Shown here one piece after another: positions 1 through 64,000 of a stretch of DNA of 64,000 bases. The stretch comes from Bacteroidetes bacterium GWF2_41_31 (lineage in GTDB: Bacteria; Bacteroidota; Bacteroidia; Bacteroidales; F082): contig MEOL01000043.1 of the NCBI GenBank assembly GCA_001769215.1, positions 1-64,000 on the forward strand, read 5' to 3'. Below the pieces are notes generated by a model. The model saw only the letters and a program-made list of their open reading frames with translations, ran no database searches and was not told the DNA's origin. A program made the position numbers and the translations under genes. Position 1 is the first letter of the stretch. Each line of letters begins with the position of its first letter.

Positions 1-115
1 TGCATTTTAACGAGTTTTAAAGCTTGAACTTATCAACATAATGATGTGAATATCAGTTGATAATGATTGATTTTTTGAAAAATCAGCAGACCCTAAATAT
101 TGCACCAACACAACC

Positions 116-199
116 CTGGCGCGCGTTTAGCGTTAGCGTAACGCGTGATTTTTAGCATGCTATCAAATTTCATGACAACTTCTAAGTTGGCACGCGAAA
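116..199. repeat. Dispersed GC-rich palindromic repeat, copy 1
   Basis: A 33-bp segment (116..148) is repeated at 15293..15325 with one mismatch. In both places it is followed by a second arm starting ggcacgcgaaa (here 189..199). The segment is rich in CGCG and GCGT and can fold on itself. It is non-coding in all frames. It looks like a family of short intergenic repeats scattered through the chromosome; the family name is not known to me. Confidence 0.65.
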
Positions 200-252
200 G
201 TTCATCCTCGTTACCGCTACGCTCAAACGAGGGTTCCTATCAAATAGATTTA

Positions 253-601
253 ATGGGGTATCCGATCATCTCCCGTGCTGATTTTCGGTTATTTTCATGA
301 TTCACCTTTCTAGACCGGACTCATTATTCAATGGATGGTGCTGCATACAAGTATATTGTGTATTGGTTTTGATGGTGTATTTTGAGGTGCAGCGCACCGA
401 AAATATTTATAGCCAATTCAATAACAGTAGATTCAAGGTGCGGAGCATCGCAATATTGATTTACAATTAAATAAATGGGAAAATATGACGGTGCGCTGCA
501 CCTTAAAAAGTGTGTTCTTGTCGTTCTATAAATATTAGCGGTACTCCGTACCTTTTATCTTATCTTTAAATCTTATAACGGGAGATGATCGGATACCCCA
601 T
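253..601. mobile_element. MITE-like element with 24-bp perfect terminal inverted repeats and 9-bp target duplication
   Basis: Positions 253..276 are the exact reverse complement of 578..601 (24 of 24). The 9-mer atagattta lies immediately outside both ends (244..252 and 602..610) as a direct repeat, as expected of a transposition target duplication. The 349-bp interior has no credible gene. It carries nested palindromes: a 13-bp motif at 386..398 recurs inverted at 490..502, and related GGTnC-type hairpins sit near 434 and 540..552. The right duplication contains the arfB stop codon (608..610) and keeps it intact. The element is too short to be autonomous, so it would need a transposase in trans. 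The parent IS family cannot be named from the sequence. Confidence 0.85.
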
Positions 602-607
602 ATAGAT

Positions 608-1039
608 TTATTCCTCATCCGGTTTTTGCCTTCTCTGCTTCTTTTCAGCAACCATCTTTTTTTCTTTCAGTTTTCGTTCGATGCTGCCTTTGCCTGGCTT
701 TGTGGGCACACGTTTCTTGCGCGGCTTAAGTGCTTTGGTTATGAGTGCGTAAAATTTCTCAATCACCTCTTCCTTGTTGGCCAATTGCGACCGGGAAGTC
801 TGACAGGTAAGCACAAGAAATCCTTCGTTGTTGATTTTGTTGGCGAGTTTTTCGGTTAAGATTTCTTTTTCACTTTCCGAAAGCAATTTCGAATCCATGA
901 TGTGAAACCGCAACTCTATTTTGGAGCTCACTTTGTTCACGTTCTGTCCACCCGGCCCGCTGCTGCGGCTGGCACTAAAAGTCCATTCGGGAGTAAAATC
1001 GCGAAATGGGCTATTATTGGGAGCTAAAGGGATTGACAT
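608..1039 (-). CDS. arfB: Peptidyl-tRNA hydrolase ArfB (YaeJ-type ribosome rescue factor)
   Basis: This is a release-factor-like protein that hydrolyses peptidyl-tRNA on ribosomes stalled on mRNAs without a stop codon. The class I release factor motif GPGGQNVNK is visible, with GGQ at residues 30-32. The C-terminal tail is rich in Lys and Arg (KPRKKRVPTKPGKGS onward), as in ArfB, where the tail enters the empty mRNA channel. Its 143 residues match the family, and the codon-recognition domains of true release factors are absent. I chose the ATG at 1039 because the only upstream option is a TTG three codons earlier. Its stop codon lies inside the target duplication of the 253..601 element, so the insertion left the gene whole. 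Confidence 0.9.
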   Translation of the reverse strand: MSIPLAPNNSPFRDFTPEWTFSASRSSGPGGQNVNKVSSKIELRFHIMDSKLLSESEKEILTEKLANKINNEGFLVLTCQTSRSQLANKEEVIEKFYALITKALKPRKKRVPTKPGKGSIERKLKEKKMVAEKKQRRQKPDEE

Positions 1040-1095
1040 GTGGAGCAAATTATGGTGAGCTTTATCATTCTAAATGAGGTTGGTTAAGGAAGGGT

Positions 1096-2640
1096 TTATT
1101 CATTTTTCTTCTTTACATACTTCGATCGGGCAAACAATGCATCCAACTTATCTTCGTTCAGTGATGGATTGGTGATGGGCATTTGATCATTCTGTACCTC
1201 GTATTCAAGCAATTTTGCTTTGCCTTCGTTGGTTAGCAGCGGAATTAAACTCCATCCCCGGTTGGTGGTTTCGATATATTCACCTTTTTTGTTAACGATG
1301 TTCAAACAGGGAAGAAAACAATCTTTTCTGCCAATAAACTGATCCATGATTTTTACAGCATTCGCATATTCCTTACGCGATGCCCTGCCCAGGGCTTCAT
1401 AATCAAAAATGATGCGTCCATCCCATGTCATTACCTTAGCCGAACCATCATAGATATTGTCTTCAATCGTCAGGCCTGAATGTACTGTATCGTGACCCGA
1501 TGGCATCAGCAGTACTTTTCCCCCACCGCCTTCAATGTTTGAAGCGAACATGGGTTTGTAGATGCCGGATATCCAACCTTGCAAATGCTTGATAAAGATT
1601 TTGCCAATTTGAATGGGTGTGATAAAATGCATCAGCCCTTTTTCTTTGTGACATTGTAACAGGTAATAGGGTTCCACGCCTGCCCAGAACATTCGCCTGA
1701 AAGTAGTGGCCAATGTTTTGTAATAAGCATTTACGTGCTTTAGCAGGACTGTCTGGTTTCTTACCGAATATCCATGGCTCCTGATGCGTTTGATGGCAGC
1801 GTGCATTTCTTCGGTAATTTCCTGATAATGGTTGATATGGGTCATGAAATACACCAGTTTTTCAGGGCCTTTATTGTATTTGTTGACAGAGTGATCGATG
1901 ACGTTGAGCAGTTCTTCGGTAACTCCCATTGGCATTACCACTGGTACCCGGGTTGCAATGCGGATGCTGTTTAGATGAGGAACACGGCTAAGCTCTCCGA
2001 GGATATATCCTAAGCTTTTCTTACCAATTCTCAGTGCATCGCCTCCTGTTACCAAAACCTCGTCTATATTCGGATTGTGGGCAATATAAAACAGTCCTTT
2101 TTGAATGTCTTGATCACTAATGAAACTGGCTGAATCGAGAGATTTGGTCCGTTGACAATGTGTACAATAAGCCGCACAGGCTGAATTGTCACTTACAAAA
2201 AAAGCGACCCTGTTTGGATATCGTTGATAAACAGCACCGTAACTTCTGCTACCTTCCTCCATAGCTTCTTCCTTCCCTGCATCAGGAAATAGGAGGTGGG
2301 CCGGAGTGGGAACGCTTTGCCAAAAAATGGGATCCAATCGGTGTGAAGCTTTTTCCCCTTCCAGCATCTTGGGATGAAAAACATCTTCCTGCATCAACGT
2401 GGCATAATAAGGCGTAATGCGCATCGATTCTTTTCCTTCGGCCCTCAAAGTATCAATGGTACGTTGAATTTCACTTTTTTGATAATCGCTTAGGGTGATC
2501 ACTTGTGATAAGGCTTCCACATCCCGGATGGCATTTCTGTCTTGCCATAACGGGTTTTGCCATTCTTCAAATGATACGTTTTTCCAACGCTTAATGGTTT
2601 GATAAGATCGTGGTTTATAATAAAATGTTTCTTGTGTCAT
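1096..2640 (-). CDS. KamA-family radical SAM 2,3-aminomutase, substrate probably not lysine
   Basis: It belongs to the lysine 2,3-aminomutase family, which moves an alpha-amino group to the beta carbon using S-adenosylmethionine, a [4Fe-4S] cluster and PLP. The cluster motif is Cys155, Cys159 and Cys162 (CAAYCTHC). The PLP lysine is Lys375 in GGGGKVLLMP. The two aspartates that hold the lysine side-chain amine in the clostridial enzyme (Asp293 and Asp330) align with His331 (followed by Lys332) and Asn368. From memory, glutamate 2,3-aminomutase has Lys and Asn there, so a different substrate such as glutamate is plausible. I chose the ATG at 2640; an earlier one at 2676 would place a TAAATTTGC promoter-like box inside the coding region. 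It may be independent of the pigment genes upstream. Confidence 0.8.
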   Translation of the reverse strand: MTQETFYYKPRSYQTIKRWKNVSFEEWQNPLWQDRNAIRDVEALSQVITLSDYQKSEIQRTIDTLRAEGKESMRITPYYATLMQEDVFHPKMLEGEKASHRLDPIFWQSVPTPAHLLFPDAGKEEAMEEGSRSYGAVYQRYPNRVAFFVSDNSACAAYCTHCQRTKSLDSASFISDQDIQKGLFYIAHNPNIDEVLVTGGDALRIGKKSLGYILGELSRVPHLNSIRIATRVPVVMPMGVTEELLNVIDHSVNKYNKGPEKLVYFMTHINHYQEITEEMHAAIKRIRSHGYSVRNQTVLLKHVNAYYKTLATTFRRMFWAGVEPYYLLQCHKEKGLMHFITPIQIGKIFIKHLQGWISGIYKPMFASNIEGGGGKVLLMPSGHDTVHSGLTIEDNIYDGSAKVMTWDGRIIFDYEALGRASRKEYANAVKIMDQFIGRKDCFLPCLNIVNKKGEYIETTNRGWSLIPLLTNEGKAKLLEYEVQNDQMPITNPSLNEDKLDALFARSKYVKKKNE

Positions 2641-2787
2641 GGTAGCAACGGATTCGATTGTTGCAAATTTAAGCATTATTGGTTAATTTACCTGACAACA
2701 TCCGTTTTTACAGCCAGAACCTGAGCCGGCTAATTGTCTCTTCAAGCGAAAACCTGTTCAATGCATACTGTGACGAGGCAGCAAACC

Positions 2788-3162
2788 TTACGATGATTCA
2801 CTCAGACGATAAATGGCTTTCAGTTTGGTTGCCGTTTGTTGGTGAGAACTGATTGAAGCATCCACCTGAAACGAGCCTTCATCGGTTTGTTTGTAGGAGA
2901 TGCTGATCAACGCTACCTGCTTATCCGGGACGATGATCATCAAAAACTTGGCTTGTGCCATGCTGACCATAAGTAGCTTTTGCTCCAGATGTTGTTCCAA
3001 TAATTCCTTTACTATTTGTAGCTGGATCACTCCGGGAACCACCGGTTGACCCGGGAAATGACCAAGATACACCTCATGATCCGGGTTGAATAAGAGCGTG
3101 GCTTCGAGGTGCTGATCTGAAGCGTTGAACGAAAGAATGTTATAGAAATTTTTAACTAGCAT
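2788..3162 (-). CDS. FabZ/ApeI-like hot-dog 3-hydroxyacyl-ACP dehydratase
   Basis: This 124-residue single hot-dog protein probably dehydrates 3-hydroxyacyl-ACP intermediates during polyene chain extension. The signature GHFPGQPVVPGV sits near residues 35-46, and its His is the usual catalytic residue. Length and motif resemble ApeI, one of the two dehydratases of aryl-polyene clusters; the ApeP-like partner is at 22329..22787. Its start overlaps the end of the ketosynthase-like gene upstream by 11 bases, so it is the last clearly co-transcribed gene of the 7957-to-2788 operon. I am sure of the fold and less sure of the exact substrate. Confidence 0.8.
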   Translation of the reverse strand: MLVKNFYNILSFNASDQHLEATLLFNPDHEVYLGHFPGQPVVPGVIQLQIVKELLEQHLEQKLLMVSMAQAKFLMIIVPDKQVALISISYKQTDEGSFQVDASISSHQQTATKLKAIYRLSESS

Positions 3163-4234
3163 CCGGAGTTGAAACGAGTATGAGACTGTGGTTTATATTT
3201 CTGAAATGGTTGTAAATCAGTATGTTTTTTGGTGTTCTCCCTTTAAACGGATGTTGAGAGATGGTTGAAGGAACATGCTGATGACGCAGGATGCCGGAGG
3301 CAATCCACAAAGCAAAACTGCTGGCGGTATCGTATTCGCCACAGAGGTGTTTGAAACGTCCGGTTGGGATGGTTTTCAATAGGCCGGTTGCCAAATCTTC
3401 ATAAACGCGGTCAAAAACGGGATCTCCATTATTCCCCATGATGACCAAATCAATATCTGATAATCCGAGTTCACTGGTCACAAGAAAACGCTTTATGAAA
3501 TCCTCTAACTCCTTATTTGACCGGGGTTTGTAAAGGGTGCTCACTCCTTTGAGCTGCGCATAGGTTTTTTCGGAACGGTCAGCCGACAAAACAAAAAAGG
3601 CGCTTCCTTCTCCCGAAAGGGCTCCGGGTTGCAGGTCGTTGTATACTTCTGAATTTTTGCAGGCGTGTTTTTTGTAATAATCGATTTGTGTTTTAATGAG
3701 CCAGCTTTCATCCGTGATTTCGTCGATACCGCCCACCAGGACCTTTTGTGCTTCTTTCTCCGCAATCATCATCATGGCATCAAGCAGGGCACTTTCAAAC
3801 GAAAAAGTACGGTGTACATAGGTCAGGTTGTGGTTTTTATTGCCCAGCATGAGTGCAATTTGTCCACCCATGGTGTTGTGGGTCGATTGAATAAATGAGG
3901 TGGGAGTGAGTAAAGTTTCTCCATTCTCAATCATGGCATTCAGGAATTTCTCGGTGTCTATCTGGCAACCCATTCCTGTTCCTGTCATGATGGCATCCAC
4001 CTGATCAACACCGGCTTGTTGCATGGCCACCCGGGCGCTAACAATGCTCATTTTCACAATTTTGCTCATCCGTCGCAACAGCTTTACATCGATATAATCC
4101 TTGTAAACCGGAGAAACCACTTGCAAAAACCGTTCGTTGTATTCCAAAATCTCTTCAAGGAACTTATCCTGATTCACAGTGGGTTGTGGAACAACTGCGC
4201 CACTTCCATCGATATAGGTGGGAGCTAACATCAT
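3152..4234 (-). CDS. Ketosynthase-like protein lacking catalytic residues
   Basis: A 360-residue thiolase-fold protein related to beta-ketoacyl-ACP synthases. At the active-site position, where active enzymes read TACSS, this protein reads TFSFES, so the nucleophilic Cys is replaced by Ser145. The HGTGT motif has become MGNNGDP, and the KxxxGH motif has degenerated (KHLCGEYDT). It is therefore unlikely to condense substrates alone and probably pairs with the active ketosynthase encoded just upstream, like a chain-length factor. The two genes overlap by 4 bases (ATGA), suggesting translational coupling and 1:1 synthesis. The dehydratase gene downstream overlaps its 3' end. The partner role is an inference from fold and context. 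Confidence 0.75.
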   Translation of the reverse strand: MMLAPTYIDGSGAVVPQPTVNQDKFLEEILEYNERFLQVVSPVYKDYIDVKLLRRMSKIVKMSIVSARVAMQQAGVDQVDAIMTGTGMGCQIDTEKFLNAMIENGETLLTPTSFIQSTHNTMGGQIALMLGNKNHNLTYVHRTFSFESALLDAMMMIAEKEAQKVLVGGIDEITDESWLIKTQIDYYKKHACKNSEVYNDLQPGALSGEGSAFFVLSADRSEKTYAQLKGVSTLYKPRSNKELEDFIKRFLVTSELGLSDIDLVIMGNNGDPVFDRVYEDLATGLLKTIPTGRFKHLCGEYDTASSFALWIASGILRHQHVPSTISQHPFKGRTPKNILIYNHFRNINHSLILVSTPDAS

Positions 4235-5448
4235 GACCTGGAGATATTAGATGGAACTTTTGAAAAAACCACGGAGGAATCATTTCCTCCAAAACCAAAG
4301 CTATTGGTTAACACGTGGTTGATGTTCAGGTCGGTAAGTTGGCTCACGGGCACAAAGTTGATTTCTTCAATCACTTCCTTAAAATTGATGTTCGGAAAGA
4401 CTTTGTCGATGTTCATTGACAGTATGGAGATAATGGACTCAATCACACCTGTAGCCCCCAATGTATGTCCGGTGAAGGCTTTGGTTGAACTAAAAAGAGG
4501 AACATGGTCGCCAAATAGACGTTTCATGGCCACGCCTTCGGTGAGGTCGTTGTTGTCGGTTCCTGTACCGTGAACATTTATGTAATCAATGTCTTGAGGG
4601 GTTATTCCTGCTTTTGCGACCGCACGTTGCATGGCCAAGAACGGGCCTTCACCATTATCCGAGGAGGCCGTTTGGTGAAAAGCATCATTGGCATTGGCAT
4701 ACCCGGCAACCTGTGCGATCACCTGTTTTTTTCCGGCGATGGCATCCGATGTACGTTCCAGCACCAGATATCCAGCCCCTTCCCCCAGATTCAAACCACG
4801 GCGCGTGGCATCAAAGGGTCGGCAATGTTCATGATCCAGGATCATCAGGGTGTTAAAGCCATTCAGTGTAAACCGGCTCAACGCGTCGGTACCTCCAACA
4901 ATTACAGCATCCAACAGGTTGTGCTTAAGCAAGCGGGCTCCAAACATGATGCTGTTCAACGATGAAGAACAAGCCGTGCTGATGGTGGTTAAATAATCGT
5001 GAATGTTGAGATCATCGGCAATCATTTCGGTGCTGTTGCCGGCATGGTGGGTGTCGATGTGGCTTTTATGGATGGCATCCGTGAGGAAATCTTTGTAATA
5101 CAGTTCACTGCGGTCCATTCCACCCACGGTGGAGGCTGAAACCAGGCCGATGCGCTTACCCGAATTTTTCGATAATCCTGCTGATTGGTAAGCCTGACGG
5201 GCAGCCCAAACGCCCAGAAGCGCGGTACGGGTCCAGGGTAAATTGAGATCCACTCCCAATTTTTCCATCAATTGCTGATGAGTGAGTTTAATTTCACCCA
5301 GCACAAATTCGTCCCGGTGAATGGTTTCAAGAATAGAGATTTTCCCAATTCCTGTTTTCCCAATCATCAACGAATGGAGCGTTTCATCCACATTAAATCC
5401 AATGGATGAAACAATACCCATCCCTGTTACCACTACCCCTTCGGCCAT
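4231..5448 (-). CDS. Active beta-ketoacyl-ACP synthase (FabF/ApeO-like)
   Basis: This is a KAS II-type condensing enzyme that extends an ACP-bound chain by two carbons with malonyl-ACP. All catalytic residues are present: Cys160 in STACSSSL, His293 in NVHGTGTDNND, Lys323 and His328 in KAFTGHTLGATG. Its 405 residues are normal for FabF. It lies 18 bases after the ACP gene and overlaps the inactive homologue downstream, so ACP, ketosynthase and putative chain-length partner form one coupled unit. In aryl-polyene and flexirubin clusters such enzymes elongate an aryl starter into the polyene. It could also serve ordinary fatty acid synthesis, but the neighbours argue for a dedicated pathway. Confidence 0.85.
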   Translation of the reverse strand: MAEGVVVTGMGIVSSIGFNVDETLHSLMIGKTGIGKISILETIHRDEFVLGEIKLTHQQLMEKLGVDLNLPWTRTALLGVWAARQAYQSAGLSKNSGKRIGLVSASTVGGMDRSELYYKDFLTDAIHKSHIDTHHAGNSTEMIADDLNIHDYLTTISTACSSSLNSIMFGARLLKHNLLDAVIVGGTDALSRFTLNGFNTLMILDHEHCRPFDATRRGLNLGEGAGYLVLERTSDAIAGKKQVIAQVAGYANANDAFHQTASSDNGEGPFLAMQRAVAKAGITPQDIDYINVHGTGTDNNDLTEGVAMKRLFGDHVPLFSSTKAFTGHTLGATGVIESIISILSMNIDKVFPNINFKEVIEEINFVPVSQLTDLNINHVLTNSFGFGGNDSSVVFSKVPSNISRS

Positions 5449-5466
5449 CTCGCTTTTTTATTCGGG

Positions 5467-5724
5467 TTATTTTTTTTGGTGTTCCTGGATAAATTCAGCC
5501 ATGGTTTTAATCGAAAAGAAGATTTTTTGCCCGTCTTTAGGGTTTTCGATTCTGATGCCATATTCTTTTTCCAGAAGGACAATCAGTTCGAGCGCATCGA
5601 TTGAATCGAGGCCAAGACCTTCCCCAAACAGTGAATCTTCTTCATTGATGTCGGCAGGAGTGATGTCTTCCAGGTTTAATTGTTTGATAATCTGTTCTTT
5701 TAATTTTTCAATTAAAGCTTCCAT
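5467..5724 (-). CDS. Acyl carrier protein
   Basis: A small acidic protein of 85 residues with the phosphopantetheine attachment motif GLDSIDALEL; the Ser of DSI carries the prosthetic arm. The helix around it and the following IVLLEKEYGI match ACP helices II and III. It carries the growing chain between the ketosynthases and dehydratases of this operon. It lies between the CLF-like gene (9-base gap) and the active ketosynthase (18-base gap). It is the only ACP visible in the window, whereas E. coli-type aryl-polyene clusters encode two, so a second may lie outside. Confidence 0.9.
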   Translation of the reverse strand: MEALIEKLKEQIIKQLNLEDITPADINEEDSLFGEGLGLDSIDALELIVLLEKEYGIRIENPKDGQKIFFSIKTMAEFIQEHQKK

Positions 5725-5732
5725 AGTGCGAT

Positions 5733-6371
5733 TTATTTATCATTTATTTTATACAAATTATTCAATTTTTCCACGGTATGTTGCATTGATTCATCCCGCT
5801 GATCATTTGCTTCTTCCACATAGTAAACAAATGCATCCAGACTTTGATCATCCATTTCCACCCATCCCGAAAGGCAAGCTGAAACTTTTTTGCTTTCAAA
5901 TAGCTGATTTATATATAAAGTGTGCCAATCCGGATCAAAGGCCGAAGATACAAAGAAAGCGTTTTCTCCCGTTATATGATGCCTGATGGCGATTTCGCCA
6001 GCCATGATGTTGGGCAGGGTGTAAACAAACACCGAAGGACTTGGAAAAAAGGCTTCGTCCGACTGGATTGAATCCTGAAAAAGCTGATCGGTGGTCAGTG
6101 TTGAGTGATTGTTTGAAAGCACAATACCGGTTGATTTGTCCTCTATTGTTGATTCATCGACCTCTTTCATCAAAACTTCGGCAGCCAGAAACCCAAGCTT
6201 GCTGTAGTCGTCCATCTTAAAAAACTTGGGGTATTTTGTTCCGGTATTCCGGAAGGCAGACTTCACAAATTCACGCATGTCCACCTCAGATCCGGCACTA
6301 AAAATGCTTTTCCCATTGAGGAAGACCTGATTTTTTTTGATGTGACAGAAAGCGGTGATCTGTGGTGTCAT
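5733..6371 (-). CDS. Half-length ketosynthase-like protein (ApeC/chain-length-factor type)
   Basis: This 212-residue protein resembles only the N-terminal half of a ketosynthase. Recognisable parts are GIVLSNNHSTL, TLPNIMAGEIAIRH and the ENAFFVSSAF segment, which sits where an active enzyme carries its Cys. There is no nucleophilic Cys at that point and no HGT or KxxxGH half. Proteins of this size and layout occur in aryl-polyene clusters (ApeC) and Bacteroidota flexirubin clusters as chain-length or docking partners of a full ketosynthase. It lies 7 bases after the ketosynthase gene upstream and 8 before the ACP gene, deep inside the operon. Its exact role is not established here. Confidence 0.65.
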   Translation of the reverse strand: MTPQITAFCHIKKNQVFLNGKSIFSAGSEVDMREFVKSAFRNTGTKYPKFFKMDDYSKLGFLAAEVLMKEVDESTIEDKSTGIVLSNNHSTLTTDQLFQDSIQSDEAFFPSPSVFVYTLPNIMAGEIAIRHHITGENAFFVSSAFDPDWHTLYINQLFESKKVSACLSGWVEMDDQSLDAFVYYVEEANDQRDESMQHTVEKLNNLYKINDK

Positions 6372-6378
6372 GGTGAAA

Positions 6379-7521
6379 TTACTTTTTATTTAGAACAAGT
6401 GCCGCATTACATCCTCCAAAACCTGAGGCCAGTTTTAAACAGGTATTTAATGGTTTTGAAAGCGGTTCTTTTGTTACGATCAGTTTTTCTGTGGTTCCCG
6501 GCGTATGGAATCCGGCGGTAGGCAGGATGGTGTCGGTTTTCATCGACTCGATCAAGGTCGCGGTTTCGATGATTCCCGCTGCTCCAAGTGTATGCCCCCA
6601 ACTGCCTTTGTAGCTGTTGACGGGAGATTCGGATAAACCAAGTCGCTGTATGGCAATGCTTTCCATATCGTCGTTGTACCGTGTGGCCGTGCCATGTGCA
6701 TTGATGTGGTCAATTTCCTTTGCGGCAAAACCTGCCTCGGACATTGCATTTTGAATGGCGATCACCGAACCTTCTGCAGTGCGCGAGGGTCCTGAAATGT
6801 GGTTGGCATCGTTGGCCGTGGCTCCACCGGCAAATAAGATATCCCCCTTTTCAGGGAAACTGGTTTTCTCCAGGATGAGTGTTCCGGCAGCTTCGCCCAA
6901 TGAAAGCCCATCACGGTCACGATCGAAGGGTTTGCACGGGGTTTGACTGAGTGATAAAAACGACATAAACCCACTCACCACAAACCTGGTCACTAAATCG
7001 GCACCTACAACAATGATGTGATCAAATCTTTCGCCTTTCAACATCATGGCCGCAGTATTGATGGCCAGAACGCCAGAGATACACGCGTTGGTAACAACCC
7101 TGACAGGATTTGGATTTCCAAAGTAATGCCCGATAAATTCGCCCAGTTTCCATAGCAACAATCTCTCAGGATCAATGCTTTCAATTGGATTTAACAAATC
7201 AATGTTGCCTTTGGTGGTGGACAGAAGGATCGCAGTACGGCTAGAAGAGATGTCTATTTTGGTTTTTGAAAGGGCTTCAGTAATCGACAGGATCAGCATT
7301 TTTTCCAATCGTGTGGCGATTACCACTTTCTGATTGGTTTCATTCCATCTTTCTTCCAACTCTGCCTGATGGATGCAGGCGGCCAGGAAAGGTGAAGGAT
7401 AAAGTAATGGATCGTTAAAGGTTTGAATTCCTACTTTGGCAAGCAGCAGGTTTTGAAAGTTCTCTTCAGTTGAAAACCCAAGCGATGAAATGATATTGGA
7501 AGAGACAAATCGAACGGCCAT
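6379..7521 (-). CDS. Active beta-ketoacyl-ACP synthase, second of the operon
   Basis: A condensing enzyme of 380 residues with a complete active site: Cys147 in TNACISGV, His276 in NAHGTATRYND, Lys305 and His310 in KGSWGHTLGAAG. It differs from the other active ketosynthase of this operon in having ACISG rather than ACSSS next to the nucleophile, which suggests another chain length or starter preference. The start is the ATG at 7521, one base after the TAA of the thioesterase gene (TAA-C-ATG); a longer reading frame would run into that gene. It is probably one of the two extension enzymes of the aryl-polyene pathway. Confidence 0.85.
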   Translation of the reverse strand: MAVRFVSSNIISSLGFSTEENFQNLLLAKVGIQTFNDPLLYPSPFLAACIHQAELEERWNETNQKVVIATRLEKMLILSITEALSKTKIDISSSRTAILLSTTKGNIDLLNPIESIDPERLLLWKLGEFIGHYFGNPNPVRVVTNACISGVLAINTAAMMLKGERFDHIIVVGADLVTRFVVSGFMSFLSLSQTPCKPFDRDRDGLSLGEAAGTLILEKTSFPEKGDILFAGGATANDANHISGPSRTAEGSVIAIQNAMSEAGFAAKEIDHINAHGTATRYNDDMESIAIQRLGLSESPVNSYKGSWGHTLGAAGIIETATLIESMKTDTILPTAGFHTPGTTEKLIVTKEPLSKPLNTCLKLASGFGGCNAALVLNKK

Positions 7522-7522
7522 G

Positions 7523-7957
7523 TTAGCGGATTTCTTTGATAAGGCCCATTCGTTTTTTCCATTCCAGGGCAAATACGGGCGGGTACAACAGCATTTCACG
7601 TTCGAGGTTGATGAAAACCTGGGTGGTGGTTGCGGTGGCTACCAGTTCGCCATCCGATTTGCGAAAGAGGCGATATTTGAATTGAATTTTAGCGGCTTCG
7701 GTGTTAATGTATTCTGTTTCAACGATGACTGAATCGCCGTAAGCCACCTGCTTTTTGTAATCGATGTTCATATTCACAACCGGTGCCATCACATCGTTGG
7801 CGTAGATTTCGAGATAGGATATCCCAAACCGCTGTCCGAAGGATTCGCGGCCTTCTTCGAGGTATTTTACATAATTGCCATGCCATACAATACTCATCGA
7901 ATCGACCTCGCCAAAACGAACCTTTACTTCAGTAATATCAATGAGTTTTTTGGTCAT
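7523..7957 (-). CDS. 4-hydroxybenzoyl-CoA-type hot-dog acyl thioesterase
   Basis: This 144-residue hot-dog thioesterase of the YbgC/4HBT family hydrolyses acyl-CoA or acyl-ACP thioesters. The signature FGEVDSMSIVWHGNY near residues 12-26 includes the catalytic Asp. Such enzymes accompany aryl-polyene clusters (ApeK type), where they may release product or clear stalled chains. I chose the ATG at 7957, which begins MTKKLIDITEVKVRF; a longer open frame upstream would pass through a good promoter box at 7979..7987. It is the first gene of the operon running to 2788. The next gene starts one base after its stop. Confidence 0.85.
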   Translation of the reverse strand: MTKKLIDITEVKVRFGEVDSMSIVWHGNYVKYLEEGRESFGQRFGISYLEIYANDVMAPVVNMNIDYKKQVAYGDSVIVETEYINTEAAKIQFKYRLFRKSDGELVATATTTQVFINLEREMLLYPPVFALEWKKRMGLIKEIR

Positions 7958-7978
7958 GCGGGTAAAAATATTAAGCTT

Positions 7979-7987
7979 GCAAAGGTA
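7979..7987 (-). promoter_or_regulatory. Bacteroidota -7 promoter box of the first pigment operon
   Basis: On the minus strand this reads TACCTTTGC, matching the TAnnTTTG consensus, 21 bases before the ATG at 7957. No clear -33 TTG is visible at the usual spacing. It is the only good promoter box ahead of the seven tightly packed genes down to 2788. Confidence 0.55.
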
Positions 7988-8092
7988 GGAAATTTGTGGA
8001 TGAACTAAGCTAAGATTTTGTGTTTTGGGGGAAGGGAGTGCATGTAACGGAGGACAATCGGGCATTTTAATGGCCAGATTGACCTGAAATTT

Positions 8093-8152
8093 CGAGTATA
8101 ATCGGAAAAACAGGCGTAATATTGCGAATACAATCGAAAAAACAGGCGTACT
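8093..8152. repeat. Two direct repeats of 28 bp ahead of the AAA ATPase gene
   Basis: Units 8093..8120 and 8125..8152 differ at five positions and share the core aaaaacaggcgta. They are spaced by 32 bp, about three helical turns, and end 26 bp before the -7 box of the plus-strand ATPase gene. The spacing would let two protein molecules bind on the same face of the DNA, so an operator is possible. No known regulator is suggested by the sequence. Confidence 0.6.
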
Positions 8153-8177
8153 TTTTCTAATTCAAAATGTTTTGGCT

Positions 8178-8185
8178 TATCTTTG
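8178..8185 (+). promoter_or_regulatory. -7 promoter box for the AAA/DUF4143 gene
   Basis: TATCTTTG matches TAnnTTTG exactly and lies 19 bases before the ATG at 8205. The paired 28-bp repeats lie just upstream. Confidence 0.55.
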
Positions 8186-8204
8186 TCGTAAATAAAAGGA
8201 TGAT

Positions 8205-9344
8205 ATGATCAAAAGAATTTTGGTGGATAAACTTCGTGAACAGTGCTTCAAAGGTAAAGTTATTTTGCTTGTGGGTGCGCGGCAGGTTGGTAAAACTACC
8301 TTATTGAAAGACCTGGTAGAAAGTATAAATGTTAATACAGTTTGGTTCAATGCGGATGAATCCGATGTACTGAATGAGTTTGCCGCTGCCAATACCAGTA
8401 CACGTTTGTTGCAAGTTATAGGTGCGAATACGCAATTGGCAATCATCGACGAAGCTCAGCAAATCCCGGATATTGGTAGTAAACTGAAGTTGCTCTACGA
8501 TACCAAGCCCGAATTACAGATCATTGCAACGGGTTCTTCGGCATTTGATTTACTCAACCGAACGGGCGAACCCCTGACTGGTAGAAAAAGAACGTATCAT
8601 TTGTATCCGATCAGCTATAAGGAATTGGTTGATGACACAAACATATTGGAAGCGAGGAGGATGCTGGAAACCCGTTTGATTTTTGGCTCCTATCCGGAGG
8701 TGGTAACCCATCCGGGACACGAAAAAGAAGCCTTACTTGAAATAGCCAATAGTTATTTGTATAAGGATATCCTTAAGCTGGATGGTATCAGGAAAGCAGG
8801 GCAGTTGGAAAAACTACTGCAAGCACTTAGCTTTCAGGTGGGCAATGAGGTTAATTATCACGAGTTGTCGAAAACGATTGGAAATATCGATAGCACGACG
8901 GTGGAAAAATACCTCGATTTGCTTGAGAAAACTTATGTTATCTATAAACTTCCGGCCTTGAGTCGAAATATGCGTAATGAGATAAAGAAGGGCAAAAAAT
9001 ATTATTTCTACGATACCGGAATCCGAAATGTACTCATTAGCAATTATGCACCCATGGAAATGCGGTTCGACAAAGGTGCCTTGTGGGAAAATTTTTTACT
9101 TTCGGAGCGTATCAAGATGAATCAGTATGCATTAAGCACTCCCAACACCTACTTTTGGCGAACGCACGATCAGGCTGAGATTGATTATATTGAAGAGATG
9201 GATGGGACATTAAATGCATTTGAAATAAAATGGAAGGAATCGAAAGTGAAATTTCCAAAATCATTTCTTGATGCCTATCCAAATAACAGAACCCGGCTGA
9301 TTAATTTCGAAAATTTTGAGGCGTTTGTTGGGGTTAGCCAATAA
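8205..9344 (+). CDS. AAA_14/DUF4143 ATPase
   Basis: A 379-residue protein of the large prokaryotic family with an N-terminal AAA_14 ATPase domain and a C-terminal DUF4143 nuclease-like region. Walker A is GARQVGKTT (residues 24-32), Walker B is LAIIDEAQQ (78-86), and the sensor segment is IIATGSSAF. The C-terminal part (WRTHDQAEIDYIE, then AFEIKW) shows the D...E.K pattern of a PD-(D/E)xK-like fold. The cellular role of the family is unknown; copies are often numerous and patchily distributed. It stands alone on the plus strand between two minus-strand operons, with its own promoter and two direct repeats upstream. Confidence 0.85.
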   Translation: MIKRILVDKLREQCFKGKVILLVGARQVGKTTLLKDLVESINVNTVWFNADESDVLNEFAAANTSTRLLQVIGANTQLAIIDEAQQIPDIGSKLKLLYDTKPELQIIATGSSAFDLLNRTGEPLTGRKRTYHLYPISYKELVDDTNILEARRMLETRLIFGSYPEVVTHPGHEKEALLEIANSYLYKDILKLDGIRKAGQLEKLLQALSFQVGNEVNYHELSKTIGNIDSTTVEKYLDLLEKTYVIYKLPALSRNMRNEIKKGKKYYFYDTGIRNVLISNYAPMEMRFDKGALWENFLLSERIKMNQYALSTPNTYFWRTHDQAEIDYIEEMDGTLNAFEIKWKESKVKFPKSFLDAYPNNRTRLINFENFEAFVGVSQ

Positions 9345-9504
9345 ATGAGTGAGCGCTTAGTTTTTGGAAAAGTTGAAATTATTGGTTGTAAGGAATTATT
9401 CTATGGTGTATCCTTCAATTGGAAAACAATCCTTTTTATAACGGAGAAATAATTTAGATGTGTGAACTCTATAATGCAGAAAAAGAATCTGATAGTTTGG
9501 TACA

Positions 9505-9659
9505 ATAATTAAGTCCCTTTCGGAAAGTCCGAGTTCATTGATTTTCAACTCGTTTACCCCTAGCCCCTAAAGGGTAACTCGCTGAAAATCAATGAACTCT
9601 TCAAGATCCTCTTTGGGGAGTTAGGGTTTTAAACTTTTCGGAGTAAGTTCATAATTAAG
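9505..9659. mobile_element. Short dispersed palindromic element with a possible 9-bp target duplication, copy 1
   Basis: The 9-mer ataattaag occurs at 9505..9513 and 9651..9659. Between them lies a largely self-complementary sequence with inner arms gagttcattgattttca (9531..9547) and its complement near 9582..9598, and outer ends containing a TCCGAAAAGT-like motif in inverted order. A related copy is at 38987..39132. As with the 253..601 element, the right repeat contains the stop codon of the adjacent gene (9655..9657). The outer ends are imperfect, so the exact boundaries are uncertain. Nothing else was seen between 9345 and 9504. Confidence 0.6.
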
Positions 9660-10569
9660 GGTTCATATTTGAAAGCCTGCTTTTAAAACGCAACCGAAAC
9701 TTCAATGGAGTAACCCCGTAACTTTGTTTAAAACATTTGATGAAATAATTGCTATCGGTAAAACCACAGATATCGGCAATTTCATTTATCGAAAGATCCT
9801 TTTCTCTGAGGAGCTTCCTTGCTTTTTGCAGCCTCACCTGCATGAGGTAACTAAGGGGTGAAAGTCCGACGGCCCGTTTGAAAATGCGCATAAAATTACG
9901 TTTCGACATGTTGGCCATGTCGGCCAGGTTTTCGACATAAATTTTTACTTCCGGGTTGTTTTCAAGGTGTTCAATCACTTTTCCAATCCGCAAAAGCGAC
10001 CGGGCTTCAGTGGCTTCAATATTTGAATAATGACGCGACAGGATGACGATTAATTCCTGTAAACGGTTTTTTAAAATCACCTCAAAGCCTATCTCCCGCT
10101 TTTGAAGTTCATGAAACATGGTGTTAATCGAAACTTCAACTTTTGCCAGTTCTTCCCTGTTCAACCGCAACATGTTTTTAAAATGGTGGTTGGCCCTGTA
10201 GTAGGGTTCGAGTACAAAAAGCGCTTTATATCCTTCCAACTGTTTGATGTTCTCCGGTATCATTTCCGGATTTTTTAAGCCATCGTACATCACATTTACA
10301 ATTTCTATCTGGCTTGCATCCTTAAAATAATGCCGCTGATTGCCTTGTAAAACGAAAATATCACCTGCCGACACCGGGTATTCCTGATCCTCCAACACCT
10401 GCACTCCGTAACCCTGAATGATAAAAACCAATTCGATAAAGTCGTGAAAATGTTCGGTTTCGGTTAAATCGAACGCATGTGTAACCTGTTGCGATCGCCT
10501 GACCCTGGTTAGGTTGATGGGACAATTGTACTGGTCAAAATAGTTTTCTCCTATGGCTTTAACTGTCAT
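9655..10569 (-). CDS. AraC-family transcriptional regulator, probably of xylose use
   Basis: A one-component regulator with an N-terminal cupin-like sugar-sensing region (HFHDFIELVFIIQGYG, then FVLQGNQRHYF) and a C-terminal AraC DNA-binding domain. The second helix-turn-helix reads LSINEIADICGFTDSNYFIKCFK, followed by the typical YGVTPLKFR ending. I chose the ATG at 10569 (304 residues, usual for the family); in-frame starts at 10614 and 10680 cannot be excluded. It follows xylB-xylA-xylE on the same strand, separated by about 370 bases with a hairpin, so it is likely transcribed separately. Control of the xylose operon is inferred from position. Confidence 0.8.
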   Translation of the reverse strand: MTVKAIGENYFDQYNCPINLTRVRRSQQVTHAFDLTETEHFHDFIELVFIIQGYGVQVLEDQEYPVSAGDIFVLQGNQRHYFKDASQIEIVNVMYDGLKNPEMIPENIKQLEGYKALFVLEPYYRANHHFKNMLRLNREELAKVEVSINTMFHELQKREIGFEVILKNRLQELIVILSRHYSNIEATEARSLLRIGKVIEHLENNPEVKIYVENLADMANMSKRNFMRIFKRAVGLSPLSYLMQVRLQKARKLLREKDLSINEIADICGFTDSNYFIKCFKQSYGVTPLKFRLRFKSRLSNMNP

Positions 10570-10705
10570 GTCGCGATATTCCTGATGCCAAAGGTTGGTA
10601 TTATTTTTAAACATGGACAGGTTATTTGAGAAATATTTTTTGTGACGATGGCGGAATTTTGCCAACCCTTTGTAATACATGTGGTTGAGTTAAAATCAAA
10701 AAAAA

Positions 10706-10733
10706 GGGCTCCGGGAAATCATCCCGAGGATCC
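10706..10733 (-). terminator. Hairpin with T-tract before the araC-type gene
   Basis: On the minus strand two arms resembling GGATCCTCGGGA and TCCCGGAGCCC flank a short loop and are followed by eight T residues. It could end xylose transcripts, or act as a leader attenuator for the AraC gene, because a near-consensus promoter box (TTACTTTG, about 10785) lies upstream of it. The rest of 10734..10944 contains only two small GC-rich hairpins (about 10841..10890) that look like common intergenic repeats. Confidence 0.55.
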
Positions 10734-10944
10734 TTTTCTATCTAGCCTGAATAATTCACAAACTTGTTCAACTCACATAATATCAAAGTAACATAGAAAG
10801 TTTCTTTTAAATAATTTTATAAAATCCGTGGAAACCTGTTATCCCGATGGCAATCGGGAGTGTCATCCCTGCCTGGCCGGTAGGCAGGAGTGTTCCAATT
10901 TGAAAATATCGCAGATGTTCACGAATAATACAGGCAAGGTATTC

Positions 10945-12333
10945 TTAGGTTGTTTTCCAGATTTTTTCTATTTCTTCCAGGCTTTTTCCTTTGGTTTCAG
11001 GAATCATTTTCCATACGAATACCAATGAGAGAACGCTCATCACTCCATAAAATCCGTAGGTGAAAGCACCGCTGAATTCCATCATGGCCGGGTAAGTGGA
11101 CGAAATGAAATAATTGGCGGCCCACTGCGCTACCACTGCAATAGCCACGGCACGACCACGGATTTTATTGGGGAATATTTCTGCAATCAACACCCAACAA
11201 ATCGGCCCCCACGACATCATGAACGAAGCCGTGTAAATGATGATAAACACCAGGGTACTGATGCCAATGACTTCAAAATAGGCCAGCCCGGAAATGGCAA
11301 ACATCCCGATGGCCATTCCAATCGACCCGATCATCAACAATGGTTTTCTTCCATATTTGTCAACCGTAAGAATGGCAATTACAGTGAAAATAACATTTAC
11401 CAGCCCCATAACAACCGTCTGCATCAGTGAGGCATCTTTTCCGGCGCCCATGCTTTCAAAAATGCGCGGGGCGTAATAAAGCGCCACATTAATCCCGACA
11501 AACTGCTGGAAAACAGAAAGCAGAATACCAATGACGATCACCAGTTTTCCATAGGAGAATAATTTACCGGAGTGGTGTTCAATGGTGCTTTTAATCTCAA
11601 GTAATATCTCTTTGGCCTTGGTGGCTCCATTGATTTTTTCGAGGATGCGAAAGGCTTCGTTGTCTTTATGTTTCAACGAAAGATAACGCGGAGATTCGGG
11701 AACCAAAAAAAGTAAAATACCGAAAAGTGAGGCCGGTATGGTTTCAGATAAAAACATCCAGCGCCAACCAATGGCGTTGACCCATTCGTTGGTTTGGCCG
11801 TTGGCTATTCCCCAGTTCACAAAATAAACCACCAACATACCAAAAATGATGGCAAACTGGTTAAACGACACCAGCCGTCCGCGAATGCCGGCAGGCGATA
11901 TTTCGCCGATATACATGGGACCAATGGCCGAGGCCATTCCTACGCCAATACCACCAATGATGCGGTAAAAATTGAACATGTACAACAAACCCATGGTGGC
12001 TTTTCCTTTTTCAAAAAACAGAAACTCAGGAAAACCCGAGCCGAGTGCTGAAATAAAGAACAGCAAAGCGGCCACCATCAACGATTTTTTTCGCCCCAGG
12101 CGAGAGGAAAAAAGTCCGGAGAGGGCACCTCCGATAATACAACCGATCAGGGCACTCGAAATGGTGAGTCCGTGAATCAGGGTACTCAGACCCTGGCTGG
12201 TGATGAGGAATGCCTGCACCGATTTTTCGGCCCCGGAAATCACCGCAGTATCGTATCCAAACAGCAAACCACCCAGCGTTGCCACCAGGGTGATCGCAAT
12301 AATATAGCCGCTTTTATGTCCTTGATTGGTCAT
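10945..12333 (-). CDS. xylE: XylE-like sugar:H+ symporter (MFS)
   Basis: A 462-residue major facilitator of the sugar porter family with about twelve membrane segments, which imports a pentose, most likely D-xylose, with protons. Family motifs present are GGLLFGYDTAVISG (first helix), SRLGRKK, VPESPRYL, QQFVGINVALYYAP, DKYGRKPLL and the closing PETKGKSLEEIE. I chose the ATG at 12333, ten bases after the xylA stop; an upstream start would overlap xylA. It is the third gene of the xylB-xylA-xylE operon. Substrate assignment rests on the operon as well as on similarity. Confidence 0.88.
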   Translation of the reverse strand: MTNQGHKSGYIIAITLVATLGGLLFGYDTAVISGAEKSVQAFLITSQGLSTLIHGLTISSALIGCIIGGALSGLFSSRLGRKKSLMVAALLFFISALGSGFPEFLFFEKGKATMGLLYMFNFYRIIGGIGVGMASAIGPMYIGEISPAGIRGRLVSFNQFAIIFGMLVVYFVNWGIANGQTNEWVNAIGWRWMFLSETIPASLFGILLFLVPESPRYLSLKHKDNEAFRILEKINGATKAKEILLEIKSTIEHHSGKLFSYGKLVIVIGILLSVFQQFVGINVALYYAPRIFESMGAGKDASLMQTVVMGLVNVIFTVIAILTVDKYGRKPLLMIGSIGMAIGMFAISGLAYFEVIGISTLVFIIIYTASFMMSWGPICWVLIAEIFPNKIRGRAVAIAVVAQWAANYFISSTYPAMMEFSGAFTYGFYGVMSVLSLVFVWKMIPETKGKSLEEIEKIWKTT

Positions 12334-12343
12334 TTTGAAAAAA

Positions 12344-13657
12344 TTAAAGGTGCATATTGATGATGGTTTCAAAAAGCTCTTGTTTTCCACTTAATTTTTT
12401 AGGTTCCCCGTTTTTAATGGCCAGTTCCCTGAGGTTTTCGAGGGTAAGTTTGCCTTCTTCGAAGTCCTTTCCAAATCCAGAATCAAAGGAACTGTATCTG
12501 GCATCTCTCAATTTTGAGTAGTCTGAACTTTTAAGAATGTCGTCGGCAACCAGCAACGCCCGTGCAAAGGCATCCATCCCTGAGATATGGGCAATAAACA
12601 AATCTTCAGCATCGGTTGAATTGCGCCGGAGTTTGGCATCAAAGTTAATTCCACCAGTTTTTATACCGCCACCTTGCAGGATCACCAGCATGGCCTCGGT
12701 CAATTCATAAGTATTAATTGGAAACTGGTCGGTGTCCCATCCATTTTGATAATCACCTCTGTTGGCATCGATGGAGCCGAGCATTCCGGCATCAACGGCT
12801 ACCTGAAGGTCGTGCTGGAAAGTGTGTCCGGCAAGTGTGGCATGATTTACTTCGATGTTTAATTTGAAGTCTTTGTCCAATCCATATTCTTTTAAGAATC
12901 CGATGACCGTTGCCGAATCGAAATCATATTGGTGTTTGGTGGGTTCCATGGGTTTTGGTTCGATCAGAAATGTTCCCGTAAACCCGTTTTTCCTTCCGTA
13001 ATCGCGTGCGATGGACAGGAATTTTGCCATGTGGTCCAATTCCTTTTTCATTTTGGTGTTGAGCAACGACATATATCCTTCGCGTCCTCCCCAGAATACA
13101 TAATTGGTGCCTCCCAGGGCGATGGTGGCGTCGAGGGCGTTTTTTACCTGGGTGGCTGCATAGGTCAACACTTCGAAGTCAGGATTGGTGGCTGCTCCGT
13201 TCATATATCGCGGATGCGAAAACAGGTTCGCCGTTCCCCACAGCAGTTGTTTTCCGGTTTCTTTTTGTTTGATTTTCAGATAATCAACCATTTTGGCCAG
13301 CCGTTCTTCGGAAGATTGAATGGTAGTTCCTTCCTGAACCAGATCGAAATCGTGAAAACAATAATAGTTGATGCCGGTTTTGGTCATAAATTCAAACCCT
13401 GCATCTACTTTGGCTTTGGCTTTTTCGATGGGATCGGCGATGTTGTCCCAGGGGTATTCGAGGGTACCCTGGCCGAAAGGATCGTTCCCGGTAGCACACA
13501 ATGAATGCCACCAGGCCATGGCAAATTTCAAATGCTCTTTCATGGGCTTTCCACCTATGATTCTATCGGGTTCGTAATAATGAAAGGCCAGTGGATTTTT
13601 GGAAAAGGATCCTTCAAATTCAATTTTGTTTATTTCTTTAAAATATTCCGTTTTCAT
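12344..13657 (-). CDS. xylA: Xylose isomerase
   Basis: Cytoplasmic metal-dependent isomerase converting D-xylose to D-xylulose. Its 437 residues fit the class II (longer) enzymes. Key residues align with E. coli XylA: His102 and Asp105 (CFHDFDL), and Glu233 and Lys235 (LIEPKPMEP). The metal-ligand segments [12 protein letters not shown] and GSIDANRGD are intact, as is FWGGREGY. It lies 25 bases after xylB and 10 bases before the transporter gene, so the three are probably one transcript. Confidence 0.97.
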
Positions 13658-13682
13658 ATTTTGATGTGTAAAATTTCAGGTT

Positions 13683-15164
13683 TTAATCCAGTAAAATCGC
13701 CAGCTTTTCTTTCCATTTTGAATAAGCTTCCAAAAGCGGATCGTTTGGTTTTGGTTGTATTTCTTTAATTAATAGCAGCTTATCAAAAGCCTCAGCTCTG
13801 TTTTTATAGTATTTTATTCCCAAACCGGCACCTCTGGCAGCACCTTCCGATCCATCGGTATTGTACAACTCGACCCCGGCACCCGAAACGTCGGCAAAGG
13901 TTTGCTGAAAAACAGGACTAAGGAACATGTTGGCCTTTCCTGCTTTTACCACTTTTATATCCAATCCGATGCCCTTCATGATTTCAACCCCATAAATTAA
14001 GGCGAAAACAATTCCCTCCTGCATGGCCCGCATGAGGTGACTGCGGTTATGGATGTTAAAATTAAGGTTGTGAAAAGATGCACCGATGTTTCTGTTCTGA
14101 AGTATTCTTTCGGCCCCATTTCCAAAAGGAAAAACCAACAACCCATTGGAACCGGATGGAGCCTGCGAAGCGATCTCGTTCATCTGGTCGTAACTGAACT
14201 GGTCGCCCATGAACTGATTTTTTATCCAGGAATTTAGTATGCCTGTGGAGTTCAGGTTCATGAGTATGCCAAGCCTTGGATTTTGGAGCGTGTTGTTTAC
14301 ATGGAGGAAGGTATTTACCCTGGATAACGGATCGTACTCTTTTTTATCGCTTATGGCATAAACCACTCCTGAAGTGCCTGCAGTGGCGGCAATTTCGCCG
14401 GGTTCCATCACGTTGAGCGAAAAGGCATTGTTGGGTTGGTCGCCTGCGCGATAACTGACAGGAATACCCACTTTAATCCCGATTTTGTTGGCCATCGTGG
14501 GCATTACATAACCTTGCTCCGAAAAGGTGTCGACAACCGTGGGAAGTAGCTCATGGTTAAAACCATAAAAAGCCAGCAATGTGTCGGAGACTTTATTTTC
14601 TTTGAAATCCCAAAAAATTCCTTCTGACAAACCTGATTTGGTGGTAGTAACCTCTCCCGTAAGGCGGTAAGCGATGTAATCACCGGGCAACATGATTTTG
14701 TGGATGCGTTCAAAGTTTTCCGGCTCGAAATTCTTTATCCACCTGAGTTTTGAGGCTGTAAAATTCCCGGGTGAATTTAGCAAATGGCTGAGACAGAAAT
14801 CCTCACCCAATTCATTAAAGGCTTGACCGCCAATGGCTACCGCCCTGCTATCGCACCAGATTATGGCATCCCGGATGAGGTGGCCGTTTTTATCAATGGC
14901 CACCAGTCCATGCATCTGATAGGAAATGCCGATGGCCCCGATTTCCTGAAAGCGGTCACCAACTTTTGATTTTACTTTTTCGAGCGCCAGAAAAAGGTTG
15001 TCCATCCACACCTCGGGATCCTGTTCGGCCCAATCGCTTTGTTTGGAAATGATTTCCATTTCCTTTGGAGGATGTGAGGCACTCGCCAGAGAGATGCCAT
15101 TTTCTCCATCAGCAAGCGTTACTTTGATGGAAGAGCTGCCAATATCAATACCCAGTAAAATCAT
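13683..15164 (-). CDS. xylB: Xylulokinase
   Basis: FGGY-family kinase that phosphorylates D-xylulose to xylulose 5-phosphate, feeding the pentose phosphate pathway. The N-terminal phosphate loop LLGIDIGSSSIKVTL, the WAEQDPEVW segment, GISYQMHGLVAID and the catalytic-Asp region SYRAGDQPNNAF are visible. I chose the ATG at 15164 (MILLGIDIG, 493 residues) over a GTG seven codons upstream. It is the first gene of the xylose operon. No clear TAnnTTTG box could be placed directly upstream. Confidence 0.95.
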   Translation of the reverse strand: MILLGIDIGSSSIKVTLADGENGISLASASHPPKEMEIISKQSDWAEQDPEVWMDNLFLALEKVKSKVGDRFQEIGAIGISYQMHGLVAIDKNGHLIRDAIIWCDSRAVAIGGQAFNELGEDFCLSHLLNSPGNFTASKLRWIKNFEPENFERIHKIMLPGDYIAYRLTGEVTTTKSGLSEGIFWDFKENKVSDTLLAFYGFNHELLPTVVDTFSEQGYVMPTMANKIGIKVGIPVSYRAGDQPNNAFSLNVMEPGEIAATAGTSGVVYAISDKKEYDPLSRVNTFLHVNNTLQNPRLGILMNLNSTGILNSWIKNQFMGDQFSYDQMNEIASQAPSGSNGLLVFPFGNGAERILQNRNIGASFHNLNFNIHNRSHLMRAMQEGIVFALIYGVEIMKGIGLDIKVVKAGKANMFLSPVFQQTFADVSGAGVELYNTDGSEGAARGAGLGIKYYKNRAEAFDKLLLIKEIQPKPNDPLLEAYSKWKEKLAILLD

Positions 15165-15292
15165 CTGATGATTAAGTTCAGACACAAAGAAATGTTTTTT
15201 ATAGCGATTTTGGTGGGATAATCAAGCCAATAAGTAGTAATATCTGGCCAATTTAGGGGAATGGGGAGGAGTGAGGGACATATATGAAATGC

Positions 15293-15480
15293 ACTGGCGC
15301 GCGTTTAGCGATAGCGTAACGCGTGACTGTTAAAATCAACTTTGGCTCTTTATCAATAACCCTAACCCTGTGCAACTACTGTTGTCTAAAAACATAGCTT
15401 GGTTGCCAGAATTGAACCATCAGTCGTTTTATTAACTTACAAATTGTTGTATTAAAGGCACGCGAAACATTCGCGCGCTA
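15293..15480. repeat. Dispersed GC-rich palindromic repeat, copy 2
   Basis: The left arm (15293..15325) matches 116..148 with one mismatch. The right arm (15457..15480) begins ggcacgcgaaa as in copy 1 and ends in GCGCGCTA, roughly the inverse of the left arm, so the whole could be a short element with inverted ends. It fills most of the gap between xylB and the TonB-domain gene; no gene is seen there. Confidence 0.65.
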
Positions 15481-15530
15481 GTGGTAGGAGGCAGGTTCAG
15501 GCCAGTACCAGCCATAAAGTATATGCATCT

Positions 15531-16238
15531 TTAGTTATAGTGCGTTTTTGTCTTGCCTACTTGAACTGCTGAAATAACAATTTCTTCTAAATAATTAGTT
15601 GGGTGATAAGCAGCTTTTGATTCACTTAATTCTTTTAATTCTGTTTTAGGTTCGTCCAACCATACAACTCCCTTTGATGTTCTTTTCCCAATTTGAAAAT
15701 TAACTGGCAAAATATACCTAGCTTTATAATACTGTCCGTTTTTTTGAGCTACTAACCAGAAATTTGGTATAAATTGAAATACTCTTAAAACCTCATCTCC
15801 ACAGCCAGCTCCAATGTCTCGGAGTATTTTTACATTTTCAACATTACCTTGCAAGTTAATCTCGAAACCTAATAAAACAGACCCGATTGTTGATTGATTT
15901 TTTGCCTCAGCTGGGTATTGAATATTCATGGCTAGAATATTTAAGATTTCTTCCATGCTCCCAACATAACGTGGGGGTATATCAAGTTTTGACATTTCCC
16001 AGCCAGTTTCAGATTCAATTGCATAACTCGAAGTGTCCTCAGCTAAATAGACTAATTTCCCTGTTGTATAATCTACTTTAAGTTTTAGGAGACTATCATC
16101 ATAATATTCCCAAATTCCATCTTTATATCCGTCGACTAATAGCCCTTTTTCATAACCATTATCAACTTCCTTTTTTTGTCCAAAAGATAATGACGATAAA
16201 AACGATAATAGTATTACAATAATAAATTTTATTTTCAT
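15531..16238 (-). CDS. Secreted protein with C-terminal TonB-like domain
   Basis: A 235-residue protein with an N-terminal signal peptide ending near SLSFGQ (residues 1-20). A short segment resembling antitoxin/MORN-like repeats follows (GYKDGIWEYYDDSL, about residues 37-50). Residues 105-190 resemble a TonB C-terminal domain: NIQYPAEAKNQSTIGSV, VLLGFEINLQGNVENV, then ARYILPVNFQIG. Such stand-alone secreted TonB-domain proteins are common in Bacteroidota and their role is unclear. The usual Pro-rich spacer and membrane anchor of a true TonB are missing, so energy transduction is unlikely. It is monocistronic and lies between repeats. Confidence 0.65.
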   Translation of the reverse strand: MKIKFIIVILLSFLSSLSFGQKKEVDNGYEKGLLVDGYKDGIWEYYDDSLLKLKVDYTTGKLVYLAEDTSSYAIESETGWEMSKLDIPPRYVGSMEEILNILAMNIQYPAEAKNQSTIGSVLLGFEINLQGNVENVKILRDIGAGCGDEVLRVFQFIPNFWLVAQKNGQYYKARYILPVNFQIGKRTSKGVVWLDEPKTELKELSESKAAYHPTNYLEEIVISAVQVGKTKTHYN

Positions 16239-16276
16239 TTCAATGTGATTTTTTTCTGTTTTTTAATAAGCAGCAT

Positions 16277-16552
16277 AACATCTGCATACCGCCAATTGTC
16301 GCCACGCCTTTTATACAGCCTTTGTCGCTTAAATTCCTTTTAGTATTCATTTACTTTCATTATCTCTATATTATCCAATCATAATCCTTTATAATTAGTT
16401 AAATCGGTTTCTTTCTTCTCCATTGTTAATAGATCATCGGATGTTGGGTTGGTAAATCTAGCGAATTATTTTATCGGTTTGAATTTTAGAGTAGTTTTTT
16501 TAGTGATTTATTTTTGGAGAGATGGGTAGGCGGATCTTACACCGCTTCCTGG
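16277..16552. repeat. Direct repeat A flanking the Bro-N pseudogene
   Basis: About 276 bp that align along their length, with scattered substitutions and small gaps, to 17541..17820 in the same orientation. Both begin aacat(c/t)(c/t)gcatacc and end near cttcc(t/a)gg. No open frame is shared, so they look non-coding. They bracket the broken Bro-N gene, as expected for the ends of an inserted or recombined unit. Confidence 0.75.
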
Positions 16553-16603
16553 TTTTTTGGGCTCAACTGAGGCTTTAATCCTTTTATGATGGCTTTTCGT
16601 TGT

Positions 16604-17451
16604 TTATTCGTCGAGATTCTTCGTTTCTTTTTTTTCGGTGATTTCTAATGCTTTAGCATTCAAAGATGATATTACTTTCTTTCCTGATTTTTCTTCTATT
16701 TCTTTGCGTGCATTTCCGGCAATTGTTCCTCCTTGATTGGCAATAATTTTATTCTCAATAAAAGTTTTCGGTTTTCTTCACCGGAGATTTCTTATATCGT
16801 CGCTTCGGCGAGCATATTAAGGACTAATTCTAAATTGGTCATATTATCTCTCAAGTTCTCTTTTTTAAGATTTTTGAATTTCTTGTATTCCTTAGTCGTA
16901 AATCCTGCCCAGGCTTTTGTAATTTCATCAGTAAGAATTGCATATTCTGAACCTTTCTTTACTCCCCGCGATTCCCATTCGTCAGTCAGTTCTTTTCTAA
17001 CTTCAATACTTTTTAAGCGTTGGTTAATCCAGTTCTTAGAGTAGCCTTTCTTTAAATAGGTTTCCATTGCTCTGTCAAAAGCCAATTCAGGGTCTTCTGT
17101 TTCTTCAATTCTTTCGTATCCAACTTTAGCCAACCAGACTTTAAATGGTTCTGCATTTGGGGAAGGAATGGACTGAATTAATCGCAATAACTGTTCGGTG
17201 TCAGCAATATCAGTCATTCTCATTTTTCCATCGGCAGCCATCATTTTCAACCCGTGACAATTCGTCACGGTTTCATTTCCTTCTTTTTTAAGCCTTTCCT
17301 TTAATTTTCGCCAATATGCATTTGGATTGACACTATTGGTCAGTAAACCAATAACATCTACAATAGAGAAATACCATTTTTCATTGTCATTGTTCCAATG
17401 TACTCGTACACGCTGGTCTTGAAATAGTTTTATTGCGTTTTCTTTTGTCAT
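16604..17451 (-). pseudogene. Broken Bro-N / DinD-like antirepressor-type gene
   Basis: The intact 5' part encodes 219 residues with a Bro-N-like domain (VRVHWNNDNEKWYFSIVDVI) and the DinD-like stretches TEQLLRLIQSIPSPNAEPFK and LTDEITKAWAGFT. Frame then stops at EATI followed by TAA near 16793. Beyond that stop the family's expected tail is still readable in another frame: IANQGGTIAGNARKEIEEK, then KVISSLNAKALEITEKK, ending at a TAA at 16604..16606. Restoring it needs loss of the TAA and one extra A in the A-run before the ACTTTT at about 16770. Full length would be near 280 residues, normal for this family. It is a recent-looking knock-out, lying between direct repeats A and B. Confidence 0.8.
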
Positions 17452-17540
17452 AATTATTATTCATGATTGCCAACTTCAAAGAGAACTATTCTTTTTTCTG
17501 TTCAAGTTTTTGTTGGTAACGGATTTTTACAATGAATGCC

Positions 17541-17820
17541 AACATCCGCATACCGTCAATTGTCGCTATGCCTTTTATTTAGGCTTTGTCGTTTAAATTC
17601 CTTTTTGTATTCATTTAGTCTCATTATCAATATATTATCCAGTCATAACCGTTAATAATTAGTTAACTCGGTTTCTTTCTACTTCATTGTAAATGGATCA
17701 TCGGGTGTTGGGATGGTAAATCCAGGGATTTATTTTATCGGTTTGATTTTAAGGGTCGTTTTTTTTGGTGAATTATTTTTGGGGGATGGGGGGCTATGGA
17801 GATTGATCCTGCTTCCAGGA
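17541..17820. repeat. Direct repeat B flanking the Bro-N pseudogene
   Basis: Partner of 16277..16552, offset by about 1264 bp. Apart from this repeat the 17452..17857 gap shows nothing. A proline-like and TTTT-rich end may act as a terminator for either side, but no perfect hairpin was found. Confidence 0.75.
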
Positions 17821-17857
17821 GTGGTTTTACTTCAAACTTTGGAAAAGTTATTTGCCT

Positions 17858-18640
17858 CTAAAAAACGATATTCCTCAACCGTTCAAGTTGCTCTCTGGTA
17901 AGTCCCGGACGATCTTCTTTTTCAAGGCTGTTTCTCACCATAAAGTAGATTCTGGCCGACTTAGCCAGGATATCCAGTGTATCAAAACATTCTTCCAGGC
18001 TGGTAGATACCGAAAAAGCACCGTGTTTTTCCCAGATAGCAACCTGGTGGTTGGCTAGTTTTTGTGAGGTAAGTTCAGCAATGGCAGCACTTCCCGGAAG
18101 TTCGAAAGGCACAAACCCAACCCCTCCCGGAACAAACATCACCGTTTCGGGATGCATGCTCCAAAGAAGATTGTTTATTGCGGTTTCATTACAAAATTGT
18201 GGAATGTGGGTGAGGGCGATGAGTTCGGTTACATGGGTGTGCATCACTACCCTGGCGGTGGATGCGCTGTTGACCAGCATGTTGTGGATAGTTAAATGAG
18301 CTGACAGTTCGCTGGTGGGTTCTGCTTGTTGGGCATGTTTATTTCGGTGAATAACCTGAAAATTTTGGCCTTTCGGTCCAATTTGGATAAAGAGGGTATT
18401 TCGTTTTGGGTTTTTAGCCATGTTACGCATCCGGCTACCATTAATGGAGATCAAAAAGACCTGGTTGGCCAGTGCTGGAAATTCTTGCTCCAAAGGAACT
18501 ATCTGCTCTTTGGATGCAACAGCTTTCGCCGAAAGGCGGACAGAAAAATTTCCGGCATTCTTCTCAGCCCAACCTCGTTTCCAGAGATAGCCTGCTACTT
18601 GTTTGATTTCAGAAAAAAGTGAGTTGTGTTCTTTGTACAT
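17858..18640 (-). CDS. rhaD: Rhamnulose-1-phosphate aldolase (class II aldolase)
   Basis: Zinc-dependent aldolase that splits L-rhamnulose 1-phosphate into dihydroxyacetone phosphate and L-lactaldehyde. Its 260 residues fit RhaD rather than the shorter fuculose-phosphate aldolases. Visible landmarks are KNAGNFSVRL near the N-terminus, the zinc-ligand motif VMHTHVTEL, PETVMFVPGGVGFVPFELPG (very RhaD-like) and the third His in WEKHGAF. It stands alone: no rhamnose isomerase, kinase or transporter is in the window, so the rest of that pathway must lie elsewhere. Confidence 0.85.
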   Translation of the reverse strand: MYKEHNSLFSEIKQVAGYLWKRGWAEKNAGNFSVRLSAKAVASKEQIVPLEQEFPALANQVFLISINGSRMRNMAKNPKRNTLFIQIGPKGQNFQVIHRNKHAQQAEPTSELSAHLTIHNMLVNSASTARVVMHTHVTELIALTHIPQFCNETAINNLLWSMHPETVMFVPGGVGFVPFELPGSAAIAELTSQKLANHQVAIWEKHGAFSVSTSLEECFDTLDILAKSARIYFMVRNSLEKEDRPGLTREQLERLRNIVF

Positions 18641-18792
18641 GACTTTACTTCCAATTTATCGACCGGTTATAAACGGATACACCTTATATTGTGTGGCTTT
18701 TTAATTATTTTATTTTCAATGATTTCCCGCTTTCAAAGTTCAGCAATAAATAAGTTGAAATCAACAAAAATACCTTTTACAGAGAATACCTG

Positions 18793-18836
18793 ACTTCCCA
18801 CTCCCAACTTCCCACTTCCCACTTCCCACTTCCCCC
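18793..18836. repeat. Short tandem repeat of a CACTTCC unit
   Basis: Five imperfect copies of a 9-10-base cttcccact-type unit, ending directly at the last base of the ABC permease stop codon (18836..18838 on the minus strand). Pure C/T/A on this strand. Such tracts change length by slippage. It lies downstream of the permease gene and so is unlikely to affect its reading frame. Confidence 0.7.
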
Positions 18837-20140
18837 TACACCGGCTGATTCTTATGCGTATTGACCCACCAACCAATCGACACGCAAGTTACAAAGAAAA
18901 GGAAAAGCGCCGTCAGGTTGGGCAAAATATCCATCAGATTGGCATTGCGCAGGAAAATATCATAATAACCATTGAGTGACCAGTTGAGTGGCGAGAGTTT
19001 GGTAACCACCTGCATCACACCGCTCATCATGAATACGGGAATCCAAACCCCACCAATGGCTGCCAGAATGACAACTGAAATAGATCCGAAAATAGCTGAC
19101 TGCTCCTGTGAGCCGGCAATGGTTCCGATCAGGATTCCATAGCCGGTAGCGGCAAGTGAAATGGTGGCCGTTAATACAAATAAAGCGAGGTAATGATGAC
19201 CCGGCTTAAGTTGAGGCAAACCAAGCAAAGGGAGCAGGTATATGCCAATCAACAGCATAAGGATGGCTTGTGACAAGATCACCATAAAATAGGTTGTTAC
19301 TTTTCCCATGATCATGGCCAGATCGGATCCAGGCATGGTACGCAACCTGAGCGAAACGCCACTTTCCCTTTCCTTAATCAGGTTGCCGGCCAATGGAATT
19401 ACCACGAAAAACATGGCAAACACTGCCCAGGCCGGTACATTGTGCTGCACCGAGTTAGGAACGGCCAAGTGCTCATCAGTTGAGGCATATTGCTCGTTGA
19501 TGTTCACCATGCGGGTCGACATACCTTGCTGCTTTAATTTAATGCCCAGCATGTCCTCAAAAACGCCGGAGTAAACACCAAACATTACCTTTGCCTCCAC
19601 CAAGGACGAATATTCACGCAATGCACTTATGATGGCCTGTTTAAAAGAGTTCTTGGTCACCGGATCGAAAAAAACCTCGATGGATGCCGGTGGGGACAGG
19701 GCAATGCTGTCGGAGCCAAAAACATCCGAATGTTCATCGGGTAGTTGCTGCAACATATTGTATTTCATGTTTTCACGAATATTCCTGGTGGCGTTAGGGC
19801 GAACTACGATTCCAATTTGATAGTCCCCTGCTGCCACCTGTTCGCGTAAAGCACTTTCGGTGAGCACTTTCCCATTCAGACTATCAATAACATGGAAAAA
19901 CTTCGACTGTTTTAAACCATCCACTATGTTGATCCCAAAGGTGTCGGCGTCCTGGTTCACCACCAGAACTGACAACTTTTTCTCTTCAAGCACTTTAAAG
20001 GTTGAATCCTGTAACAGGGTCATGATCATCACCAACGCCGCGGGCATAATGAACAACATGGCCAACCCTGCTCTGTCGCGTAGCAACAACAAGGTTTCTT
20101 TATAAGTAGAAGCGGTATATTTTATCAGAAAAAGCCACAT
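18836..20140 (-). CDS. ABC-2 type exporter permease
   Basis: A 434-residue inner-membrane permease of the ABC-2 family: one N-terminal membrane segment (AGLAMLFIMPAALVMIMTLL), a large periplasmic domain (about residues 45-230) and about five C-terminal membrane segments beginning AWAVFAMFFVVIPLAGNLI. The ERESGVSLRLRTMPGS loop is typical of DrrB/YhfI-like exporters. It lies 12 bases after the ATPase gene and ends a run of five same-strand pigment-type genes, so export or membrane delivery of the aryl-polyene lipid is the likely job. The substrate is inferred from context only. Confidence 0.82.
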   Translation of the reverse strand: MWLFLIKYTASTYKETLLLLRDRAGLAMLFIMPAALVMIMTLLQDSTFKVLEEKKLSVLVVNQDADTFGINIVDGLKQSKFFHVIDSLNGKVLTESALREQVAAGDYQIGIVVRPNATRNIRENMKYNMLQQLPDEHSDVFGSDSIALSPPASIEVFFDPVTKNSFKQAIISALREYSSLVEAKVMFGVYSGVFEDMLGIKLKQQGMSTRMVNINEQYASTDEHLAVPNSVQHNVPAWAVFAMFFVVIPLAGNLIKERESGVSLRLRTMPGSDLAMIMGKVTTYFMVILSQAILMLLIGIYLLPLLGLPQLKPGHHYLALFVLTATISLAATGYGILIGTIAGSQEQSAIFGSISVVILAAIGGVWIPVFMMSGVMQVVTKLSPLNWSLNGYYDIFLRNANLMDILPNLTALFLFFVTCVSIGWWVNTHKNQPV

Positions 20141-20152
20141 TTTTTTTCGATG

Positions 20153-20908
20153 TTAGTCTCTTAGTTTACGTCCGGTAAGCTGAAGAAAAAGATCTTCAAG
20201 GTTTTCGCAGCCTGCATGGCTTCTAATTAATTCGGCAGGAATGCCAACAGCCATCAATTTTCCGTAATCGATCACGGCAATCCGTGAACAAAGATTTTCG
20301 GCTTCGTTCATGTGGTGCGAAGTGTACAGAATGGTGGTTCCCTGCTGATTGATTTCGCGCAGAAATTCCAAAATCACGTTTGTGGAATGTACATCGATGC
20401 CAACGGTAGGTTCGTCCAGAAAAAGAATTTTCGGCTGATGAAGAATTCCGGCAATCAGGTTAATCCTGCGTTTCATACCTCCCGAGAAGTTGCCAATGCG
20501 GTGATTTTTCCGGTCGGTCAATCCAAAACGCCGAAGGTAGTTTTCTACGTTGTTCCTCAGCGATTTCCCTGTAAGTCCATACATCTGCCCAAAATAAAGC
20601 AGGTTTTCACGGGCCGTTAACTTATCGAAAAGGGCAATTTCCTGTGGCACCACACCGATTAGTTGTTTTACCTGGTCGGGATGCGATTTCATCGACAATC
20701 CATCAATGGAAACACTTCCGGCAGTAGCCGAAATAAGGCCGCAAAGAATGGAAAGGGTGGTAGTCTTACCAGCTCCATTTGGCCCGAGTAAACCAAATAT
20801 TTCGCCTTGTGCGATCGTTAAATCCAGGTGGTCTACCGCATTGGCCTCCGCATGGGGATAACGCTTAATCAATCCCTTGATTTCGATGAAATCCTGTTTG
20901 TTTGTCAC
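20153..20908 (-). CDS. ABC transporter ATP-binding protein
   Basis: A 251-residue nucleotide-binding subunit with Walker A GPNGAGKTTT (residues 40-49), the signature motif NFSGGMKRR, Walker B ILFLDEPTVGID and the switch His in LYTSHHM. It belongs to the DrrA/CcmA-type exporters and pairs with the permease 12 bases downstream. Its start overlaps the stop of the BtrH-like gene by 4 bases, so it is translationally coupled to it. The whole set follows the ApeP-like dehydratase gene. Confidence 0.92.
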   Translation of the reverse strand: MTNKQDFIEIKGLIKRYPHAEANAVDHLDLTIAQGEIFGLLGPNGAGKTTTLSILCGLISATAGSVSIDGLSMKSHPDQVKQLIGVVPQEIALFDKLTARENLLYFGQMYGLTGKSLRNNVENYLRRFGLTDRKNHRIGNFSGGMKRRINLIAGILHQPKILFLDEPTVGIDVHSTNVILEFLREINQQGTTILYTSHHMNEAENLCSRIAVIDYGKLMAVGIPAELIRSHAGCENLEDLFLQLTGRKLRD

Positions 20909-21912
20909 GATATGGCCAGTTTAAGTTTCTTAAAAAAGACTTCTTCCCGGTCGGCGATGACAAGCAACAGATCAGCGGCTTTCTCGTAGCTTTCATCCAG
21001 GGAGTTGCGGTTTTTTACAATTCTTCCCGTAATCACTGCAAATTCGCGCCATAGATCGCCAATACCGGAAAGTTCGATGGATAAATCGCGCAGTACCGGT
21101 TTGTTGAGAATTTGAGCTGCTTCCTGCAAGAAAGCGCCATACATAAACCTGAATCCGGCACCACCGGTACCAATTTCTTCCTGAGCCCGCACGATTTGTC
21201 CTGTGTAGGAGGCTGCTTTTCGGACTCCGAGTTTCCGGGGATAATTTCTCACTTTTCGGGATAAATACCGGATGCCCCGAACGCCAAACAGCGGAATCGG
21301 GATGGTGAGCATATCCTTACAGGTTTGTCTGATGCCTGTGATAATGGCTTTTTCGAGATGGATGTTTTTTGGAATATTTTTTACCCAGTACATGTGACCA
21401 TTGGGGGCAAAAATGCCCTTAGCATACCTAACCCGCAGCAACTCATCGTAGGTGAGCTGCTCGTAGCCTTCCATCACCGGATCGCTGATTTGATAGGTGT
21501 TGTTTTCTTTACGGAAAGCCACCAGGTTATGTGCATTAAAATGAAAGCGGTAAGCATCAGGAAAATAAGAAAGGTTGTAAACGCCCACCAGCATGCCCGT
21601 TGGAATTCCCTTGTTTAAATTATCATCCAGGGCTTCCATGGCTTTTTTTGGATTTCTGAATTTTTTTCTTTCGAAGGATATGCCCAGTCGCCGGGAGGTG
21701 CGCTTGAAAATAATTCCCGGCAAGGGCCTGAAAGAGGTAACAGGGATTCCACCAACTTTTAGAAACGGCATGTGCGAAAAAAACAATCCCGAGCCAATTC
21801 CAAACACCATGGGTTCGCTCAGATTGATTCCATAGAAACGAAGTAAATTCGACACCACTCCGTTTTCACAGTGGGCCGATTGTTTATGTTGAAATTCGAT
21901 GGGATGATCCAT
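20905..21912 (-). CDS. BtrH N-terminal domain protein (putative ACP acyltransferase)
   Basis: A 335-residue protein whose start, HKQSAHCENGVVSNLLRFYG, matches the BtrH N-terminal domain. BtrH in butirosin synthesis transfers an acyl group from an ACP to an amine; His14 and Cys15 are the expected reactive pair of this papain-like fold. The C-terminal half (after about residue 190) is helical and matches the DUF4872-type extension usually found with it. It lies between the 138-residue protein and the ABC ATPase, so it probably moves the ACP-bound polyene to its final acceptor before export. That step is inferred, not known for flexirubins as far as I can recall. Confidence 0.75.
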   Translation of the reverse strand: MDHPIEFQHKQSAHCENGVVSNLLRFYGINLSEPMVFGIGSGLFFSHMPFLKVGGIPVTSFRPLPGIIFKRTSRRLGISFERKKFRNPKKAMEALDDNLNKGIPTGMLVGVYNLSYFPDAYRFHFNAHNLVAFRKENNTYQISDPVMEGYEQLTYDELLRVRYAKGIFAPNGHMYWVKNIPKNIHLEKAIITGIRQTCKDMLTIPIPLFGVRGIRYLSRKVRNYPRKLGVRKAASYTGQIVRAQEEIGTGGAGFRFMYGAFLQEAAQILNKPVLRDLSIELSGIGDLWREFAVITGRIVKNRNSLDESYEKAADLLLVIADREEVFFKKLKLAIS

Positions 21913-21915
21913 TCG

Positions 21916-22332
21916 TTATTTTTCTGATTTGAGAAGGTTGGTATCGATGAGTTGCTCTTTAGTAATGTTGAAGACACGGGCATATTTCTCCAGTGTTTCT
22001 TCTTTGAGTCGGGCAAAAATTTTAGGTTTCAAATGTCGCTTCACCGTCCACCGCCACATTCCCATGTAGTTGGCCACCAGCCAGATGTCCATGATGTTTT
22101 TTTCGATATAATAACCCAGTGGACTCAATTCACCCGAGAGTACCTTATTGCGGGCATGTTCCACTTTATCGTTTACCTGGTCCCAGGCTTCCTTCATGAC
22201 TTCATTTTTAGGGTTCCAGCCAACCGACTGAACGGTGGTGTAGTTGCCATTTTCATCCAGCGAATAAATGGGTTCGCGTAGTTTTCCCTGCAACATATTG
22301 GCATCATCCTGAGGTACATCTTTGGCTTTCAA
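21916..22332 (-). CDS. Conserved 138-residue protein of the pigment block, function unknown
   Basis: No domain is recognised. The protein is charged and mostly helical, without a signal peptide. The centre (KNIMDIWLVANYMGMWRWTV, residues 79-98) is hydrophobic and Trp-rich, possibly a membrane-contact helix. The end (ARLKEETLEKYARVFNI) resembles a small helix-turn-helix-like motif. It overlaps the dehydratase gene by 4 bases and precedes the BtrH-like gene by 3, so it belongs to the same transcript and is probably needed with them. Confidence 0.55.
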   Translation of the reverse strand: MKAKDVPQDDANMLQGKLREPIYSLDENGNYTTVQSVGWNPKNEVMKEAWDQVNDKVEHARNKVLSGELSPLGYYIEKNIMDIWLVANYMGMWRWTVKRHLKPKIFARLKEETLEKYARVFNITKEQLIDTNLLKSEK

Positions 22333-22787
22333 TCGAGTTGGGTTTTAGTTGGTTTAGATAAAAAGATGGACAAATCTGCTTCGGCTATTTGCCGGCCATT
22401 TACCCGTGTGGTGGCGTGAACGACCATCGCACCAAGCAGTTGGTTAATCAAATCTATCGTAGTGATCAACTGTTCGTTCACTTTGGGCAGCCGTTCAATT
22501 TTAAGTCGTTTAACGGCACCGATAAATCCAACTTCCGGTTTTTTGTCGTGCTGTTGAGCCTCGTATCCGGCACGGAGAGCCACCGTTTGGGCCATGTTTT
22601 CAATGATTCCGGGTTCCTGTAAACACCCGTTCCCGACAAAAATATTTTCAGACAGAACCTTCAGTGTTGAAGTGGTGGACTTTTCATCAGAATGCAGCAG
22701 CCCATCGACCATGATCATGGGAGAACGCTGAGGAATCAGACTTTCAATCTGTTCCTGTCCAAACATCAAATATTCCAGGTCCATTGC
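22329..22787 (-). CDS. ApeP-like hot-dog 3-hydroxyacyl-ACP dehydratase
   Basis: A 152-residue FabZ/FabA-type hot-dog protein. The opening IESLIPQRSPMIMVDGLL and the later GIIENMAQTVALRAGYE are typical of ApeP dehydratases of aryl-polyene clusters. It would act with the second dehydratase at 2788..3162 to form the conjugated double bonds. I chose the ATG at 22787 because a promoter box at 22803..22810 sits inside the longer open frame. It leads an operon of five genes ending at 18836. Confidence 0.8.
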   Translation of the reverse strand, partial: AMDLEYLMFGQEQIESLIPQRSPMIMVDGLLHSDEKSTTSTLKVLSENIFVGNGCLQEPGIIENMAQTVALRAGYEAQQHDKKPEVGFIGAVKRLKIERLPKVNEQLITTIDLINQLLGAMVVHATTRVNGRQIAEADLSIFLSKPTKTQLD

Positions 22788-22802
22788 TGTAAATTGAGTC
22801 GT

Positions 22803-22810
22803 CAAAAATA
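22803..22810 (-). promoter_or_regulatory. -7 promoter box of the dehydratase-BtrH-ABC operon
   Basis: On the minus strand it reads TATTTTTG, a match to TAnnTTTG, 15 bases before the ATG at 22787. A divergent promoter for the plus-strand gene at 23119 must lie in the remaining 22811..23118; only a TGATGT-CTG-ACATCA palindrome (22977..22991) stands out there. Confidence 0.5.
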
Positions 22811-23118
22811 GGAAAAAAAAGGACGGGGACTGAATGACCTGAAATGGGAGAAGATGTAAATAGGGAGATGTAGTACTTCCCATTTTCAAAAAAAAGAAGC
22901 TTTCTGTTATTTGTTAATTATGAACCTGCACGCATTGATTATTTCTTGTCCGGTGGCCCGGAAAACGAAATACACCTGATGTCTGACATCAAGTTGGTTG
23001 TTTTCGGATGAAAGCAGGTATTCACAGTTTTTTTGGCCTGATAATTGTTTTTTGCGGAGTTTTACAGAAACCTTTAAACACACAAATTCAGTTAAACAAC
23101 ATCTAAAAAATTAATCAA

Positions 23119-24642
23119 ATGAAAACAATCCGACATTTTACCAGGTTATTCTTGTTGTCCTTATTCTTTACAGGCTTATTGACAAACAGCTTGCAGGCTC
23201 AGACTGATTTTAATCTTTCCGATTACAAAAACCCTGATTATCACTGGCGTTCACTCGATTTCCGGTTCGGGCTTAACGGAAATAATTCATTTCAAAAAAA
23301 CGCTTTTCAGAATAATGAAGTCAATAAGGATTACCAAAACACATTCTATGGTAATTTGAATACAAGATATTTTTCTGTAAGAAATTCTCAAACTTATCAG
23401 GGATCACAAACCTATTGGTTAAACTTTGCAGCAAACAGCAACTACAATAAATCGGTTAGTGATAATTCTATTGCTTCAGAGTCTTCTCAAAAATATAATA
23501 CACAGCACCTGGCGTTAGGAGCCAATTCACTTAACCGGTACTATAACGAAAAGAAGCGTTTTTTTGAAGTGGATTTAAATTTTAGGGGTGAGTTGGGAAA
23601 TTCCATCCGTAAAATTGAATCTGGCGAAGAGATTTACCCTTACAATTATAAGTATCATATAAATGATTATCAAGTGTCTGCATCATTGCCTTTGCTTGTT
23701 GGGACAGGAAGAATAGAAGAAGTACAGAATGCCCGCCTGGCTGTCTATATTCTTGACGATCTTCAAAAAGCGGGAGATTTAACCAGAATACCTGAAAAAG
23801 AAGACGTCCTGGCGTTTGCCAGTTTTATCACCGAAACCAAAAACCAACGGTATTTTGATAGCCGAATCCGTAAAATTGCCGATATAACCGCCATCGATTC
23901 TTTTTTGATTGTGAAGGGATTGAAGGGTCAATCAGATGCCAGCTACTATACCTTGATCAACGATAACTGGGATTATGCCGCGGGACCATCCCGTTCTTCA
24001 GGAAGACGATTTTCCATCGGGCTTGTCCCTGGTCTGGGTACTTTATTTAATGAATGGATGTTTTACAATCGTGACACCCTTAACTCATCTGCCTTTGAAA
24101 CTACAAATAAAAACAACAATCAGGAAATTTTCTGGAATGTTGATGCGGTGGCCAATTACGTCTGCGAAAAACCACTTAATTTATATTGGCAACAATCAAC
24201 GCAGGTGAATGTGGGTTATTCGCTGTATAAAAGCAATTTACGATCTAAATACTATACTGACAATATGTTGGAATATGAAAGAGAAGTAGTAACGAATTCG
24301 CCCAACCTGGGATTAAATATGAGCTACACGTTGGGTTATTTTCCTAATAGCCGTACCAATATCAGCATGATTGCAGGTGCGGGCATCAGACAATATTGGG
24401 AGGATACAAAAGTAGATGATGATCCAAAGGTGGATATAAATCAAACCGATGTAAATGGTAGCCTGATTCTGACCTGTTACTATTATTTTTCACCACAGTT
24501 GCGGTTATCAGTGAATGTTAGTGAAGAATATTACTATTCATTAAATAAATACAAAGAAGCGGCAATCAGCAATTCTGATGTTGAAAACACCAAAAACTTT
24601 GCGTCAAGTATTACTGCCAGTTTTATCTACAGCATTTTTTAA
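23119..24642 (+). CDS. Predicted outer-membrane beta-barrel protein, unknown function
   Basis: A 507-residue secreted protein with a signal peptide ending near SLQAQ (residues 1-28). The mature part is rich in Asn, Tyr and Ser and in alternating hydrophobic strands, and ends in an aromatic residue (ASFIYSIF), as outer-membrane barrels do. I recognise no family. It is on the opposite strand to the pigment genes around it and has its own promoter region. A small membrane protein is encoded 44 bases downstream. A link to the pigment or to the membrane it sits in is possible but unsupported. Confidence 0.6.
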   Translation: MKTIRHFTRLFLLSLFFTGLLTNSLQAQTDFNLSDYKNPDYHWRSLDFRFGLNGNNSFQKNAFQNNEVNKDYQNTFYGNLNTRYFSVRNSQTYQGSQTYWLNFAANSNYNKSVSDNSIASESSQKYNTQHLALGANSLNRYYNEKKRFFEVDLNFRGELGNSIRKIESGEEIYPYNYKYHINDYQVSASLPLLVGTGRIEEVQNARLAVYILDDLQKAGDLTRIPEKEDVLAFASFITETKNQRYFDSRIRKIADITAIDSFLIVKGLKGQSDASYYTLINDNWDYAAGPSRSSGRRFSIGLVPGLGTLFNEWMFYNRDTLNSSAFETTNKNNNQEIFWNVDAVANYVCEKPLNLYWQQSTQVNVGYSLYKSNLRSKYYTDNMLEYEREVVTNSPNLGLNMSYTLGYFPNSRTNISMIAGAGIRQYWEDTKVDDDPKVDINQTDVNGSLILTCYYYFSPQLRLSVNVSEEYYYSLNKYKEAAISNSDVENTKNFASSITASFIYSIF

Positions 24643-24686
24643 TTATGAAAATGAAGGCTGTGGACAAAATTTCCGTCTAATTGAGG

Positions 24687-24857
24687 GTGCTATTCGACAG
24701 CAAGAATAGATATCTTAAGATTATTGAAGATTGCGAACAACTTCCAAAAAGCAAACGGAAGGTTTTAGGCTACATAAGTATTATGTATGTTGTTGTAGTG
24801 TTCGTTGGTTTTTTCTGGGTAGGAGAATTAATCAGGAATTATAACATGATGCACTAA
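24687..24857 (+). CDS. Small single-span membrane protein (56 residues)
   Basis: An open frame from GTG (24687; a TTG at 24681 is also possible) to TAA at 24855..24857. It has a charged N-terminus (DSKNRYLKIIEDCEQLPKSK), one membrane helix (VLGYISIMYVVVVFVGFFWV) and a short tail. The layout is faintly like TraL-type short conjugation proteins, but no conjugation genes are nearby, so that is weak. It follows the barrel gene by 44 bases and could share its transcript. Between here and 25013 only a short CGGATT-type palindrome (24930..24944) is seen. Confidence 0.4.
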   Translation: MLFDSKNRYLKIIEDCEQLPKSKRKVLGYISIMYVVVVFVGFFWVGELIRNYNMMH

Positions 24858-25013
24858 ATACCTACTTACCTGGACAACTGCGAAAGAAAAAGGTACCGAG
24901 ATCAATGTTTATGCATCTGCTCACTGGCCCGGATTTGCAATCCGTGCCAGTGATTTATCTGCCACGCCATTTCAACCCACGATAACACAAGTGGCCCCGA
25001 GTATCTGGCTTTA

Positions 25014-25340
25014 TTAATCAATAAATGACAGTAAATATTTGATTTCTTTATCGGTAATATCTTCCTGTTCCGATTTGTCGTAAATGGCAAGCAGGTAAAC
25101 ATTGTTTTCCACAACCTGTACATGAGCAATAACCCTTGCACCACCAGACTTACCTTTGCCTTTTGATTTTATGGCGATCCGAATTTTGTAACAGCTATCA
25201 GACATAGCAATACCTTGTTCCGGATTTTCTTCCAGGCTTTCAATTAAACTGGCATATTCAACTTTAAGGGAAGGGAATTTCCTGGCTAACTTTTTAAGCT
25301 GCCTATCAAACGGTGGTATTGTAACAACATTATAACTCAC
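25014..25340 (-). CDS. RelE/ParE-type toxin
   Basis: A 108-residue toxin of the RelE/ParE superfamily, a likely ribosome-dependent mRNA interferase or gyrase poison. It opens like RelE (VVTIPPFDRQLKKLARKFPSL) and has the strand pair KIRIAIKSKGKGKSGGARVIAHV ending in YLLAIYDKSEQEDI, as in family members of this size. Its start overlaps the end of the antitoxin gene by 11 bases, the usual order antitoxin then toxin. The pair sits inside the second pigment block, between plus-strand genes and darB, so it looks like an insertion. Confidence 0.8.
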   Translation of the reverse strand: MSYNVVTIPPFDRQLKKLARKFPSLKVEYASLIESLEENPEQGIAMSDSCYKIRIAIKSKGKGKSGGARVIAHVQVVENNVYLLAIYDKSEQEDITDKEIKYLLSFID

Positions 25341-25536
25341 TGAGCAAGTCTTTTGCCGGAGTGGCTTTAAGTTTCCCCAGTTTTACCAAATTCAGGTTTT
25401 CCACAGCTTCCTTTATTTCTTCAAGCAATTGTGCTTTTGCCGGAGAAATCGGCTTAGCTTTTACAAACGAGAAATTATTAAGCAGTTCCAGTATAAAATC
25501 ACCTTTGCTATCGCTTACATCAACAAGTACTTTCAT
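25330..25536 (-). CDS. Antitoxin of the RelE-type pair
   Basis: A 68-residue protein overlapping the toxin gene by 11 bases. The N-terminal strand (KVLVDVSDSKGDFILELLNN) and the helical, acidic C-terminal part (LLEEIKEAVENLNLVKLGKL) fit a small antitoxin that wraps the toxin. No separate DNA-binding domain is obvious. A 41-residue fragment of an XRE repressor lies 12 bases upstream and may be what remains of the original control gene. Confidence 0.75.
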   Translation of the reverse strand: MKVLVDVSDSKGDFILELLNNFSFVKAKPISPAKAQLLEEIKEAVENLNLVKLGKLKATPAKDLLSEL

Positions 25537-25548
25537 AATCTTAAATAT

Positions 25549-25674
25549 TTATTTGTTTACGGCCAAATAGCCCTGAAACTTTGTAGTTGCAATAAAAGCA
25601 TCAAACATTGCACAAACATGCATAGTCGCTTCGATACAAGGTGCTGCTTCGCCTCTTTCGTATTTACCAATCAT
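25549..25674 (-). pseudogene. Fragment of an XRE-family helix-turn-helix regulator
   Basis: A 41-residue open frame (ATG 25674 to TAA 25549..25551) that matches the second half of an XRE DNA-binding domain: MIGKYERGEAAPCIEATMHV, then CAMFDAFIATTKFQG. Normal proteins read QSMIGKYERGE followed by PSIEVAKKMADVFDV. The first two helices are missing; upstream the frame is closed by stops. It lies just after a good promoter box and just before the antitoxin gene. It is either a decayed regulator of the toxin-antitoxin unit or a by-product of the island's insertion. Confidence 0.6.
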
Positions 25675-25703
25675 AATAGTATATTAATTACACCATGCTT
25701 TTG

Positions 25704-25711
25704 CAAAAATA
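25704..25711 (-). promoter_or_regulatory. -7 promoter box of the toxin-antitoxin unit
   Basis: Reads TATTTTTG on the minus strand, 30 bases before the XRE fragment and about 170 before the antitoxin start. No other box was found nearer the antitoxin. Confidence 0.5.
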
Positions 25712-25832
25712 AGTAATTAAAAGGTGGAAATAAAATCTTAAAAATTTTATATATACGGATCTACCACCGGGTACCTGCTGGCATCACCCCAAGTGCAACC
25801 TGATAGCCATATCCTGAGTAAAAAAGCGATGG

Positions 25833-26969
25833 CTACACCACCGTCAATAACATGTACGTATACGAAAACCGGGCACTTTCCGGAACCATCACCAACAACC
25901 GTTCGCCTGCTTTAAGTCTGCCGGAGTGATAAAGTTCTTCCATCATCAACAAAGCCGAGGCGGCACCTACATTACCAATAGTGGTCAGGTTCATAAACCA
26001 CTTTTCTTCAGGAATCATAAGGCCTGCCTCAAGAAAAGTTTTTAATGTCTGGTCCCTGAAAAACATGGAGGACAAGTGAGGCAGGAAATGGTCGATGGTG
26101 CTCAGGTCCAATTTGCGGTCTCTGATAATTTGCTGTAAGTGGATCAATCCTATTTTGATCACATGGTTTTGCAGGAGTTTAGCATCCTGTTTAAGGCTAA
26201 AAGCCGATTCGTGTGTCCTGCGCTCCGGCGACATCGCACGCCATCCGGTCAGGCTTCCATCTATTTCTTTAATGGCACCGGCATACATACAGGTCTCCAT
26301 TTCCCCGGCCCAGCTTTTTATATCCATCCACTCGATGCGCAAGTTGAGGTGACCGGGTTCTGTTTTGTTACTTAAAAGTACCGCGGCAGCTCCATCCGAA
26401 AGCATCCATCTCAGGAAATCCTTCTCAAAGGCAATGTATGGATTTTGCTCAATTTCAAGTCGTTTGTCTATTTCGTCCTGAAAATTGCGTGCGTGCATCC
26501 ACGATGACATCGTTTCGGAAGCTACACTGATGGCTTTGCTGATTTCATCGGCTTTGATTGACAGGTAGGCGTATTTTAGCGAAAGCATTCCGGCATTGCA
26601 GGTACCATGCGCCGACATGGCTTCCATGGGACCGGTACCCAATTCTCCCTGAACCATCAACGCATGTGCAGGTTGCAGGACATCGGGCGAGGTAGTTCCT
26701 GCGGTAAGCAGTTCAATGTCGTTTATATCCAGATCGTTGCCCAGTACTTTTTTTATTGCCAACGCCGAAAGCTGGGCATTGGTGTGGGTAATGTTTCCTT
26801 CCCTATCGAGGGCATAATAACGTCGAACAATCCGGTTATTACGTAAAATCAGGCTTTTACTCTTGGATCCGTTTCCATTTATTTTACCAAGAAACAGTTC
26901 CATTTCTTCATTTGAAACAGGACTGTTGGGAAAGTATTTTTCTATTCTGTTAATGTAAACCTCACTCAT
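25833..26969 (-). CDS. darB: DarB-like ketosynthase III
   Basis: A KAS III-type condensing enzyme of 378 residues with the full triad: Cys124 in SAHGTCNAGM, His298 in FLPHLSSMF and Asn333 in TIGNVGAAS. Next to DarA, this identifies DarB, which condenses two acyl units into the cyclohexenone precursor of the dialkylresorcinol head or tail of flexirubin-type pigments. DarA lies 22 bases upstream on the same strand. The insert marks GxMExMSAHGTCNAG also occur in other KAS III proteins of this size, so the name rests on family and neighbour together. Confidence 0.8.
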   Translation of the reverse strand: MSEVYINRIEKYFPNSPVSNEEMELFLGKINGNGSKSKSLILRNNRIVRRYYALDREGNITHTNAQLSALAIKKVLGNDLDINDIELLTAGTTSPDVLQPAHALMVQGELGTGPMEAMSAHGTCNAGMLSLKYAYLSIKADEISKAISVASETMSSWMHARNFQDEIDKRLEIEQNPYIAFEKDFLRWMLSDGAAAVLLSNKTEPGHLNLRIEWMDIKSWAGEMETCMYAGAIKEIDGSLTGWRAMSPERRTHESAFSLKQDAKLLQNHVIKIGLIHLQQIIRDRKLDLSTIDHFLPHLSSMFFRDQTLKTFLEAGLMIPEEKWFMNLTTIGNVGAASALLMMEELYHSGRLKAGERLLVMVPESARFSYTYMLLTVV

Positions 26970-26991
26970 GCGCTCATAGGGTTATCTCCAA

Positions 26992-27906
26992 TCACTTGAG
27001 TGATACGGATTGATAATATTTCATTTTTAATTTAATTCGATTGTAAAAAAATGGATAGGTCAGGTAAAACACCAGTGACACAAAGGGCGAAACAATAAAT
27101 ATAACAAAAAGCAAGTAGTATTTAAACATAAGGAGCCTGTTGAAGCGGAACGGATTGCCAGAAGCTCCTTTTTTAAGTATAAAAGCCGACCACAACTTAA
27201 ATATTTTTTTGCCTTTGTTTTCGGTCGACACTACATTTGGATCAAGTTCAACGGCGTTTAAGGCAATAAGTTTGTCCTGAAGCTGATTGAAATTCTTAGT
27301 TTTAATAGCATCGAGTATCGGTTCTCCAAAACGTTTTGCATTCTCAATGTCTTTATCCGACACCCCGGGTTTAGGGAAAATACGCAGGTAACGGTCTTTT
27401 TTACCGGTGCCCATCCAGTAAATGATGGTGATCACGCTGGCCAGGTTGTTGTGTCGGTCGCGTAATGAGATGTTGCCCACCAGTTTTCCTCCATTGCCTG
27501 CAATCATTCTTTTTATATCTTCCTGCGCGTTCACCCACATATTGCGCGAACCAATAACGGTAACCACCGGTGTGTTCTTCATCACTTTAGCCACTTCTTT
27601 TGATTTGAGAAAGGTGGTGATGGGAATGGGTGGCGACAAAAACCAGACAGGATAACCCAAAATAATCAGGTCGAAATGGTCGTCAGGATTAAAATTAAAG
27701 GGAGCCAATGATGAGGGAATCATCTCCACTGATTCGGGCATGGCATCATAAAAATCGATTCCGGTCCATGGAAAAGGAAAGTCGGGAATGGGTTTTAATT
27801 GCTCCACAACCAGCTCTACACGACCTGCCAGCGACGAAACTACATTGGAAACAATCTCATCCAATTGTCCTGATTGTGAATAAGTAACAACTAAAACTTT
27901 AGCCAT
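26992..27906 (-). CDS. darA: DarA-like flavodoxin-fold dialkylresorcinol enzyme
   Basis: A 304-residue protein with an N-terminal flavodoxin-like fold (MAKVLVVTYSQSGQLDEIV; LIILGYPVWFLSPPIPI; VVTVIGSRNMW). The C-terminal third holds two hydrophobic membrane-type stretches (YYLLFVIFIVSPFVSLVFYL). In databases this architecture is named DarA, the partner of DarB that aromatises the cyclohexanedione to a resorcinol. It is 22 bases upstream of darB, and the DUF2141 gene lies 119 bases before it. The flavin-binding loop (TYSQSGQ) is intact, consistent with a redox role. Confidence 0.78.
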   Translation of the reverse strand: MAKVLVVTYSQSGQLDEIVSNVVSSLAGRVELVVEQLKPIPDFPFPWTGIDFYDAMPESVEMIPSSLAPFNFNPDDHFDLIILGYPVWFLSPPIPITTFLKSKEVAKVMKNTPVVTVIGSRNMWVNAQEDIKRMIAGNGGKLVGNISLRDRHNNLASVITIIYWMGTGKKDRYLRIFPKPGVSDKDIENAKRFGEPILDAIKTKNFNQLQDKLIALNAVELDPNVVSTENKGKKIFKLWSAFILKKGASGNPFRFNRLLMFKYYLLFVIFIVSPFVSLVFYLTYPFFYNRIKLKMKYYQSVSLK

Positions 27907-28025
27907 CTTTCCTGTTAAAGAAATAAAGTGCGAATTTAGGGATTATCTTTTGATGTTGCACGATCGACTTCTTAAAAGCGTCAGTGCTTAGAGTAAGCCC
28001 GTGTTTTTGTAAAGCAAATACGTGA

Positions 28026-28496
28026 CTAAAGTTTTTTTGTTTCTTTGGTGTAATCTTTTGAAAACATGAGTGGTATGGTCAATAAAGTATCTTTCGTAAT
28101 CTCAAAAGAGGCTTTTTTAAATTTAGGCGGTTGTGGAATTCCCGGCAACGGGTAATTGGAAATACCAACCGGCTCGGCCGGAATGCCAAATTCCTTGGTG
28201 GTGAGTTTGCCTGTACCATCAATATCCTGAAACAGTGCAATGGCATAGTTACCAGCAGGTACTTGCTTAAAACTAACCAGGATGTTTTCCTTGTCGGGAA
28301 CCACTACCAGTGAATCGAAGGCGTATTTCGATTTGAAGCCTTCTTCATCCAAATACAGCCCGATAATCAACGGTGCTTTCCTGGTCTCGATTTGTGTAAT
28401 GTTTAAGGTGAGGGTAAAATGTTTTTGTGCTTGTAATCCGAACGCCAATATAAAGGCAGTAAAAAACAGGAGTGTATTTTTTTTTGTACGATTCAT
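28026..28496 (-). CDS. DUF2141 secreted protein
   Basis: A 156-residue exported protein. The signal peptide spans about residues 1-23 (LLFFTAFILAFGLQAQ). The mature part is a beta-sandwich of the DUF2141 family: LNITQIETRKAPLIIGLY, then VPAGNYAIALFQDIDGTGKL and the FGIPAEPVGISN motif. The family has no known function and is common near pigment and lipid clusters in Bacteroidota. I chose the ATG at 28496, four bases after the ligase gene stop; the longer frame would overlap that gene. It is probably in one transcript with the ligase, DarA and DarB. Confidence 0.8.
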   Translation of the reverse strand: MNRTKKNTLLFFTAFILAFGLQAQKHFTLTLNITQIETRKAPLIIGLYLDEEGFKSKYAFDSLVVVPDKENILVSFKQVPAGNYAIALFQDIDGTGKLTTKEFGIPAEPVGISNYPLPGIPQPPKFKKASFEITKDTLLTIPLMFSKDYTKETKKL

Positions 28497-28500
28497 CGGA

Positions 28501-29802
28501 TTACGACCCTTTTCTTTTGTCGATAAAGATAACGGGTTTTCTGGAATGTTCATGCATTTGGATATCGGCGATTTCGGTGGGGGAGAGGAATAAGATTTCA
28601 GGTGCGACCCTTAACCTGGCACGGAAATGGTCCTTGATGCGTTTTTCTATTCCGGGAACGGTTTGACGGATGCCTGCTTTTACCAGGATTTCATCAGTAC
28701 CCAACGCGTTGGTATAAACCTCTACAACATAGTTTTCTATTTGTTGAATTTCGTTCAGTACATCATAAATGGCCGGAGGATAAAGTGTTGTCCCTTTAAG
28801 TTTGATCATGTGCTGTTTACGTCCGATTACCGGGCCCAATCGCATGGTGGTGCGGCCGCAGGAACAAGGTTCCGTAAAATGGTGGCACATATCACCTGTT
28901 TTGAAACGCAGCAACGGCATGGCTTCCACGCCCAGTGTGGTAATGGTGACTTCTCCGGCCTGGCCTTCAGCAACAGGGAGGTTGTTTTCGTCCAGAAATT
29001 CCACGATAATCATTTCGGGGTGGTGGTGCCCGCCGCGCCCGGCTTCACATTCTGTGAAGGCAGTGCCCATTTCGGTGGAAGCATAGGTGCTGTAAAGTTT
29101 GATGTCCCATTGGTCCGTGATTTTCTTCCCCAACGTGTTCAGGGTAAAATCGTTGTTGCGGATGGGTTCGCCAATGCATACCGCCTTTTCAACACCCAGT
29201 TCGCGGTAGTTAATTCCCTGGCTGTTGGCGTATTCAATAAGTTTTGGTATAAAGGAGGGCACGGTAATGAGTCCGGTGGGCCGGAATTTTTTCATGCTCT
29301 CCAACTGAAGCCGTTGTAACCCCGGGCCACTGCGTATGATTCCGGCACCCAGTTTGCGCAATCCGAGGAAATAGGCCATTCCTGCCATAAACCGCTTGTC
29401 AAGGGTGACCATCAGTTGAAAAACATCTTCTTTGGTGGTGTTAGCACATGAAAACGATATATATTCGTTGTAAGCCAGTCGGTCGAGGTCGTTGTTGGTC
29501 ATGGCGAAGGTAACGGGCTCACCCATTGTTCCGGAGGTTGTCACATAATCGATAATTTCATTTCTTTCCACACAAAGGAAATCGTAGTTGTGTTGCTGAA
29601 GATCGTCTTTGGTGGTAACCGGTAACTGAACCAGGTCATCCAGGGTACGGATACTGCGATAGTCTATTTTGTTTTGATGAAACAGGTTTTTATAGAATAC
29701 GGAATTGGTATTCAGGTATTCCATAAGATCCACCAATCTTTGTGATTGGTATTTTCGAATTTCCTCTGGTGATGTGCTTTCAATCTCAGGAACGTAACTC
29801 AT
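28501..29802 (-). CDS. Phenylacetate-CoA-ligase-like adenylating enzyme
   Basis: An AMP-forming acyl-CoA ligase of the PaaK/coenzyme F390 synthetase group, 433 residues. It has the phosphate loop YVTTSGTMGEPVTF, the YASTEMGTAF motif and a C-terminal lid domain (VIGRKQHMIKLKGTTLYPP, AGIRQTVPGIEK). Cys residues in CHHFTEPCSCGRT are typical of this group. In the pigment pathway it would activate an aryl acid starter such as 4-hydroxybenzoate or coumarate. It is first in the ligase-DUF2141-DarA-DarB set. I chose the ATG at 29802 over an earlier TTG. Confidence 0.8.
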   Translation of the reverse strand: MSYVPEIESTSPEEIRKYQSQRLVDLMEYLNTNSVFYKNLFHQNKIDYRSIRTLDDLVQLPVTTKDDLQQHNYDFLCVERNEIIDYVTTSGTMGEPVTFAMTNNDLDRLAYNEYISFSCANTTKEDVFQLMVTLDKRFMAGMAYFLGLRKLGAGIIRSGPGLQRLQLESMKKFRPTGLITVPSFIPKLIEYANSQGINYRELGVEKAVCIGEPIRNNDFTLNTLGKKITDQWDIKLYSTYASTEMGTAFTECEAGRGGHHHPEMIIVEFLDENNLPVAEGQAGEVTITTLGVEAMPLLRFKTGDMCHHFTEPCSCGRTTMRLGPVIGRKQHMIKLKGTTLYPPAIYDVLNEIQQIENYVVEVYTNALGTDEILVKAGIRQTVPGIEKRIKDHFRARLRVAPEILFLSPTEIADIQMHEHSRKPVIFIDKRKGS

Positions 29803-29843
29803 GAAGTGCAAATTGCTATGATTTGGGCGAATTTCCCTTTTGG

Positions 29844-29887
29844 TTTCGCTACGCGAAAATACTCATTTTTTCTTTCTTTCAAAGGGA
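29844..29887. repeat. 44-bp dispersed repeat, copy 1
   Basis: Matches 31205..31248 in the same orientation with one difference (c/t at about position 19). It starts tttcgctacgcgaaaat, itself a small palindrome, and ends in a T/C-rich tail. The rest of 29888..30088 has no gene; 29994..30050 holds a cgcaaagtgcgc-type imperfect repeat. Confidence 0.7.
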
Positions 29888-30088
29888 GATGGAGTACTCC
29901 AAATGGTGGTGAATTTTAGAATTGGTGAACGAATTGGGATTTTATACGGGTTCTGTCGGTCAGGTGTAACTCATCACCCGAACCAGCCAGAAAAGTTTCA
30001 CGCAAAGTGCGCTAAGTTTTTAGTACGCAAAAGTGCGCAAAGAAGTTTGTTATGCAAAACTTTCATCACTATTATGAGTGATAAGGCA

Positions 30089-30835
30089 CTATTCAAACAG
30101 GGTAAATACCATTTCGGTTTTATCAACATTGATATAACAAAGCCTTACAAAACCATATTGGCTGTTATACAAGAATCGCAATTCGGAGTGCGATAAGGCT
30201 GATTCTGAAGTAGCAAATACTTCCTGACAGGGAATCAACCGTTGGTTTATCATGAATTTCTTTTCCCCCAACAATTGGTAACTTGTTCTGAAATACAAGT
30301 TTCCGGTCCAATAAATACCTGCCGTACAATAATGATCACCAATATTAAAGTTAAACTCCCACTGCTCATTATCAAATACGATATATGGAAATGGAGCTAA
30401 CTCTAACTTTTTGTATTCTTTCTGACGGATGGGGTGAAGGAATACTTTAGCCCGGCTACTCAAAACGCCCGTTCTGATTGATTGGTATTTGGGAAATTCC
30501 ACATACTCGCTGTTTTCTTTTTTTACCGTTCTCCATTCAATATAATATTGAGAGGTATCAAACGCGCATCGGTTATTGAAAACGGAGAGCATCACATAGT
30601 CAGTCTTGACAAAATGTTTCGAGGAATCATAAAAATCTACTTGGTAAATGCTTCTAAAGTTCAGGTTTGAATCAACGTCTGTAATAAATTGATTTACGTA
30701 AGTTTTAGTGTGATTGAGATTGAAGATTTTACTCGAAATAACCACTGATTTCGAAGTTGGGACTGGTTGATTGCAGGAACTGAAACAAATTCCGATTACA
30801 GCAACGCTTATTAATAGCTGAAGTTTCTTATTCAT
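30089..30835 (-). CDS. Lipoprotein of unknown function
   Basis: A 248-residue protein with a lipoprotein signal peptide whose lipobox reads FSSC (Cys20). The mature part is beta-rich, with no domain I recognise; it has many Tyr and Phe (QYYIEWRTVKKENSEYVEF, FPYIVFDNEQWEFNF). It probably sits at the periplasmic face of the outer membrane. It is monocistronic, between a repeat-rich gap and the dead yoeB gene. Nothing in the neighbours suggests a role. Confidence 0.55.
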   Translation of the reverse strand: MNKKLQLLISVAVIGICFSSCNQPVPTSKSVVISSKIFNLNHTKTYVNQFITDVDSNLNFRSIYQVDFYDSSKHFVKTDYVMLSVFNNRCAFDTSQYYIEWRTVKKENSEYVEFPKYQSIRTGVLSSRAKVFLHPIRQKEYKKLELAPFPYIVFDNEQWEFNFNIGDHYCTAGIYWTGNLYFRTSYQLLGEKKFMINQRLIPCQEVFATSESALSHSELRFLYNSQYGFVRLCYINVDKTEMVFTLFE

Positions 30836-30897
30836 GAAATAAGGTTCTCTTATATTTTTTGTTGGTCAGCTTAAGAACATAGTTAAGAAGTTTAGTT

Positions 30898-31150
30898 TTA
30901 TCTGTCGTAGTGATATTTACAACTGCAAATCAGTTTTTTATTCTCAACAAACTGGTAGACAAGCCTGTGCTTTCTGTCTATTCGTCTTGAACAAAAACCA
31001 GATAAATTATATTTTAAGGGTTGGGATTTCCAATCCCTTCAAAGGGGTTTGTGGTATTTCTTTAATCAGTTCATTAACTTTTTTTAATAGCCTTTTGACC
31101 TCTCTTTGCCGCGACAAATAATCTTCTCAGGCATTTTGGTTTCAAACTCT
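30898..31150 (-). pseudogene. Broken YoeB/Txe-type toxin gene
   Basis: Minus-strand pieces of a YoeB toxin are readable in order but in different frames. Near 31090..31130 is EDYLSRQREVKRLLKKVNE, preceded by A and a TGA (31127..31129) where family members have Trp (AWEDY). Then LIKEIPQTPLKGLEIPTLK. One extra base near 31008..31016 shifts the frame to NLSGFCSRRIDRKHRLVYQF and VENKKLICSCKYHYDR, ending at TAA 30898..30900. The C-terminal catalytic part (RRID..HRLVY..KYHY) is well kept, so the inactivation is recent. The 5' end is eroded and no YefM-type antitoxin remains. The rest of 30836..31315 is a 44-bp repeat copy and A/T-rich sequence. Confidence 0.85.
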
Positions 31151-31204
31151 GGAATGTAACTCTTGTAAATTAAAATACGATAAGTTGTTGTCGAATTTTA
31201 AATA

Positions 31205-31248
31205 TTTCGCTACGCGAAAATATTCATTTTTTCTTTCTTTCAAAGGGA
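31205..31248. repeat. 44-bp dispersed repeat, copy 2
   Basis: Partner of 29844..29887, same orientation. It lies just upstream of the dead yoeB gene and 68 bases from the end of the HutD gene. Confidence 0.7.
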
Positions 31249-31315
31249 AGGATGTAGCCGGGTCGCTAAATTATATCGCTCACTCACACCCCGATTAGTT
31301 ACCAAATGTTTGGCT

Positions 31316-31897
31316 TTATCGTTTGATTTTTGAAAAAACCAATTCGCTTTTTTTTACTCCTTTAATTTGAAGTGAGCATGAGACCTCATTGCTTATAACC
31401 AGTAAAATACCTGAGTTTAAGGTGAAAAAATCATGATCCAGATGAATATTGATCTGTCCGGAATATAGGTATATAAACACCCAATTCCAGCCAGATTCGA
31501 CCTGATAGTCAAGGCGTTGGTTTTCTTCAATTACAACCGCAGTAAGATCAACTTTTATCTTTTCAGTGGTCATCAAATTAAAGTCGGTGCATCTGCCGAC
31601 GGAGGTGGTTTTCCAATCACCCTCAAATGTATCCACATCGAATTTACGCAGGTTCTTCGCATAATGATTTTGGTGATCGATCCTGATTTCGCCGTCCAGA
31701 ATCATTATTTTTCGTGTGACTCCCGGCAATGAGGTAAATGTAGATTTTTCAATTTCAACCAATGCTGTGCTGAGCCTGAAAACAAAATTACGCTCCTGGT
31801 AACTCGCATTGGGAGGGAAAATGAAAAGTTCTGTTGTGGTGCCTCCCGACCAGTCGCTAACTTTAAATTGTTGGTTGCTCAGAATTGTTGTTTCCAT
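31316..31897 (-). CDS. HutD/Ves family cupin protein
   Basis: A 193-residue double-cupin protein of the HutD/Ves family. Signature segments: FKVSDWSGGTTTELFIFPP, FVFRLSTALVEIEKSTFTSLPG, ILDGEIRIDHQ and VGRCTDFNLMT. The family is found with histidine-use genes in some bacteria and as the cold-linked Ves protein of E. coli; its biochemical role is unsettled. No hut genes are near. It is monocistronic. The 31898..32256 gap upstream shows no gene and no clear promoter box. Confidence 0.82.
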   Translation of the reverse strand: METTILSNQQFKVSDWSGGTTTELFIFPPNASYQERNFVFRLSTALVEIEKSTFTSLPGVTRKIMILDGEIRIDHQNHYAKNLRKFDVDTFEGDWKTTSVGRCTDFNLMTTEKIKVDLTAVVIEENQRLDYQVESGWNWVFIYLYSGQINIHLDHDFFTLNSGILLVISNEVSCSLQIKGVKKSELVFSKIKR

Positions 31898-32256
31898 TTT
31901 ATTGAACCAATTTTAGCCCGACAATTACCAAATAAGACCACATCATGCAATTTCATTTTTCAATATCACTTTTCGCTTTAGTATTGATCGAAACACCTGA
32001 ACAAATAAAGCCAAATTATCCCTGTTTTCCAAAAGAATTCAGCCTTCATTTTCTCGTGATGAAAGGGAGCTATTATACTGAAATAAATGTTGTACTTTTA
32101 TAAGCCGAATCAATATTGGAAATAATTTTCTTTATATGGGAAAAAATGAACACCAGGAAAAAATTAAACATTTGCACGTCATTGTGTTATGATTTATGGA
32201 GCGGTAATTGCTATGCATAAGGCGAAAGTAACTATTAAAACTAAATTCTAATTATC

Positions 32257-35200
32257 ATGAAGCGGAAAATCTATTCAATTGCCATTTTGTTTGCGATAGG
32301 ACTGTTGTTTTTTTCCTGTCGTAAGGACAACAAACCGAACCAAAATAATCCAACGAGTTTTCTGGATTTAAAAATTGATGAATCTTTTAAATTTGAGAAT
32401 TTCTCAAATCTGCAAACCTCCATTCAGTTGGCCAGTACCAAGGCAACAGGTGTTGAGATCGTACAGATTTACGATGCCCACCCAAACAATGGTGGAAGGC
32501 TGATTTTAACAGGTGCTGTTAATCAAAACGGAGTATTTAACCTGCCCATTCGTATTGCTTCCCGGCTTACAGAAGTATATGTAGCTAAGTTATCCTCCAG
32601 CGGGTTGAATGAATATGTTGCCGTTCCTGTGAGCGGTACTTCAATTCAATTCAATTTTGCATCGAATAAATCGGTGGAAGAATCCTTCACCGTTGGCAAT
32701 TGTGATAATACACTGTCTAATAACTTTAATAGTGATTTGTCAATCCCGGCAGGTGAAACTTATTGCGTGGCCGAAGGTAATACTGCTACAATTAAAAAAC
32801 TTACGATTGGTGCAGGAGGAACACTGAGTGTGAGTGGCACAGCGACCATTACAAAAAATTATCAAAATTCAGGAAGTGACAAAACCATTGTCGTAAACCC
32901 GGGGGCAAGTCTCACGTTGCCAAAATACAATTTAGACTACACAGTTCAAAACTATGGTACGCTCAACTTTACCGGGAGCGGAAGTGGTGAAGAGTCCTGT
33001 CAAATTGAGAGTGAGCTTCATAATTGGGGAGTGGTCTCCTCGACAATTAAAATAATCGTTCATGGTTCGGTGATCAACGATGGAACATTTACTACCTCAA
33101 AAGACTTTGAGATAAACTCATCGGGGTCGATGATCAACAATTGCCAGTTCTATATACAAAATTCTTCAAAATCACCAAATTCAGGTGGTAGCAGGGATTT
33201 CAAACAATCCGGTGCTTTTACCAACAATGGTTATATGATTGTTAGTGGAGAGGCTGATTTTACCGGGTCCGGCAATAAAAAAACAACACTCGGGCTTGGC
33301 AGTCTGATTGAAACCGATGAGTTTAAAATTGAAGGTGATATTGAAGGACCTGGCACTCAGGGATCTCAAATAACCGCTGACGATGACAGCCAAACTTCCG
33401 GTGGTTCCAGCATCACCGGATATGTGGATTTGTGGGTTAAAGGTAACCATAACATTAGCCCTAACCAGGGAAGCAAAGGACCTCATGTTACCTACCACGC
33501 CTATACCCTTACCGCACCAAGCTGCGATGCAAATGTGGCTCCAACCATCACCAGCTCGTTACAAATTGGTGGTATTGTAGGACAAGCAATTACACCTTAT
33601 GTGATCACCGCTACCGGAACTGAGCCCATCACGTTTGACGCTACAAATCTTCCATCCGGGTTATCGTATAATGCTGCAACACACACTATCAGCGGTACTC
33701 CTCCAGCTGCCGGTACATTTAATATCAACCTGACAGCTACCAATTTTATGGGAGACGATACCGAGACCTTGGTACTGGTTGTTACTCAGCCCACCGCCGC
33801 TCCTGTTATTACCAGCGTACTATCGGCCTCAGCCACTGTGGATGAATCATTCAACTATACTTTAACGGCGAGTGGAACCGGCCCAATCACCTATAATGTA
33901 TCCAATTTGCCTGATGGGTTATCATTCGATCCCGATACACAGCAAATTACGGGAACCCCAACTGACGCCGGCACCTATAACATCGATCTTTTTGCAACCA
34001 ATGAAGGGGGTTCAACTCACGAAATTTTGGTGTTGACAGTAGGAACACCACCTACCATTACCAGCGCCTTAACAGCATCCGGTACAGCAGGTGTCCAGTT
34101 TATTACTTATACTGTTACTGCAACGGGATCGCCCACCATTAACTATACAGCAACCAATTTACCCGATGGCTTATCATTTGACGCAAATAGCCAAACAATT
34201 AATGGCACACCGCTATTTCCGGGTGTTACCAACGTTTTGTTAACAGCTATCAATGGATATGGTACTGATATAGAAACCCTTATTATCACCATTAATGAAG
34301 GTGCACAGCCTCCTGTAATCACCAGCTCGTTGACAGCAAATGGAATGCAGGATTTCCCATTTAGTTATACCATCACAGCCACAGGTTCGCAACCGATGAC
34401 CTTTGATGCAACCAGTCTTCCAGCCGGATTAACTATTAGTGGAGATGTCATAAGTGGTATTCCAACTGAAGCAGGAACATTCAATATTCCCATGACGGCT
34501 ACCAACAGTGCCGGAACGGATACCAAAACACTTGAATTGGTAATTGGCACCGGAGGTGGAACTGATACCGACGGCGATGGTGTGCCTGACAATTTGGATC
34601 AATATCCTACCGATCCAACACGTGCTTTCAATTCGTATTATCCCAATGAGATTGATTATGCCAGCGTTGCTTTTGAAGATCTGTGGCCCGGTTATGGTGA
34701 TTACGACTTCAACGATTTCGTGGTTAACTTGAACTTTAAGATGGTTACCAATGCCCAGAATGCTACAGTAGATGTGATTCTCAAATACCAGATCATGGCC
34801 GATGGTGCATCCCTTGACAACGGTTTTGGCCTTGTGTTCGATGCTCCTCCGGCTTCAGTAGAAAGCGTTACCGGGTTTATTAAGTTGGGCAATGCAGTGA
34901 CGATGGATCCAAGTGGATATGAAGCAGGGCATATTAATGAAACGGTCATCGTTCCTTTGGACGCCATCAATCAAGTGATGGAAGGTGGCATGGCTAACAC
35001 GATTCCGGGTGGAAAATATATTCAGACCACCATCAACACCGTGACCACCCATTTTGGAACTCCTCAAGCCTCCATCGGGACACCTCCTTTTAATCCCTTC
35101 ATATTTGTTGATCAGGTACGTAGTCACGAAGTTCATTTAAAAGGCCTTCCACCCACCGAGTTCATGGATACTGACCTTTTCGGCACATGGAGTGATGGCT

Positions 35201-35418
35201 CGGTTCCTGCAAGCGGACTTTATTTCCAATCAACGAATGGATTGCCATGGGGAATTGAAACACCCATCAACTTCAAATATCCCATCGAATTGGCTGATAT
35301 TCTGACCGCACATTTGAAGTTTGCAGCCTGGGCACAGTCTTCGGGTGTTGACTTCCCGGACTGGTACATGGACGAACCCGGTTACCGCGATGATACCAAG
35401 ATTTATGTAATACCGTAA
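32257..35418 (+). CDS. Large LruC-domain surface lipoprotein with four Ig-like repeats
   Basis: A 1053-residue exported lipoprotein with lipobox FFSC (Cys21). Residues about 140-420 are rich in Gly, Ser and Thr with short repeating strands, suggesting a beta-helix. Four putative-Ig (He_PIG-like) repeats of 80-90 residues follow, starting near residues 428, 517, 599 and 685, each opening like PTITSSL and carrying GLSxxxxTxxIxGTP. Then comes a calcium-binding thrombospondin-3-type motif (DTDGDGVPDNLDQYP). The C-terminal LruC domain begins GYGDYDFNDFVVN (about residue 810). LruC proteins are surface lipoproteins of unknown role; adhesion or polymer binding is plausible. A strong terminator follows. 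Confidence 0.85.
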   Translation: MKRKIYSIAILFAIGLLFFSCRKDNKPNQNNPTSFLDLKIDESFKFENFSNLQTSIQLASTKATGVEIVQIYDAHPNNGGRLILTGAVNQNGVFNLPIRIASRLTEVYVAKLSSSGLNEYVAVPVSGTSIQFNFASNKSVEESFTVGNCDNTLSNNFNSDLSIPAGETYCVAEGNTATIKKLTIGAGGTLSVSGTATITKNYQNSGSDKTIVVNPGASLTLPKYNLDYTVQNYGTLNFTGSGSGEESCQIESELHNWGVVSSTIKIIVHGSVINDGTFTTSKDFEINSSGSMINNCQFYIQNSSKSPNSGGSRDFKQSGAFTNNGYMIVSGEADFTGSGNKKTTLGLGSLIETDEFKIEGDIEGPGTQGSQITADDDSQTSGGSSITGYVDLWVKGNHNISPNQGSKGPHVTYHAYTLTAPSCDANVAPTITSSLQIGGIVGQAITPYVITATGTEPITFDATNLPSGLSYNAATHTISGTPPAAGTFNINLTATNFMGDDTETLVLVVTQPTAAPVITSVLSASATVDESFNYTLTASGTGPITYNVSNLPDGLSFDPDTQQITGTPTDAGTYNIDLFATNEGGSTHEILVLTVGTPPTITSALTASGTAGVQFITYTVTATGSPTINYTATNLPDGLSFDANSQTINGTPLFPGVTNVLLTAINGYGTDIETLIITINEGAQPPVITSSLTANGMQDFPFSYTITATGSQPMTFDATSLPAGLTISGDVISGIPTEAGTFNIPMTATNSAGTDTKTLELVIGTGGGTDTDGDGVPDNLDQYPTDPTRAFNSYYPNEIDYASVAFEDLWPGYGDYDFNDFVVNLNFKMVTNAQNATVDVILKYQIMADGASLDNGFGLVFDAPPASVESVTGFIKLGNAVTMDPSGYEAGHINETVIVPLDAINQVMEGGMANTIPGGKYIQTTINTVTTHFGTPQASIGTPPFNPFIFVDQVRSHEVHLKGLPPTEFMDTDLFGTWSDGSVPASGLYFQSTNGLPWGIETPINFKYPIELADILTAHLKFAAWAQSSGVDFPDWYMDEPGYRDDTKIYVIP

Positions 35419-35461
35419 TAAGAGCATAGTACTTTCATTTTGAATTTAGTTAATAAGATAA

Positions 35462-35486
35462 CCCCGCGAATCATTGATTCGCGGGG
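35462..35486 (+). terminator. Rho-independent terminator after the LruC gene
   Basis: Perfect 12-bp stem CCCCGCGAATCA / TGATTCGCGGGG followed by tttctt, 43 bases after the stop codon. It also can fold for convergent minus-strand transcripts. Confidence 0.9.
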
Positions 35487-35604
35487 TTTCTTATTCAGCA
35501 CAACGCACATCTGTGCCTGGTTAAATATGTTCAAATTGAAAGGCTTATTATGACTAAAACAGTCGATGCCGGTTTTTAACCTTACGATAAACAAAAGGAT
35601 TGAA

Positions 35605-37308
35605 TCATTTTGCGTTTTCTCCCAACAGCTCTTCCAACCTTGCCTTAACCAATTCTGCCGTGGCTACATTTTCCATCTCTTTGGTAAGGGAGGTTTGGTA
35701 GTATTGTATAGATAATGAGGTGTCGCCGATTTCATAAAAGTAGTTTGCGGCAAGTACGTATCCCTGGTAGTATTCGGGGTTTAATGAAATAAAATTTCTG
35801 AGTTCACTTTCCGGTACAATGGCTTTACTTTTAATAAACAACTTTACTTTTTCGCGTTCTTCCTTATACTGAAGATAGTCGAGGTAAGTATTGGAGATTA
35901 AAAACGTATCTGCTTCGATGGTCAGGCCGGGATCGAAAAGCGGTATTTGTCCTTGATAAGCCAAAGCCTTATCTAAAACATCATCCAAATGATAACCCAG
36001 GTATTCGCCAAGTTGGTAAGGTTGTGTGCTAACCCATGCTTGTTGTTTTTCAGGTTGAAAAATGACACTGTGATGTGAAATCATCTGATCCATGGTTTTT
36101 TCGTTGCCAATACCGATATTTTTCCCATCCAGTCCCAGGTAGTCACGTAAAATAGAGGCTGCCACGGGAGCATCAATAAAATCCGACTGCGACATCAACT
36201 GTTCACAACGCAATTGCCGATAAATAGAAGCCGACTCATTTTTATAGGCTTCGTTTTTTTTGTCCCCCTGAAAGGCCTGGCTTTGAAAATGATTGGCGCA
36301 TACGAGTTCATTACCCTTGGTTTCGAACACGCCCAAATTGTTTGACGATTTTTCGATGATTACAGCTTTGTGGTCTTCAGCAGAGCCAATCAACAGCGAT
36401 TCTGCGACAAAAGTTTCGCGCTTTTTGGCAATGGCCAGTGCTTCACTTATATTGCCGGCATGTTGAAGTATCTCGCGTGCCAAAATGGAGATAGGTGTTT
36501 TGGCACTGGTCGGGATATCCGATTTGGCCGCGTTGATGGTGACAGTCAGTCCTCTGGCGTTCATGCCCGAAACCACACCGATCATACTGGCCCAGCTCAC
36601 ATACATGAAATCGATTCCGGTGTCGGGATGGACAAAAACCACAATCTTGTTTTCGGAAAAAGCCGGATTGATATAAAAATCGAAATTCCGGCCAATGATC
36701 AAACTACTGTCAGTACTATTAAAATTGGCTCCAAACGAAGTGCATCCTACCAGCATCAGGCTTTGCAATGCATGACCAATGTCGTGAGCAGCATGGTAAT
36801 TCAACATGCGGTCGTACTTTTTTCCAATGTATTCATATCCATCAGCAGCCGAAAACGAAACTCCGTAAATTTCTTCTTTGTACTCTTGCGGTACATATTC
36901 ATCAATGTCGCGGTTAAACCAGCCGGTGAAATATTTTAGAAATTTCAGGTACGACGGAGAAGGAATCAGGGTGTTGATTTGATCGACAAAAGCTTCTTCC
37001 TGCTTGGCAATGAGTTCTTTAGTCAGCTTTCCATTGGCCACACCCAACTCGAACGGACTACCTTCGAGGTACATCTCCCACAATCCGTATTCGTTCTTCT
37101 TAAGCCAGTTGTTGCCTATTTTGTAAAAATCTTGGGATGGATTTTCGCGTTCCATATTCAAAGCCGACTGGTCGGCAATAACCGGAGGGCTTAGTCGTGT
37201 GCTGTAATAATAATATATTGAAAATAATACAATTACAAGTATAGTTCCAAGGATTGTATTGCGCAACCGTCTCCAAAAACGGTTCTTTCTTAGATGTTTA
37301 GCTGTCAT
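35605..37308 (-). CDS. C45-family N-terminal-nucleophile hydrolase/acyltransferase with membrane anchor
   Basis: A 567-residue protein with an N-terminal membrane anchor (TILGTILVIVLFSIYYYY, residues 18-35). Its catalytic domain is of the acyl-CoA:6-aminopenicillanate acyltransferase family (peptidase C45). The likely nucleophile is Cys189 in LMLVGCTSFGAN, which becomes N-terminal after self-cleavage. Next to it are IIGRNFDFY and WASMIGVVSGMNARGL, typical of the family. The last 130 residues look like TPR helices (YYQGYVLAANYFYEIGDTSL). It would act in the periplasm on an amide or ester. It overlaps the oxidoreductase gene by 11 bases, so the two are translated together. Similar pairs occur in Bacteroidota pigment clusters, so a step on the flexirubin ester is possible. 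Confidence 0.72.
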   Translation of the reverse strand: MTAKHLRKNRFWRRLRNTILGTILVIVLFSIYYYYSTRLSPPVIADQSALNMERENPSQDFYKIGNNWLKKNEYGLWEMYLEGSPFELGVANGKLTKELIAKQEEAFVDQINTLIPSPSYLKFLKYFTGWFNRDIDEYVPQEYKEEIYGVSFSAADGYEYIGKKYDRMLNYHAAHDIGHALQSLMLVGCTSFGANFNSTDSSLIIGRNFDFYINPAFSENKIVVFVHPDTGIDFMYVSWASMIGVVSGMNARGLTVTINAAKSDIPTSAKTPISILAREILQHAGNISEALAIAKKRETFVAESLLIGSAEDHKAVIIEKSSNNLGVFETKGNELVCANHFQSQAFQGDKKNEAYKNESASIYRQLRCEQLMSQSDFIDAPVAASILRDYLGLDGKNIGIGNEKTMDQMISHHSVIFQPEKQQAWVSTQPYQLGEYLGYHLDDVLDKALAYQGQIPLFDPGLTIEADTFLISNTYLDYLQYKEEREKVKLFIKSKAIVPESELRNFISLNPEYYQGYVLAANYFYEIGDTSLSIQYYQTSLTKEMENVATAELVKARLEELLGENAK

Positions 37309-38806
37309 TGATTTCGTTGAGAAGTTCCGGCAAATCTACAAATTCTGCGCAGGTTAACAAAGCGCTAATGCTTACGCCCATCACACCATGCAGGTTTAGA
37401 TTTTGACCGGTAAAATACAGGTTTGGGATTTTGGTGCGTACACCAACGTACGAAGCCAGGGGAAACTTATAATCACGCAAGGTACCGTACATAGAACCGG
37501 TGGGCGAACCAACATAGTCGCGGAAGGTAAGGGGAGTGGCGGTGGTATAATCGGTTATCAGGTTCTCCAACTCGGGGAATTGCAGTAGCACCAATGCCAG
37601 TAGTTTCTCTGCCTTTTCTTTTTTAAATTGTTTGTAACCATTCCCTCTGGCATTAGAAGGGAGGTCTTTCCAACTGGATACTTCCTCAAAATTCATATGC
37701 GTTACGATGGAAAGATGATCTACCCATAGCGGATTAGGATCGTCGGAAGGAAAATGCATAAAAAAATGCTCAGGCCACAAGTTTTCATTGTAGGAAGAAG
37801 CATACCAAACATCGGGTTGAAGGTAGAAATTATAATTTGAGTTTTGATAGCGAAACTTACCGGGTTCTATCTTTAGATAGAGGGCAAAGCAAGACAGTGT
37901 GTCTGTTTTTTGTTCCAGGCGATTTCGGTATGATTTCTTTATTTTTCCCGGTTCAATCAGGTTCATAGTACTGGCAGGATGGAAGTTTGAAATAAACTTC
38001 CCGGCTTTAAAAACGTCACCATCAGCGCAAAGCACGCCCGATAAATGATCCCCATCAAATATGAAGTTAGTAACTTTTTGACTCGTAAGCACATGGCCCC
38101 CTGCTTTTTCAATCTCCTGAAAAAGCCTTTGTGGAATCTGATTCGATGAACCCACCACCCGGTAACTACTGCTGATGAAATAGTGATTTATTAAGGCGTG
38201 AACATACCAGGGAGTACGGTTTTTGTCACCGGCATACACAAAATTCAGGGCACTAAAAACCTGCCGAAGTTCAGGGTTTTGTGTGAGCGAGCAGATAAAA
38301 TCCCACGCGTTAATCGCTTGCGATGGTTTTTCCATATAAACGGTATGTGGAATTTCCAGGTTAAAGATTTCCTGCTCGTTTACAGTCCTTTGTACCGCAG
38401 TGATATAGTCTTGAATGGCAATAGTTTCGTCCGGGAAAAGGGTGTTGAGATAATTCCCAAAGGCCGCCCAGCCCATGGGGAACTCGTATTTCCTGCCTCC
38501 AATGTTAAACACATCAAATCCAAGCTCATCCATGCGTTTATAACCAATGCCATCAAACAAATTAAAATAGTGAAAAATCCGGTTTAGTACCTGACCATCG
38601 TCCAGGCTGCCGACATAATGTAAGCCGGTGCTGAAAGCCACTCCTTTGTAATCGAAAGATTGAAGAGTACCTCCAATGTGTTCATTTTTCTCCAACACCA
38701 ACACACGGTATCCTTTCCTCCCCAGAATTACTGCGCATTGCAGGCCTGCCAGGCCTGAGCCTAGTATGATGACATCGTATGAAACTTCCGACCCTTGACC
38801 AGTCAT
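37298..38806 (-). CDS. CrtI/CrtISO-like FAD-dependent oxidoreductase
   Basis: A 502-residue flavoprotein of the phytoene desaturase/carotenoid isomerase/retinol saturase group. The dinucleotide fold is DVIILGSGLAGLQCA with LEKNEHIGGTL. The C-terminal FAD motif is NLYFTGQNLNLHGVMGV. A polyene is the natural substrate class, so it may adjust the saturation or isomer state of the pigment chain. It overlaps the C45 hydrolase gene by 11 bases. I chose the ATG at 38806 because the longer frame adds only a non-conserved tail. There is no phytoene synthase in the window, so carotenoid work is less likely. Confidence 0.8.
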   Translation of the reverse strand: MTGQGSEVSYDVIILGSGLAGLQCAVILGRKGYRVLVLEKNEHIGGTLQSFDYKGVAFSTGLHYVGSLDDGQVLNRIFHYFNLFDGIGYKRMDELGFDVFNIGGRKYEFPMGWAAFGNYLNTLFPDETIAIQDYITAVQRTVNEQEIFNLEIPHTVYMEKPSQAINAWDFICSLTQNPELRQVFSALNFVYAGDKNRTPWYVHALINHYFISSSYRVVGSSNQIPQRLFQEIEKAGGHVLTSQKVTNFIFDGDHLSGVLCADGDVFKAGKFISNFHPASTMNLIEPGKIKKSYRNRLEQKTDTLSCFALYLKIEPGKFRYQNSNYNFYLQPDVWYASSYNENLWPEHFFMHFPSDDPNPLWVDHLSIVTHMNFEEVSSWKDLPSNARGNGYKQFKKEKAEKLLALVLLQFPELENLITDYTTATPLTFRDYVGSPTGSMYGTLRDYKFPLASYVGVRTKIPNLYFTGQNLNLHGVMGVSISALLTCAEFVDLPELLNEINDS

Positions 38807-38986
38807 AAATCTGAGGATATAATGATGTTGATAAAGCCAATTTTTAAATGGCAAATATAATGACTGTTGCAATTGATAATCATTTACCCGGACTTCTTTG
38901 TAAATGATGTGGAATACTTAAGCAATCTATTGTAGACACCTGGTTTCACAGAGGTAAGGATATATGCTTTTAAAATTTAAATAATT

Positions 38987-39132
38987 AGCCCCCTCCGAAA
39001 AGTATGTGATTATTGATTTTCAACTCATTTACCCCAGACCCCTAAAGGGGAATTCGTTGAAAATCAACAAACTATTAAAGTTTCCTGTACTCACTGTTGA
39101 GGTTTTTGACTTTTCGGAATGGACTCAATAAT
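38987..39132. mobile_element. Short dispersed palindromic element, copy 2
   Basis: Relative of 9514..9650: shared parts are the CCGAAAAGT ends (inverted), gattttcaactc, accccnagncccctaaaggg and gttgaaaatcaa. It is largely self-complementary and non-coding. No convincing target duplication flanks this copy. It fills the gap between the oxidoreductase gene and the lipocalin-like gene; the rest of 38807..39159 shows nothing. Confidence 0.6.
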
Positions 39133-39159
39133 GGGAGTTTCCATTTATAACCTGTACTA

Positions 39160-39957
39160 TCAACGGGTAGTGGGTGCTTCATCCACTTTTTCCATTTCAT
39201 AAGTAACGATAATATCGTTCTCCCGTAACCCTGACCAGGTCATGGTGTTGCCAACGATATTAAAATTCCAGCATTCATAAGCCAGTCCGGTACCGCCACT
39301 AATCAGGTCGTTGGAGTAGTTGCTTGCAAATAAATTTCCGTACAGAAAATACCGGCCCTCGTTGTCTGATTTTTTTATCCAGTTGTTGTTTTCATCCAGA
39401 TAATAATAGTTGTAGCTTCCATCGCCAAAATATTCCCAATAGTGGAATTTGGTGTCAGTAGTGTTATCAGAGGTGCATTTACCATACCAAACGCCGGTAA
39501 AATCTGCGCTAAAGTCAGCCACTATTCTTTTGCAGGTAAAAATATTAGAAATCGGAATGGTAATGCCATCAACTGAAAATGCCTGAATCGAATACTTTAA
39601 AGTGGACTGATCCAATGTGAGTATTCTAAATTCCATGTGATAGGCCTTGTTTGAAATATCCACTCCATCAATAACAATAAGGTCGCCCACGACATTATAG
39701 GTGTAATGATCATTTTCCTGCCATGCTTTGTTGGTTTCATCCAATTGAAATCCAATGGAGTAGTTTTCGGTATGATCCGATTTGAACTCCATGCTGTATG
39801 AAGCATCGGTAAGGATGGCTTCATTATTTACGTGCGTATTTACCCACATTCCGAGGAGCAGTTCTGAATAATTGGGTTTGTCATCTTTTTTACAACCGGA
39901 AATAAGAACCGTCAATATGGCTAGGGAGGTTAATACCATTAACATTTTTGTTTTCAT
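39160..39957 (-). CDS. Lipocalin-like lipoprotein
   Basis: A 265-residue lipoprotein with lipobox LISGC (Cys22). Two repeats of a lipocalin-like fold are suggested: LLGMWVNTHVNNEAIL onwards and FTGVWYGKCTSDNTTDTKF onwards, each with the GxW motif that opens such barrels. These proteins, common in Bacteroidota, bind small hydrophobic molecules or have no known ligand. It is monocistronic. The gap 39958..40342 upstream holds a promoter for comM on the other strand and otherwise nothing. Confidence 0.65.
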   Translation of the reverse strand: MKTKMLMVLTSLAILTVLISGCKKDDKPNYSELLLGMWVNTHVNNEAILTDASYSMEFKSDHTENYSIGFQLDETNKAWQENDHYTYNVVGDLIVIDGVDISNKAYHMEFRILTLDQSTLKYSIQAFSVDGITIPISNIFTCKRIVADFSADFTGVWYGKCTSDNTTDTKFHYWEYFGDGSYNYYYLDENNNWIKKSDNEGRYFLYGNLFASNYSNDLISGGTGLAYECWNFNIVGNTMTWSGLRENDIIVTYEMEKVDEAPTTR

Positions 39958-40306
39958 CTGAAATAAATTAGGTTTTTCTAATATCTATACTATTCTTTAA
40001 AAACCAGACTCTCACAAGAATAGTAAAACCCAAATATATCACATTTTGCTTTATCTCGAACAGCCGGACCTATACTATTTTGAACCATTTGGCATGTGCA
40101 CGTTGGAGAAGTATTCAGTTTTCTGTAAGTCTGGTTTCACAAAGGTGTTTAATCCACATTTCCATTGTTATTTGAAGTGCCTTTTTGACAATTTGACCAT
40201 ATTTTTTAACGGTTTACGTCGAAAACCTGAAAGCATAACAAAATAAACTTTCAATAGAACTCAAACATTCTTATTAATCGTACCTGGCTTCTCCTTAATA
40301 TTTATT

Positions 40307-40314
40307 TACATTTG
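40307..40314 (+). promoter_or_regulatory. -7 promoter box for comM
   Basis: TACATTTG fits TAnnTTTG and lies 28 bases before the ATG at 40343. Confidence 0.5.
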
Positions 40315-40342
40315 TGCTACATAACCCTTTACTAAACACCGG

Positions 40343-41881
40343 ATGTTAGTTAAAACTTATGGGAGTGCCATCCAGGGTATTGATGCGCTGGTGATTACCG
40401 TTGAAGTCAACATTGGTAAAGGTCGTAAATTTTATCTGGTGGGGTTACCTGATAACGCGGTAAAAGAAAGCCAACAACGCATGATTGCGGCTCTCGGAAA
40501 CATTGGTTACCGGTTTCCCGGACAACGCATCGTGATTAATATGGCTCCCGCCGACATCAAAAAAGAAGGTTCCGCTTATGACTTGCCCATCGGCATCGGA
40601 ATATTGGCCGCTTCCAAACAAATCAGCGCCGGTTTGCTCGATCAATATATCATGATGGGCGAACTTTCGCTCGATGGAGGGCTTAAACCCATTAAAGGAG
40701 CGTTGCCAATTGCCTTAAAAGCACGTGAGCAAGGTTTCAGGGGAATAATTCTACCCAGTCAAAACATTTCAGAAGCAGCGGTGGTGAGTGGTTTGGAGGT
40801 ATATGGTTTTGAGCATATCACGGATGTGATTCAGATGCTGGATGGAATAACAAACCCTACTCCCGCCTCTGCTAATTTGGGTCAGTTGATTGAATCGGAA
40901 ATGAACCAATATCCTTTTGATTTTGAGGATGTAAAAGGCCAGGAAAACATTAAAAGGGCATTGGAAATTGCTGCAGCAGGCGGACATAATGCCATCATGA
41001 TCGGTCCGCCCGGATCGGGTAAAACCATGTTGGCCAAAAGGTTACCATCCATCCTTCCTCCCATGTCGCTTAACGAAGCACTCGAAACCACAAAAATACA
41101 TTCCGTAGCCGGAATTTTAAATGGGAAAACCGGACTGGTCACCACCAGACCCTATCGGTCACCACATCATACAATAAGTGACGCAGGTTTGGTAGGCGGC
41201 GGCCCCTATCCTCAACCGGGTGAAATTTCCCTTGCCCAGAACGGGGTACTGTTTTTGGATGAACTTCCCGAATTTAAACGCTCGGTACTGGAAGTTATGC
41301 GTCAACCCATGGAAGACCGCGTGGTCACCATTTCGCGGGCTCGCATCACGGTAACCTACCCGGCCAGTTTTATGCTCATCGCCGCCATGAACCCTTGCCC
41401 ATGCGGCTATTACAACGATCCTAACCGGGAATGCGTATGCTCACCGGGAGCAGTAAAAAGCTATCTGAATAAAATTTCGGGGCCATTGATGGATCGCATT
41501 GATTTGCATGTAGAAGTGACCCCGGTACCATTCAAAGACCTGGCAGAGACTCCAAAAGGTGAGGTAAGCACCAGTATCCGGTCCAGAGTGATGGCAGCGA
41601 AAAAAATCCAGGAATCCCGCTTTGCCGACAGCCCGGCCATTTTTAGCAATGCCCAGATGTCGTCGAAAGATGTGGATAAATACTGTGTTTTGCAAGCCGA
41701 TGGTTTTAGCTTGCTTAAAACAGCAATGGAACGACTTAGCCTTTCAGCAAGGGCTTTTGTCAGGATAAAAAAGGTAGCACGAACCATTGCTGACCTTGAC
41801 AATTCGGCAGACATCAACGCAGAACACCTCGCCGAGGCCATTCAGTTGCGTAGTCTCGACCGCGAAAGCTGGGGATCATGA
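40343..41881 (+). CDS. comM: YifB/ComM Mg-chelatase-like AAA+ ATPase
   Basis: A 512-residue AAA+ protein of the YifB/ComM family. ComM is a hexameric helicase that helps branch migration when transformed DNA is integrated. It has the N-terminal Lon-protease-like domain (VEVNIGKGRKFYLVGLPDNAV), Walker A GPPGSGKTMLAKR, Walker B GVLFLDELPEF, the sensor and Arg-finger region (ITVTYPASFMLIAAMNPCPCG) and a C-terminal Mg-chelatase part with a four-Cys zinc-type cluster (CPCGYYNDPNRECVC). Full length, no defects. It precedes the men genes by 65 bases and may be co-transcribed with them. Confidence 0.95.
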   Translation: MLVKTYGSAIQGIDALVITVEVNIGKGRKFYLVGLPDNAVKESQQRMIAALGNIGYRFPGQRIVINMAPADIKKEGSAYDLPIGIGILAASKQISAGLLDQYIMMGELSLDGGLKPIKGALPIALKAREQGFRGIILPSQNISEAAVVSGLEVYGFEHITDVIQMLDGITNPTPASANLGQLIESEMNQYPFDFEDVKGQENIKRALEIAAAGGHNAIMIGPPGSGKTMLAKRLPSILPPMSLNEALETTKIHSVAGILNGKTGLVTTRPYRSPHHTISDAGLVGGGPYPQPGEISLAQNGVLFLDELPEFKRSVLEVMRQPMEDRVVTISRARITVTYPASFMLIAAMNPCPCGYYNDPNRECVCSPGAVKSYLNKISGPLMDRIDLHVEVTPVPFKDLAETPKGEVSTSIRSRVMAAKKIQESRFADSPAIFSNAQMSSKDVDKYCVLQADGFSLLKTAMERLSLSARAFVRIKKVARTIADLDNSADINAEHLAEAIQLRSLDRESWGS

Positions 41882-41945
41882 TCTATTACAAAGAAATTCT
41901 GAATGGGAATGAGTATCTTTGCCCTTCTTTCAGAAAAAAAAGAAA

Positions 41946-42371
41946 ATGAATCAAATTGCAAAAACCAAATACACCCTTGACGACCTGAACCATCTGAATA
42001 AAAACACGATGATGGAACATTTGGGTATTCAATTTACCGAGGCATCACCCGGATTACTAAAAGCCACCATGCCCGTCGATCACCGTACACACCAGCCTTT
42101 GGGACTGCTTCATGGTGGTGCAAGTGCCGCGCTGGCCGAGTCGATTGGAAGCGTGGGTTCGGCCATGTTGGTTGATATTGAGCATTATTCAGTGGTGGGA
42201 GCTCAAATCACCGCCAACCATGTACGCAGTGTGAAAGAAGGAATTGTAACCGCTGAAGCCAAAATCATCCACCAGGGTAAAAATACGCATGTCTGGAACA
42301 TCGATATTACCGATCAAAAAGGAAGAACTATCTCCACTTGTCGTCTCACCATTTTCATTTTTAAAAAATGA
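41946..42371 (+). CDS. menI: Hot-dog thioesterase, probably DHNA-CoA hydrolase
   Basis: A 141-residue PaaI/MenI-type thioesterase. The motif PLGLLHGGASAALAESIGS holds the catalytic region, with the acidic residue in AES. In menaquinone synthesis MenI hydrolyses 1,4-dihydroxy-2-naphthoyl-CoA made by MenB. The start is the ATG at 41946; a TTG upstream only adds a lysine-rich tail. It overlaps menF by 4 bases and is the first men gene. The assignment rests mainly on the operon; by sequence alone it could act on other aryl-CoAs. Confidence 0.82.
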   Translation: MNQIAKTKYTLDDLNHLNKNTMMEHLGIQFTEASPGLLKATMPVDHRTHQPLGLLHGGASAALAESIGSVGSAMLVDIEHYSVVGAQITANHVRSVKEGIVTAEAKIIHQGKNTHVWNIDITDQKGRTISTCRLTIFIFKK

Positions 42372-43477
42372 CATTAAAAAACGTTGAACCGATCATCGAC
42401 CTGTTGCTTAAGAAAAACCTACCGTTTGCAATATTCAGGCTACCAGAAAAAGAAGAATTTATGTTGGTTTGCCAACAAGATCAGGAAGTGAAAGAAATTG
42501 ACATACTTGATATTGAAGAATTTCAGGGATTTGTGGTGGCACCTTTCAAATGTGCAAGGACGGGCAGTGCCTACTTAATCAGGCCCGATTTAGTAGCCAC
42601 CAATAAGGATGAATTTTTCGAACTAATGAACCAGATTGCACCCTTGCCCGATGACGCAGGAAAAGAGCATGATATCGAAAATCATGTTATCAGCCGCCAC
42701 GCTTATATCAGCAATATGGACTACCTCATCAACCTGCTGCAAAAAGAAGAACTCCATAAAGTAGTTCTTTCAAGGGTGATTGCTTATCCTTTACAACCTC
42801 AATTCTCCCACGGCAACTTATTCAATCGGTTGTCCTGTGAATACCCCAATGCCTTTGTGTACCTGTTTCATCTTCCGGAAAACGGAACCTGGGCAGGTGC
42901 TTCACCCGAAGCCTTGCTGTTAATAAATCAGGATGAGGCCAGTACGATGGCGTTGGCGGGTACCCGGATATTCCATCCCGACACTACAAATGATCCTTGG
43001 TCGGAAAAAGAAACTCAGGAACAGTCTTTTGTTTCTCAATATATTGCCAACGTGCTTTCTGAAACAGGCATCCAGAATTACCAAACCGAAAAGCCTGCCA
43101 CCCTGCGAGCCGGCCACCTGGAACACAGGCTAACACGATTTACTATCCCGCACAACCAAATTGAGAACAAAGCCGGCAAGATGATTATGGGTTTACATCC
43201 CACACCGGCCGTTTGCGGATATCCAAAAGGTGATGCTTTCCACTTGATCATGCGCGCAGAGCAACATGACCGGCGGTTTTATACCGGTTTTTTAGGTCCG
43301 TGGAATCTAAATGGGCATTCACAGCTTTTTGTAAACCTGCGTTGTGCCGAAATAGGAAACGATACACTTAATCTTTATGTTGGAGGTGGTTTAACGGCGA
43401 ACTCAGTAGCTGAAGATGAATGGGAAGAAACGGTTCAGAAATCGAAAACCTTGTTGTTGGTGATAGAAAAATTATAG
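42368..43477 (+). CDS. menF: Isochorismate synthase
   Basis: Chorismate-binding enzyme of 369 residues that isomerises chorismate to isochorismate, the first committed menaquinone step. Motifs: WAGASPEALLLI, MALAGTRIF, MGLHPTPAVCGYPKGDAF and FYTGFLGPW. Length is normal for Bacteroidota MenF/EntC enzymes. It overlaps menI by 4 bases, and menD starts 11 bases after its stop codon. Confidence 0.95.
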   Translation: MTLKNVEPIIDLLLKKNLPFAIFRLPEKEEFMLVCQQDQEVKEIDILDIEEFQGFVVAPFKCARTGSAYLIRPDLVATNKDEFFELMNQIAPLPDDAGKEHDIENHVISRHAYISNMDYLINLLQKEELHKVVLSRVIAYPLQPQFSHGNLFNRLSCEYPNAFVYLFHLPENGTWAGASPEALLLINQDEASTMALAGTRIFHPDTTNDPWSEKETQEQSFVSQYIANVLSETGIQNYQTEKPATLRAGHLEHRLTRFTIPHNQIENKAGKMIMGLHPTPAVCGYPKGDAFHLIMRAEQHDRRFYTGFLGPWNLNGHSQLFVNLRCAEIGNDTLNLYVGGGLTANSVAEDEWEETVQKSKTLLLVIEKL

Positions 43478-43488
43478 CGGTTTGTCCC

Positions 43489-45168
43489 ATGACAACAGAC
43501 AAAAAACCTGTAGCACTACTGGCCGACATCCTGATCCAAAAGGGACTCCGCTTTTTAGTTCACTCGCCCGGGTCGAGGAATGCGCCCATCATTATTGCTT
43601 TTGGTCAAAGCAAAAAAGTAAAGATTTTCACCGTTGTGGATGAAAGAAGTGCTGCCTTTTTTGCCCTTGGGATTGCTTTGGCTACGGGGAAAACGGTAGC
43701 CCTCGATTGTACCTCGGGTACGGCAGCACTCAATTATGCACCTGCCATCGCTGAAGCCTATTATCAGCATATCCCATTGCTCGTGTTAACTGCTGACCGG
43801 TCACCTCAGTTTATTGACATCGGCGATGGTCAAACCATCAGGCAGGAAAACCTCTTTGCCAATTACATTAAGAACAGTTACACTCTTCCTCAAAGTATTG
43901 ATGGGATTGAAGATTTTACCCTCGCAGAAAAGATCATCAACATGGCCATGAACCGCACCATGGATGAAGCGCCGGGTCCCGTTCATATCAATATTCCACT
44001 GGATGAACCACTTTATGGAGTAACAGAAACTGAAACAAAGGGAAACCTGATTCTTTCAACGCCTTTTTTCAGCGATTCCATCGGGAACTTTCCCGAAATG
44101 TTGATTGAGCAATGGCAGTCGGGTAATAAGTTGATGGTGATCGGCGGTCAGATGAACCCGGATACTCAGTTGAACGAAGTATTGAAATTACTCGTGGAGA
44201 AACATCGGGCCGTAATTTTAACAGAAACCACGTCCAACCTTTATCATCCTGATTTTATTGATGTAATCGATAATGTCATTACAGCTATCAGTCCTGAAGA
44301 AGCCGATGACTTCAAACCAGATTTGCTCATCACATTGGGTGGTGCTGTGGTTTCTAAAATGGTTAAAAAATTCTTGCGTAATCATCAACCCGAGCACCAT
44401 TGGCATATTTCACCTTCTAACGAAGAAATGGATACCTATTTCTGCCTTAGGGGTGTCATTCACTCGTCAGCGACCGATGCTTTGTTGACTCTGGCAAACC
44501 TGCCAACTCATCGTTCCGAACATTTTAAACATCTTTGGCTGAAAAAAAAGCTGACCACGGAGACAAAGAGAGAGAATTACCTGCAACATTCAGCATATTC
44601 TGATCTAAAAGTATTTAAACATATTTTGGATCAATTGCCAGATACGTGCCTGCATTTGGGCAACAGCACACCCGTACGCTATTCACAGCTTTTTGGATGC
44701 CAGCCTCACCTTCATTACTATAGCAACCGTGGGGTAAGTGGAATTGATGGACAGATTTCAACCGCCGCTGGTTTTGCCTCTGTTTCAGCCAGTCCAAATG
44801 TACTTATTACCGGTGATTTGGGCTTTTTATACGATAGCAATGGCTTACTCCTTTTGAAGCATTGTCCCAACCTTAAAATAATCGTCATCAACAACCAGGG
44901 GGGAGGTATTTTTAGGTTTATTCCCGGGCCGGATACTGTGCCCGGTTTTGAACAATATTTTGAAGCGCAGCATAACCTCAGGCTGGAATTTCTTACAAAA
45001 GCATTTAACATTAACTACCTGTACGCCGATTCACTCCAAACAGTTGATGAAAAAGTTCATGATCTTCTTTATGGTACACGTGGAACTCAGGTGCTGGAGA
45101 TAAGCACGCCAGCCGAAAAAAATGCCGAAGTGCTGCGCAATTATTTCAAGGGGCTAAGTAACAGATAA
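43489..45168 (+). CDS. menD: SEPHCHC synthase (MenD)
   Basis: ThDP-dependent enzyme joining isochorismate and 2-oxoglutarate. Its 559 residues fit MenD. Signature: HSPGSRNAPIIIAF at the N-terminus with FTVVDERSAAFFALG (catalytic Glu in DER), SGTAALNYAPAIAEA, and the ThDP motif GDLGFLYDSNGL with NNQGGGIF. I chose the ATG at 43489; a longer frame would run back into menF. The next men gene is 268 bases downstream across a small repeat. Confidence 0.95.
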   Translation: MTTDKKPVALLADILIQKGLRFLVHSPGSRNAPIIIAFGQSKKVKIFTVVDERSAAFFALGIALATGKTVALDCTSGTAALNYAPAIAEAYYQHIPLLVLTADRSPQFIDIGDGQTIRQENLFANYIKNSYTLPQSIDGIEDFTLAEKIINMAMNRTMDEAPGPVHINIPLDEPLYGVTETETKGNLILSTPFFSDSIGNFPEMLIEQWQSGNKLMVIGGQMNPDTQLNEVLKLLVEKHRAVILTETTSNLYHPDFIDVIDNVITAISPEEADDFKPDLLITLGGAVVSKMVKKFLRNHQPEHHWHISPSNEEMDTYFCLRGVIHSSATDALLTLANLPTHRSEHFKHLWLKKKLTTETKRENYLQHSAYSDLKVFKHILDQLPDTCLHLGNSTPVRYSQLFGCQPHLHYYSNRGVSGIDGQISTAAGFASVSASPNVLITGDLGFLYDSNGLLLLKHCPNLKIIVINNQGGGIFRFIPGPDTVPGFEQYFEAQHNLRLEFLTKAFNINYLYADSLQTVDEKVHDLLYGTRGTQVLEISTPAEKNAEVLRNYFKGLSNR

Positions 45169-45193
45169 CGTTGACAAACAGATCACCCCTTTT

Positions 45194-45240
45194 GTCATCC
45201 CGACTGAGCGGACGCCAGGAGCGAACAGAGGAATCTGCTG
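45194..45240. repeat. Short palindromic intergenic repeat before menB
   Basis: A gtcatcccgactgagcg...gaatctgct-type sequence, familiar from many intergenic regions of Bacteroidota; partly self-complementary. It splits the men operon into two parts; the rest of 45241..45436 is A/T rich and probably holds a menB promoter, though no exact box was found. Confidence 0.4.
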
Positions 45241-45436
45241 TTGCCTCATTACAATGGACATGAATTTGCTTTGATTTAACCCAAAGCTAATAACAATAAG
45301 CAATTCAGAAGCTTTTAGCCTCCTTTTTGTCTATTACGCCGAAATTCATAAAAGCAAAAATACGGATTGCACATGAACGAGACTGTGATGCCCATGTTTT
45401 TTATATATTCGTTCCCTGAATAAAATTAAAAATCTC

Positions 45437-46258
45437 ATGGCACAACGTGAATGGAAATCAATGCACGAATTCGAAGAAATAAAGCTCGAATACTGGAATC
45501 ACATCGCCAAAATCACCATCAACCGACCACGTTTTTACAACGCTTTTACTCCTGCAACCACAACTGAAATGGCCATTTCACTCGAAATGCTGCGCGAAGA
45601 ACAGGATGTTTATACCATCATCCTTACCGGTGAAGGCGACAAGGCTTTTTGCAGTGGCGGCGACCAAAATGTGAAAGGAAAAGGGGGTTACATTGGCAAG
45701 GATGGCATACCCCGTCTAAACGTGTTGGATGTCCAACGCAAAATCCGCTCTATGCCAAAACCTGTGATCGCCATGGTAAATGGTTTCGCCATTGGTGGCG
45801 GTCATGTGCTGCATGTGGTTTGCGATATAACCATCGCGTCAGAAAATGCGCGCTTCGGACAAACCGGTCCAAAAGTAGGGAGTTTTGATGCAGGCCTGGG
45901 ATCTTCGTATCTGGCAAGCATTGTAGGACAGAAAAAAGCACGTGAAATCTGGTTTTTGAATAAACAATATACGGCAATGGAGGCCCTCGATATGGGGTTA
46001 GTAAACAAAGTAGTTCCTCTCGATCAGCTGGAAGATGAGACCGTTGAGTGGTGCCTCACCATGCATCAACGCAGTCCGATGGCGCTTAGGATGATAAAAC
46101 TGGGCATGAATGCAGAACTCGATGGCCAGATTGGTTTGCAGGAATTTGCCGGCAACGCCACCTTGCTATACTATCTTACCGACGAAGCCCAGGAGGGTAA
46201 ACAGGCCTTTCTCGAGAAACGGGATCCTGATTTTCATCAATACCCGAAATTTCCCTGA
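45437..46258 (+). CDS. menB: 1,4-dihydroxy-2-naphthoyl-CoA synthase
   Basis: Crotonase-fold enzyme of 273 residues closing the naphthoate ring from o-succinylbenzoyl-CoA. Typical segments: [46 protein letters not shown] (oxyanion hole) and the C-terminal [13 protein letters not shown]. The Gly-rich [13 protein letters not shown] loop is characteristic of MenB. It is followed by menA after 7 bases. Confidence 0.97.
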
Positions 46259-46265
46259 TCGCTGA

Positions 46266-47180
46266 ATGAAACAGTCAAAACCGAATCAAGTGAATTCATG
46301 GGTTAAAGCGGCCCGGTTGCGTACCTTGCCATTGGCGTTGTCGAGTGTGATCCTGGGTAGTTTTCTTGCCATAGGTTCCGCCTCCTATAAACCTGGTGTT
46401 ATAGCACTGGCCTTACTTACCACCCTGATCTTACAGATTCTCTCCAATTTTGCCAATGATTATGGCGATGCGGTAAAAGGCACCGACAACGAACATCGGT
46501 TGGGACCGGTAAGGACTGTGCAGAGTGGTGAAATCAGCCAAAAGGAGATGCGGCGGGGAATACTTATTTCAGTTGTCCTGGCTTTGGTTTCAGGCATGCT
46601 CTTAATTTATCTGAGTTTAGGCGACCAATGGATCACGGGCCTCTTTTTTTTGGTGTTGGGGATTGGCTCCATCGCGGCAGCCATCAAATATGTGGTCGGA
46701 AACAATGCCTATGGTTACCGTGGCTTCGGTGATATATTTGTCTTCCTCTTTTTCGGATTGCTGGGTGTTACAGGCACTTTCTATCTAAATGCCCATCACT
46801 TGCCCTGGAGCATTTGGCTACCAGCCTGTACAATGGGATTTTTCAGCACCGGGGTGCTGAACCTTAACAACATGCGTGACCTGGACAATGACCGGAATTC
46901 AGGTAAAATGACCATTCCTGTCAGGCTGGGTTCCATCGGGGCTTTTAATTACCATGCCATGCTCATCTCGCTTGGATGGATCGCCAGCCTCCTGTTTACG
47001 GTGATTCACTACCACGGAATCTGGCAACTCATGTATTTGGTCATGATCCCTTTTTTTATCACCGATTTAATAAAAATAAAAAACACGGTCGATAAACGCG
47101 AGCTGGATCCATTTCTGAAAAGGTTGGCATTAAACACGCTGGCTTTTACCATTTTATTTGGGATTGGTACTATTTTGTGA
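46266..47180 (+). CDS. menA: DHNA polyprenyltransferase
   Basis: A 304-residue integral membrane UbiA-family prenyltransferase with about eight or nine helices. It attaches the isoprenoid tail to 1,4-dihydroxy-2-naphthoate. The two Asp-rich motifs are NFANDYGDAVKGTD (first) and NNMRDLDNDRNSGKMT (second). It lies 7 bases after menB and 43 before menC. Confidence 0.95.
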   Translation: MKQSKPNQVNSWVKAARLRTLPLALSSVILGSFLAIGSASYKPGVIALALLTTLILQILSNFANDYGDAVKGTDNEHRLGPVRTVQSGEISQKEMRRGILISVVLALVSGMLLIYLSLGDQWITGLFFLVLGIGSIAAAIKYVVGNNAYGYRGFGDIFVFLFFGLLGVTGTFYLNAHHLPWSIWLPACTMGFFSTGVLNLNNMRDLDNDRNSGKMTIPVRLGSIGAFNYHAMLISLGWIASLLFTVIHYHGIWQLMYLVMIPFFITDLIKIKNTVDKRELDPFLKRLALNTLAFTILFGIGTIL

Positions 47181-47223
47181 TCTTGTACCAGATCAATATT
47201 TTTGTAATTTTACCTAAAAAAGG

Positions 47224-48285
47224 ATGCTTTCAGCCCGTTATTTTCCTTATCGTTTGCATTTTAAATTTGACGCAGGCACCTCACGTGGCGTACTTAAATT
47301 TAAGGATTCCTGGTTCATCGAAATTTGGGACAATGATGCGCCCGAAGTAATAGGAATGGGCGAATGTAGCCTGATCGAAGGATTAAGCCCCGACAGAATA
47401 TCGGATTTTGAACCCAAATTAAAAGAGGTCTGCAGCCAAATCAACAACCTGGACGAAAGCATCCAACATAGTCTGGTCGATTTTCCTGCCATACGTTTTG
47501 GGCTTGAGACTGCCAGACTTGATTTAAAAACAGGAGGTCAAAAAATTTTTTTTCCGTCAGAATTTACCAATGGGGAAGATTCTATTCCTATCAATGGGCT
47601 CATTTGGATGGGAAAATACGATGAGATGTTAAATAGGATCAGGATAAAAATTGATGCCGGGTTTCGTTGCCTTAAAATGAAAATCGGAGCCATCGCGTTT
47701 GACGACGAATTGAAACTCATTCAATTCATCCGGCAAGAATTTCCACCCGCTGACCTTGAACTCAGGTTAGATACCAACGGAGCCTTTGAGCCTGATGGCG
47801 CAATGAAAAAGCTGGAACAACTCGCCAACTACCATATTCACTCTATTGAACAGCCCATCAGGCAACGTCAGTGGGAAGCAATGGCTGAATTATGTCGGAA
47901 AAGTCCGATCCCCATCGCACTGGACGAGGAATTGATTGGCATCCGAAGCAGCAGTGAATTGGCAAGAATGCTTCAATTTATCAAGCCAAAATACATCATA
48001 ATCAAGCCCAGCCTGACAGGAGGATTGACCGTTGCCAACGGTTTTATACAGACTGCAGAAAACAACCATGTAAATTGGTGGGTTACTTCTGCTTTGGAAT
48101 CGAACATTGCGCTCAACACAATCGCACAATGGGTTTACACGTTGAAAAACCCTCTGCCCCAAGGGCTTGGCACTGGTCAATTGTTCAGTAACAATGTCGA
48201 TTGCCCACTCCGGGCTGATCAGGGCAGACTATATTACCAACCAGAGTGCTCCTGGAACCCGGGCAACTTTTCCCTCAAAACCTGA
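47224..48285 (+). CDS. menC: o-Succinylbenzoate synthase
   Basis: Enolase-superfamily dehydratase of 353 residues, forming o-succinylbenzoate from SHCHC. It shows CLKMKIGA (the KxK pair), LRLDTNGAF (metal Asp), IEQPI (Glu), ALDEEL (Asp) and IIKPSLTGG (second Lys). Nothing is missing. The stop lies 4 bases before the menE ATG. Confidence 0.95.
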   Translation: MLSARYFPYRLHFKFDAGTSRGVLKFKDSWFIEIWDNDAPEVIGMGECSLIEGLSPDRISDFEPKLKEVCSQINNLDESIQHSLVDFPAIRFGLETARLDLKTGGQKIFFPSEFTNGEDSIPINGLIWMGKYDEMLNRIRIKIDAGFRCLKMKIGAIAFDDELKLIQFIRQEFPPADLELRLDTNGAFEPDGAMKKLEQLANYHIHSIEQPIRQRQWEAMAELCRKSPIPIALDEELIGIRSSSELARMLQFIKPKYIIIKPSLTGGLTVANGFIQTAENNHVNWWVTSALESNIALNTIAQWVYTLKNPLPQGLGTGQLFSNNVDCPLRADQGRLYYQPECSWNPGNFSLKT

Positions 48286-48289
48286 CCTC

Positions 48290-49408
48290 ATGAACATCTA
48301 TTTCGAAAACAAGGAGTTTGACCGGACTCACTTTATTTCTTTTTGCCGTATACATTTGGATGTCAATGATTTTGAGGACTGGCGACAACAGATATTTGGC
48401 TTTTTCACGGAATGGCACAATTCATCTGACTTCATTACTGTTAAAACCTCAGGGTCAACCGGAGAGCCTAAACTTATTTCCATTGAAAAAAAACATGCTG
48501 TCATCAGTGCAAAAGCGACATTAAAATTCTTGGATATTCAGCCGGGAGGACTTGCCTGGCTTTGCCTTTCGGCAAATTATATCGCAGGCAAAATGATGAT
48601 TGTAAGGGCCTTGGTTGGAGGATTGGATTTATGGATATCAAAGCCTGAGTCACTCCCAACCTTTCCGGGCGCGAATAAAATAGCACTCGCGGCCATGGTT
48701 CCTCTTCAATTATCCAATCTGGCGGAGAAAAAAGACGGACTGAGTTTGATTGATGAAACAATTCACTCTGTGTTGATTGGCGGTGGAGCGCTTCCAAAGA
48801 TACTTGAGGACTCACTCAGGCAACTAACACATGCGTGTCTGTGGCATACTTATGGCATGACCGAGACCATCAGCCACATCGCGCTAAGAAAAGTAAATGG
48901 GAAGGAAAGATCTCCAACTTTTTCGGTGCTGCCAGGTGTGAAAATAGAAAAAAGCAAAACAGGGAATCTGGTTGTTGAATACCAGGACATCGGTATAACA
49001 AACCTTCATACCAACGATTTGGTTACACTATTTGCAGACGGTACTTTTTCAATTGATGGGCGTGCTGATTTTATCATCAACAGTGGAAGCATCAAAATCA
49101 ATCCGGTGCTAATAGAAAAAAAGTTGGAGGGTCATCTTCCCTGCCCGTTTTTTATCACAGGTTTGCCTGATCTTCATTTAGGTGAAAAGGCTGTTTTGTG
49201 CCTGGAGAACTCTGGTGAGTTGCTTCCAAAAATTTGTGAGCTTTGGAAAATAATCGAAGGCTTGGTTTCAAAACCTGAGATACCGCGTGAAATTCATTTC
49301 CTGGACCATTTTATCAGATCTGAAAATGGAAAATTAAAACGAGATACAACAGCTATATTGCTCAATACCAGAGCTAAAATTGCCAATCATAACTACCCTC
49401 AACAATAA
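48290..49408 (+). CDS. menE: o-Succinylbenzoate-CoA ligase
   Basis: AMP-forming ligase of 372 residues, short like other Bacteroidota MenE proteins. It has the phosphate loop VKTSGSTGEPKLI, the WHTYGMTETISH motif and the catalytic Lys near the C-terminus (SENGKLKRD). The ATG at 48290 comes 4 bases after the menC stop. It closes the men operon; 49409..49499 holds the promoter of the next gene. Confidence 0.93.
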   Translation: MNIYFENKEFDRTHFISFCRIHLDVNDFEDWRQQIFGFFTEWHNSSDFITVKTSGSTGEPKLISIEKKHAVISAKATLKFLDIQPGGLAWLCLSANYIAGKMMIVRALVGGLDLWISKPESLPTFPGANKIALAAMVPLQLSNLAEKKDGLSLIDETIHSVLIGGGALPKILEDSLRQLTHACLWHTYGMTETISHIALRKVNGKERSPTFSVLPGVKIEKSKTGNLVVEYQDIGITNLHTNDLVTLFADGTFSIDGRADFIINSGSIKINPVLIEKKLEGHLPCPFFITGLPDLHLGEKAVLCLENSGELLPKICELWKIIEGLVSKPEIPREIHFLDHFIRSENGKLKRDTTAILLNTRAKIANHNYPQQ

Positions 49409-49465
49409 TTTCGAATATTATGTAAGGAAATGTTAGAATTAATATGATTATACGAAAAATGATGC

Positions 49466-49473
49466 TAATTTTG
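49466..49473 (+). promoter_or_regulatory. -7 promoter box for the receiver gene
   Basis: TAATTTTG fits TAnnTTTG and lies 26 bases before the ATG at 49500. Confidence 0.5.
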
Positions 49474-49499
49474 AATCCTTTATTATATCCAATTCAGAC

Positions 49500-49892
49500 A
49501 TGATTACAAAAAGTACATATGATTTTTCAGGGAAAGTAATTTTAATTGTTGAAGACACAGAAACCAGCAACCGCTTTTACAACGCTGCGCTCAGCCGCAC
49601 AAATGCGACCCTTTTGTGGGCAATTAATGGTGATGAGGCTCTGAAAAAAGCGGAGGAAAATCCCAACATTGATGCCATTCTTCTTGATTTAAATTTGCCT
49701 GGAATCAGCGGTTTTGAAGTACTCAAGGTCATCAGAGAAAAAAATAAAGAGGTCTCGATCATTGTGCAAACAGCCTATGTCCTCTCCGGAGAGGAAGCGA
49801 CCTGTTTTGACCTGGGGGCGAGTGATTTTATAACCAAACCGATCATGCTCGATCATCTCTTGGGAACCCTTAATAAACACCTCACTAAATAA
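49500..49892 (+). CDS. Single-domain response regulator
   Basis: A 130-residue CheY-like receiver without output domain. The acidic pocket (Glu18, Asp19), phosphorylation site Asp63 (LLDLNLPG), Thr91 and Lys113 (ITKPI) are all present, so it should be phosphorylated. No histidine kinase is nearby. It ends one base before the stop codon of the convergent ATP-cone gene; the two 3' ends abut at 49892/49893 with no terminator between. Its partner kinase and target are unknown. Confidence 0.9.
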   Translation: MITKSTYDFSGKVILIVEDTETSNRFYNAALSRTNATLLWAINGDEALKKAEENPNIDAILLDLNLPGISGFEVLKVIREKNKEVSIIVQTAYVLSGEEATCFDLGASDFITKPIMLDHLLGTLNKHLTK

Positions 49893-50726
49893 TTAGCTTT
49901 CCCCGGTTATCAGAAGCGATTCGTTTAGGATTTTTTCAATTTGTTTCTCTGACTTCCCCAATTTTCGCAACAAATCAGTACTTTTCATTAGTGTTTTACA
50001 CAACACGACATTGTTTTCGAGTAAATAAAGTTTTTCTGCATTGGTTAACGATTGCAGTGCTGTTATCGGATAATAACCAACACGGTCAATCATATCGCGG
50101 AGGCTGTCTCCGGCAGGATAATCCCATGAAATCAACCTTAAACCTGAACAAACACCATACTGCAGGGCATCCTCGGTAAATCGGGTATTGGTCACAATCC
50201 AACCTTCATACTTAGTATTCTCCCCATTGGCTTCTTTTTCCCAGGCACTTTTCATATCCAGGAACCTGGAGTGTATATAAAGCGATACTTTCACATCACT
50301 TTTTCGACGTATATCGTTATGAAATTTGCATTCAACCATCACTCGCACACCCGGTTTATCGGCAACCACATCCAATTCATGCTCAACACATTTACCTTGC
50401 GAAATGATTCCTACCCGGGTACGATAACCTTGATCGTTCAGCAATTCTCCCACCAACTGTTCAAATGGATATCCTGTTGGCCCTAAGTCAATGATGGCTT
50501 TTTTTAATCGATACCTGCCTGCTGCTTTGGGCGATTTTTTACGTAACTGGGCATAAGCAAGCTTGTACAAGATATGGGTGCTCATGCCTTCTGTTACCTG
50601 TCCGGAAATATAGTCAACCACCGAGTCAATTTCATTATCACCTGCTCCCGACCTAAGCAATGATTTTCGCAATTTGTGAACGTCAAACTCATCTTTTTCA
50701 CCATTGCGTTTTGTTATCTTTTTCAT
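49893..50726 (-). CDS. ATP-cone protein fused to a restriction-type nuclease domain
   Basis: A 277-residue protein. Residues 1-90 are an ATP-cone (KKITKRNGEKDEFDVHKLRKSL, then AYAQLRKKSPKAAGRYRLK), the nucleotide-sensing domain of ribonucleotide reductases and NrdR. Residues about 85-200 look like a Mrr/PD-(D/E)xK nuclease: VEHELDVVAD with Asp119, then VECKF with Glu132 and Lys134. The C-terminal 50 residues are helical and may bind DNA. The mixture suggests a nuclease regulated by ATP or dATP. No methylase or other partner is adjacent, so DNA repair or defence is possible. I know of no defined function. Confidence 0.7.
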   Translation of the reverse strand: MKKITKRNGEKDEFDVHKLRKSLLRSGAGDNEIDSVVDYISGQVTEGMSTHILYKLAYAQLRKKSPKAAGRYRLKKAIIDLGPTGYPFEQLVGELLNDQGYRTRVGIISQGKCVEHELDVVADKPGVRVMVECKFHNDIRRKSDVKVSLYIHSRFLDMKSAWEKEANGENTKYEGWIVTNTRFTEDALQYGVCSGLRLISWDYPAGDSLRDMIDRVGYYPITALQSLTNAEKLYLLENNVVLCKTLMKSTDLLRKLGKSEKQIEKILNESLLITGES

Positions 50727-50769
50727 ATCTATTCCTTAACAAGGTTCGCCGCGTAAAGGTACAAAAAAA

Positions 50770-50798
50770 AAGCCCAACCCACAGGATGGGATGAGCTT
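50770..50798 (-). terminator. Terminator after the T9SS amylase gene
   Basis: On the minus strand AAGCTCATCCCA pairs with TGGGTTGGGCTT (one G:T pair, one mismatch) around a 5-base loop, followed by eight or more T residues. It lies about 190 bases past the amylase stop at 50985. The A-rich flank on the other side makes it possibly two-way. Confidence 0.75.
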
Positions 50799-50984
50799 CC
50801 AAAAAAAATGAACAATTACAGCTATCTTGTTATAAACTTTTTCTCAGTTAAATTTTGATAGGACTAAGATACACTCAAATTGATCGATAATCCTGATTTA
50901 CAAGCACAAATTTAGATGACATCCTGTAAAAAACATCCTGTACAACCTGGGGGGTCTGTTTTAAAACGATTGCAAATGCAAGTG

Positions 50985-53771
50985 CTATCTTTTAATAAAC
51001 CTGCTTATAACTGTTTTACCATCTTCCATCCGGGCACGTATCACATACAATCCGCCTTTATATGGTTGAGTATTGAGGACCGTTTCTGATGCACGATCGA
51101 CCTTTACCCTTTTCACTAATTGCCCAACCACATCATACAACTCAAGTTTTACCATTTTGCCGGTTGTGTTTATGTAGAGCACATCGTTAGTTGGATTTGG
51201 GTATAACATCAGAGTGTTTCCCTCTATCAATGATTCATCAATATCCAGGTAGGTGCCCTGGTTGAGTTTTTTTGTTGTATATAGATGGTATTCACCTGGT
51301 TGAAGAAGTATTGTTTCGTTTACATCAGAAACATCAATGGAGTCGTTGCTGAAGAAATCGTACCAAATACCTGCTTGCTGGAAGGCAGGATTCACAGAGC
51401 CTGCCGCCACATCAAAATTCCCAATGATGGTAACATTCATGGAAGAATGGTTTAGGTGAATGGTTTTTAATAAAGAATTTCCTCCAGCCAGCGAAAAATC
51501 GGTTGTGCTAAAAGCGGGTTCATTTTTTTTAATATCGATTAAGGCTTTGAATACATTATAAATCCTTTTCCTGTTTGCGTCCTGATAATACGACCATTTT
51601 ACGGGCTTGGGACTTAGGCGACAATCGTTGCTGATGGTACCATTTTCGCAGGTATTAATCGAATAGTCATAACCCAATTCACCAAATTGCCATATCATTT
51701 TAGGGCCGGGAACCGGAATAAAAAAGGCTGCAGCCGCTTCCACCCGGCTGAGTCCAGTGACGGGGTCTTTTACCGAATAGTTCCCACTTTGGTTGCCATA
51801 GGTTAAATTTTTGTACATCATGCGTTCTTCATCATGGCTTTCCATATAGCCTACCACATGGGGTTCACTCCACCCGCGATTTTTATAGGAGATCCAGGAC
51901 ACATCGCTTTCACTTCCATAGCCCATATCTGCCTGGGTATATGCCCTGTTCATGTTTCCCCACAAAAGAATGCCATTGTCGGCCAGTACTTTTTCTTCGG
52001 AATTGGCTGTTAGATGCTCAAAAATAACCAATGCATCGTCCTTGACATTCCATATCTGACCGGCCATGCGCTGTAGGATATTGATTCGCGACTGATCGTA
52101 ATCCCAGCCTTCCCCGGGTTTATTGGTAAATCCTTTGGTAAAATCGAAGCGGAAACCATCTATTTTGTATTCTTCTATCCAGTATTTGTTTACGCGATCG
52201 ACAAAATCTTTAGTCGCCTGGCTCTCATGGTTGAAATCGCTTCCCCAACTATAGGTCGGATTGGGTGATGTAACATTAAACCAGGGATTGTTGGCAGCAG
52301 GGCGGTTGTTTTCACCATCCCAGTACATCATGGCCAACGGACAGGTTCCATAAGCATGGTTAAGCACCATATCCATCAACACAGCGATGCCCCTTTTGTG
52401 ACATTCATCAATAAGCGCTTTTAAAGCATCCTTCGGACCATAGTATTTATCCACGGCAAAATAGTAGTTCGGATTGTATCCCCAGCTGTTGTTTCCTTCA
52501 AATTCGCTCACGGGCATTAGCTCAAGAGCATTAATACCAAGGTGAGCCAGATAGTCAAGCGTATCCATCACACTTTTAAAAGTACGAGCGGTAGTAAAGT
52601 CACGGACAAGCAACTCGTAAACAACCAGTTTTTCAGGATCAGGAGTGGTAAATGTATCGACCTGCCATGGATAGGGCTGCTGATCTGTTTGAAAAACGGT
52701 AGCAATACCGGATGTTTTCCCGGTAGGGTAATCAATCAGGTTTGGATAAGTAGCATTCGTAATGTAATGATCGTTCCAGGGATCGCTTACCTGATCGGCG
52801 TAGATATCGCCAACGCGGATATTTCCATCAATCAGGTATTGAAAAATATAAGGTTTCCCAACTTCCAGGTTATTTAGTTCAGTCCAAAAGTGCTTTCCGT
52901 CAGACGTTATTTTCATTTCGTTGGTTTCTTCAAGTTCCCAATCGCTAAAATCGCCAATGGCGAAAATGTATTCTTTTTCGGGAGCATAAAGGCTTAGTAT
53001 AACCGTGGTTTCATTTACATAATTAATACCATCCATTATTCCAGTCGGACGGTCTTCAATAACCGCGGGCTTTCGTACATATATATACAAACTGTCGGCA
53101 GCCGTATTGGCTGCACTTTTAGCAACCGCCTTTATCCAGTGTTTTCCGTAGCTATCGGCAACAAAAGCCGTAAAAAAGCTGGTTCCGGTACCTGCATAAA
53201 TTCTTACGTTATCCAGATAAACAATGGTGGAATCAGCCTCACTGCTATTTCCTGATATCTCAACCTGATCGTTTAACTGAACTACTGATGGACGGTTGGA
53301 AGGCAACGTAATCAATATATTGATGCCTCCAATACTGACATCATAAAAGATATCGCCTCCATCCTCTGTTTTCCCGGTTGCTGATCCATCGGTGTTTCGA
53401 AAAACAAAAGCCAGTTGTAGAATAGTTTCATCCTCCGGTACACCGTAATATTCACGAATTGATGGGGAAATAATCAACTGCCAAAGGTCGGTGCCGACAG
53501 GGCTCAATTTACATTCAGGGATGTTGGTTGTCCAACCGGCCTTTACATATTTCCAATCGGTGGATGATGAACTCAGGTTGGTAATCACTCCTGTATGTGC
53601 ATAAACATCGTCGGAAGTACCGGCAAGCCCACCACTACCCAATTGGGCATTAAATACAATGGTTACCTGATCCTGATCGGTAGGAAAGGCCGGATCAGCG
53701 GTGATTAATTGGGCATAGGAACCGGAAAGTCCGGCAACAACAAGGAAAAGGGCTAGGAAAACTTTCTTCAT
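50985..53771 (-). CDS. T9SS-exported alpha-amylase family protein (GH13)
   Basis: A 928-residue surface or secreted amylase for starch or maltodextrins. Order: signal peptide (1-20), N-terminal beta domain (about 25-150), a second Ig-like region (about 155-235), a CBM48-like region (245-340), the GH13 barrel (about 385-770) and a C-terminal T9SS sorting domain (about 850-928, LYPNPTNDVLYINTTG to the final SRFIKR). Catalytic residues: DMVLNH (467-472), nucleophile Asp543 in GFRFD, acid Glu585 in IFEH, and His646-Asp647 in ESHDEE. It is in the same locus as susC/susD, with a putative LacI operator 117 bases before the start. Confidence 0.92.
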   Translation of the reverse strand: MKKVFLALFLVVAGLSGSYAQLITADPAFPTDQDQVTIVFNAQLGSGGLAGTSDDVYAHTGVITNLSSSSTDWKYVKAGWTTNIPECKLSPVGTDLWQLIISPSIREYYGVPEDETILQLAFVFRNTDGSATGKTEDGGDIFYDVSIGGINILITLPSNRPSVVQLNDQVEISGNSSEADSTIVYLDNVRIYAGTGTSFFTAFVADSYGKHWIKAVAKSAANTAADSLYIYVRKPAVIEDRPTGIMDGINYVNETTVILSLYAPEKEYIFAIGDFSDWELEETNEMKITSDGKHFWTELNNLEVGKPYIFQYLIDGNIRVGDIYADQVSDPWNDHYITNATYPNLIDYPTGKTSGIATVFQTDQQPYPWQVDTFTTPDPEKLVVYELLVRDFTTARTFKSVMDTLDYLAHLGINALELMPVSEFEGNNSWGYNPNYYFAVDKYYGPKDALKALIDECHKRGIAVLMDMVLNHAYGTCPLAMMYWDGENNRPAANNPWFNVTSPNPTYSWGSDFNHESQATKDFVDRVNKYWIEEYKIDGFRFDFTKGFTNKPGEGWDYDQSRINILQRMAGQIWNVKDDALVIFEHLTANSEEKVLADNGILLWGNMNRAYTQADMGYGSESDVSWISYKNRGWSEPHVVGYMESHDEERMMYKNLTYGNQSGNYSVKDPVTGLSRVEAAAAFFIPVPGPKMIWQFGELGYDYSINTCENGTISNDCRLSPKPVKWSYYQDANRKRIYNVFKALIDIKKNEPAFSTTDFSLAGGNSLLKTIHLNHSSMNVTIIGNFDVAAGSVNPAFQQAGIWYDFFSNDSIDVSDVNETILLQPGEYHLYTTKKLNQGTYLDIDESLIEGNTLMLYPNPTNDVLYINTTGKMVKLELYDVVGQLVKRVKVDRASETVLNTQPYKGGLYVIRARMEDGKTVISRFIKR

Positions 53772-53887
53772 GATCGATTATTTGATGGATCACAAAGTTA
53801 AACAATATACCAGGGCCGGACGATCTGAAGGGGCTATTTGGACATCAATAATGTTAACCGATTGAATATGAATCATAACAAACTGAT

Positions 53888-53899
53888 GCAAACGATTGC
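53888..53899. promoter_or_regulatory. Putative LacI-family operator upstream of the amylase gene
   Basis: GCAAACGATTGC (arms GCAA and TTGC around ACGA) shares the 10-base core CAAACGATTG with the larger palindrome at 57462..57483. It lies 117 bases before the amylase ATG. The central CG is typical of LacI-family operators. The likely binder is the regulator at 62452..63459. Confidence 0.5.
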
Positions 53900-53972
53900 T
53901 AAAATTGAATGGGTTGCATCTATCGCTTTGTCAAAGCCAGTCTCATGAAAATTGAATCGTCTAAAACAAAAA

Positions 53973-54000
53973 AAGCCTTCCCTGAAAAGAGGGAAGGCTT
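53973..54000 (-). terminator. Terminator after the T9SS SusE/F-like gene
   Basis: Perfect 10-bp stem AAGCCTTCCC / GGGAAGGCTT, loop of 8, followed on the minus strand by a T-run (53967..53972). It lies 26 bases past the stop codon at 54026. Confidence 0.92.
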
Positions 54001-54025
54001 CGAATAGAAAATGACTTGTTAAAAT

Positions 54026-57000
54026 CTATTGTATGATGAGTTTTTTAACTGCGCGTTTTCCGTCTTCACTAAGGATGTTTACAAAATAGACGCCTTTTGT
54101 AAGTTCCCCTGTATTAAGTTGAACAGTGCTGTAGCCATTGAAACTGGCAGTTGTTTTAGCAATGGATCTTCCAGTGATGTCAGAAATGAAAATGACTGCT
54201 TTTGAGTTGAAAACGTCACCTGTTGTGCGGATATTTACATTACCGGCTGTGGGGTTAGGATAGAGCACCACGTTGGCATTGTACAGAACATGTTCATCCA
54301 GGCCATCAACAAAATAAGGACCGCCGGCAAGTTCAAGATCACCAAGTAATGTGTTGTCGCTCCAATCGTTTCCGTTTCCATACCATACTGTTTGATAATC
54401 ACGACCTACACCCAAATCAGAATCGTTATTTCCAAGACTCCAACCAATGGTTCTTCCTTTACCTGGAGCAAAATCAAAATTAGACCAGGCAAGGCGTATT
54501 TCGATGGAGTAACCATCGCTAGTAGCAAGCCATACTGACGATTCATCAGTAATTGGAACACCATCGGCTTTAGCCCATAGTGAGTCTAAATTAATGGCAT
54601 CCATAATCAGCTGGGTATCGAAACTGGCAGCGCTGTAAGTACCGTCTTTGCTGTTATCGCCATCAACATACATTTCAACGGCATCGTTGTCCCATGGGTT
54701 TCCAGTTCCTTCAACAACAGCATCAACAACGTGAGCGGCTATATAAAGATTATCGGCATCCCACAAGGTTCCCCAGGTAACAGTATTGTTGATTGGACCT
54801 GTACCGGCAGCCAGGATTTCACTTCCATATGCCAGGGTATATTCACTCAAATTTCCATCAATGACAGGTGCGTCAGGAGTATAGGTTGACATGGCAACCG
54901 CATCGCCGCTAAGGGCATCACCAAAGGTATATTGTCCTGTAATACAGTCGAATGTAATGCGGTAACGCCCGGTGGTGGCTGGAATCATGGGACCACCAAG
55001 GGTTGCTGTTCCTGCCGGGAAGGTATTAGCGCTCCAGCTAACCGTGCTGGAACCGTCTTTGCGGAAAGCCACGTCATAAGCGTTATCGAGTTGATAGGTA
55101 CCAACATAAGTTGTTGTGTTATCAAAAGCTAACTGGTTACGGAGGATTACATCTCCAATGGTAGCGTTGTGCACGCTGATACAACCACAGCTAAGTACTC
55201 CATAATTAAGGTCGCCAAATGATGACGTCTCGGTATAGTCTTGCATACCACCGTTCCAAACCAGGCGATAGTCCACACCTGAACCATTGTCATCGCCAGC
55301 CATAATATCTATTGCTGCCTGTGCACCTGTTTCAGGGGTTACACCAAGGGCAGCAAACGGAATTCCTACTTCAATACTGTAACCATTGGCTGTTGTAGAC
55401 GAAGCCCCCAGAACAGTAATACCTGCGGGACCTTGAACAACAGTAACGGTTCCATCACTCGTAACAGTTACATGCACATCGGAAGCATCATAGGCACCAC
55501 CTGATTTGTTTCCATCGAAGAAGACTTCAACGATATCGCCGGCAGTAACATTTGCATCTGTCACATCAACACCTACATACATGTATTCAGCATTCCAGGC
55601 AGCACCGAAGAAAACTTCAATTGGAGTTTCAGGGGCGGTACCCTCGGCAAGAGCAGAAACAGGTTGATTAATTACCCAGTCGGTTTCGTTTAAATTGCCA
55701 TCGACATTAATTGCAAAAACCTGAGGTGCTATAATGGCATTCCCAAGACGTTCAAAATTAAAGTCGTGTGAAACACAGTTATAGGTGATAAAATATTTAC
55801 CACCCGGGACATTAAATTGCACTGCTGCATCATTAATGGCCTGTCCTGATGGGAAGTAACCGCCCCAAACATCTGTGAAAGTGGGGTCAGCATCAATACG
55901 AAACAGCAATAAGGTACTGGAGGTAAAGTTATAGGTCAATGAGAATTGGCTGGGATACATGGCATCGCGTACCAGGTAAACATCAGTTGGTGTCCCTGAA
56001 CCATCATCGCCCCATGTATTAAAATCACCAACCATTCCCACTTCGCCACATGCAGTAGCATTTGTTGTGAAGTTGTAGGCCAGCGTATTATAATCAAAAG
56101 TTACATCATAAGTGCCTGCAACCAATGGAATATTGGCACCATTGTCGGTACCAACACCTGATGGCCATGCACTATTGCCCCAGTTTACAGTCCAATCTGC
56201 ATTTTCACGGAATTTGACTTCTGAGTCGGCATACCATGAGCGTGTTAGTTTCCATAGGTTAGGGTTGCTGGCATCACGGTGCATAGGTACATCACCATTC
56301 CAATTGTTAAATGCGCCAATCATGCTGATGTTGCCTGAGGTGGCTATAAAGTTGTATTCGCCGGTTGCGCAATTGAAGGATACCGCATAATCGGTAGTGA
56401 CACCTAGTTCATCGAGGGGAACTAAAATATTTGGCCCATCCTGAACGCCAACTCCTGTTGGGAAACCATCACCGCCCCAGTTGGTTCCCCAATCTGAGTT
56501 CGCACGGAATTTAAGTTCAATTATACCGTCGGCATTACCATCCATGGCATCGTTGAGTATGAGAATAACACTCCAGGCATCAGCATTGTCATTGCTACGC
56601 GTCATCCAATAGTCAGCGGCCCAGCCATTAAATTCTCCTATAAGACCAATATTTCCGCAGGTTGCTGTGAAGGTATATTCACCTGAGGCACAATTGAAAT
56701 CAACAGCATAAGTTCCATAAGGAACCGGGATATTTGCACCATTTTGAACTGCAATACCTGTTGGAAAATCAGCAGCACCCCAATTGGTTCCCCAATCAGA
56801 GTTGGCACGGAATTTCATTTCGATAACTCCATTGGCATCGCCGTCCATGGTAGTGTCAACAGTAATGGTACCACTCCACTTATCGGGGTTATTGCCATCG
56901 CGGGTTAGAAAAAGGTCATCGGCCCATCCGTTGAATTCGCCAATCAGGCTAATCGCCCCACAAGTTTCAGAAAAGGTATATTCACCTGTTGCACAGTTGA

Positions 57001-57331
57001 ATGTAACTGCATACGTGCCGTAGGGAACGGGGATATTGGCTCCATCCTGAACAGCAATGCCGGTTGGAAAATCGGCACTGCCCCAATTGGTTCCCCAGTC
57101 GTGGTTAGCGCGGAACTTCATGTCAACAAATCCGCTTGCATCACCATCCATTGTCGTATCAACAGAAATGAATCCGTTAAACAAGTCAGGATTTCCCATG
57201 TCGCGGGTCATCATCACATCGTCAGCCCATCCGGTCATTTCTCCAATAAGGCCTACCTGACCACATTGGCTCATAGCATTAAATGAGGCCATACTGGCCA
57301 TTAATACCATTAAAAGTAAAATTTTCTTCAT
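54026..57331 (-). CDS. T9SS-exported SusE/F-like multidomain starch-binding protein
   Basis: A 1101-residue secreted protein. After a signal peptide (1-21) come about six tandem SusE/F-type repeats of 90-105 residues. Each opens like CGQVGLIGEMTGW and contains MKFRANxDWGTNWG and a PVPYGTYAVxFNCATGEYTF end, starting near residues 22, 127, 232, 340, 430 and again about 755. Two family-9-like (DOMON/CBM9-type) modules lie near 560-720 and 830-1000 (VDGNLNETDW; VIDGNLSEYTL). The end is a T9SS sorting domain (LYPNPTAGNVNI to AVKKLIIQ). Canonical SusE and SusF are lipoproteins; this one has no lipobox and is instead sent through T9SS. It is divergent from susC and shares its promoter region. Confidence 0.82.
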   Translation of the reverse strand: MKKILLLMVLMASMASFNAMSQCGQVGLIGEMTGWADDVMMTRDMGNPDLFNGFISVDTTMDGDASGFVDMKFRANHDWGTNWGSADFPTGIAVQDGANIPVPYGTYAVTFNCATGEYTFSETCGAISLIGEFNGWADDLFLTRDGNNPDKWSGTITVDTTMDGDANGVIEMKFRANSDWGTNWGAADFPTGIAVQNGANIPVPYGTYAVDFNCASGEYTFTATCGNIGLIGEFNGWAADYWMTRSNDNADAWSVILILNDAMDGNADGIIELKFRANSDWGTNWGGDGFPTGVGVQDGPNILVPLDELGVTTDYAVSFNCATGEYNFIATSGNISMIGAFNNWNGDVPMHRDASNPNLWKLTRSWYADSEVKFRENADWTVNWGNSAWPSGVGTDNGANIPLVAGTYDVTFDYNTLAYNFTTNATACGEVGMVGDFNTWGDDGSGTPTDVYLVRDAMYPSQFSLTYNFTSSTLLLFRIDADPTFTDVWGGYFPSGQAINDAAVQFNVPGGKYFITYNCVSHDFNFERLGNAIIAPQVFAINVDGNLNETDWVINQPVSALAEGTAPETPIEVFFGAAWNAEYMYVGVDVTDANVTAGDIVEVFFDGNKSGGAYDASDVHVTVTSDGTVTVVQGPAGITVLGASSTTANGYSIEVGIPFAALGVTPETGAQAAIDIMAGDDNGSGVDYRLVWNGGMQDYTETSSFGDLNYGVLSCGCISVHNATIGDVILRNQLAFDNTTTYVGTYQLDNAYDVAFRKDGSSTVSWSANTFPAGTATLGGPMIPATTGRYRITFDCITGQYTFGDALSGDAVAMSTYTPDAPVIDGNLSEYTLAYGSEILAAGTGPINNTVTWGTLWDADNLYIAAHVVDAVVEGTGNPWDNDAVEMYVDGDNSKDGTYSAASFDTQLIMDAINLDSLWAKADGVPITDESSVWLATSDGYSIEIRLAWSNFDFAPGKGRTIGWSLGNNDSDLGVGRDYQTVWYGNGNDWSDNTLLGDLELAGGPYFVDGLDEHVLYNANVVLYPNPTAGNVNIRTTGDVFNSKAVIFISDITGRSIAKTTASFNGYSTVQLNTGELTKGVYFVNILSEDGKRAVKKLIIQ

Positions 57332-57461
57332 GTTTAAATTGTTTATTTATAGTTTCTGTGTTTTACGAGGCTAATATATCAATTTTCCAGCGAGCATTCA
57401 AATAGAAATTAAAACTTCTTTCTTTTTGAAAAAAAAACCTTTCACCCTAAACACTATGTCC

Positions 57462-57483
57462 TTATAACAAACGATTGTTATAA
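57462..57483. promoter_or_regulatory. Putative LacI-family operator between the susE/F-like and susC genes
   Basis: Perfect palindrome: arms TTATAACAA and TTGTTATAA around ACGA, with the CG centre typical of LacI operators. It lies 131 bases before the SusE/F-like start and 269 before the susC start, so it could control both. The same core is found upstream of the amylase gene. The rest of the 57332..57751 gap is A/T rich, with a near-consensus TATTTTCG box at about 57703. Confidence 0.6.
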
Positions 57484-57751
57484 CATATATCAGCCATAAT
57501 TACTTTTTGTTTAGAACCTATTTAAACAACAAGAAACAGCTTCGCCAACACCGGTAATTATCCGTGGTGAATCCTTTATATTTCTGTTAAACAATTATTT
57601 ACAAAATGTCAAAGAATTTGCGGTACCAAAATGAATTTTTTTTAGATTTATACCAAAGATGGTTTCCTAATTATTCATGAATGTTAATAATCCTTAAATG
57701 GTTATTTTCGTGTTGCAAATTTAAAATTCTTAAACATTATTAAATTGTTCT

Positions 57752-60727
57752 ATGAAAGCTAACTTATTAAAAAACAAAGTTTTATTCGCTTTGCTCATCA
57801 GTTTTGTTGGACTGGGCAGTGCTCTTGCGCAGGAAAGGACAGTTACCGGTAAGGTGACCGACAGCCAATCAGGTGAAACGCTCATTGGAGTGAACGTAAC
57901 TTTTGCGAACGATCCATCCAGGGGTACAGTCACTGATATTGATGGAATTTATAAGGTGACGGTTCCTGAAAGTGTTACTTCACTTTCATTTTCCTATGTC
58001 GGGTATACCACTCAGGTGGTGGAATTAACATCGGATGTGCTGAATGTAAAACTGGTGGCCGGTAAGCAGCTTGACGAAGTTGTTGTGATCGGGTACGGCT
58101 CTCAGGCAGTAAAAGAAGTTACCAGTGCTGTAACCAGCGTCAAATCGGAAGACTTCAATCACGGCAACATCAGCGACCCCATCCAGTTAATTCAGGGAAA
58201 AGTGGCCGGTTTATCCATAGCCAAACCGGGCAACGATCCCAACCAAAACTACAGTATCAGGTTAAGGGGACTCTCTACATTTGGAAGTAACACCGAACCG
58301 CTTATCATCATTGATGGGGTGCAGGGAGCCTCGCTCAACTCGGTTGACCCCAACGACATTGCATCGATGGATGTGCTTAAAGATGCTTCAGCGACTTCTA
58401 TTTATGGTACCCAGGGTGCTTCGGGTGTTATTCTCATCACTACAAAAAGAGGTGAGTTTGTTCCTGATGGTGAAAAGTTTAACGTTACATTTAATTCTTC
58501 GCTTACTTCAGAATCACTGGCCAGAAAGGTTGACGTACTCTCAACCTCCGACTACCTTGGCTTACAAAATGCGGTTGACTATGGAAGCAGCACCGACTGG
58601 ATGAAAGAAATCACGCAGAAGAGCCTTTCGCAAACGTATAATCTGGCAGTTGATGGGGCCACCAAGAATTCAAACTACAGGGTTTCTTTCAACTACCGCA
58701 AAGCGGATGGGGTTGTGTTAGGAACAGGTTTTGAAAGATTAAACGGTAACCTTACTTTTACCAAGAGGACACTGGACGACAAACTGACTTTTGATTTTAA
58801 CCTGCTGGCGACCAACCGGAATGAACAATACAGCCCCAGTGAAGCCTTTGGAGCAGCCGTTAGATATAATCCAACAGCATCCATTATAGGTGAGGATGAA
58901 TTCTCAAAAGAATGGGGAGGATATTTTCAAAGGGAAGCTTTTGGTTTCTTCAATCCCAAATCAATGATTGATCAGAGCACTATGGATGGCAAAAAAACGA
59001 ATATTATTGGAAGTATCAAAGCAACCCTGGAACCAATTGAGAAATTAAAAATAAGCGGTTTCTATTCGCAAAATTACAATTCTGACCAATATGGTTCGTA
59101 TTGGAGCAAAAATGCGTACTATACACCTTATGCCGTTGGCAGTCATAAAGGTTTTGCACGTAAAGAAAACCAAAACAGGTTTAACCATCTTTTTGAGGGA
59201 ATTGTCAGTTACGATAAACAATTTAGCGGTCTTACCGTAAAAGCCATGGCGGGTTATTCATTCCGTGAAGATTACTACGATAATATGTGGGCTTACGGAG
59301 AAGGATTCCTAACGGATGAATTTACATACAACAACATCGGCTCATCCTCAACAATCTTGTCCAACGACGAATCAAGGGGCACTTATCAGGAAAGTTCACG
59401 ACTGGTTGGGTTTTTCGGCCGGGTTTCGGCTAGCTGGCGCGAAATTGCGTTTTTAACTGCCAATATTAGGAGGGATGGATCGTCTATGTTTGGTGAGAAC
59501 AATAAATGGGGCAACTTCGGTGGGTTAAGTGCCGGTTTAGACTTTGCAAAAATATTTGACCTAGGCACCTTTAATCAACTGAAATTCAGAGGTGGTTATG
59601 GAACTACAGGGAACCTGCCCCCCAGCCCGTATTTGTCGAAAAACCTGTACAATGTTTCGAACGAAAAATTCTTTTATAATGGAGAATTCATTCAGGCATA
59701 CGCACCCATCAGAAACGATAACCCTGATTTGAAGTGGGAGGTCAAGAAAGAAACCAACATAGGGGTAGACTTTTTCTTAATGAATTACAGAATAGGAGGT
59801 TCTATCGACTATTACCACAGTGTAAGCTCGGATCTTATACTTTATGCGCAAGTGCGTGTTCCTCCTTATCCTTCCGACAGGATGTGGCTTAACTTAGGTG
59901 AGCTGGACAACTCAGGGCTTGAGTTTGCTTTTAATATCAAAGCCATTCAAACCAAAAAATTCAGTTGGAATACCGACCTTAATTTTACTAAATATTTCGA
60001 TACCAAACTCATGAAAATAACCAGTGATCTTACAACCTCAGAAGGTACCTTATATCTTGGCGATCTGGGTGCACCTTACTATACCGGAATCAGAACGATA
60101 CTTGCCACTGAAGGGGAGGTGATTGGCCAAATTATTGCCCCGGTTTATATCGGACTGGACTCAACCGGAGTCATGTTGTTTGAATCTCTTACTGATTCAA
60201 CCGGAATTACTTCGAACCCGAAGCTTGAAGATTTTCAAAATGTGGGGAACGGCTTACCTAAATTCCAATTTGGCTGGAACAACTCTTTTACTTTTGGAAA
60301 CCTGGATGTGAGCTTTTTCCTTCGGGGTGTTTTTGGGCATTATTTGATTAATGTTAACAACGCCCGGTATGGCAATCCCAATGTAATTGGCATCCAAAGC
60401 GGTATGAATCAAACCCTTGATTTTGCAGATGCCACCGATGGGCCAATTTACTCAGACGTGCATGTGGAAAAAGCCGATTTCGTCAAACTTGATAATTTTG
60501 TTATCGGGTATAACTTCCATTTCCCTAAAAGTAAATACGTGAGCAAGGTAAGGGCTTATATCTCAGGGCAAAATCTGTTCACCATCACCAACTACTCAGG
60601 TGTAAGTCCCGAGGTCAGGTATGGAGATGCCTATGACAATAACAATCCGTTGGCTCCCGGAATCGACAGGGAGAATACCTATTTCACCACCCGCAGCTTT
60701 ACCTTCGGTGTAAATGTTACTTTTTAA
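57752..60727 (+). CDS. susC: SusC-like TonB-dependent receptor
   Basis: A 991-residue outer-membrane receptor that takes up oligosaccharides captured by SusD. Domains: signal peptide (1-26, ending SALAQ), a carboxypeptidase-regulatory-like fold (TVTGKVTDSQSGETLIGVNV), the SusC/RagA TonB-box region (LDEVVVIGYGSQAVKEV), the plug (LRGLSTFGSNTEPLIIIDG, DVLKDASATSIYGTQGASG) and a 22-strand barrel ending in aromatic FGVNVTF. No N-terminal anti-sigma-binding extension is present, so it is not ECF-regulated; control by the LacI protein fits. SusD follows after 21 bases. Confidence 0.95.
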   Translation: MKANLLKNKVLFALLISFVGLGSALAQERTVTGKVTDSQSGETLIGVNVTFANDPSRGTVTDIDGIYKVTVPESVTSLSFSYVGYTTQVVELTSDVLNVKLVAGKQLDEVVVIGYGSQAVKEVTSAVTSVKSEDFNHGNISDPIQLIQGKVAGLSIAKPGNDPNQNYSIRLRGLSTFGSNTEPLIIIDGVQGASLNSVDPNDIASMDVLKDASATSIYGTQGASGVILITTKRGEFVPDGEKFNVTFNSSLTSESLARKVDVLSTSDYLGLQNAVDYGSSTDWMKEITQKSLSQTYNLAVDGATKNSNYRVSFNYRKADGVVLGTGFERLNGNLTFTKRTLDDKLTFDFNLLATNRNEQYSPSEAFGAAVRYNPTASIIGEDEFSKEWGGYFQREAFGFFNPKSMIDQSTMDGKKTNIIGSIKATLEPIEKLKISGFYSQNYNSDQYGSYWSKNAYYTPYAVGSHKGFARKENQNRFNHLFEGIVSYDKQFSGLTVKAMAGYSFREDYYDNMWAYGEGFLTDEFTYNNIGSSSTILSNDESRGTYQESSRLVGFFGRVSASWREIAFLTANIRRDGSSMFGENNKWGNFGGLSAGLDFAKIFDLGTFNQLKFRGGYGTTGNLPPSPYLSKNLYNVSNEKFFYNGEFIQAYAPIRNDNPDLKWEVKKETNIGVDFFLMNYRIGGSIDYYHSVSSDLILYAQVRVPPYPSDRMWLNLGELDNSGLEFAFNIKAIQTKKFSWNTDLNFTKYFDTKLMKITSDLTTSEGTLYLGDLGAPYYTGIRTILATEGEVIGQIIAPVYIGLDSTGVMLFESLTDSTGITSNPKLEDFQNVGNGLPKFQFGWNNSFTFGNLDVSFFLRGVFGHYLINVNNARYGNPNVIGIQSGMNQTLDFADATDGPIYSDVHVEKADFVKLDNFVIGYNFHFPKSKYVSKVRAYISGQNLFTITNYSGVSPEVRYGDAYDNNNPLAPGIDRENTYFTTRSFTFGVNVTF

Positions 60728-60748
60728 CTATCAAAATCAGATAAAGAG

Positions 60749-62299
60749 ATGAAAAAAATATTTTTTACTATTAAATTAGTCTTGGTGGCCGTACTTATAG
60801 TTGGTTCGCAGCAATCGTGCACCAAGTTAGACGAAAGGGTTTATTCTGACCTCAATGGTGATAAACTTTTTGACAACCCTGAAAATTTAATTTACGGTTT
60901 AGGGGTAGCTTATACAAATCTTTACCAGTTGGTAGGGCATAAATATGGTGTGGTTGGCATGGATGCCGGTACCGACCTGTTGGTTGTTCCACAAAGGGGT
61001 GGAGACTGGTACGATGGAGGTGAATGGATCAGATATCACCGTCATCAATGGACACCGACCGAAGGCTATGTGGCCAGAGCATGGAACATACTGTATTTTG
61101 GAATAAATACATGTAACCGTTTAATTTTTACTTTCGAAGCCCTTGAAGGTGTCGATACTGCTCCTGCAATTGCAGAACTAAAAGGACTTAGAGCCTTTTA
61201 TTACTGGTGGCTGGTTGATATTTATGGAAATGTGCCTATCGTGGACAGCTTTGATGTGCCTGCTGACTTTAAGCCGGAAACAAAATCCCGACAAGAAGTT
61301 TACGACTTTATTGAATCGGAGCTGCGGGAGGTGATGCCATATTTGTCGAGAAGTACCGGTCTTGATTACTTTGGACGGGTGAATTATTATGTTGCCCAGA
61401 CCATACTCGCCAACCTGTATATTAATGCTGAAGTGTACACAGGAACTCCCCAATGGGATAAGGCGATGGCTGCAGTGGATTCTGTTATGACGGGTGGTTA
61501 CAGCCTTTCGGGCGATTTTTTCTCGAACTTCAGGGAAAATGCAACCACCTCACCTGAGTATATATTTGGACTGCATTTCGATAATGTTGACGCCCCGGCG
61601 TTTGAAGTTCACTTGTTTACACTTCATTACAACCTGGCCGCAAAATACCAGTTTGAAGATGCTACCTGGAACGGGATATGTGCTCAGGAAAGCTTTTTTC
61701 ACTTATTCGATGCCGATACAAACGATGTTCGTAGAAACAGCGTTTTGTTTGGTTTTCAGCACTTTGATGATGGAACACTTGTCGAAGATCCGAGTTTCGA
61801 GAAATTTAACCCTGCTGATCCAACTTACAGGGATCCTGATGGCGCCCCGCTTAATTTAACACCTAAAATTAACATGCTTGAGCCCAAATGTTTGCGCCAG
61901 GCAGGTGCCAGGGTAGCGAAATATCCTTTTATCGTTGGCAGCGATCGATATACCAGTAACGATGTACCTATTTTCAGATATGCCGATATACTGCTGATGA
62001 AGGCGGAGCTTCTTCTTCGCACCGGTGATGCCGGGGGAGCACTTGAGTATGTAAATCAAGTCAGGACAAGGGCAGGAATTATCCCGGCCACCGAAGTCAC
62101 GATGGAATCCCTGTTGGATGAGCGGGCAAGGGAATTGTTTGCCGAAGGACATCGGCGTACGGATATGATCAGGTTTGGTACCTATGGAAATATTCGTTGG
62201 GAAAAACCCGAACAATCGGCTACCTACACTACTATTTGGCCTATTCCACAGGCTCAAATTGATGTTAACCCCAACCTGGTTCAAAATACAGGATATTAA
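60749..62299 (+). CDS. susD: SusD-like starch-binding lipoprotein
   Basis: A 516-residue surface lipoprotein of the SusD/RagB family that binds maltodextrin and closes the SusC barrel. It has lipobox QQSC (Cys23), the TPR helices (GLRAFYYWWLVDIYGNVPIVD; EYVNQVRTRAGI) and the C-terminal LLDERARELFAEGHRR motif. It lies 21 bases after susC and is followed by a strong terminator. The substrate is inferred from the amylase and from general likeness to the maltodextrin locus of Flavobacterium. Confidence 0.95.
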   Translation: MKKIFFTIKLVLVAVLIVGSQQSCTKLDERVYSDLNGDKLFDNPENLIYGLGVAYTNLYQLVGHKYGVVGMDAGTDLLVVPQRGGDWYDGGEWIRYHRHQWTPTEGYVARAWNILYFGINTCNRLIFTFEALEGVDTAPAIAELKGLRAFYYWWLVDIYGNVPIVDSFDVPADFKPETKSRQEVYDFIESELREVMPYLSRSTGLDYFGRVNYYVAQTILANLYINAEVYTGTPQWDKAMAAVDSVMTGGYSLSGDFFSNFRENATTSPEYIFGLHFDNVDAPAFEVHLFTLHYNLAAKYQFEDATWNGICAQESFFHLFDADTNDVRRNSVLFGFQHFDDGTLVEDPSFEKFNPADPTYRDPDGAPLNLTPKINMLEPKCLRQAGARVAKYPFIVGSDRYTSNDVPIFRYADILLMKAELLLRTGDAGGALEYVNQVRTRAGIIPATEVTMESLLDERARELFAEGHRRTDMIRFGTYGNIRWEKPEQSATYTTIWPIPQAQIDVNPNLVQNTGY

Positions 62300-62357
62300 G
62301 GTGGAAGACTGTTTTAAGAAACCCGTTCTTATTACCGGGTAAATTACCATCAAAAAA

Positions 62358-62381
62358 AGCCGGCAGATTAATCTGCCGGCT
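62358..62381. terminator. Two-way terminator between susD and lacI-type gene
   Basis: Perfect 24-base palindrome (12-bp arms, AGCCGGCAGATT / AATCTGCCGGCT), with T7 on the plus strand and the matching A-run on the other side, 58 bases after the susD stop. It serves both convergent transcripts. Confidence 0.95.
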
Positions 62382-62451
62382 TTTTTTGATTATTTTTTCA
62401 ACTTGATTACCTAAGAAAACAAATGGTACAATAAACAGACCACCCTTTCTT

Positions 62452-63459
62452 CTAGCTGGATTCCCGAATAATCAGTTTCGTTTTTAAGACGTGTTTTATG
62501 GGTTTATAGTCAAATGTATTGCTTTTTATACGCTCAAGCAGGATGCTGGTAGCCTTTTTTCCGAGTTCAAAACCAAACTGATCGACAGAGGACAATTCCG
62601 GATCACAAATTTCGGCGCTCTTGCTGTTTTCAAAACCAACAATCTTTAAGTCTTCGGGAACGCGGATACCCATTTTTTTTGCCATCTTGATCACACCCAC
62701 AGCAGTCATATCATTCACTGCAAATATCCCGTCAGGCCGATCCACTTTTTTGAGGACGCTGGCCGAAATTTTAGTGGCTGCATCCAGCGTGTCGCAAGGG
62801 TAAACCAAATTGCTGTCGTAAGGTATATTGTGGTGTAAAAGCGCATTTTTATAACCTTCGAGCCGTTTTTGACTTAGCATAAGGTGTTGAGGCGAGGTAT
62901 AACAGGCAATCCGCTTACAACCTCTGCTAATCAGGTGAGTAACCGCATTATAAGCTCCTGAATAATCATCCACCATCACCGAATCGGCATGGAAGTCATC
63001 CAAAACGCGATCGTAAAAAACCATGGGGATTTCATTATCAATCACTTGTTGAAAATGCGAAAAATCCTTGGTCTCTTTCGAAAAAGAAACCAACATTCCA
63101 TCTACCCGGTTGGCCAACAAGGTTTGTGTGTTCAACACTTCACGCAGGTACGATTCGTTGGATTGCACCACCAATACATTGTAATTATTTTGATAGGCCA
63201 CTTCCTCAATCCCGTTGATAATGGTCGAGAAAAAATAGTGCTGTATTTCGGGTACGATGAGACCTATGGTATTGGTACGGCTGTTTTTGAGGTTAAGGGC
63301 AATGAGATTTGGTTTATACCCAAGCAATTTGGATAATTCCTGAACAGCCTGTCGGGTTTTCTTACTGATATCAGGATGGTCTTTTAATGCCCGTGAAACC
63401 GTAGACGTTGAAATACTGAGTTTTTCAGCGATATCTTTGATGGTTACCTGTCGTTTCAT
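62452..63459 (-). CDS. LacI-family regulator of the maltodextrin locus
   Basis: A 335-residue repressor or activator: N-terminal helix-turn-helix (VTIKDIAEKLSISTSTVSRALK) with hinge helix (LGYKPNLIALNLK), then a periplasmic-binding-protein-like sugar domain (TIGLIVPEIQHYFFS; VDGMLVSFS; PDGIFAVNDMTAVG). Size and layout are normal. Position between susD and a GH13 gene suggests it senses maltose or maltodextrin. Two palindromes with core CAAACGATTG near the sus genes are its best candidate sites. No site with this core lies directly upstream of its own start. Confidence 0.9.
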   Translation of the reverse strand: MKRQVTIKDIAEKLSISTSTVSRALKDHPDISKKTRQAVQELSKLLGYKPNLIALNLKNSRTNTIGLIVPEIQHYFFSTIINGIEEVAYQNNYNVLVVQSNESYLREVLNTQTLLANRVDGMLVSFSKETKDFSHFQQVIDNEIPMVFYDRVLDDFHADSVMVDDYSGAYNAVTHLISRGCKRIACYTSPQHLMLSQKRLEGYKNALLHHNIPYDSNLVYPCDTLDAATKISASVLKKVDRPDGIFAVNDMTAVGVIKMAKKMGIRVPEDLKIVGFENSKSAEICDPELSSVDQFGFELGKKATSILLERIKSNTFDYKPIKHVLKTKLIIRESS

Positions 63460-63697
63460 ATCAATTTGTTGATCAGATTAAACTCTATGGCTATGCGGTA
63501 AAAGCCCATTTCTCAGCAACCACAACTTTTTTCAGGGGGCAGGCAATTAGTTGGTTCCTTTGTTTACATTCTTTTTAGTAAAGCAAGGCGTTTTTTTTAA
63601 AATTGCCCGGAAAAATAAATTGCTGAAATTGTCCTTCTACCCGGCCAACAAATATAACACATCCATTGCAGTAATTTAACGAAATCACAAAAATGTT

Positions 63698-64000
63698 TTA
63701 CTCCTTTGAAACAAATACGAGATAACCCCATGGAGTTAAGTCGAATAACTGATTTTCAGACAGGTCGATGGTTTCTCCAGTAAAGGCATTAGAAAACATT
63801 CCTGAAGGGCTGTTTGGATCAAGAGAAAATTTCTGAGGCAGGTCACTCAGGTTCATTACAACAACCACTTTGTTGTCTTCTGTTTCTCTTAAAAAAGCCA
63901 GCATGGTCGTATCCTTCCTTTCGGTTAAGGCGATTATTTCACCTCCCTCTTTACCATTCCATAGTGCTTTATTGTTATGTTTAAGGTGATTTAGCGTTGT
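63698..64000 (-). CDS. C-terminal end of an alpha-amylase-family enzyme (cut by window edge)
   Basis: The reading frame is open from the window end to the stop at 63698. The visible 100 residues include NHLKHNNKALWNGKEGGE, MLAFLRETEDNKVVVVMNLS and FDLTPWGYLVFVSKE, the typical C-terminal beta domain of a GH13 alpha-amylase or alpha-glucosidase. The catalytic part lies beyond the edge. It is on the same strand as the lacI-type gene and likely belongs to the maltodextrin locus. Nothing was seen in 63460..63697. Confidence 0.8.
   Translation of the reverse strand, partial: TTLNHLKHNNKALWNGKEGGEIIALTERKDTTMLAFLRETEDNKVVVVMNLSDLPQKFSLDPNSPSGMFSNAFTGETIDLSENQLFDLTPWGYLVFVSKE

Follow-up and report, generated by a model that had tools for sequence, protein, structure and literature searches.

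A 349-bp stretch of non-coding DNA inserted at the end of an arfB-like gene of Bacteroidetes bacterium GWF2_41_31 is in all likelihood a MITE of an IS1595-family insertion sequence (IS), which would have been inserted by way of ends recognized in trans and which carries a block of REP units as cargo. The element occupies positions 253 to 601 of the window (the whole 64,000-nucleotide stretch of DNA that was analyzed). Its terminal inverted repeats (TIRs), at 253 to 276 on the plus strand and 578 to 601 on the minus strand, are complementary at 24 of 24 positions and are bordered by two copies of ATAGATTTA, at 244 to 252 and 602 to 610. The boundaries given in the original prediction, namely, perfect 24-bp TIRs and a 9-bp duplication delimiting a 349-bp element, were borne out. 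The adjoining gene runs from 608 to 1048 on the minus strand and is called arfB-like from a GGQ motif read by eye. Its TAA stop codon at 608 to 610 falls within the right-hand duplication, so that the gene retains its own stop and is intact despite the insertion, as had also been proposed.

A 21-bp part of the TIR, searched with up to 3 mismatches, matched twice in the window versus not at all in 100 shuffles. No transposase gene is present in the element, the overlapping open reading frames (ORFs) having just 51 and 57 amino acids (listing minimum, 40). The 349-nt element folds strongly on both strands (z scores of −8.64 and −9.55, with none of 100 shuffles folding equally well), which is what perfect TIRs alone would tend to give. 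An Rfam scan of window positions 1 to 1200 returned three matches with E values of 0.22 to 0.46, which were far under the gathering scores and were taken as chance.

Further copies were sought in the source genome (G000; 4.5 Mb in 52 contigs) and in a genus set of five assemblies, G000 to G004, which are 91 to 99% complete. In the source genome, 27 matches to a 19-base core of the TIR were obtained at up to 3 mismatches, versus 0 for the reversed pattern. The genome-wide search for inverted pairs of ends detected ten further convergent pairs in this genome, at C14:159827-160122, C15:3500-3916, C17:211275-212669, C26:32948-33241, C33:81752-82290, C34:159289-159580, C47:110251-110545, C47:121807-122106, C52:80690-81041, and C52:124274-124477. 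Element copy numbers are lower bounds, 40 of 65 candidates having been scored in G000 and similar parts in the other genomes. With up to 2 mismatches, the TIR was matched in 7 of 100 genomes (the source genome included), with many matches in each of G000, G001, G002, and G003, which belong to one genus, and one each in G034, G053, and G083. The TIR was, hence, present in three of the four other genus genomes versus single matches in 3 of the 95 remaining relatives; the fifth genus member, G004, had none at this threshold. Unpaired single TIR matches in Nocardia, Anaerolineales, Kangiellaceae, Solibacter, and other distant records were taken as chance. A search of plasmids with the element (distant mode, E of 1e-5) yielded no match.

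Flanks matching at 8 or more of 9 bases were detected for 16 of 31 paired elements versus 30 of 930 mismatched flank pairings, offsets of 0 to 2 bases either side being applied in the same way to data and control; 5 of the 31 pairs represent the same insertion in a second genome (by eye from the flanks), and the 31 are not independent events. The remaining 15 pairs fell below 8 of 9 bases and included the full-length ISs L144 (5 bases), L162 (2 bases), and L126 (7 bases, with an offset); the 204-bp copy at C52:124274-124477 had a flank match of just 5 of 9 bases. The 9-base comparison overlooks an 8-base match, AAAATGTA, at the C17 element. Single ends, spans of more than 2,000 bp, and pairs with fewer than 12 flank bases are omitted from this set (L133 and L127 being dropped for this last reason), and L109 is retained both here and in the REP counts below even though its right end, with 5 mismatches and no duplication, is probably spurious.

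A scan of one genome per species detected 34 stretches with an 18-base TIR core, "other genomes" denoting, here and below, those outside the five genus genomes searched. Three records named Bacteroidota hold an IS1595-family IS of 977 to 980 bp whose ends are identical or nearly identical to those of the window element. The ends of the first of these, L144 (980 bp), are identical to the two TIRs of the window at 24 of 24 bases each; the others are L133 (977 bp) and L126 (977 bp, 79% identity, two mismatches in one TIR). Between TIR pairs about 980 bp apart, L133 and L144 each encode a 306-amino-acid transposase that matches PF12762, PF12760, and NF033547 (the NCBIfam IS1595 model), and the partner ISs carry both domains, DDE_Tnp_IS1595 and Zn_ribbon_IS1595. 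Six aligned transposases have D, D, H, and K in common at positions that we take to be catalytic. A relative (76%) with diverged ends was present in G039, a member of the same family as the source genome. A transposase gene with the same ends, for which the original prediction had proposed a search, was therefore found, but in other genomes. At L144, a reading frame (5191 to 5577) that looks by eye like a response regulator enters the left end of the IS, which supplies its final codons.

The 204-bp copy in the source genome consists of 136 bp resembling the IS right end (90%) and 72 bp resembling the left end (89%), with a 5-bp overlap. The last 40 to 44 transposase residues are recognizable in it, with one TGA inside the match, and this is the sole coding remnant in that genome; by its alignments, this copy is an internal deletion of an IS1595-family IS. 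Searches of the five genus genomes detected no intact transposase with such ends, although a copy may have been missed at 91 to 99% completeness. At an E value of 1e-10, no IS1595 transposase homologues were detected in G001, G003, or G004, and only the remnant was detected in G000. A homologue in G002 (48% identity) was rejected as a partner because its ends differ. Pfam searches of ten ORFs from 8 of 20 loci in G001 and G002 detected no transposase, an ORF of L113 having no match of any kind. The 1.4-kb C17 element, considered as an autonomous copy because of its length, was rejected, as it contains no transposase-sized ORF but, instead, a tandem array of type B REPs. The MITE family, hence, looks orphaned in the genus, no intact transposase with these ends having been found there. 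The array in this element (L058:776-2170; G000:C17:211275-212669) is built of tandem units of about 190 bp, and what is apparently the same insertion is present in G003 (L105, on C23) with a different array length (1,395 bp and 11 pattern matches in L058, 822 bp and 5 matches in L105).

Positions 278 to 328 of the window (26 to 76 of the element) were initially assigned to the IS right end. This assignment was replaced, as the segment aligns better with the end of a third miniature-element family whose TIR is GAGTCCGGTCTAAAAAGG (score of 77.5 versus 41 and 22.5 for the right ends of the L144 and L133 ISs). Judged from its sequence, the window element is a mosaic of IS1595 TIRs, a third-family end, and a four-REP block rather than a simple deletion of one IS. 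Members of the third family (L074, L075, L076, and L077) have apparent duplications of 6 to 7 bp, as read by eye. A fourth miniature element, with GAGTCCACTCCGAAAA ends and AATCTT on both sides, lies within the MITE copy L059 (G000:C33:81752-82290) and is not found at that place in the other aligned copies with type A REPs.

The REP cargo of the window element, termed type A, extends from 322 to 571. Two inner motifs, at 386 to 398 and 490 to 502, had been noted previously as possible sites for the transposase or for hairpins in RNA. These motifs are real and have two relatives, at 437 to 449 and 540 to 552. All four are REP-like palindromes: unit 1 (386 to 398) is GGTGCAGCGCACC and unit 2 (437 to 449) is GGTGCGGAGCATC, or GGTGCGGAGCACC in the G001 copy, both on the plus strand, while unit 3 (490 to 502) is inverted on the minus strand, as is unit 4 (540 to 552), GGTACTCCGTACC, which differs from units 1 to 3 by one change per arm with pairing intact. 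The units, hence, run + + − −, with two per half, which is more than in a minimal REPIN. The REP pattern had 3 matches in the 64-kb window versus 0.17 expected. As read from the sequence, none of the four palindromes has a GTAG next to it, the nearest being at 427 to 430, six bases from unit 2, and the inner units were, therefore, not filed as GTAG REPs. They are best read as RAYT-linked REP units and not as sites for a transposase of the element itself.

One or both of two REP-type cargos were carried by 23 of 24 paired elements of the genus (L109 being among the 24). Type A was present in 11 of these, the window element included, with four units in 8 and three in 3 by pattern; type B, whose REPs are of the GGCTAAAGCC kind, was present in 9, of which 7 have two units and 2 have one. 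The rest comprised two elements with both kinds, one with none, and L109, which has type B content and a doubtful right end. Neither kind of REP unit was detected in the 7 paired elements from other genomes. Type A REPs were also found without IS1595 ends. Eleven REP-A loci had no TIR-like site at up to 5 mismatches, and 10 of these matched positions 70 to 319 of the element only, indicating that this part acts as a separate unit; the 11th, L213, matched positions 37 to 226. This count derives from 32 loci examined, rather than from every element match, with L007 and L210 set aside and one-ended MITE copies uncounted. The latter two loci have weak TIR-like sites and could be decayed MITEs.

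Both REP types clustered around Y1 transposase genes. Type A was found around an intact RAYT gene at G002:C99 (6 REP sites, 12 matches counting both strands) and around a broken one at G001:C26 (6 REP sites, 10 matches), while type B was found around a Y1_Tnp gene with one stop at G000:C3 (12 matches) and around an open one at G003:C22 (10 matches). Among 30 Y1_Tnp loci, 5 had at least 10 matches (representing four places, one being listed twice), 3 had one or two, and 22 had none; as a background, the entire 64-kb window has 5 type A matches and 1 type B match. The type A pattern had 0 matches at Y1_Tnp loci other than G002:C99 and G001:C26 among these 30. Y1_Tnp matches are present in all five genus genomes, the core of the element is of REP type, and tyrosine transposases flanked by TIRs have been described (PMC3733652, accessible part); hence, the entire element could be envisaged as a tyrosine transposase product, a long REP cluster with TIRYT-type 24-bp TIRs and no role for IS1595. 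This origin is highly improbable, as the TIRs match those of ISs encoding a DDE transposase of the IS1595 family, duplications of 8 to 9 bp fit IS1595, and the 30 Y1_Tnp loci contain just one match to the TIR at up to 4 mismatches, in L221, the other 29 having none.

A different question is whether the REP block is a passenger of the MITE or a working part of it, selected at gene ends as a terminator or as mRNA-stabilizing hairpins. The latter is unlikely in our assessment. The strong folding on both strands, the location of the window copy at the 3′ end of a gene, and the retention of REP units in 23 of 24 genus copies are consistent with such a function, but any inverted repeats yield fold strength, and the same ends occur without REPs in the 204-bp copy and in all 7 elements from other genomes, which indicates that the block is not needed for the spread of the ends.

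The insertion site was compared with arfB loci of the other genus members. G002 and G003 carry arfB (95% and 91%, respectively, over the aligned parts), share the sequence just past its stop codon, and have one CATGATTTA and no element, as anticipated for an empty site, but the sequence to the left of CATGATTTA differs in both from window positions 1 to 252. In G004, arfB (67%) is also without the element, and no TIR-like site with up to 6 mismatches was detected at the arfB loci of these three genomes. The right-hand query detected only its far part in G001, in which arfB was not seen. Contig C348 of G001 matches the window through the left flank and the insertion point and into the element as far as position 506, with identity at 408 of 412 bases, and then diverges inside the REP block. 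Two outcomes that would have spoken against the proposed transposable element, namely, relatives with the same 349 bp, diverged flanks, and no empty sites, or ends unshared with any other copy, were not encountered. Window positions 1 to 99 are a repeat, with 98 to 99% identity to the start of C50, the end of C44, C28:103765-103859, and C50:295248-295341, and may mark the border of a mobile element that was not assembled; two short repeats, at 116 to 154 and 203 to 232, recur at many places in the genus genomes.

These comparisons raise the possibility that the left flank, the element, and arfB were joined artifactually at a repeat during assembly. The closest match to the left flank is in G001 (99%) and that to the right flank is in G002 (98%), G002 and G003 do not have window positions 1 to 252 beside arfB, and positions 1 to 99 are themselves repeated. 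Such an artifact is nonetheless very unlikely, since the same 9 bases at both junctions would be unexpected of a chimera, a match of 8 or more bases having occurred in 30 of the 930 mismatched pairings. Judged by its duplication, the insertion is real, although the locus does not offer a clean comparison of the states before and after insertion.

The identical ends on ISs, the 204-bp deletion derivative, the many copies, and the duplications all point to probable mobilization by an IS1595 transposase and link this short repeat to a parent IS. We propose that the DDE transposase encoded by an IS about 980 bp long recognized the 24-bp ends in trans and that insertion would have duplicated 8 to 9 AT-rich bases, 9 bp in this case, at the end of arfB. 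The four-REP block probably arrived through RAYT-linked transposition or recombination, after which the IS1595 transposase may have copied it as a passenger, with a sister subfamily likewise carrying the REPs of a different RAYT. The family may now be immobile in the genus, to judge from the absence there of a transposase with these ends. There is, in addition, a tentative suggestion, which we regard as doubtful, that one DDE MITE family served at least twice as a vehicle for the REPs of two different RAYT systems. If so, a REP block could spread by two unrelated transposases, and the near-universal REP content in the genus could reflect either a competitive advantage of REP-loaded MITEs over empty ones or a preference of RAYT insertion for a hairpin-forming MITE. 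In this stacked arrangement, REPs, which are thought to depend on Y1 transposases, would move with elements that a DDE transposase disperses. Where RAYT activity is inferred from REP populations, composites of this kind would make copy counts less clear; they would also serve as a natural experiment on whether a MITE benefits from a REP block or is hindered by it.

The element is a MITE and, as such, of a known kind. The literature searched, most subscription papers being beyond reach, yielded no account of RAYT-linked REPs within an IS1595 MITE and no precedent for two RAYT-type REP cargos in one DDE MITE family. The window element differs from the IS1595 family in containing no transposase and in having an ATGGGG tip, and the partner has H at the presumed third catalytic position in the six aligned proteins. 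It resembles this family in the GGGG near its tip, as in ISApl4 (PMC12561309), and in its AT-rich duplications of 8 to 9 bp (PMC8101967). According to the accessible parts of these sources, IS1595 duplications are usually 8 bp and those of the related Merlin elements are 8 or 9 bp (PMC8101967), while ISApl4 has A/T-rich 8-bp repeats and a GGGG tip and IS1016 elements have repeats of 7 to 9 bp (PMC12561309). BrickBuilt of Porphyromonas gingivalis (PMC4596501) and MITEAba12 (PMC6382973) are similarly short and non-coding, with inverted-repeat ends and several copies, and BrickBuilt also has a repeat array inside a MITE (PMC4596501); as far as the available text of these reports goes, the window element is distinguished by inner repeats belonging to RAYT-linked REP families and by an identified parental IS. 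Inverted pairs of short palindromes clustered around a Y1 transposase gene are shared with REPINs and RAYT-linked REPs, whereas the REPs of the window sit between DDE-type TIRs with target duplications and have no adjoining GTAG tag, unlike those in the accessible sections of PMC3116915 and PMC6006769. A comparable arrangement is that of the REP dimers of A. variabilis, T. roseum, and H. neapolitanus, which are likewise embedded in larger palindromic tracts, although those carrier palindromes are, in the accessible part of the source, tied to no IS and to no target duplication (PMC3733652).
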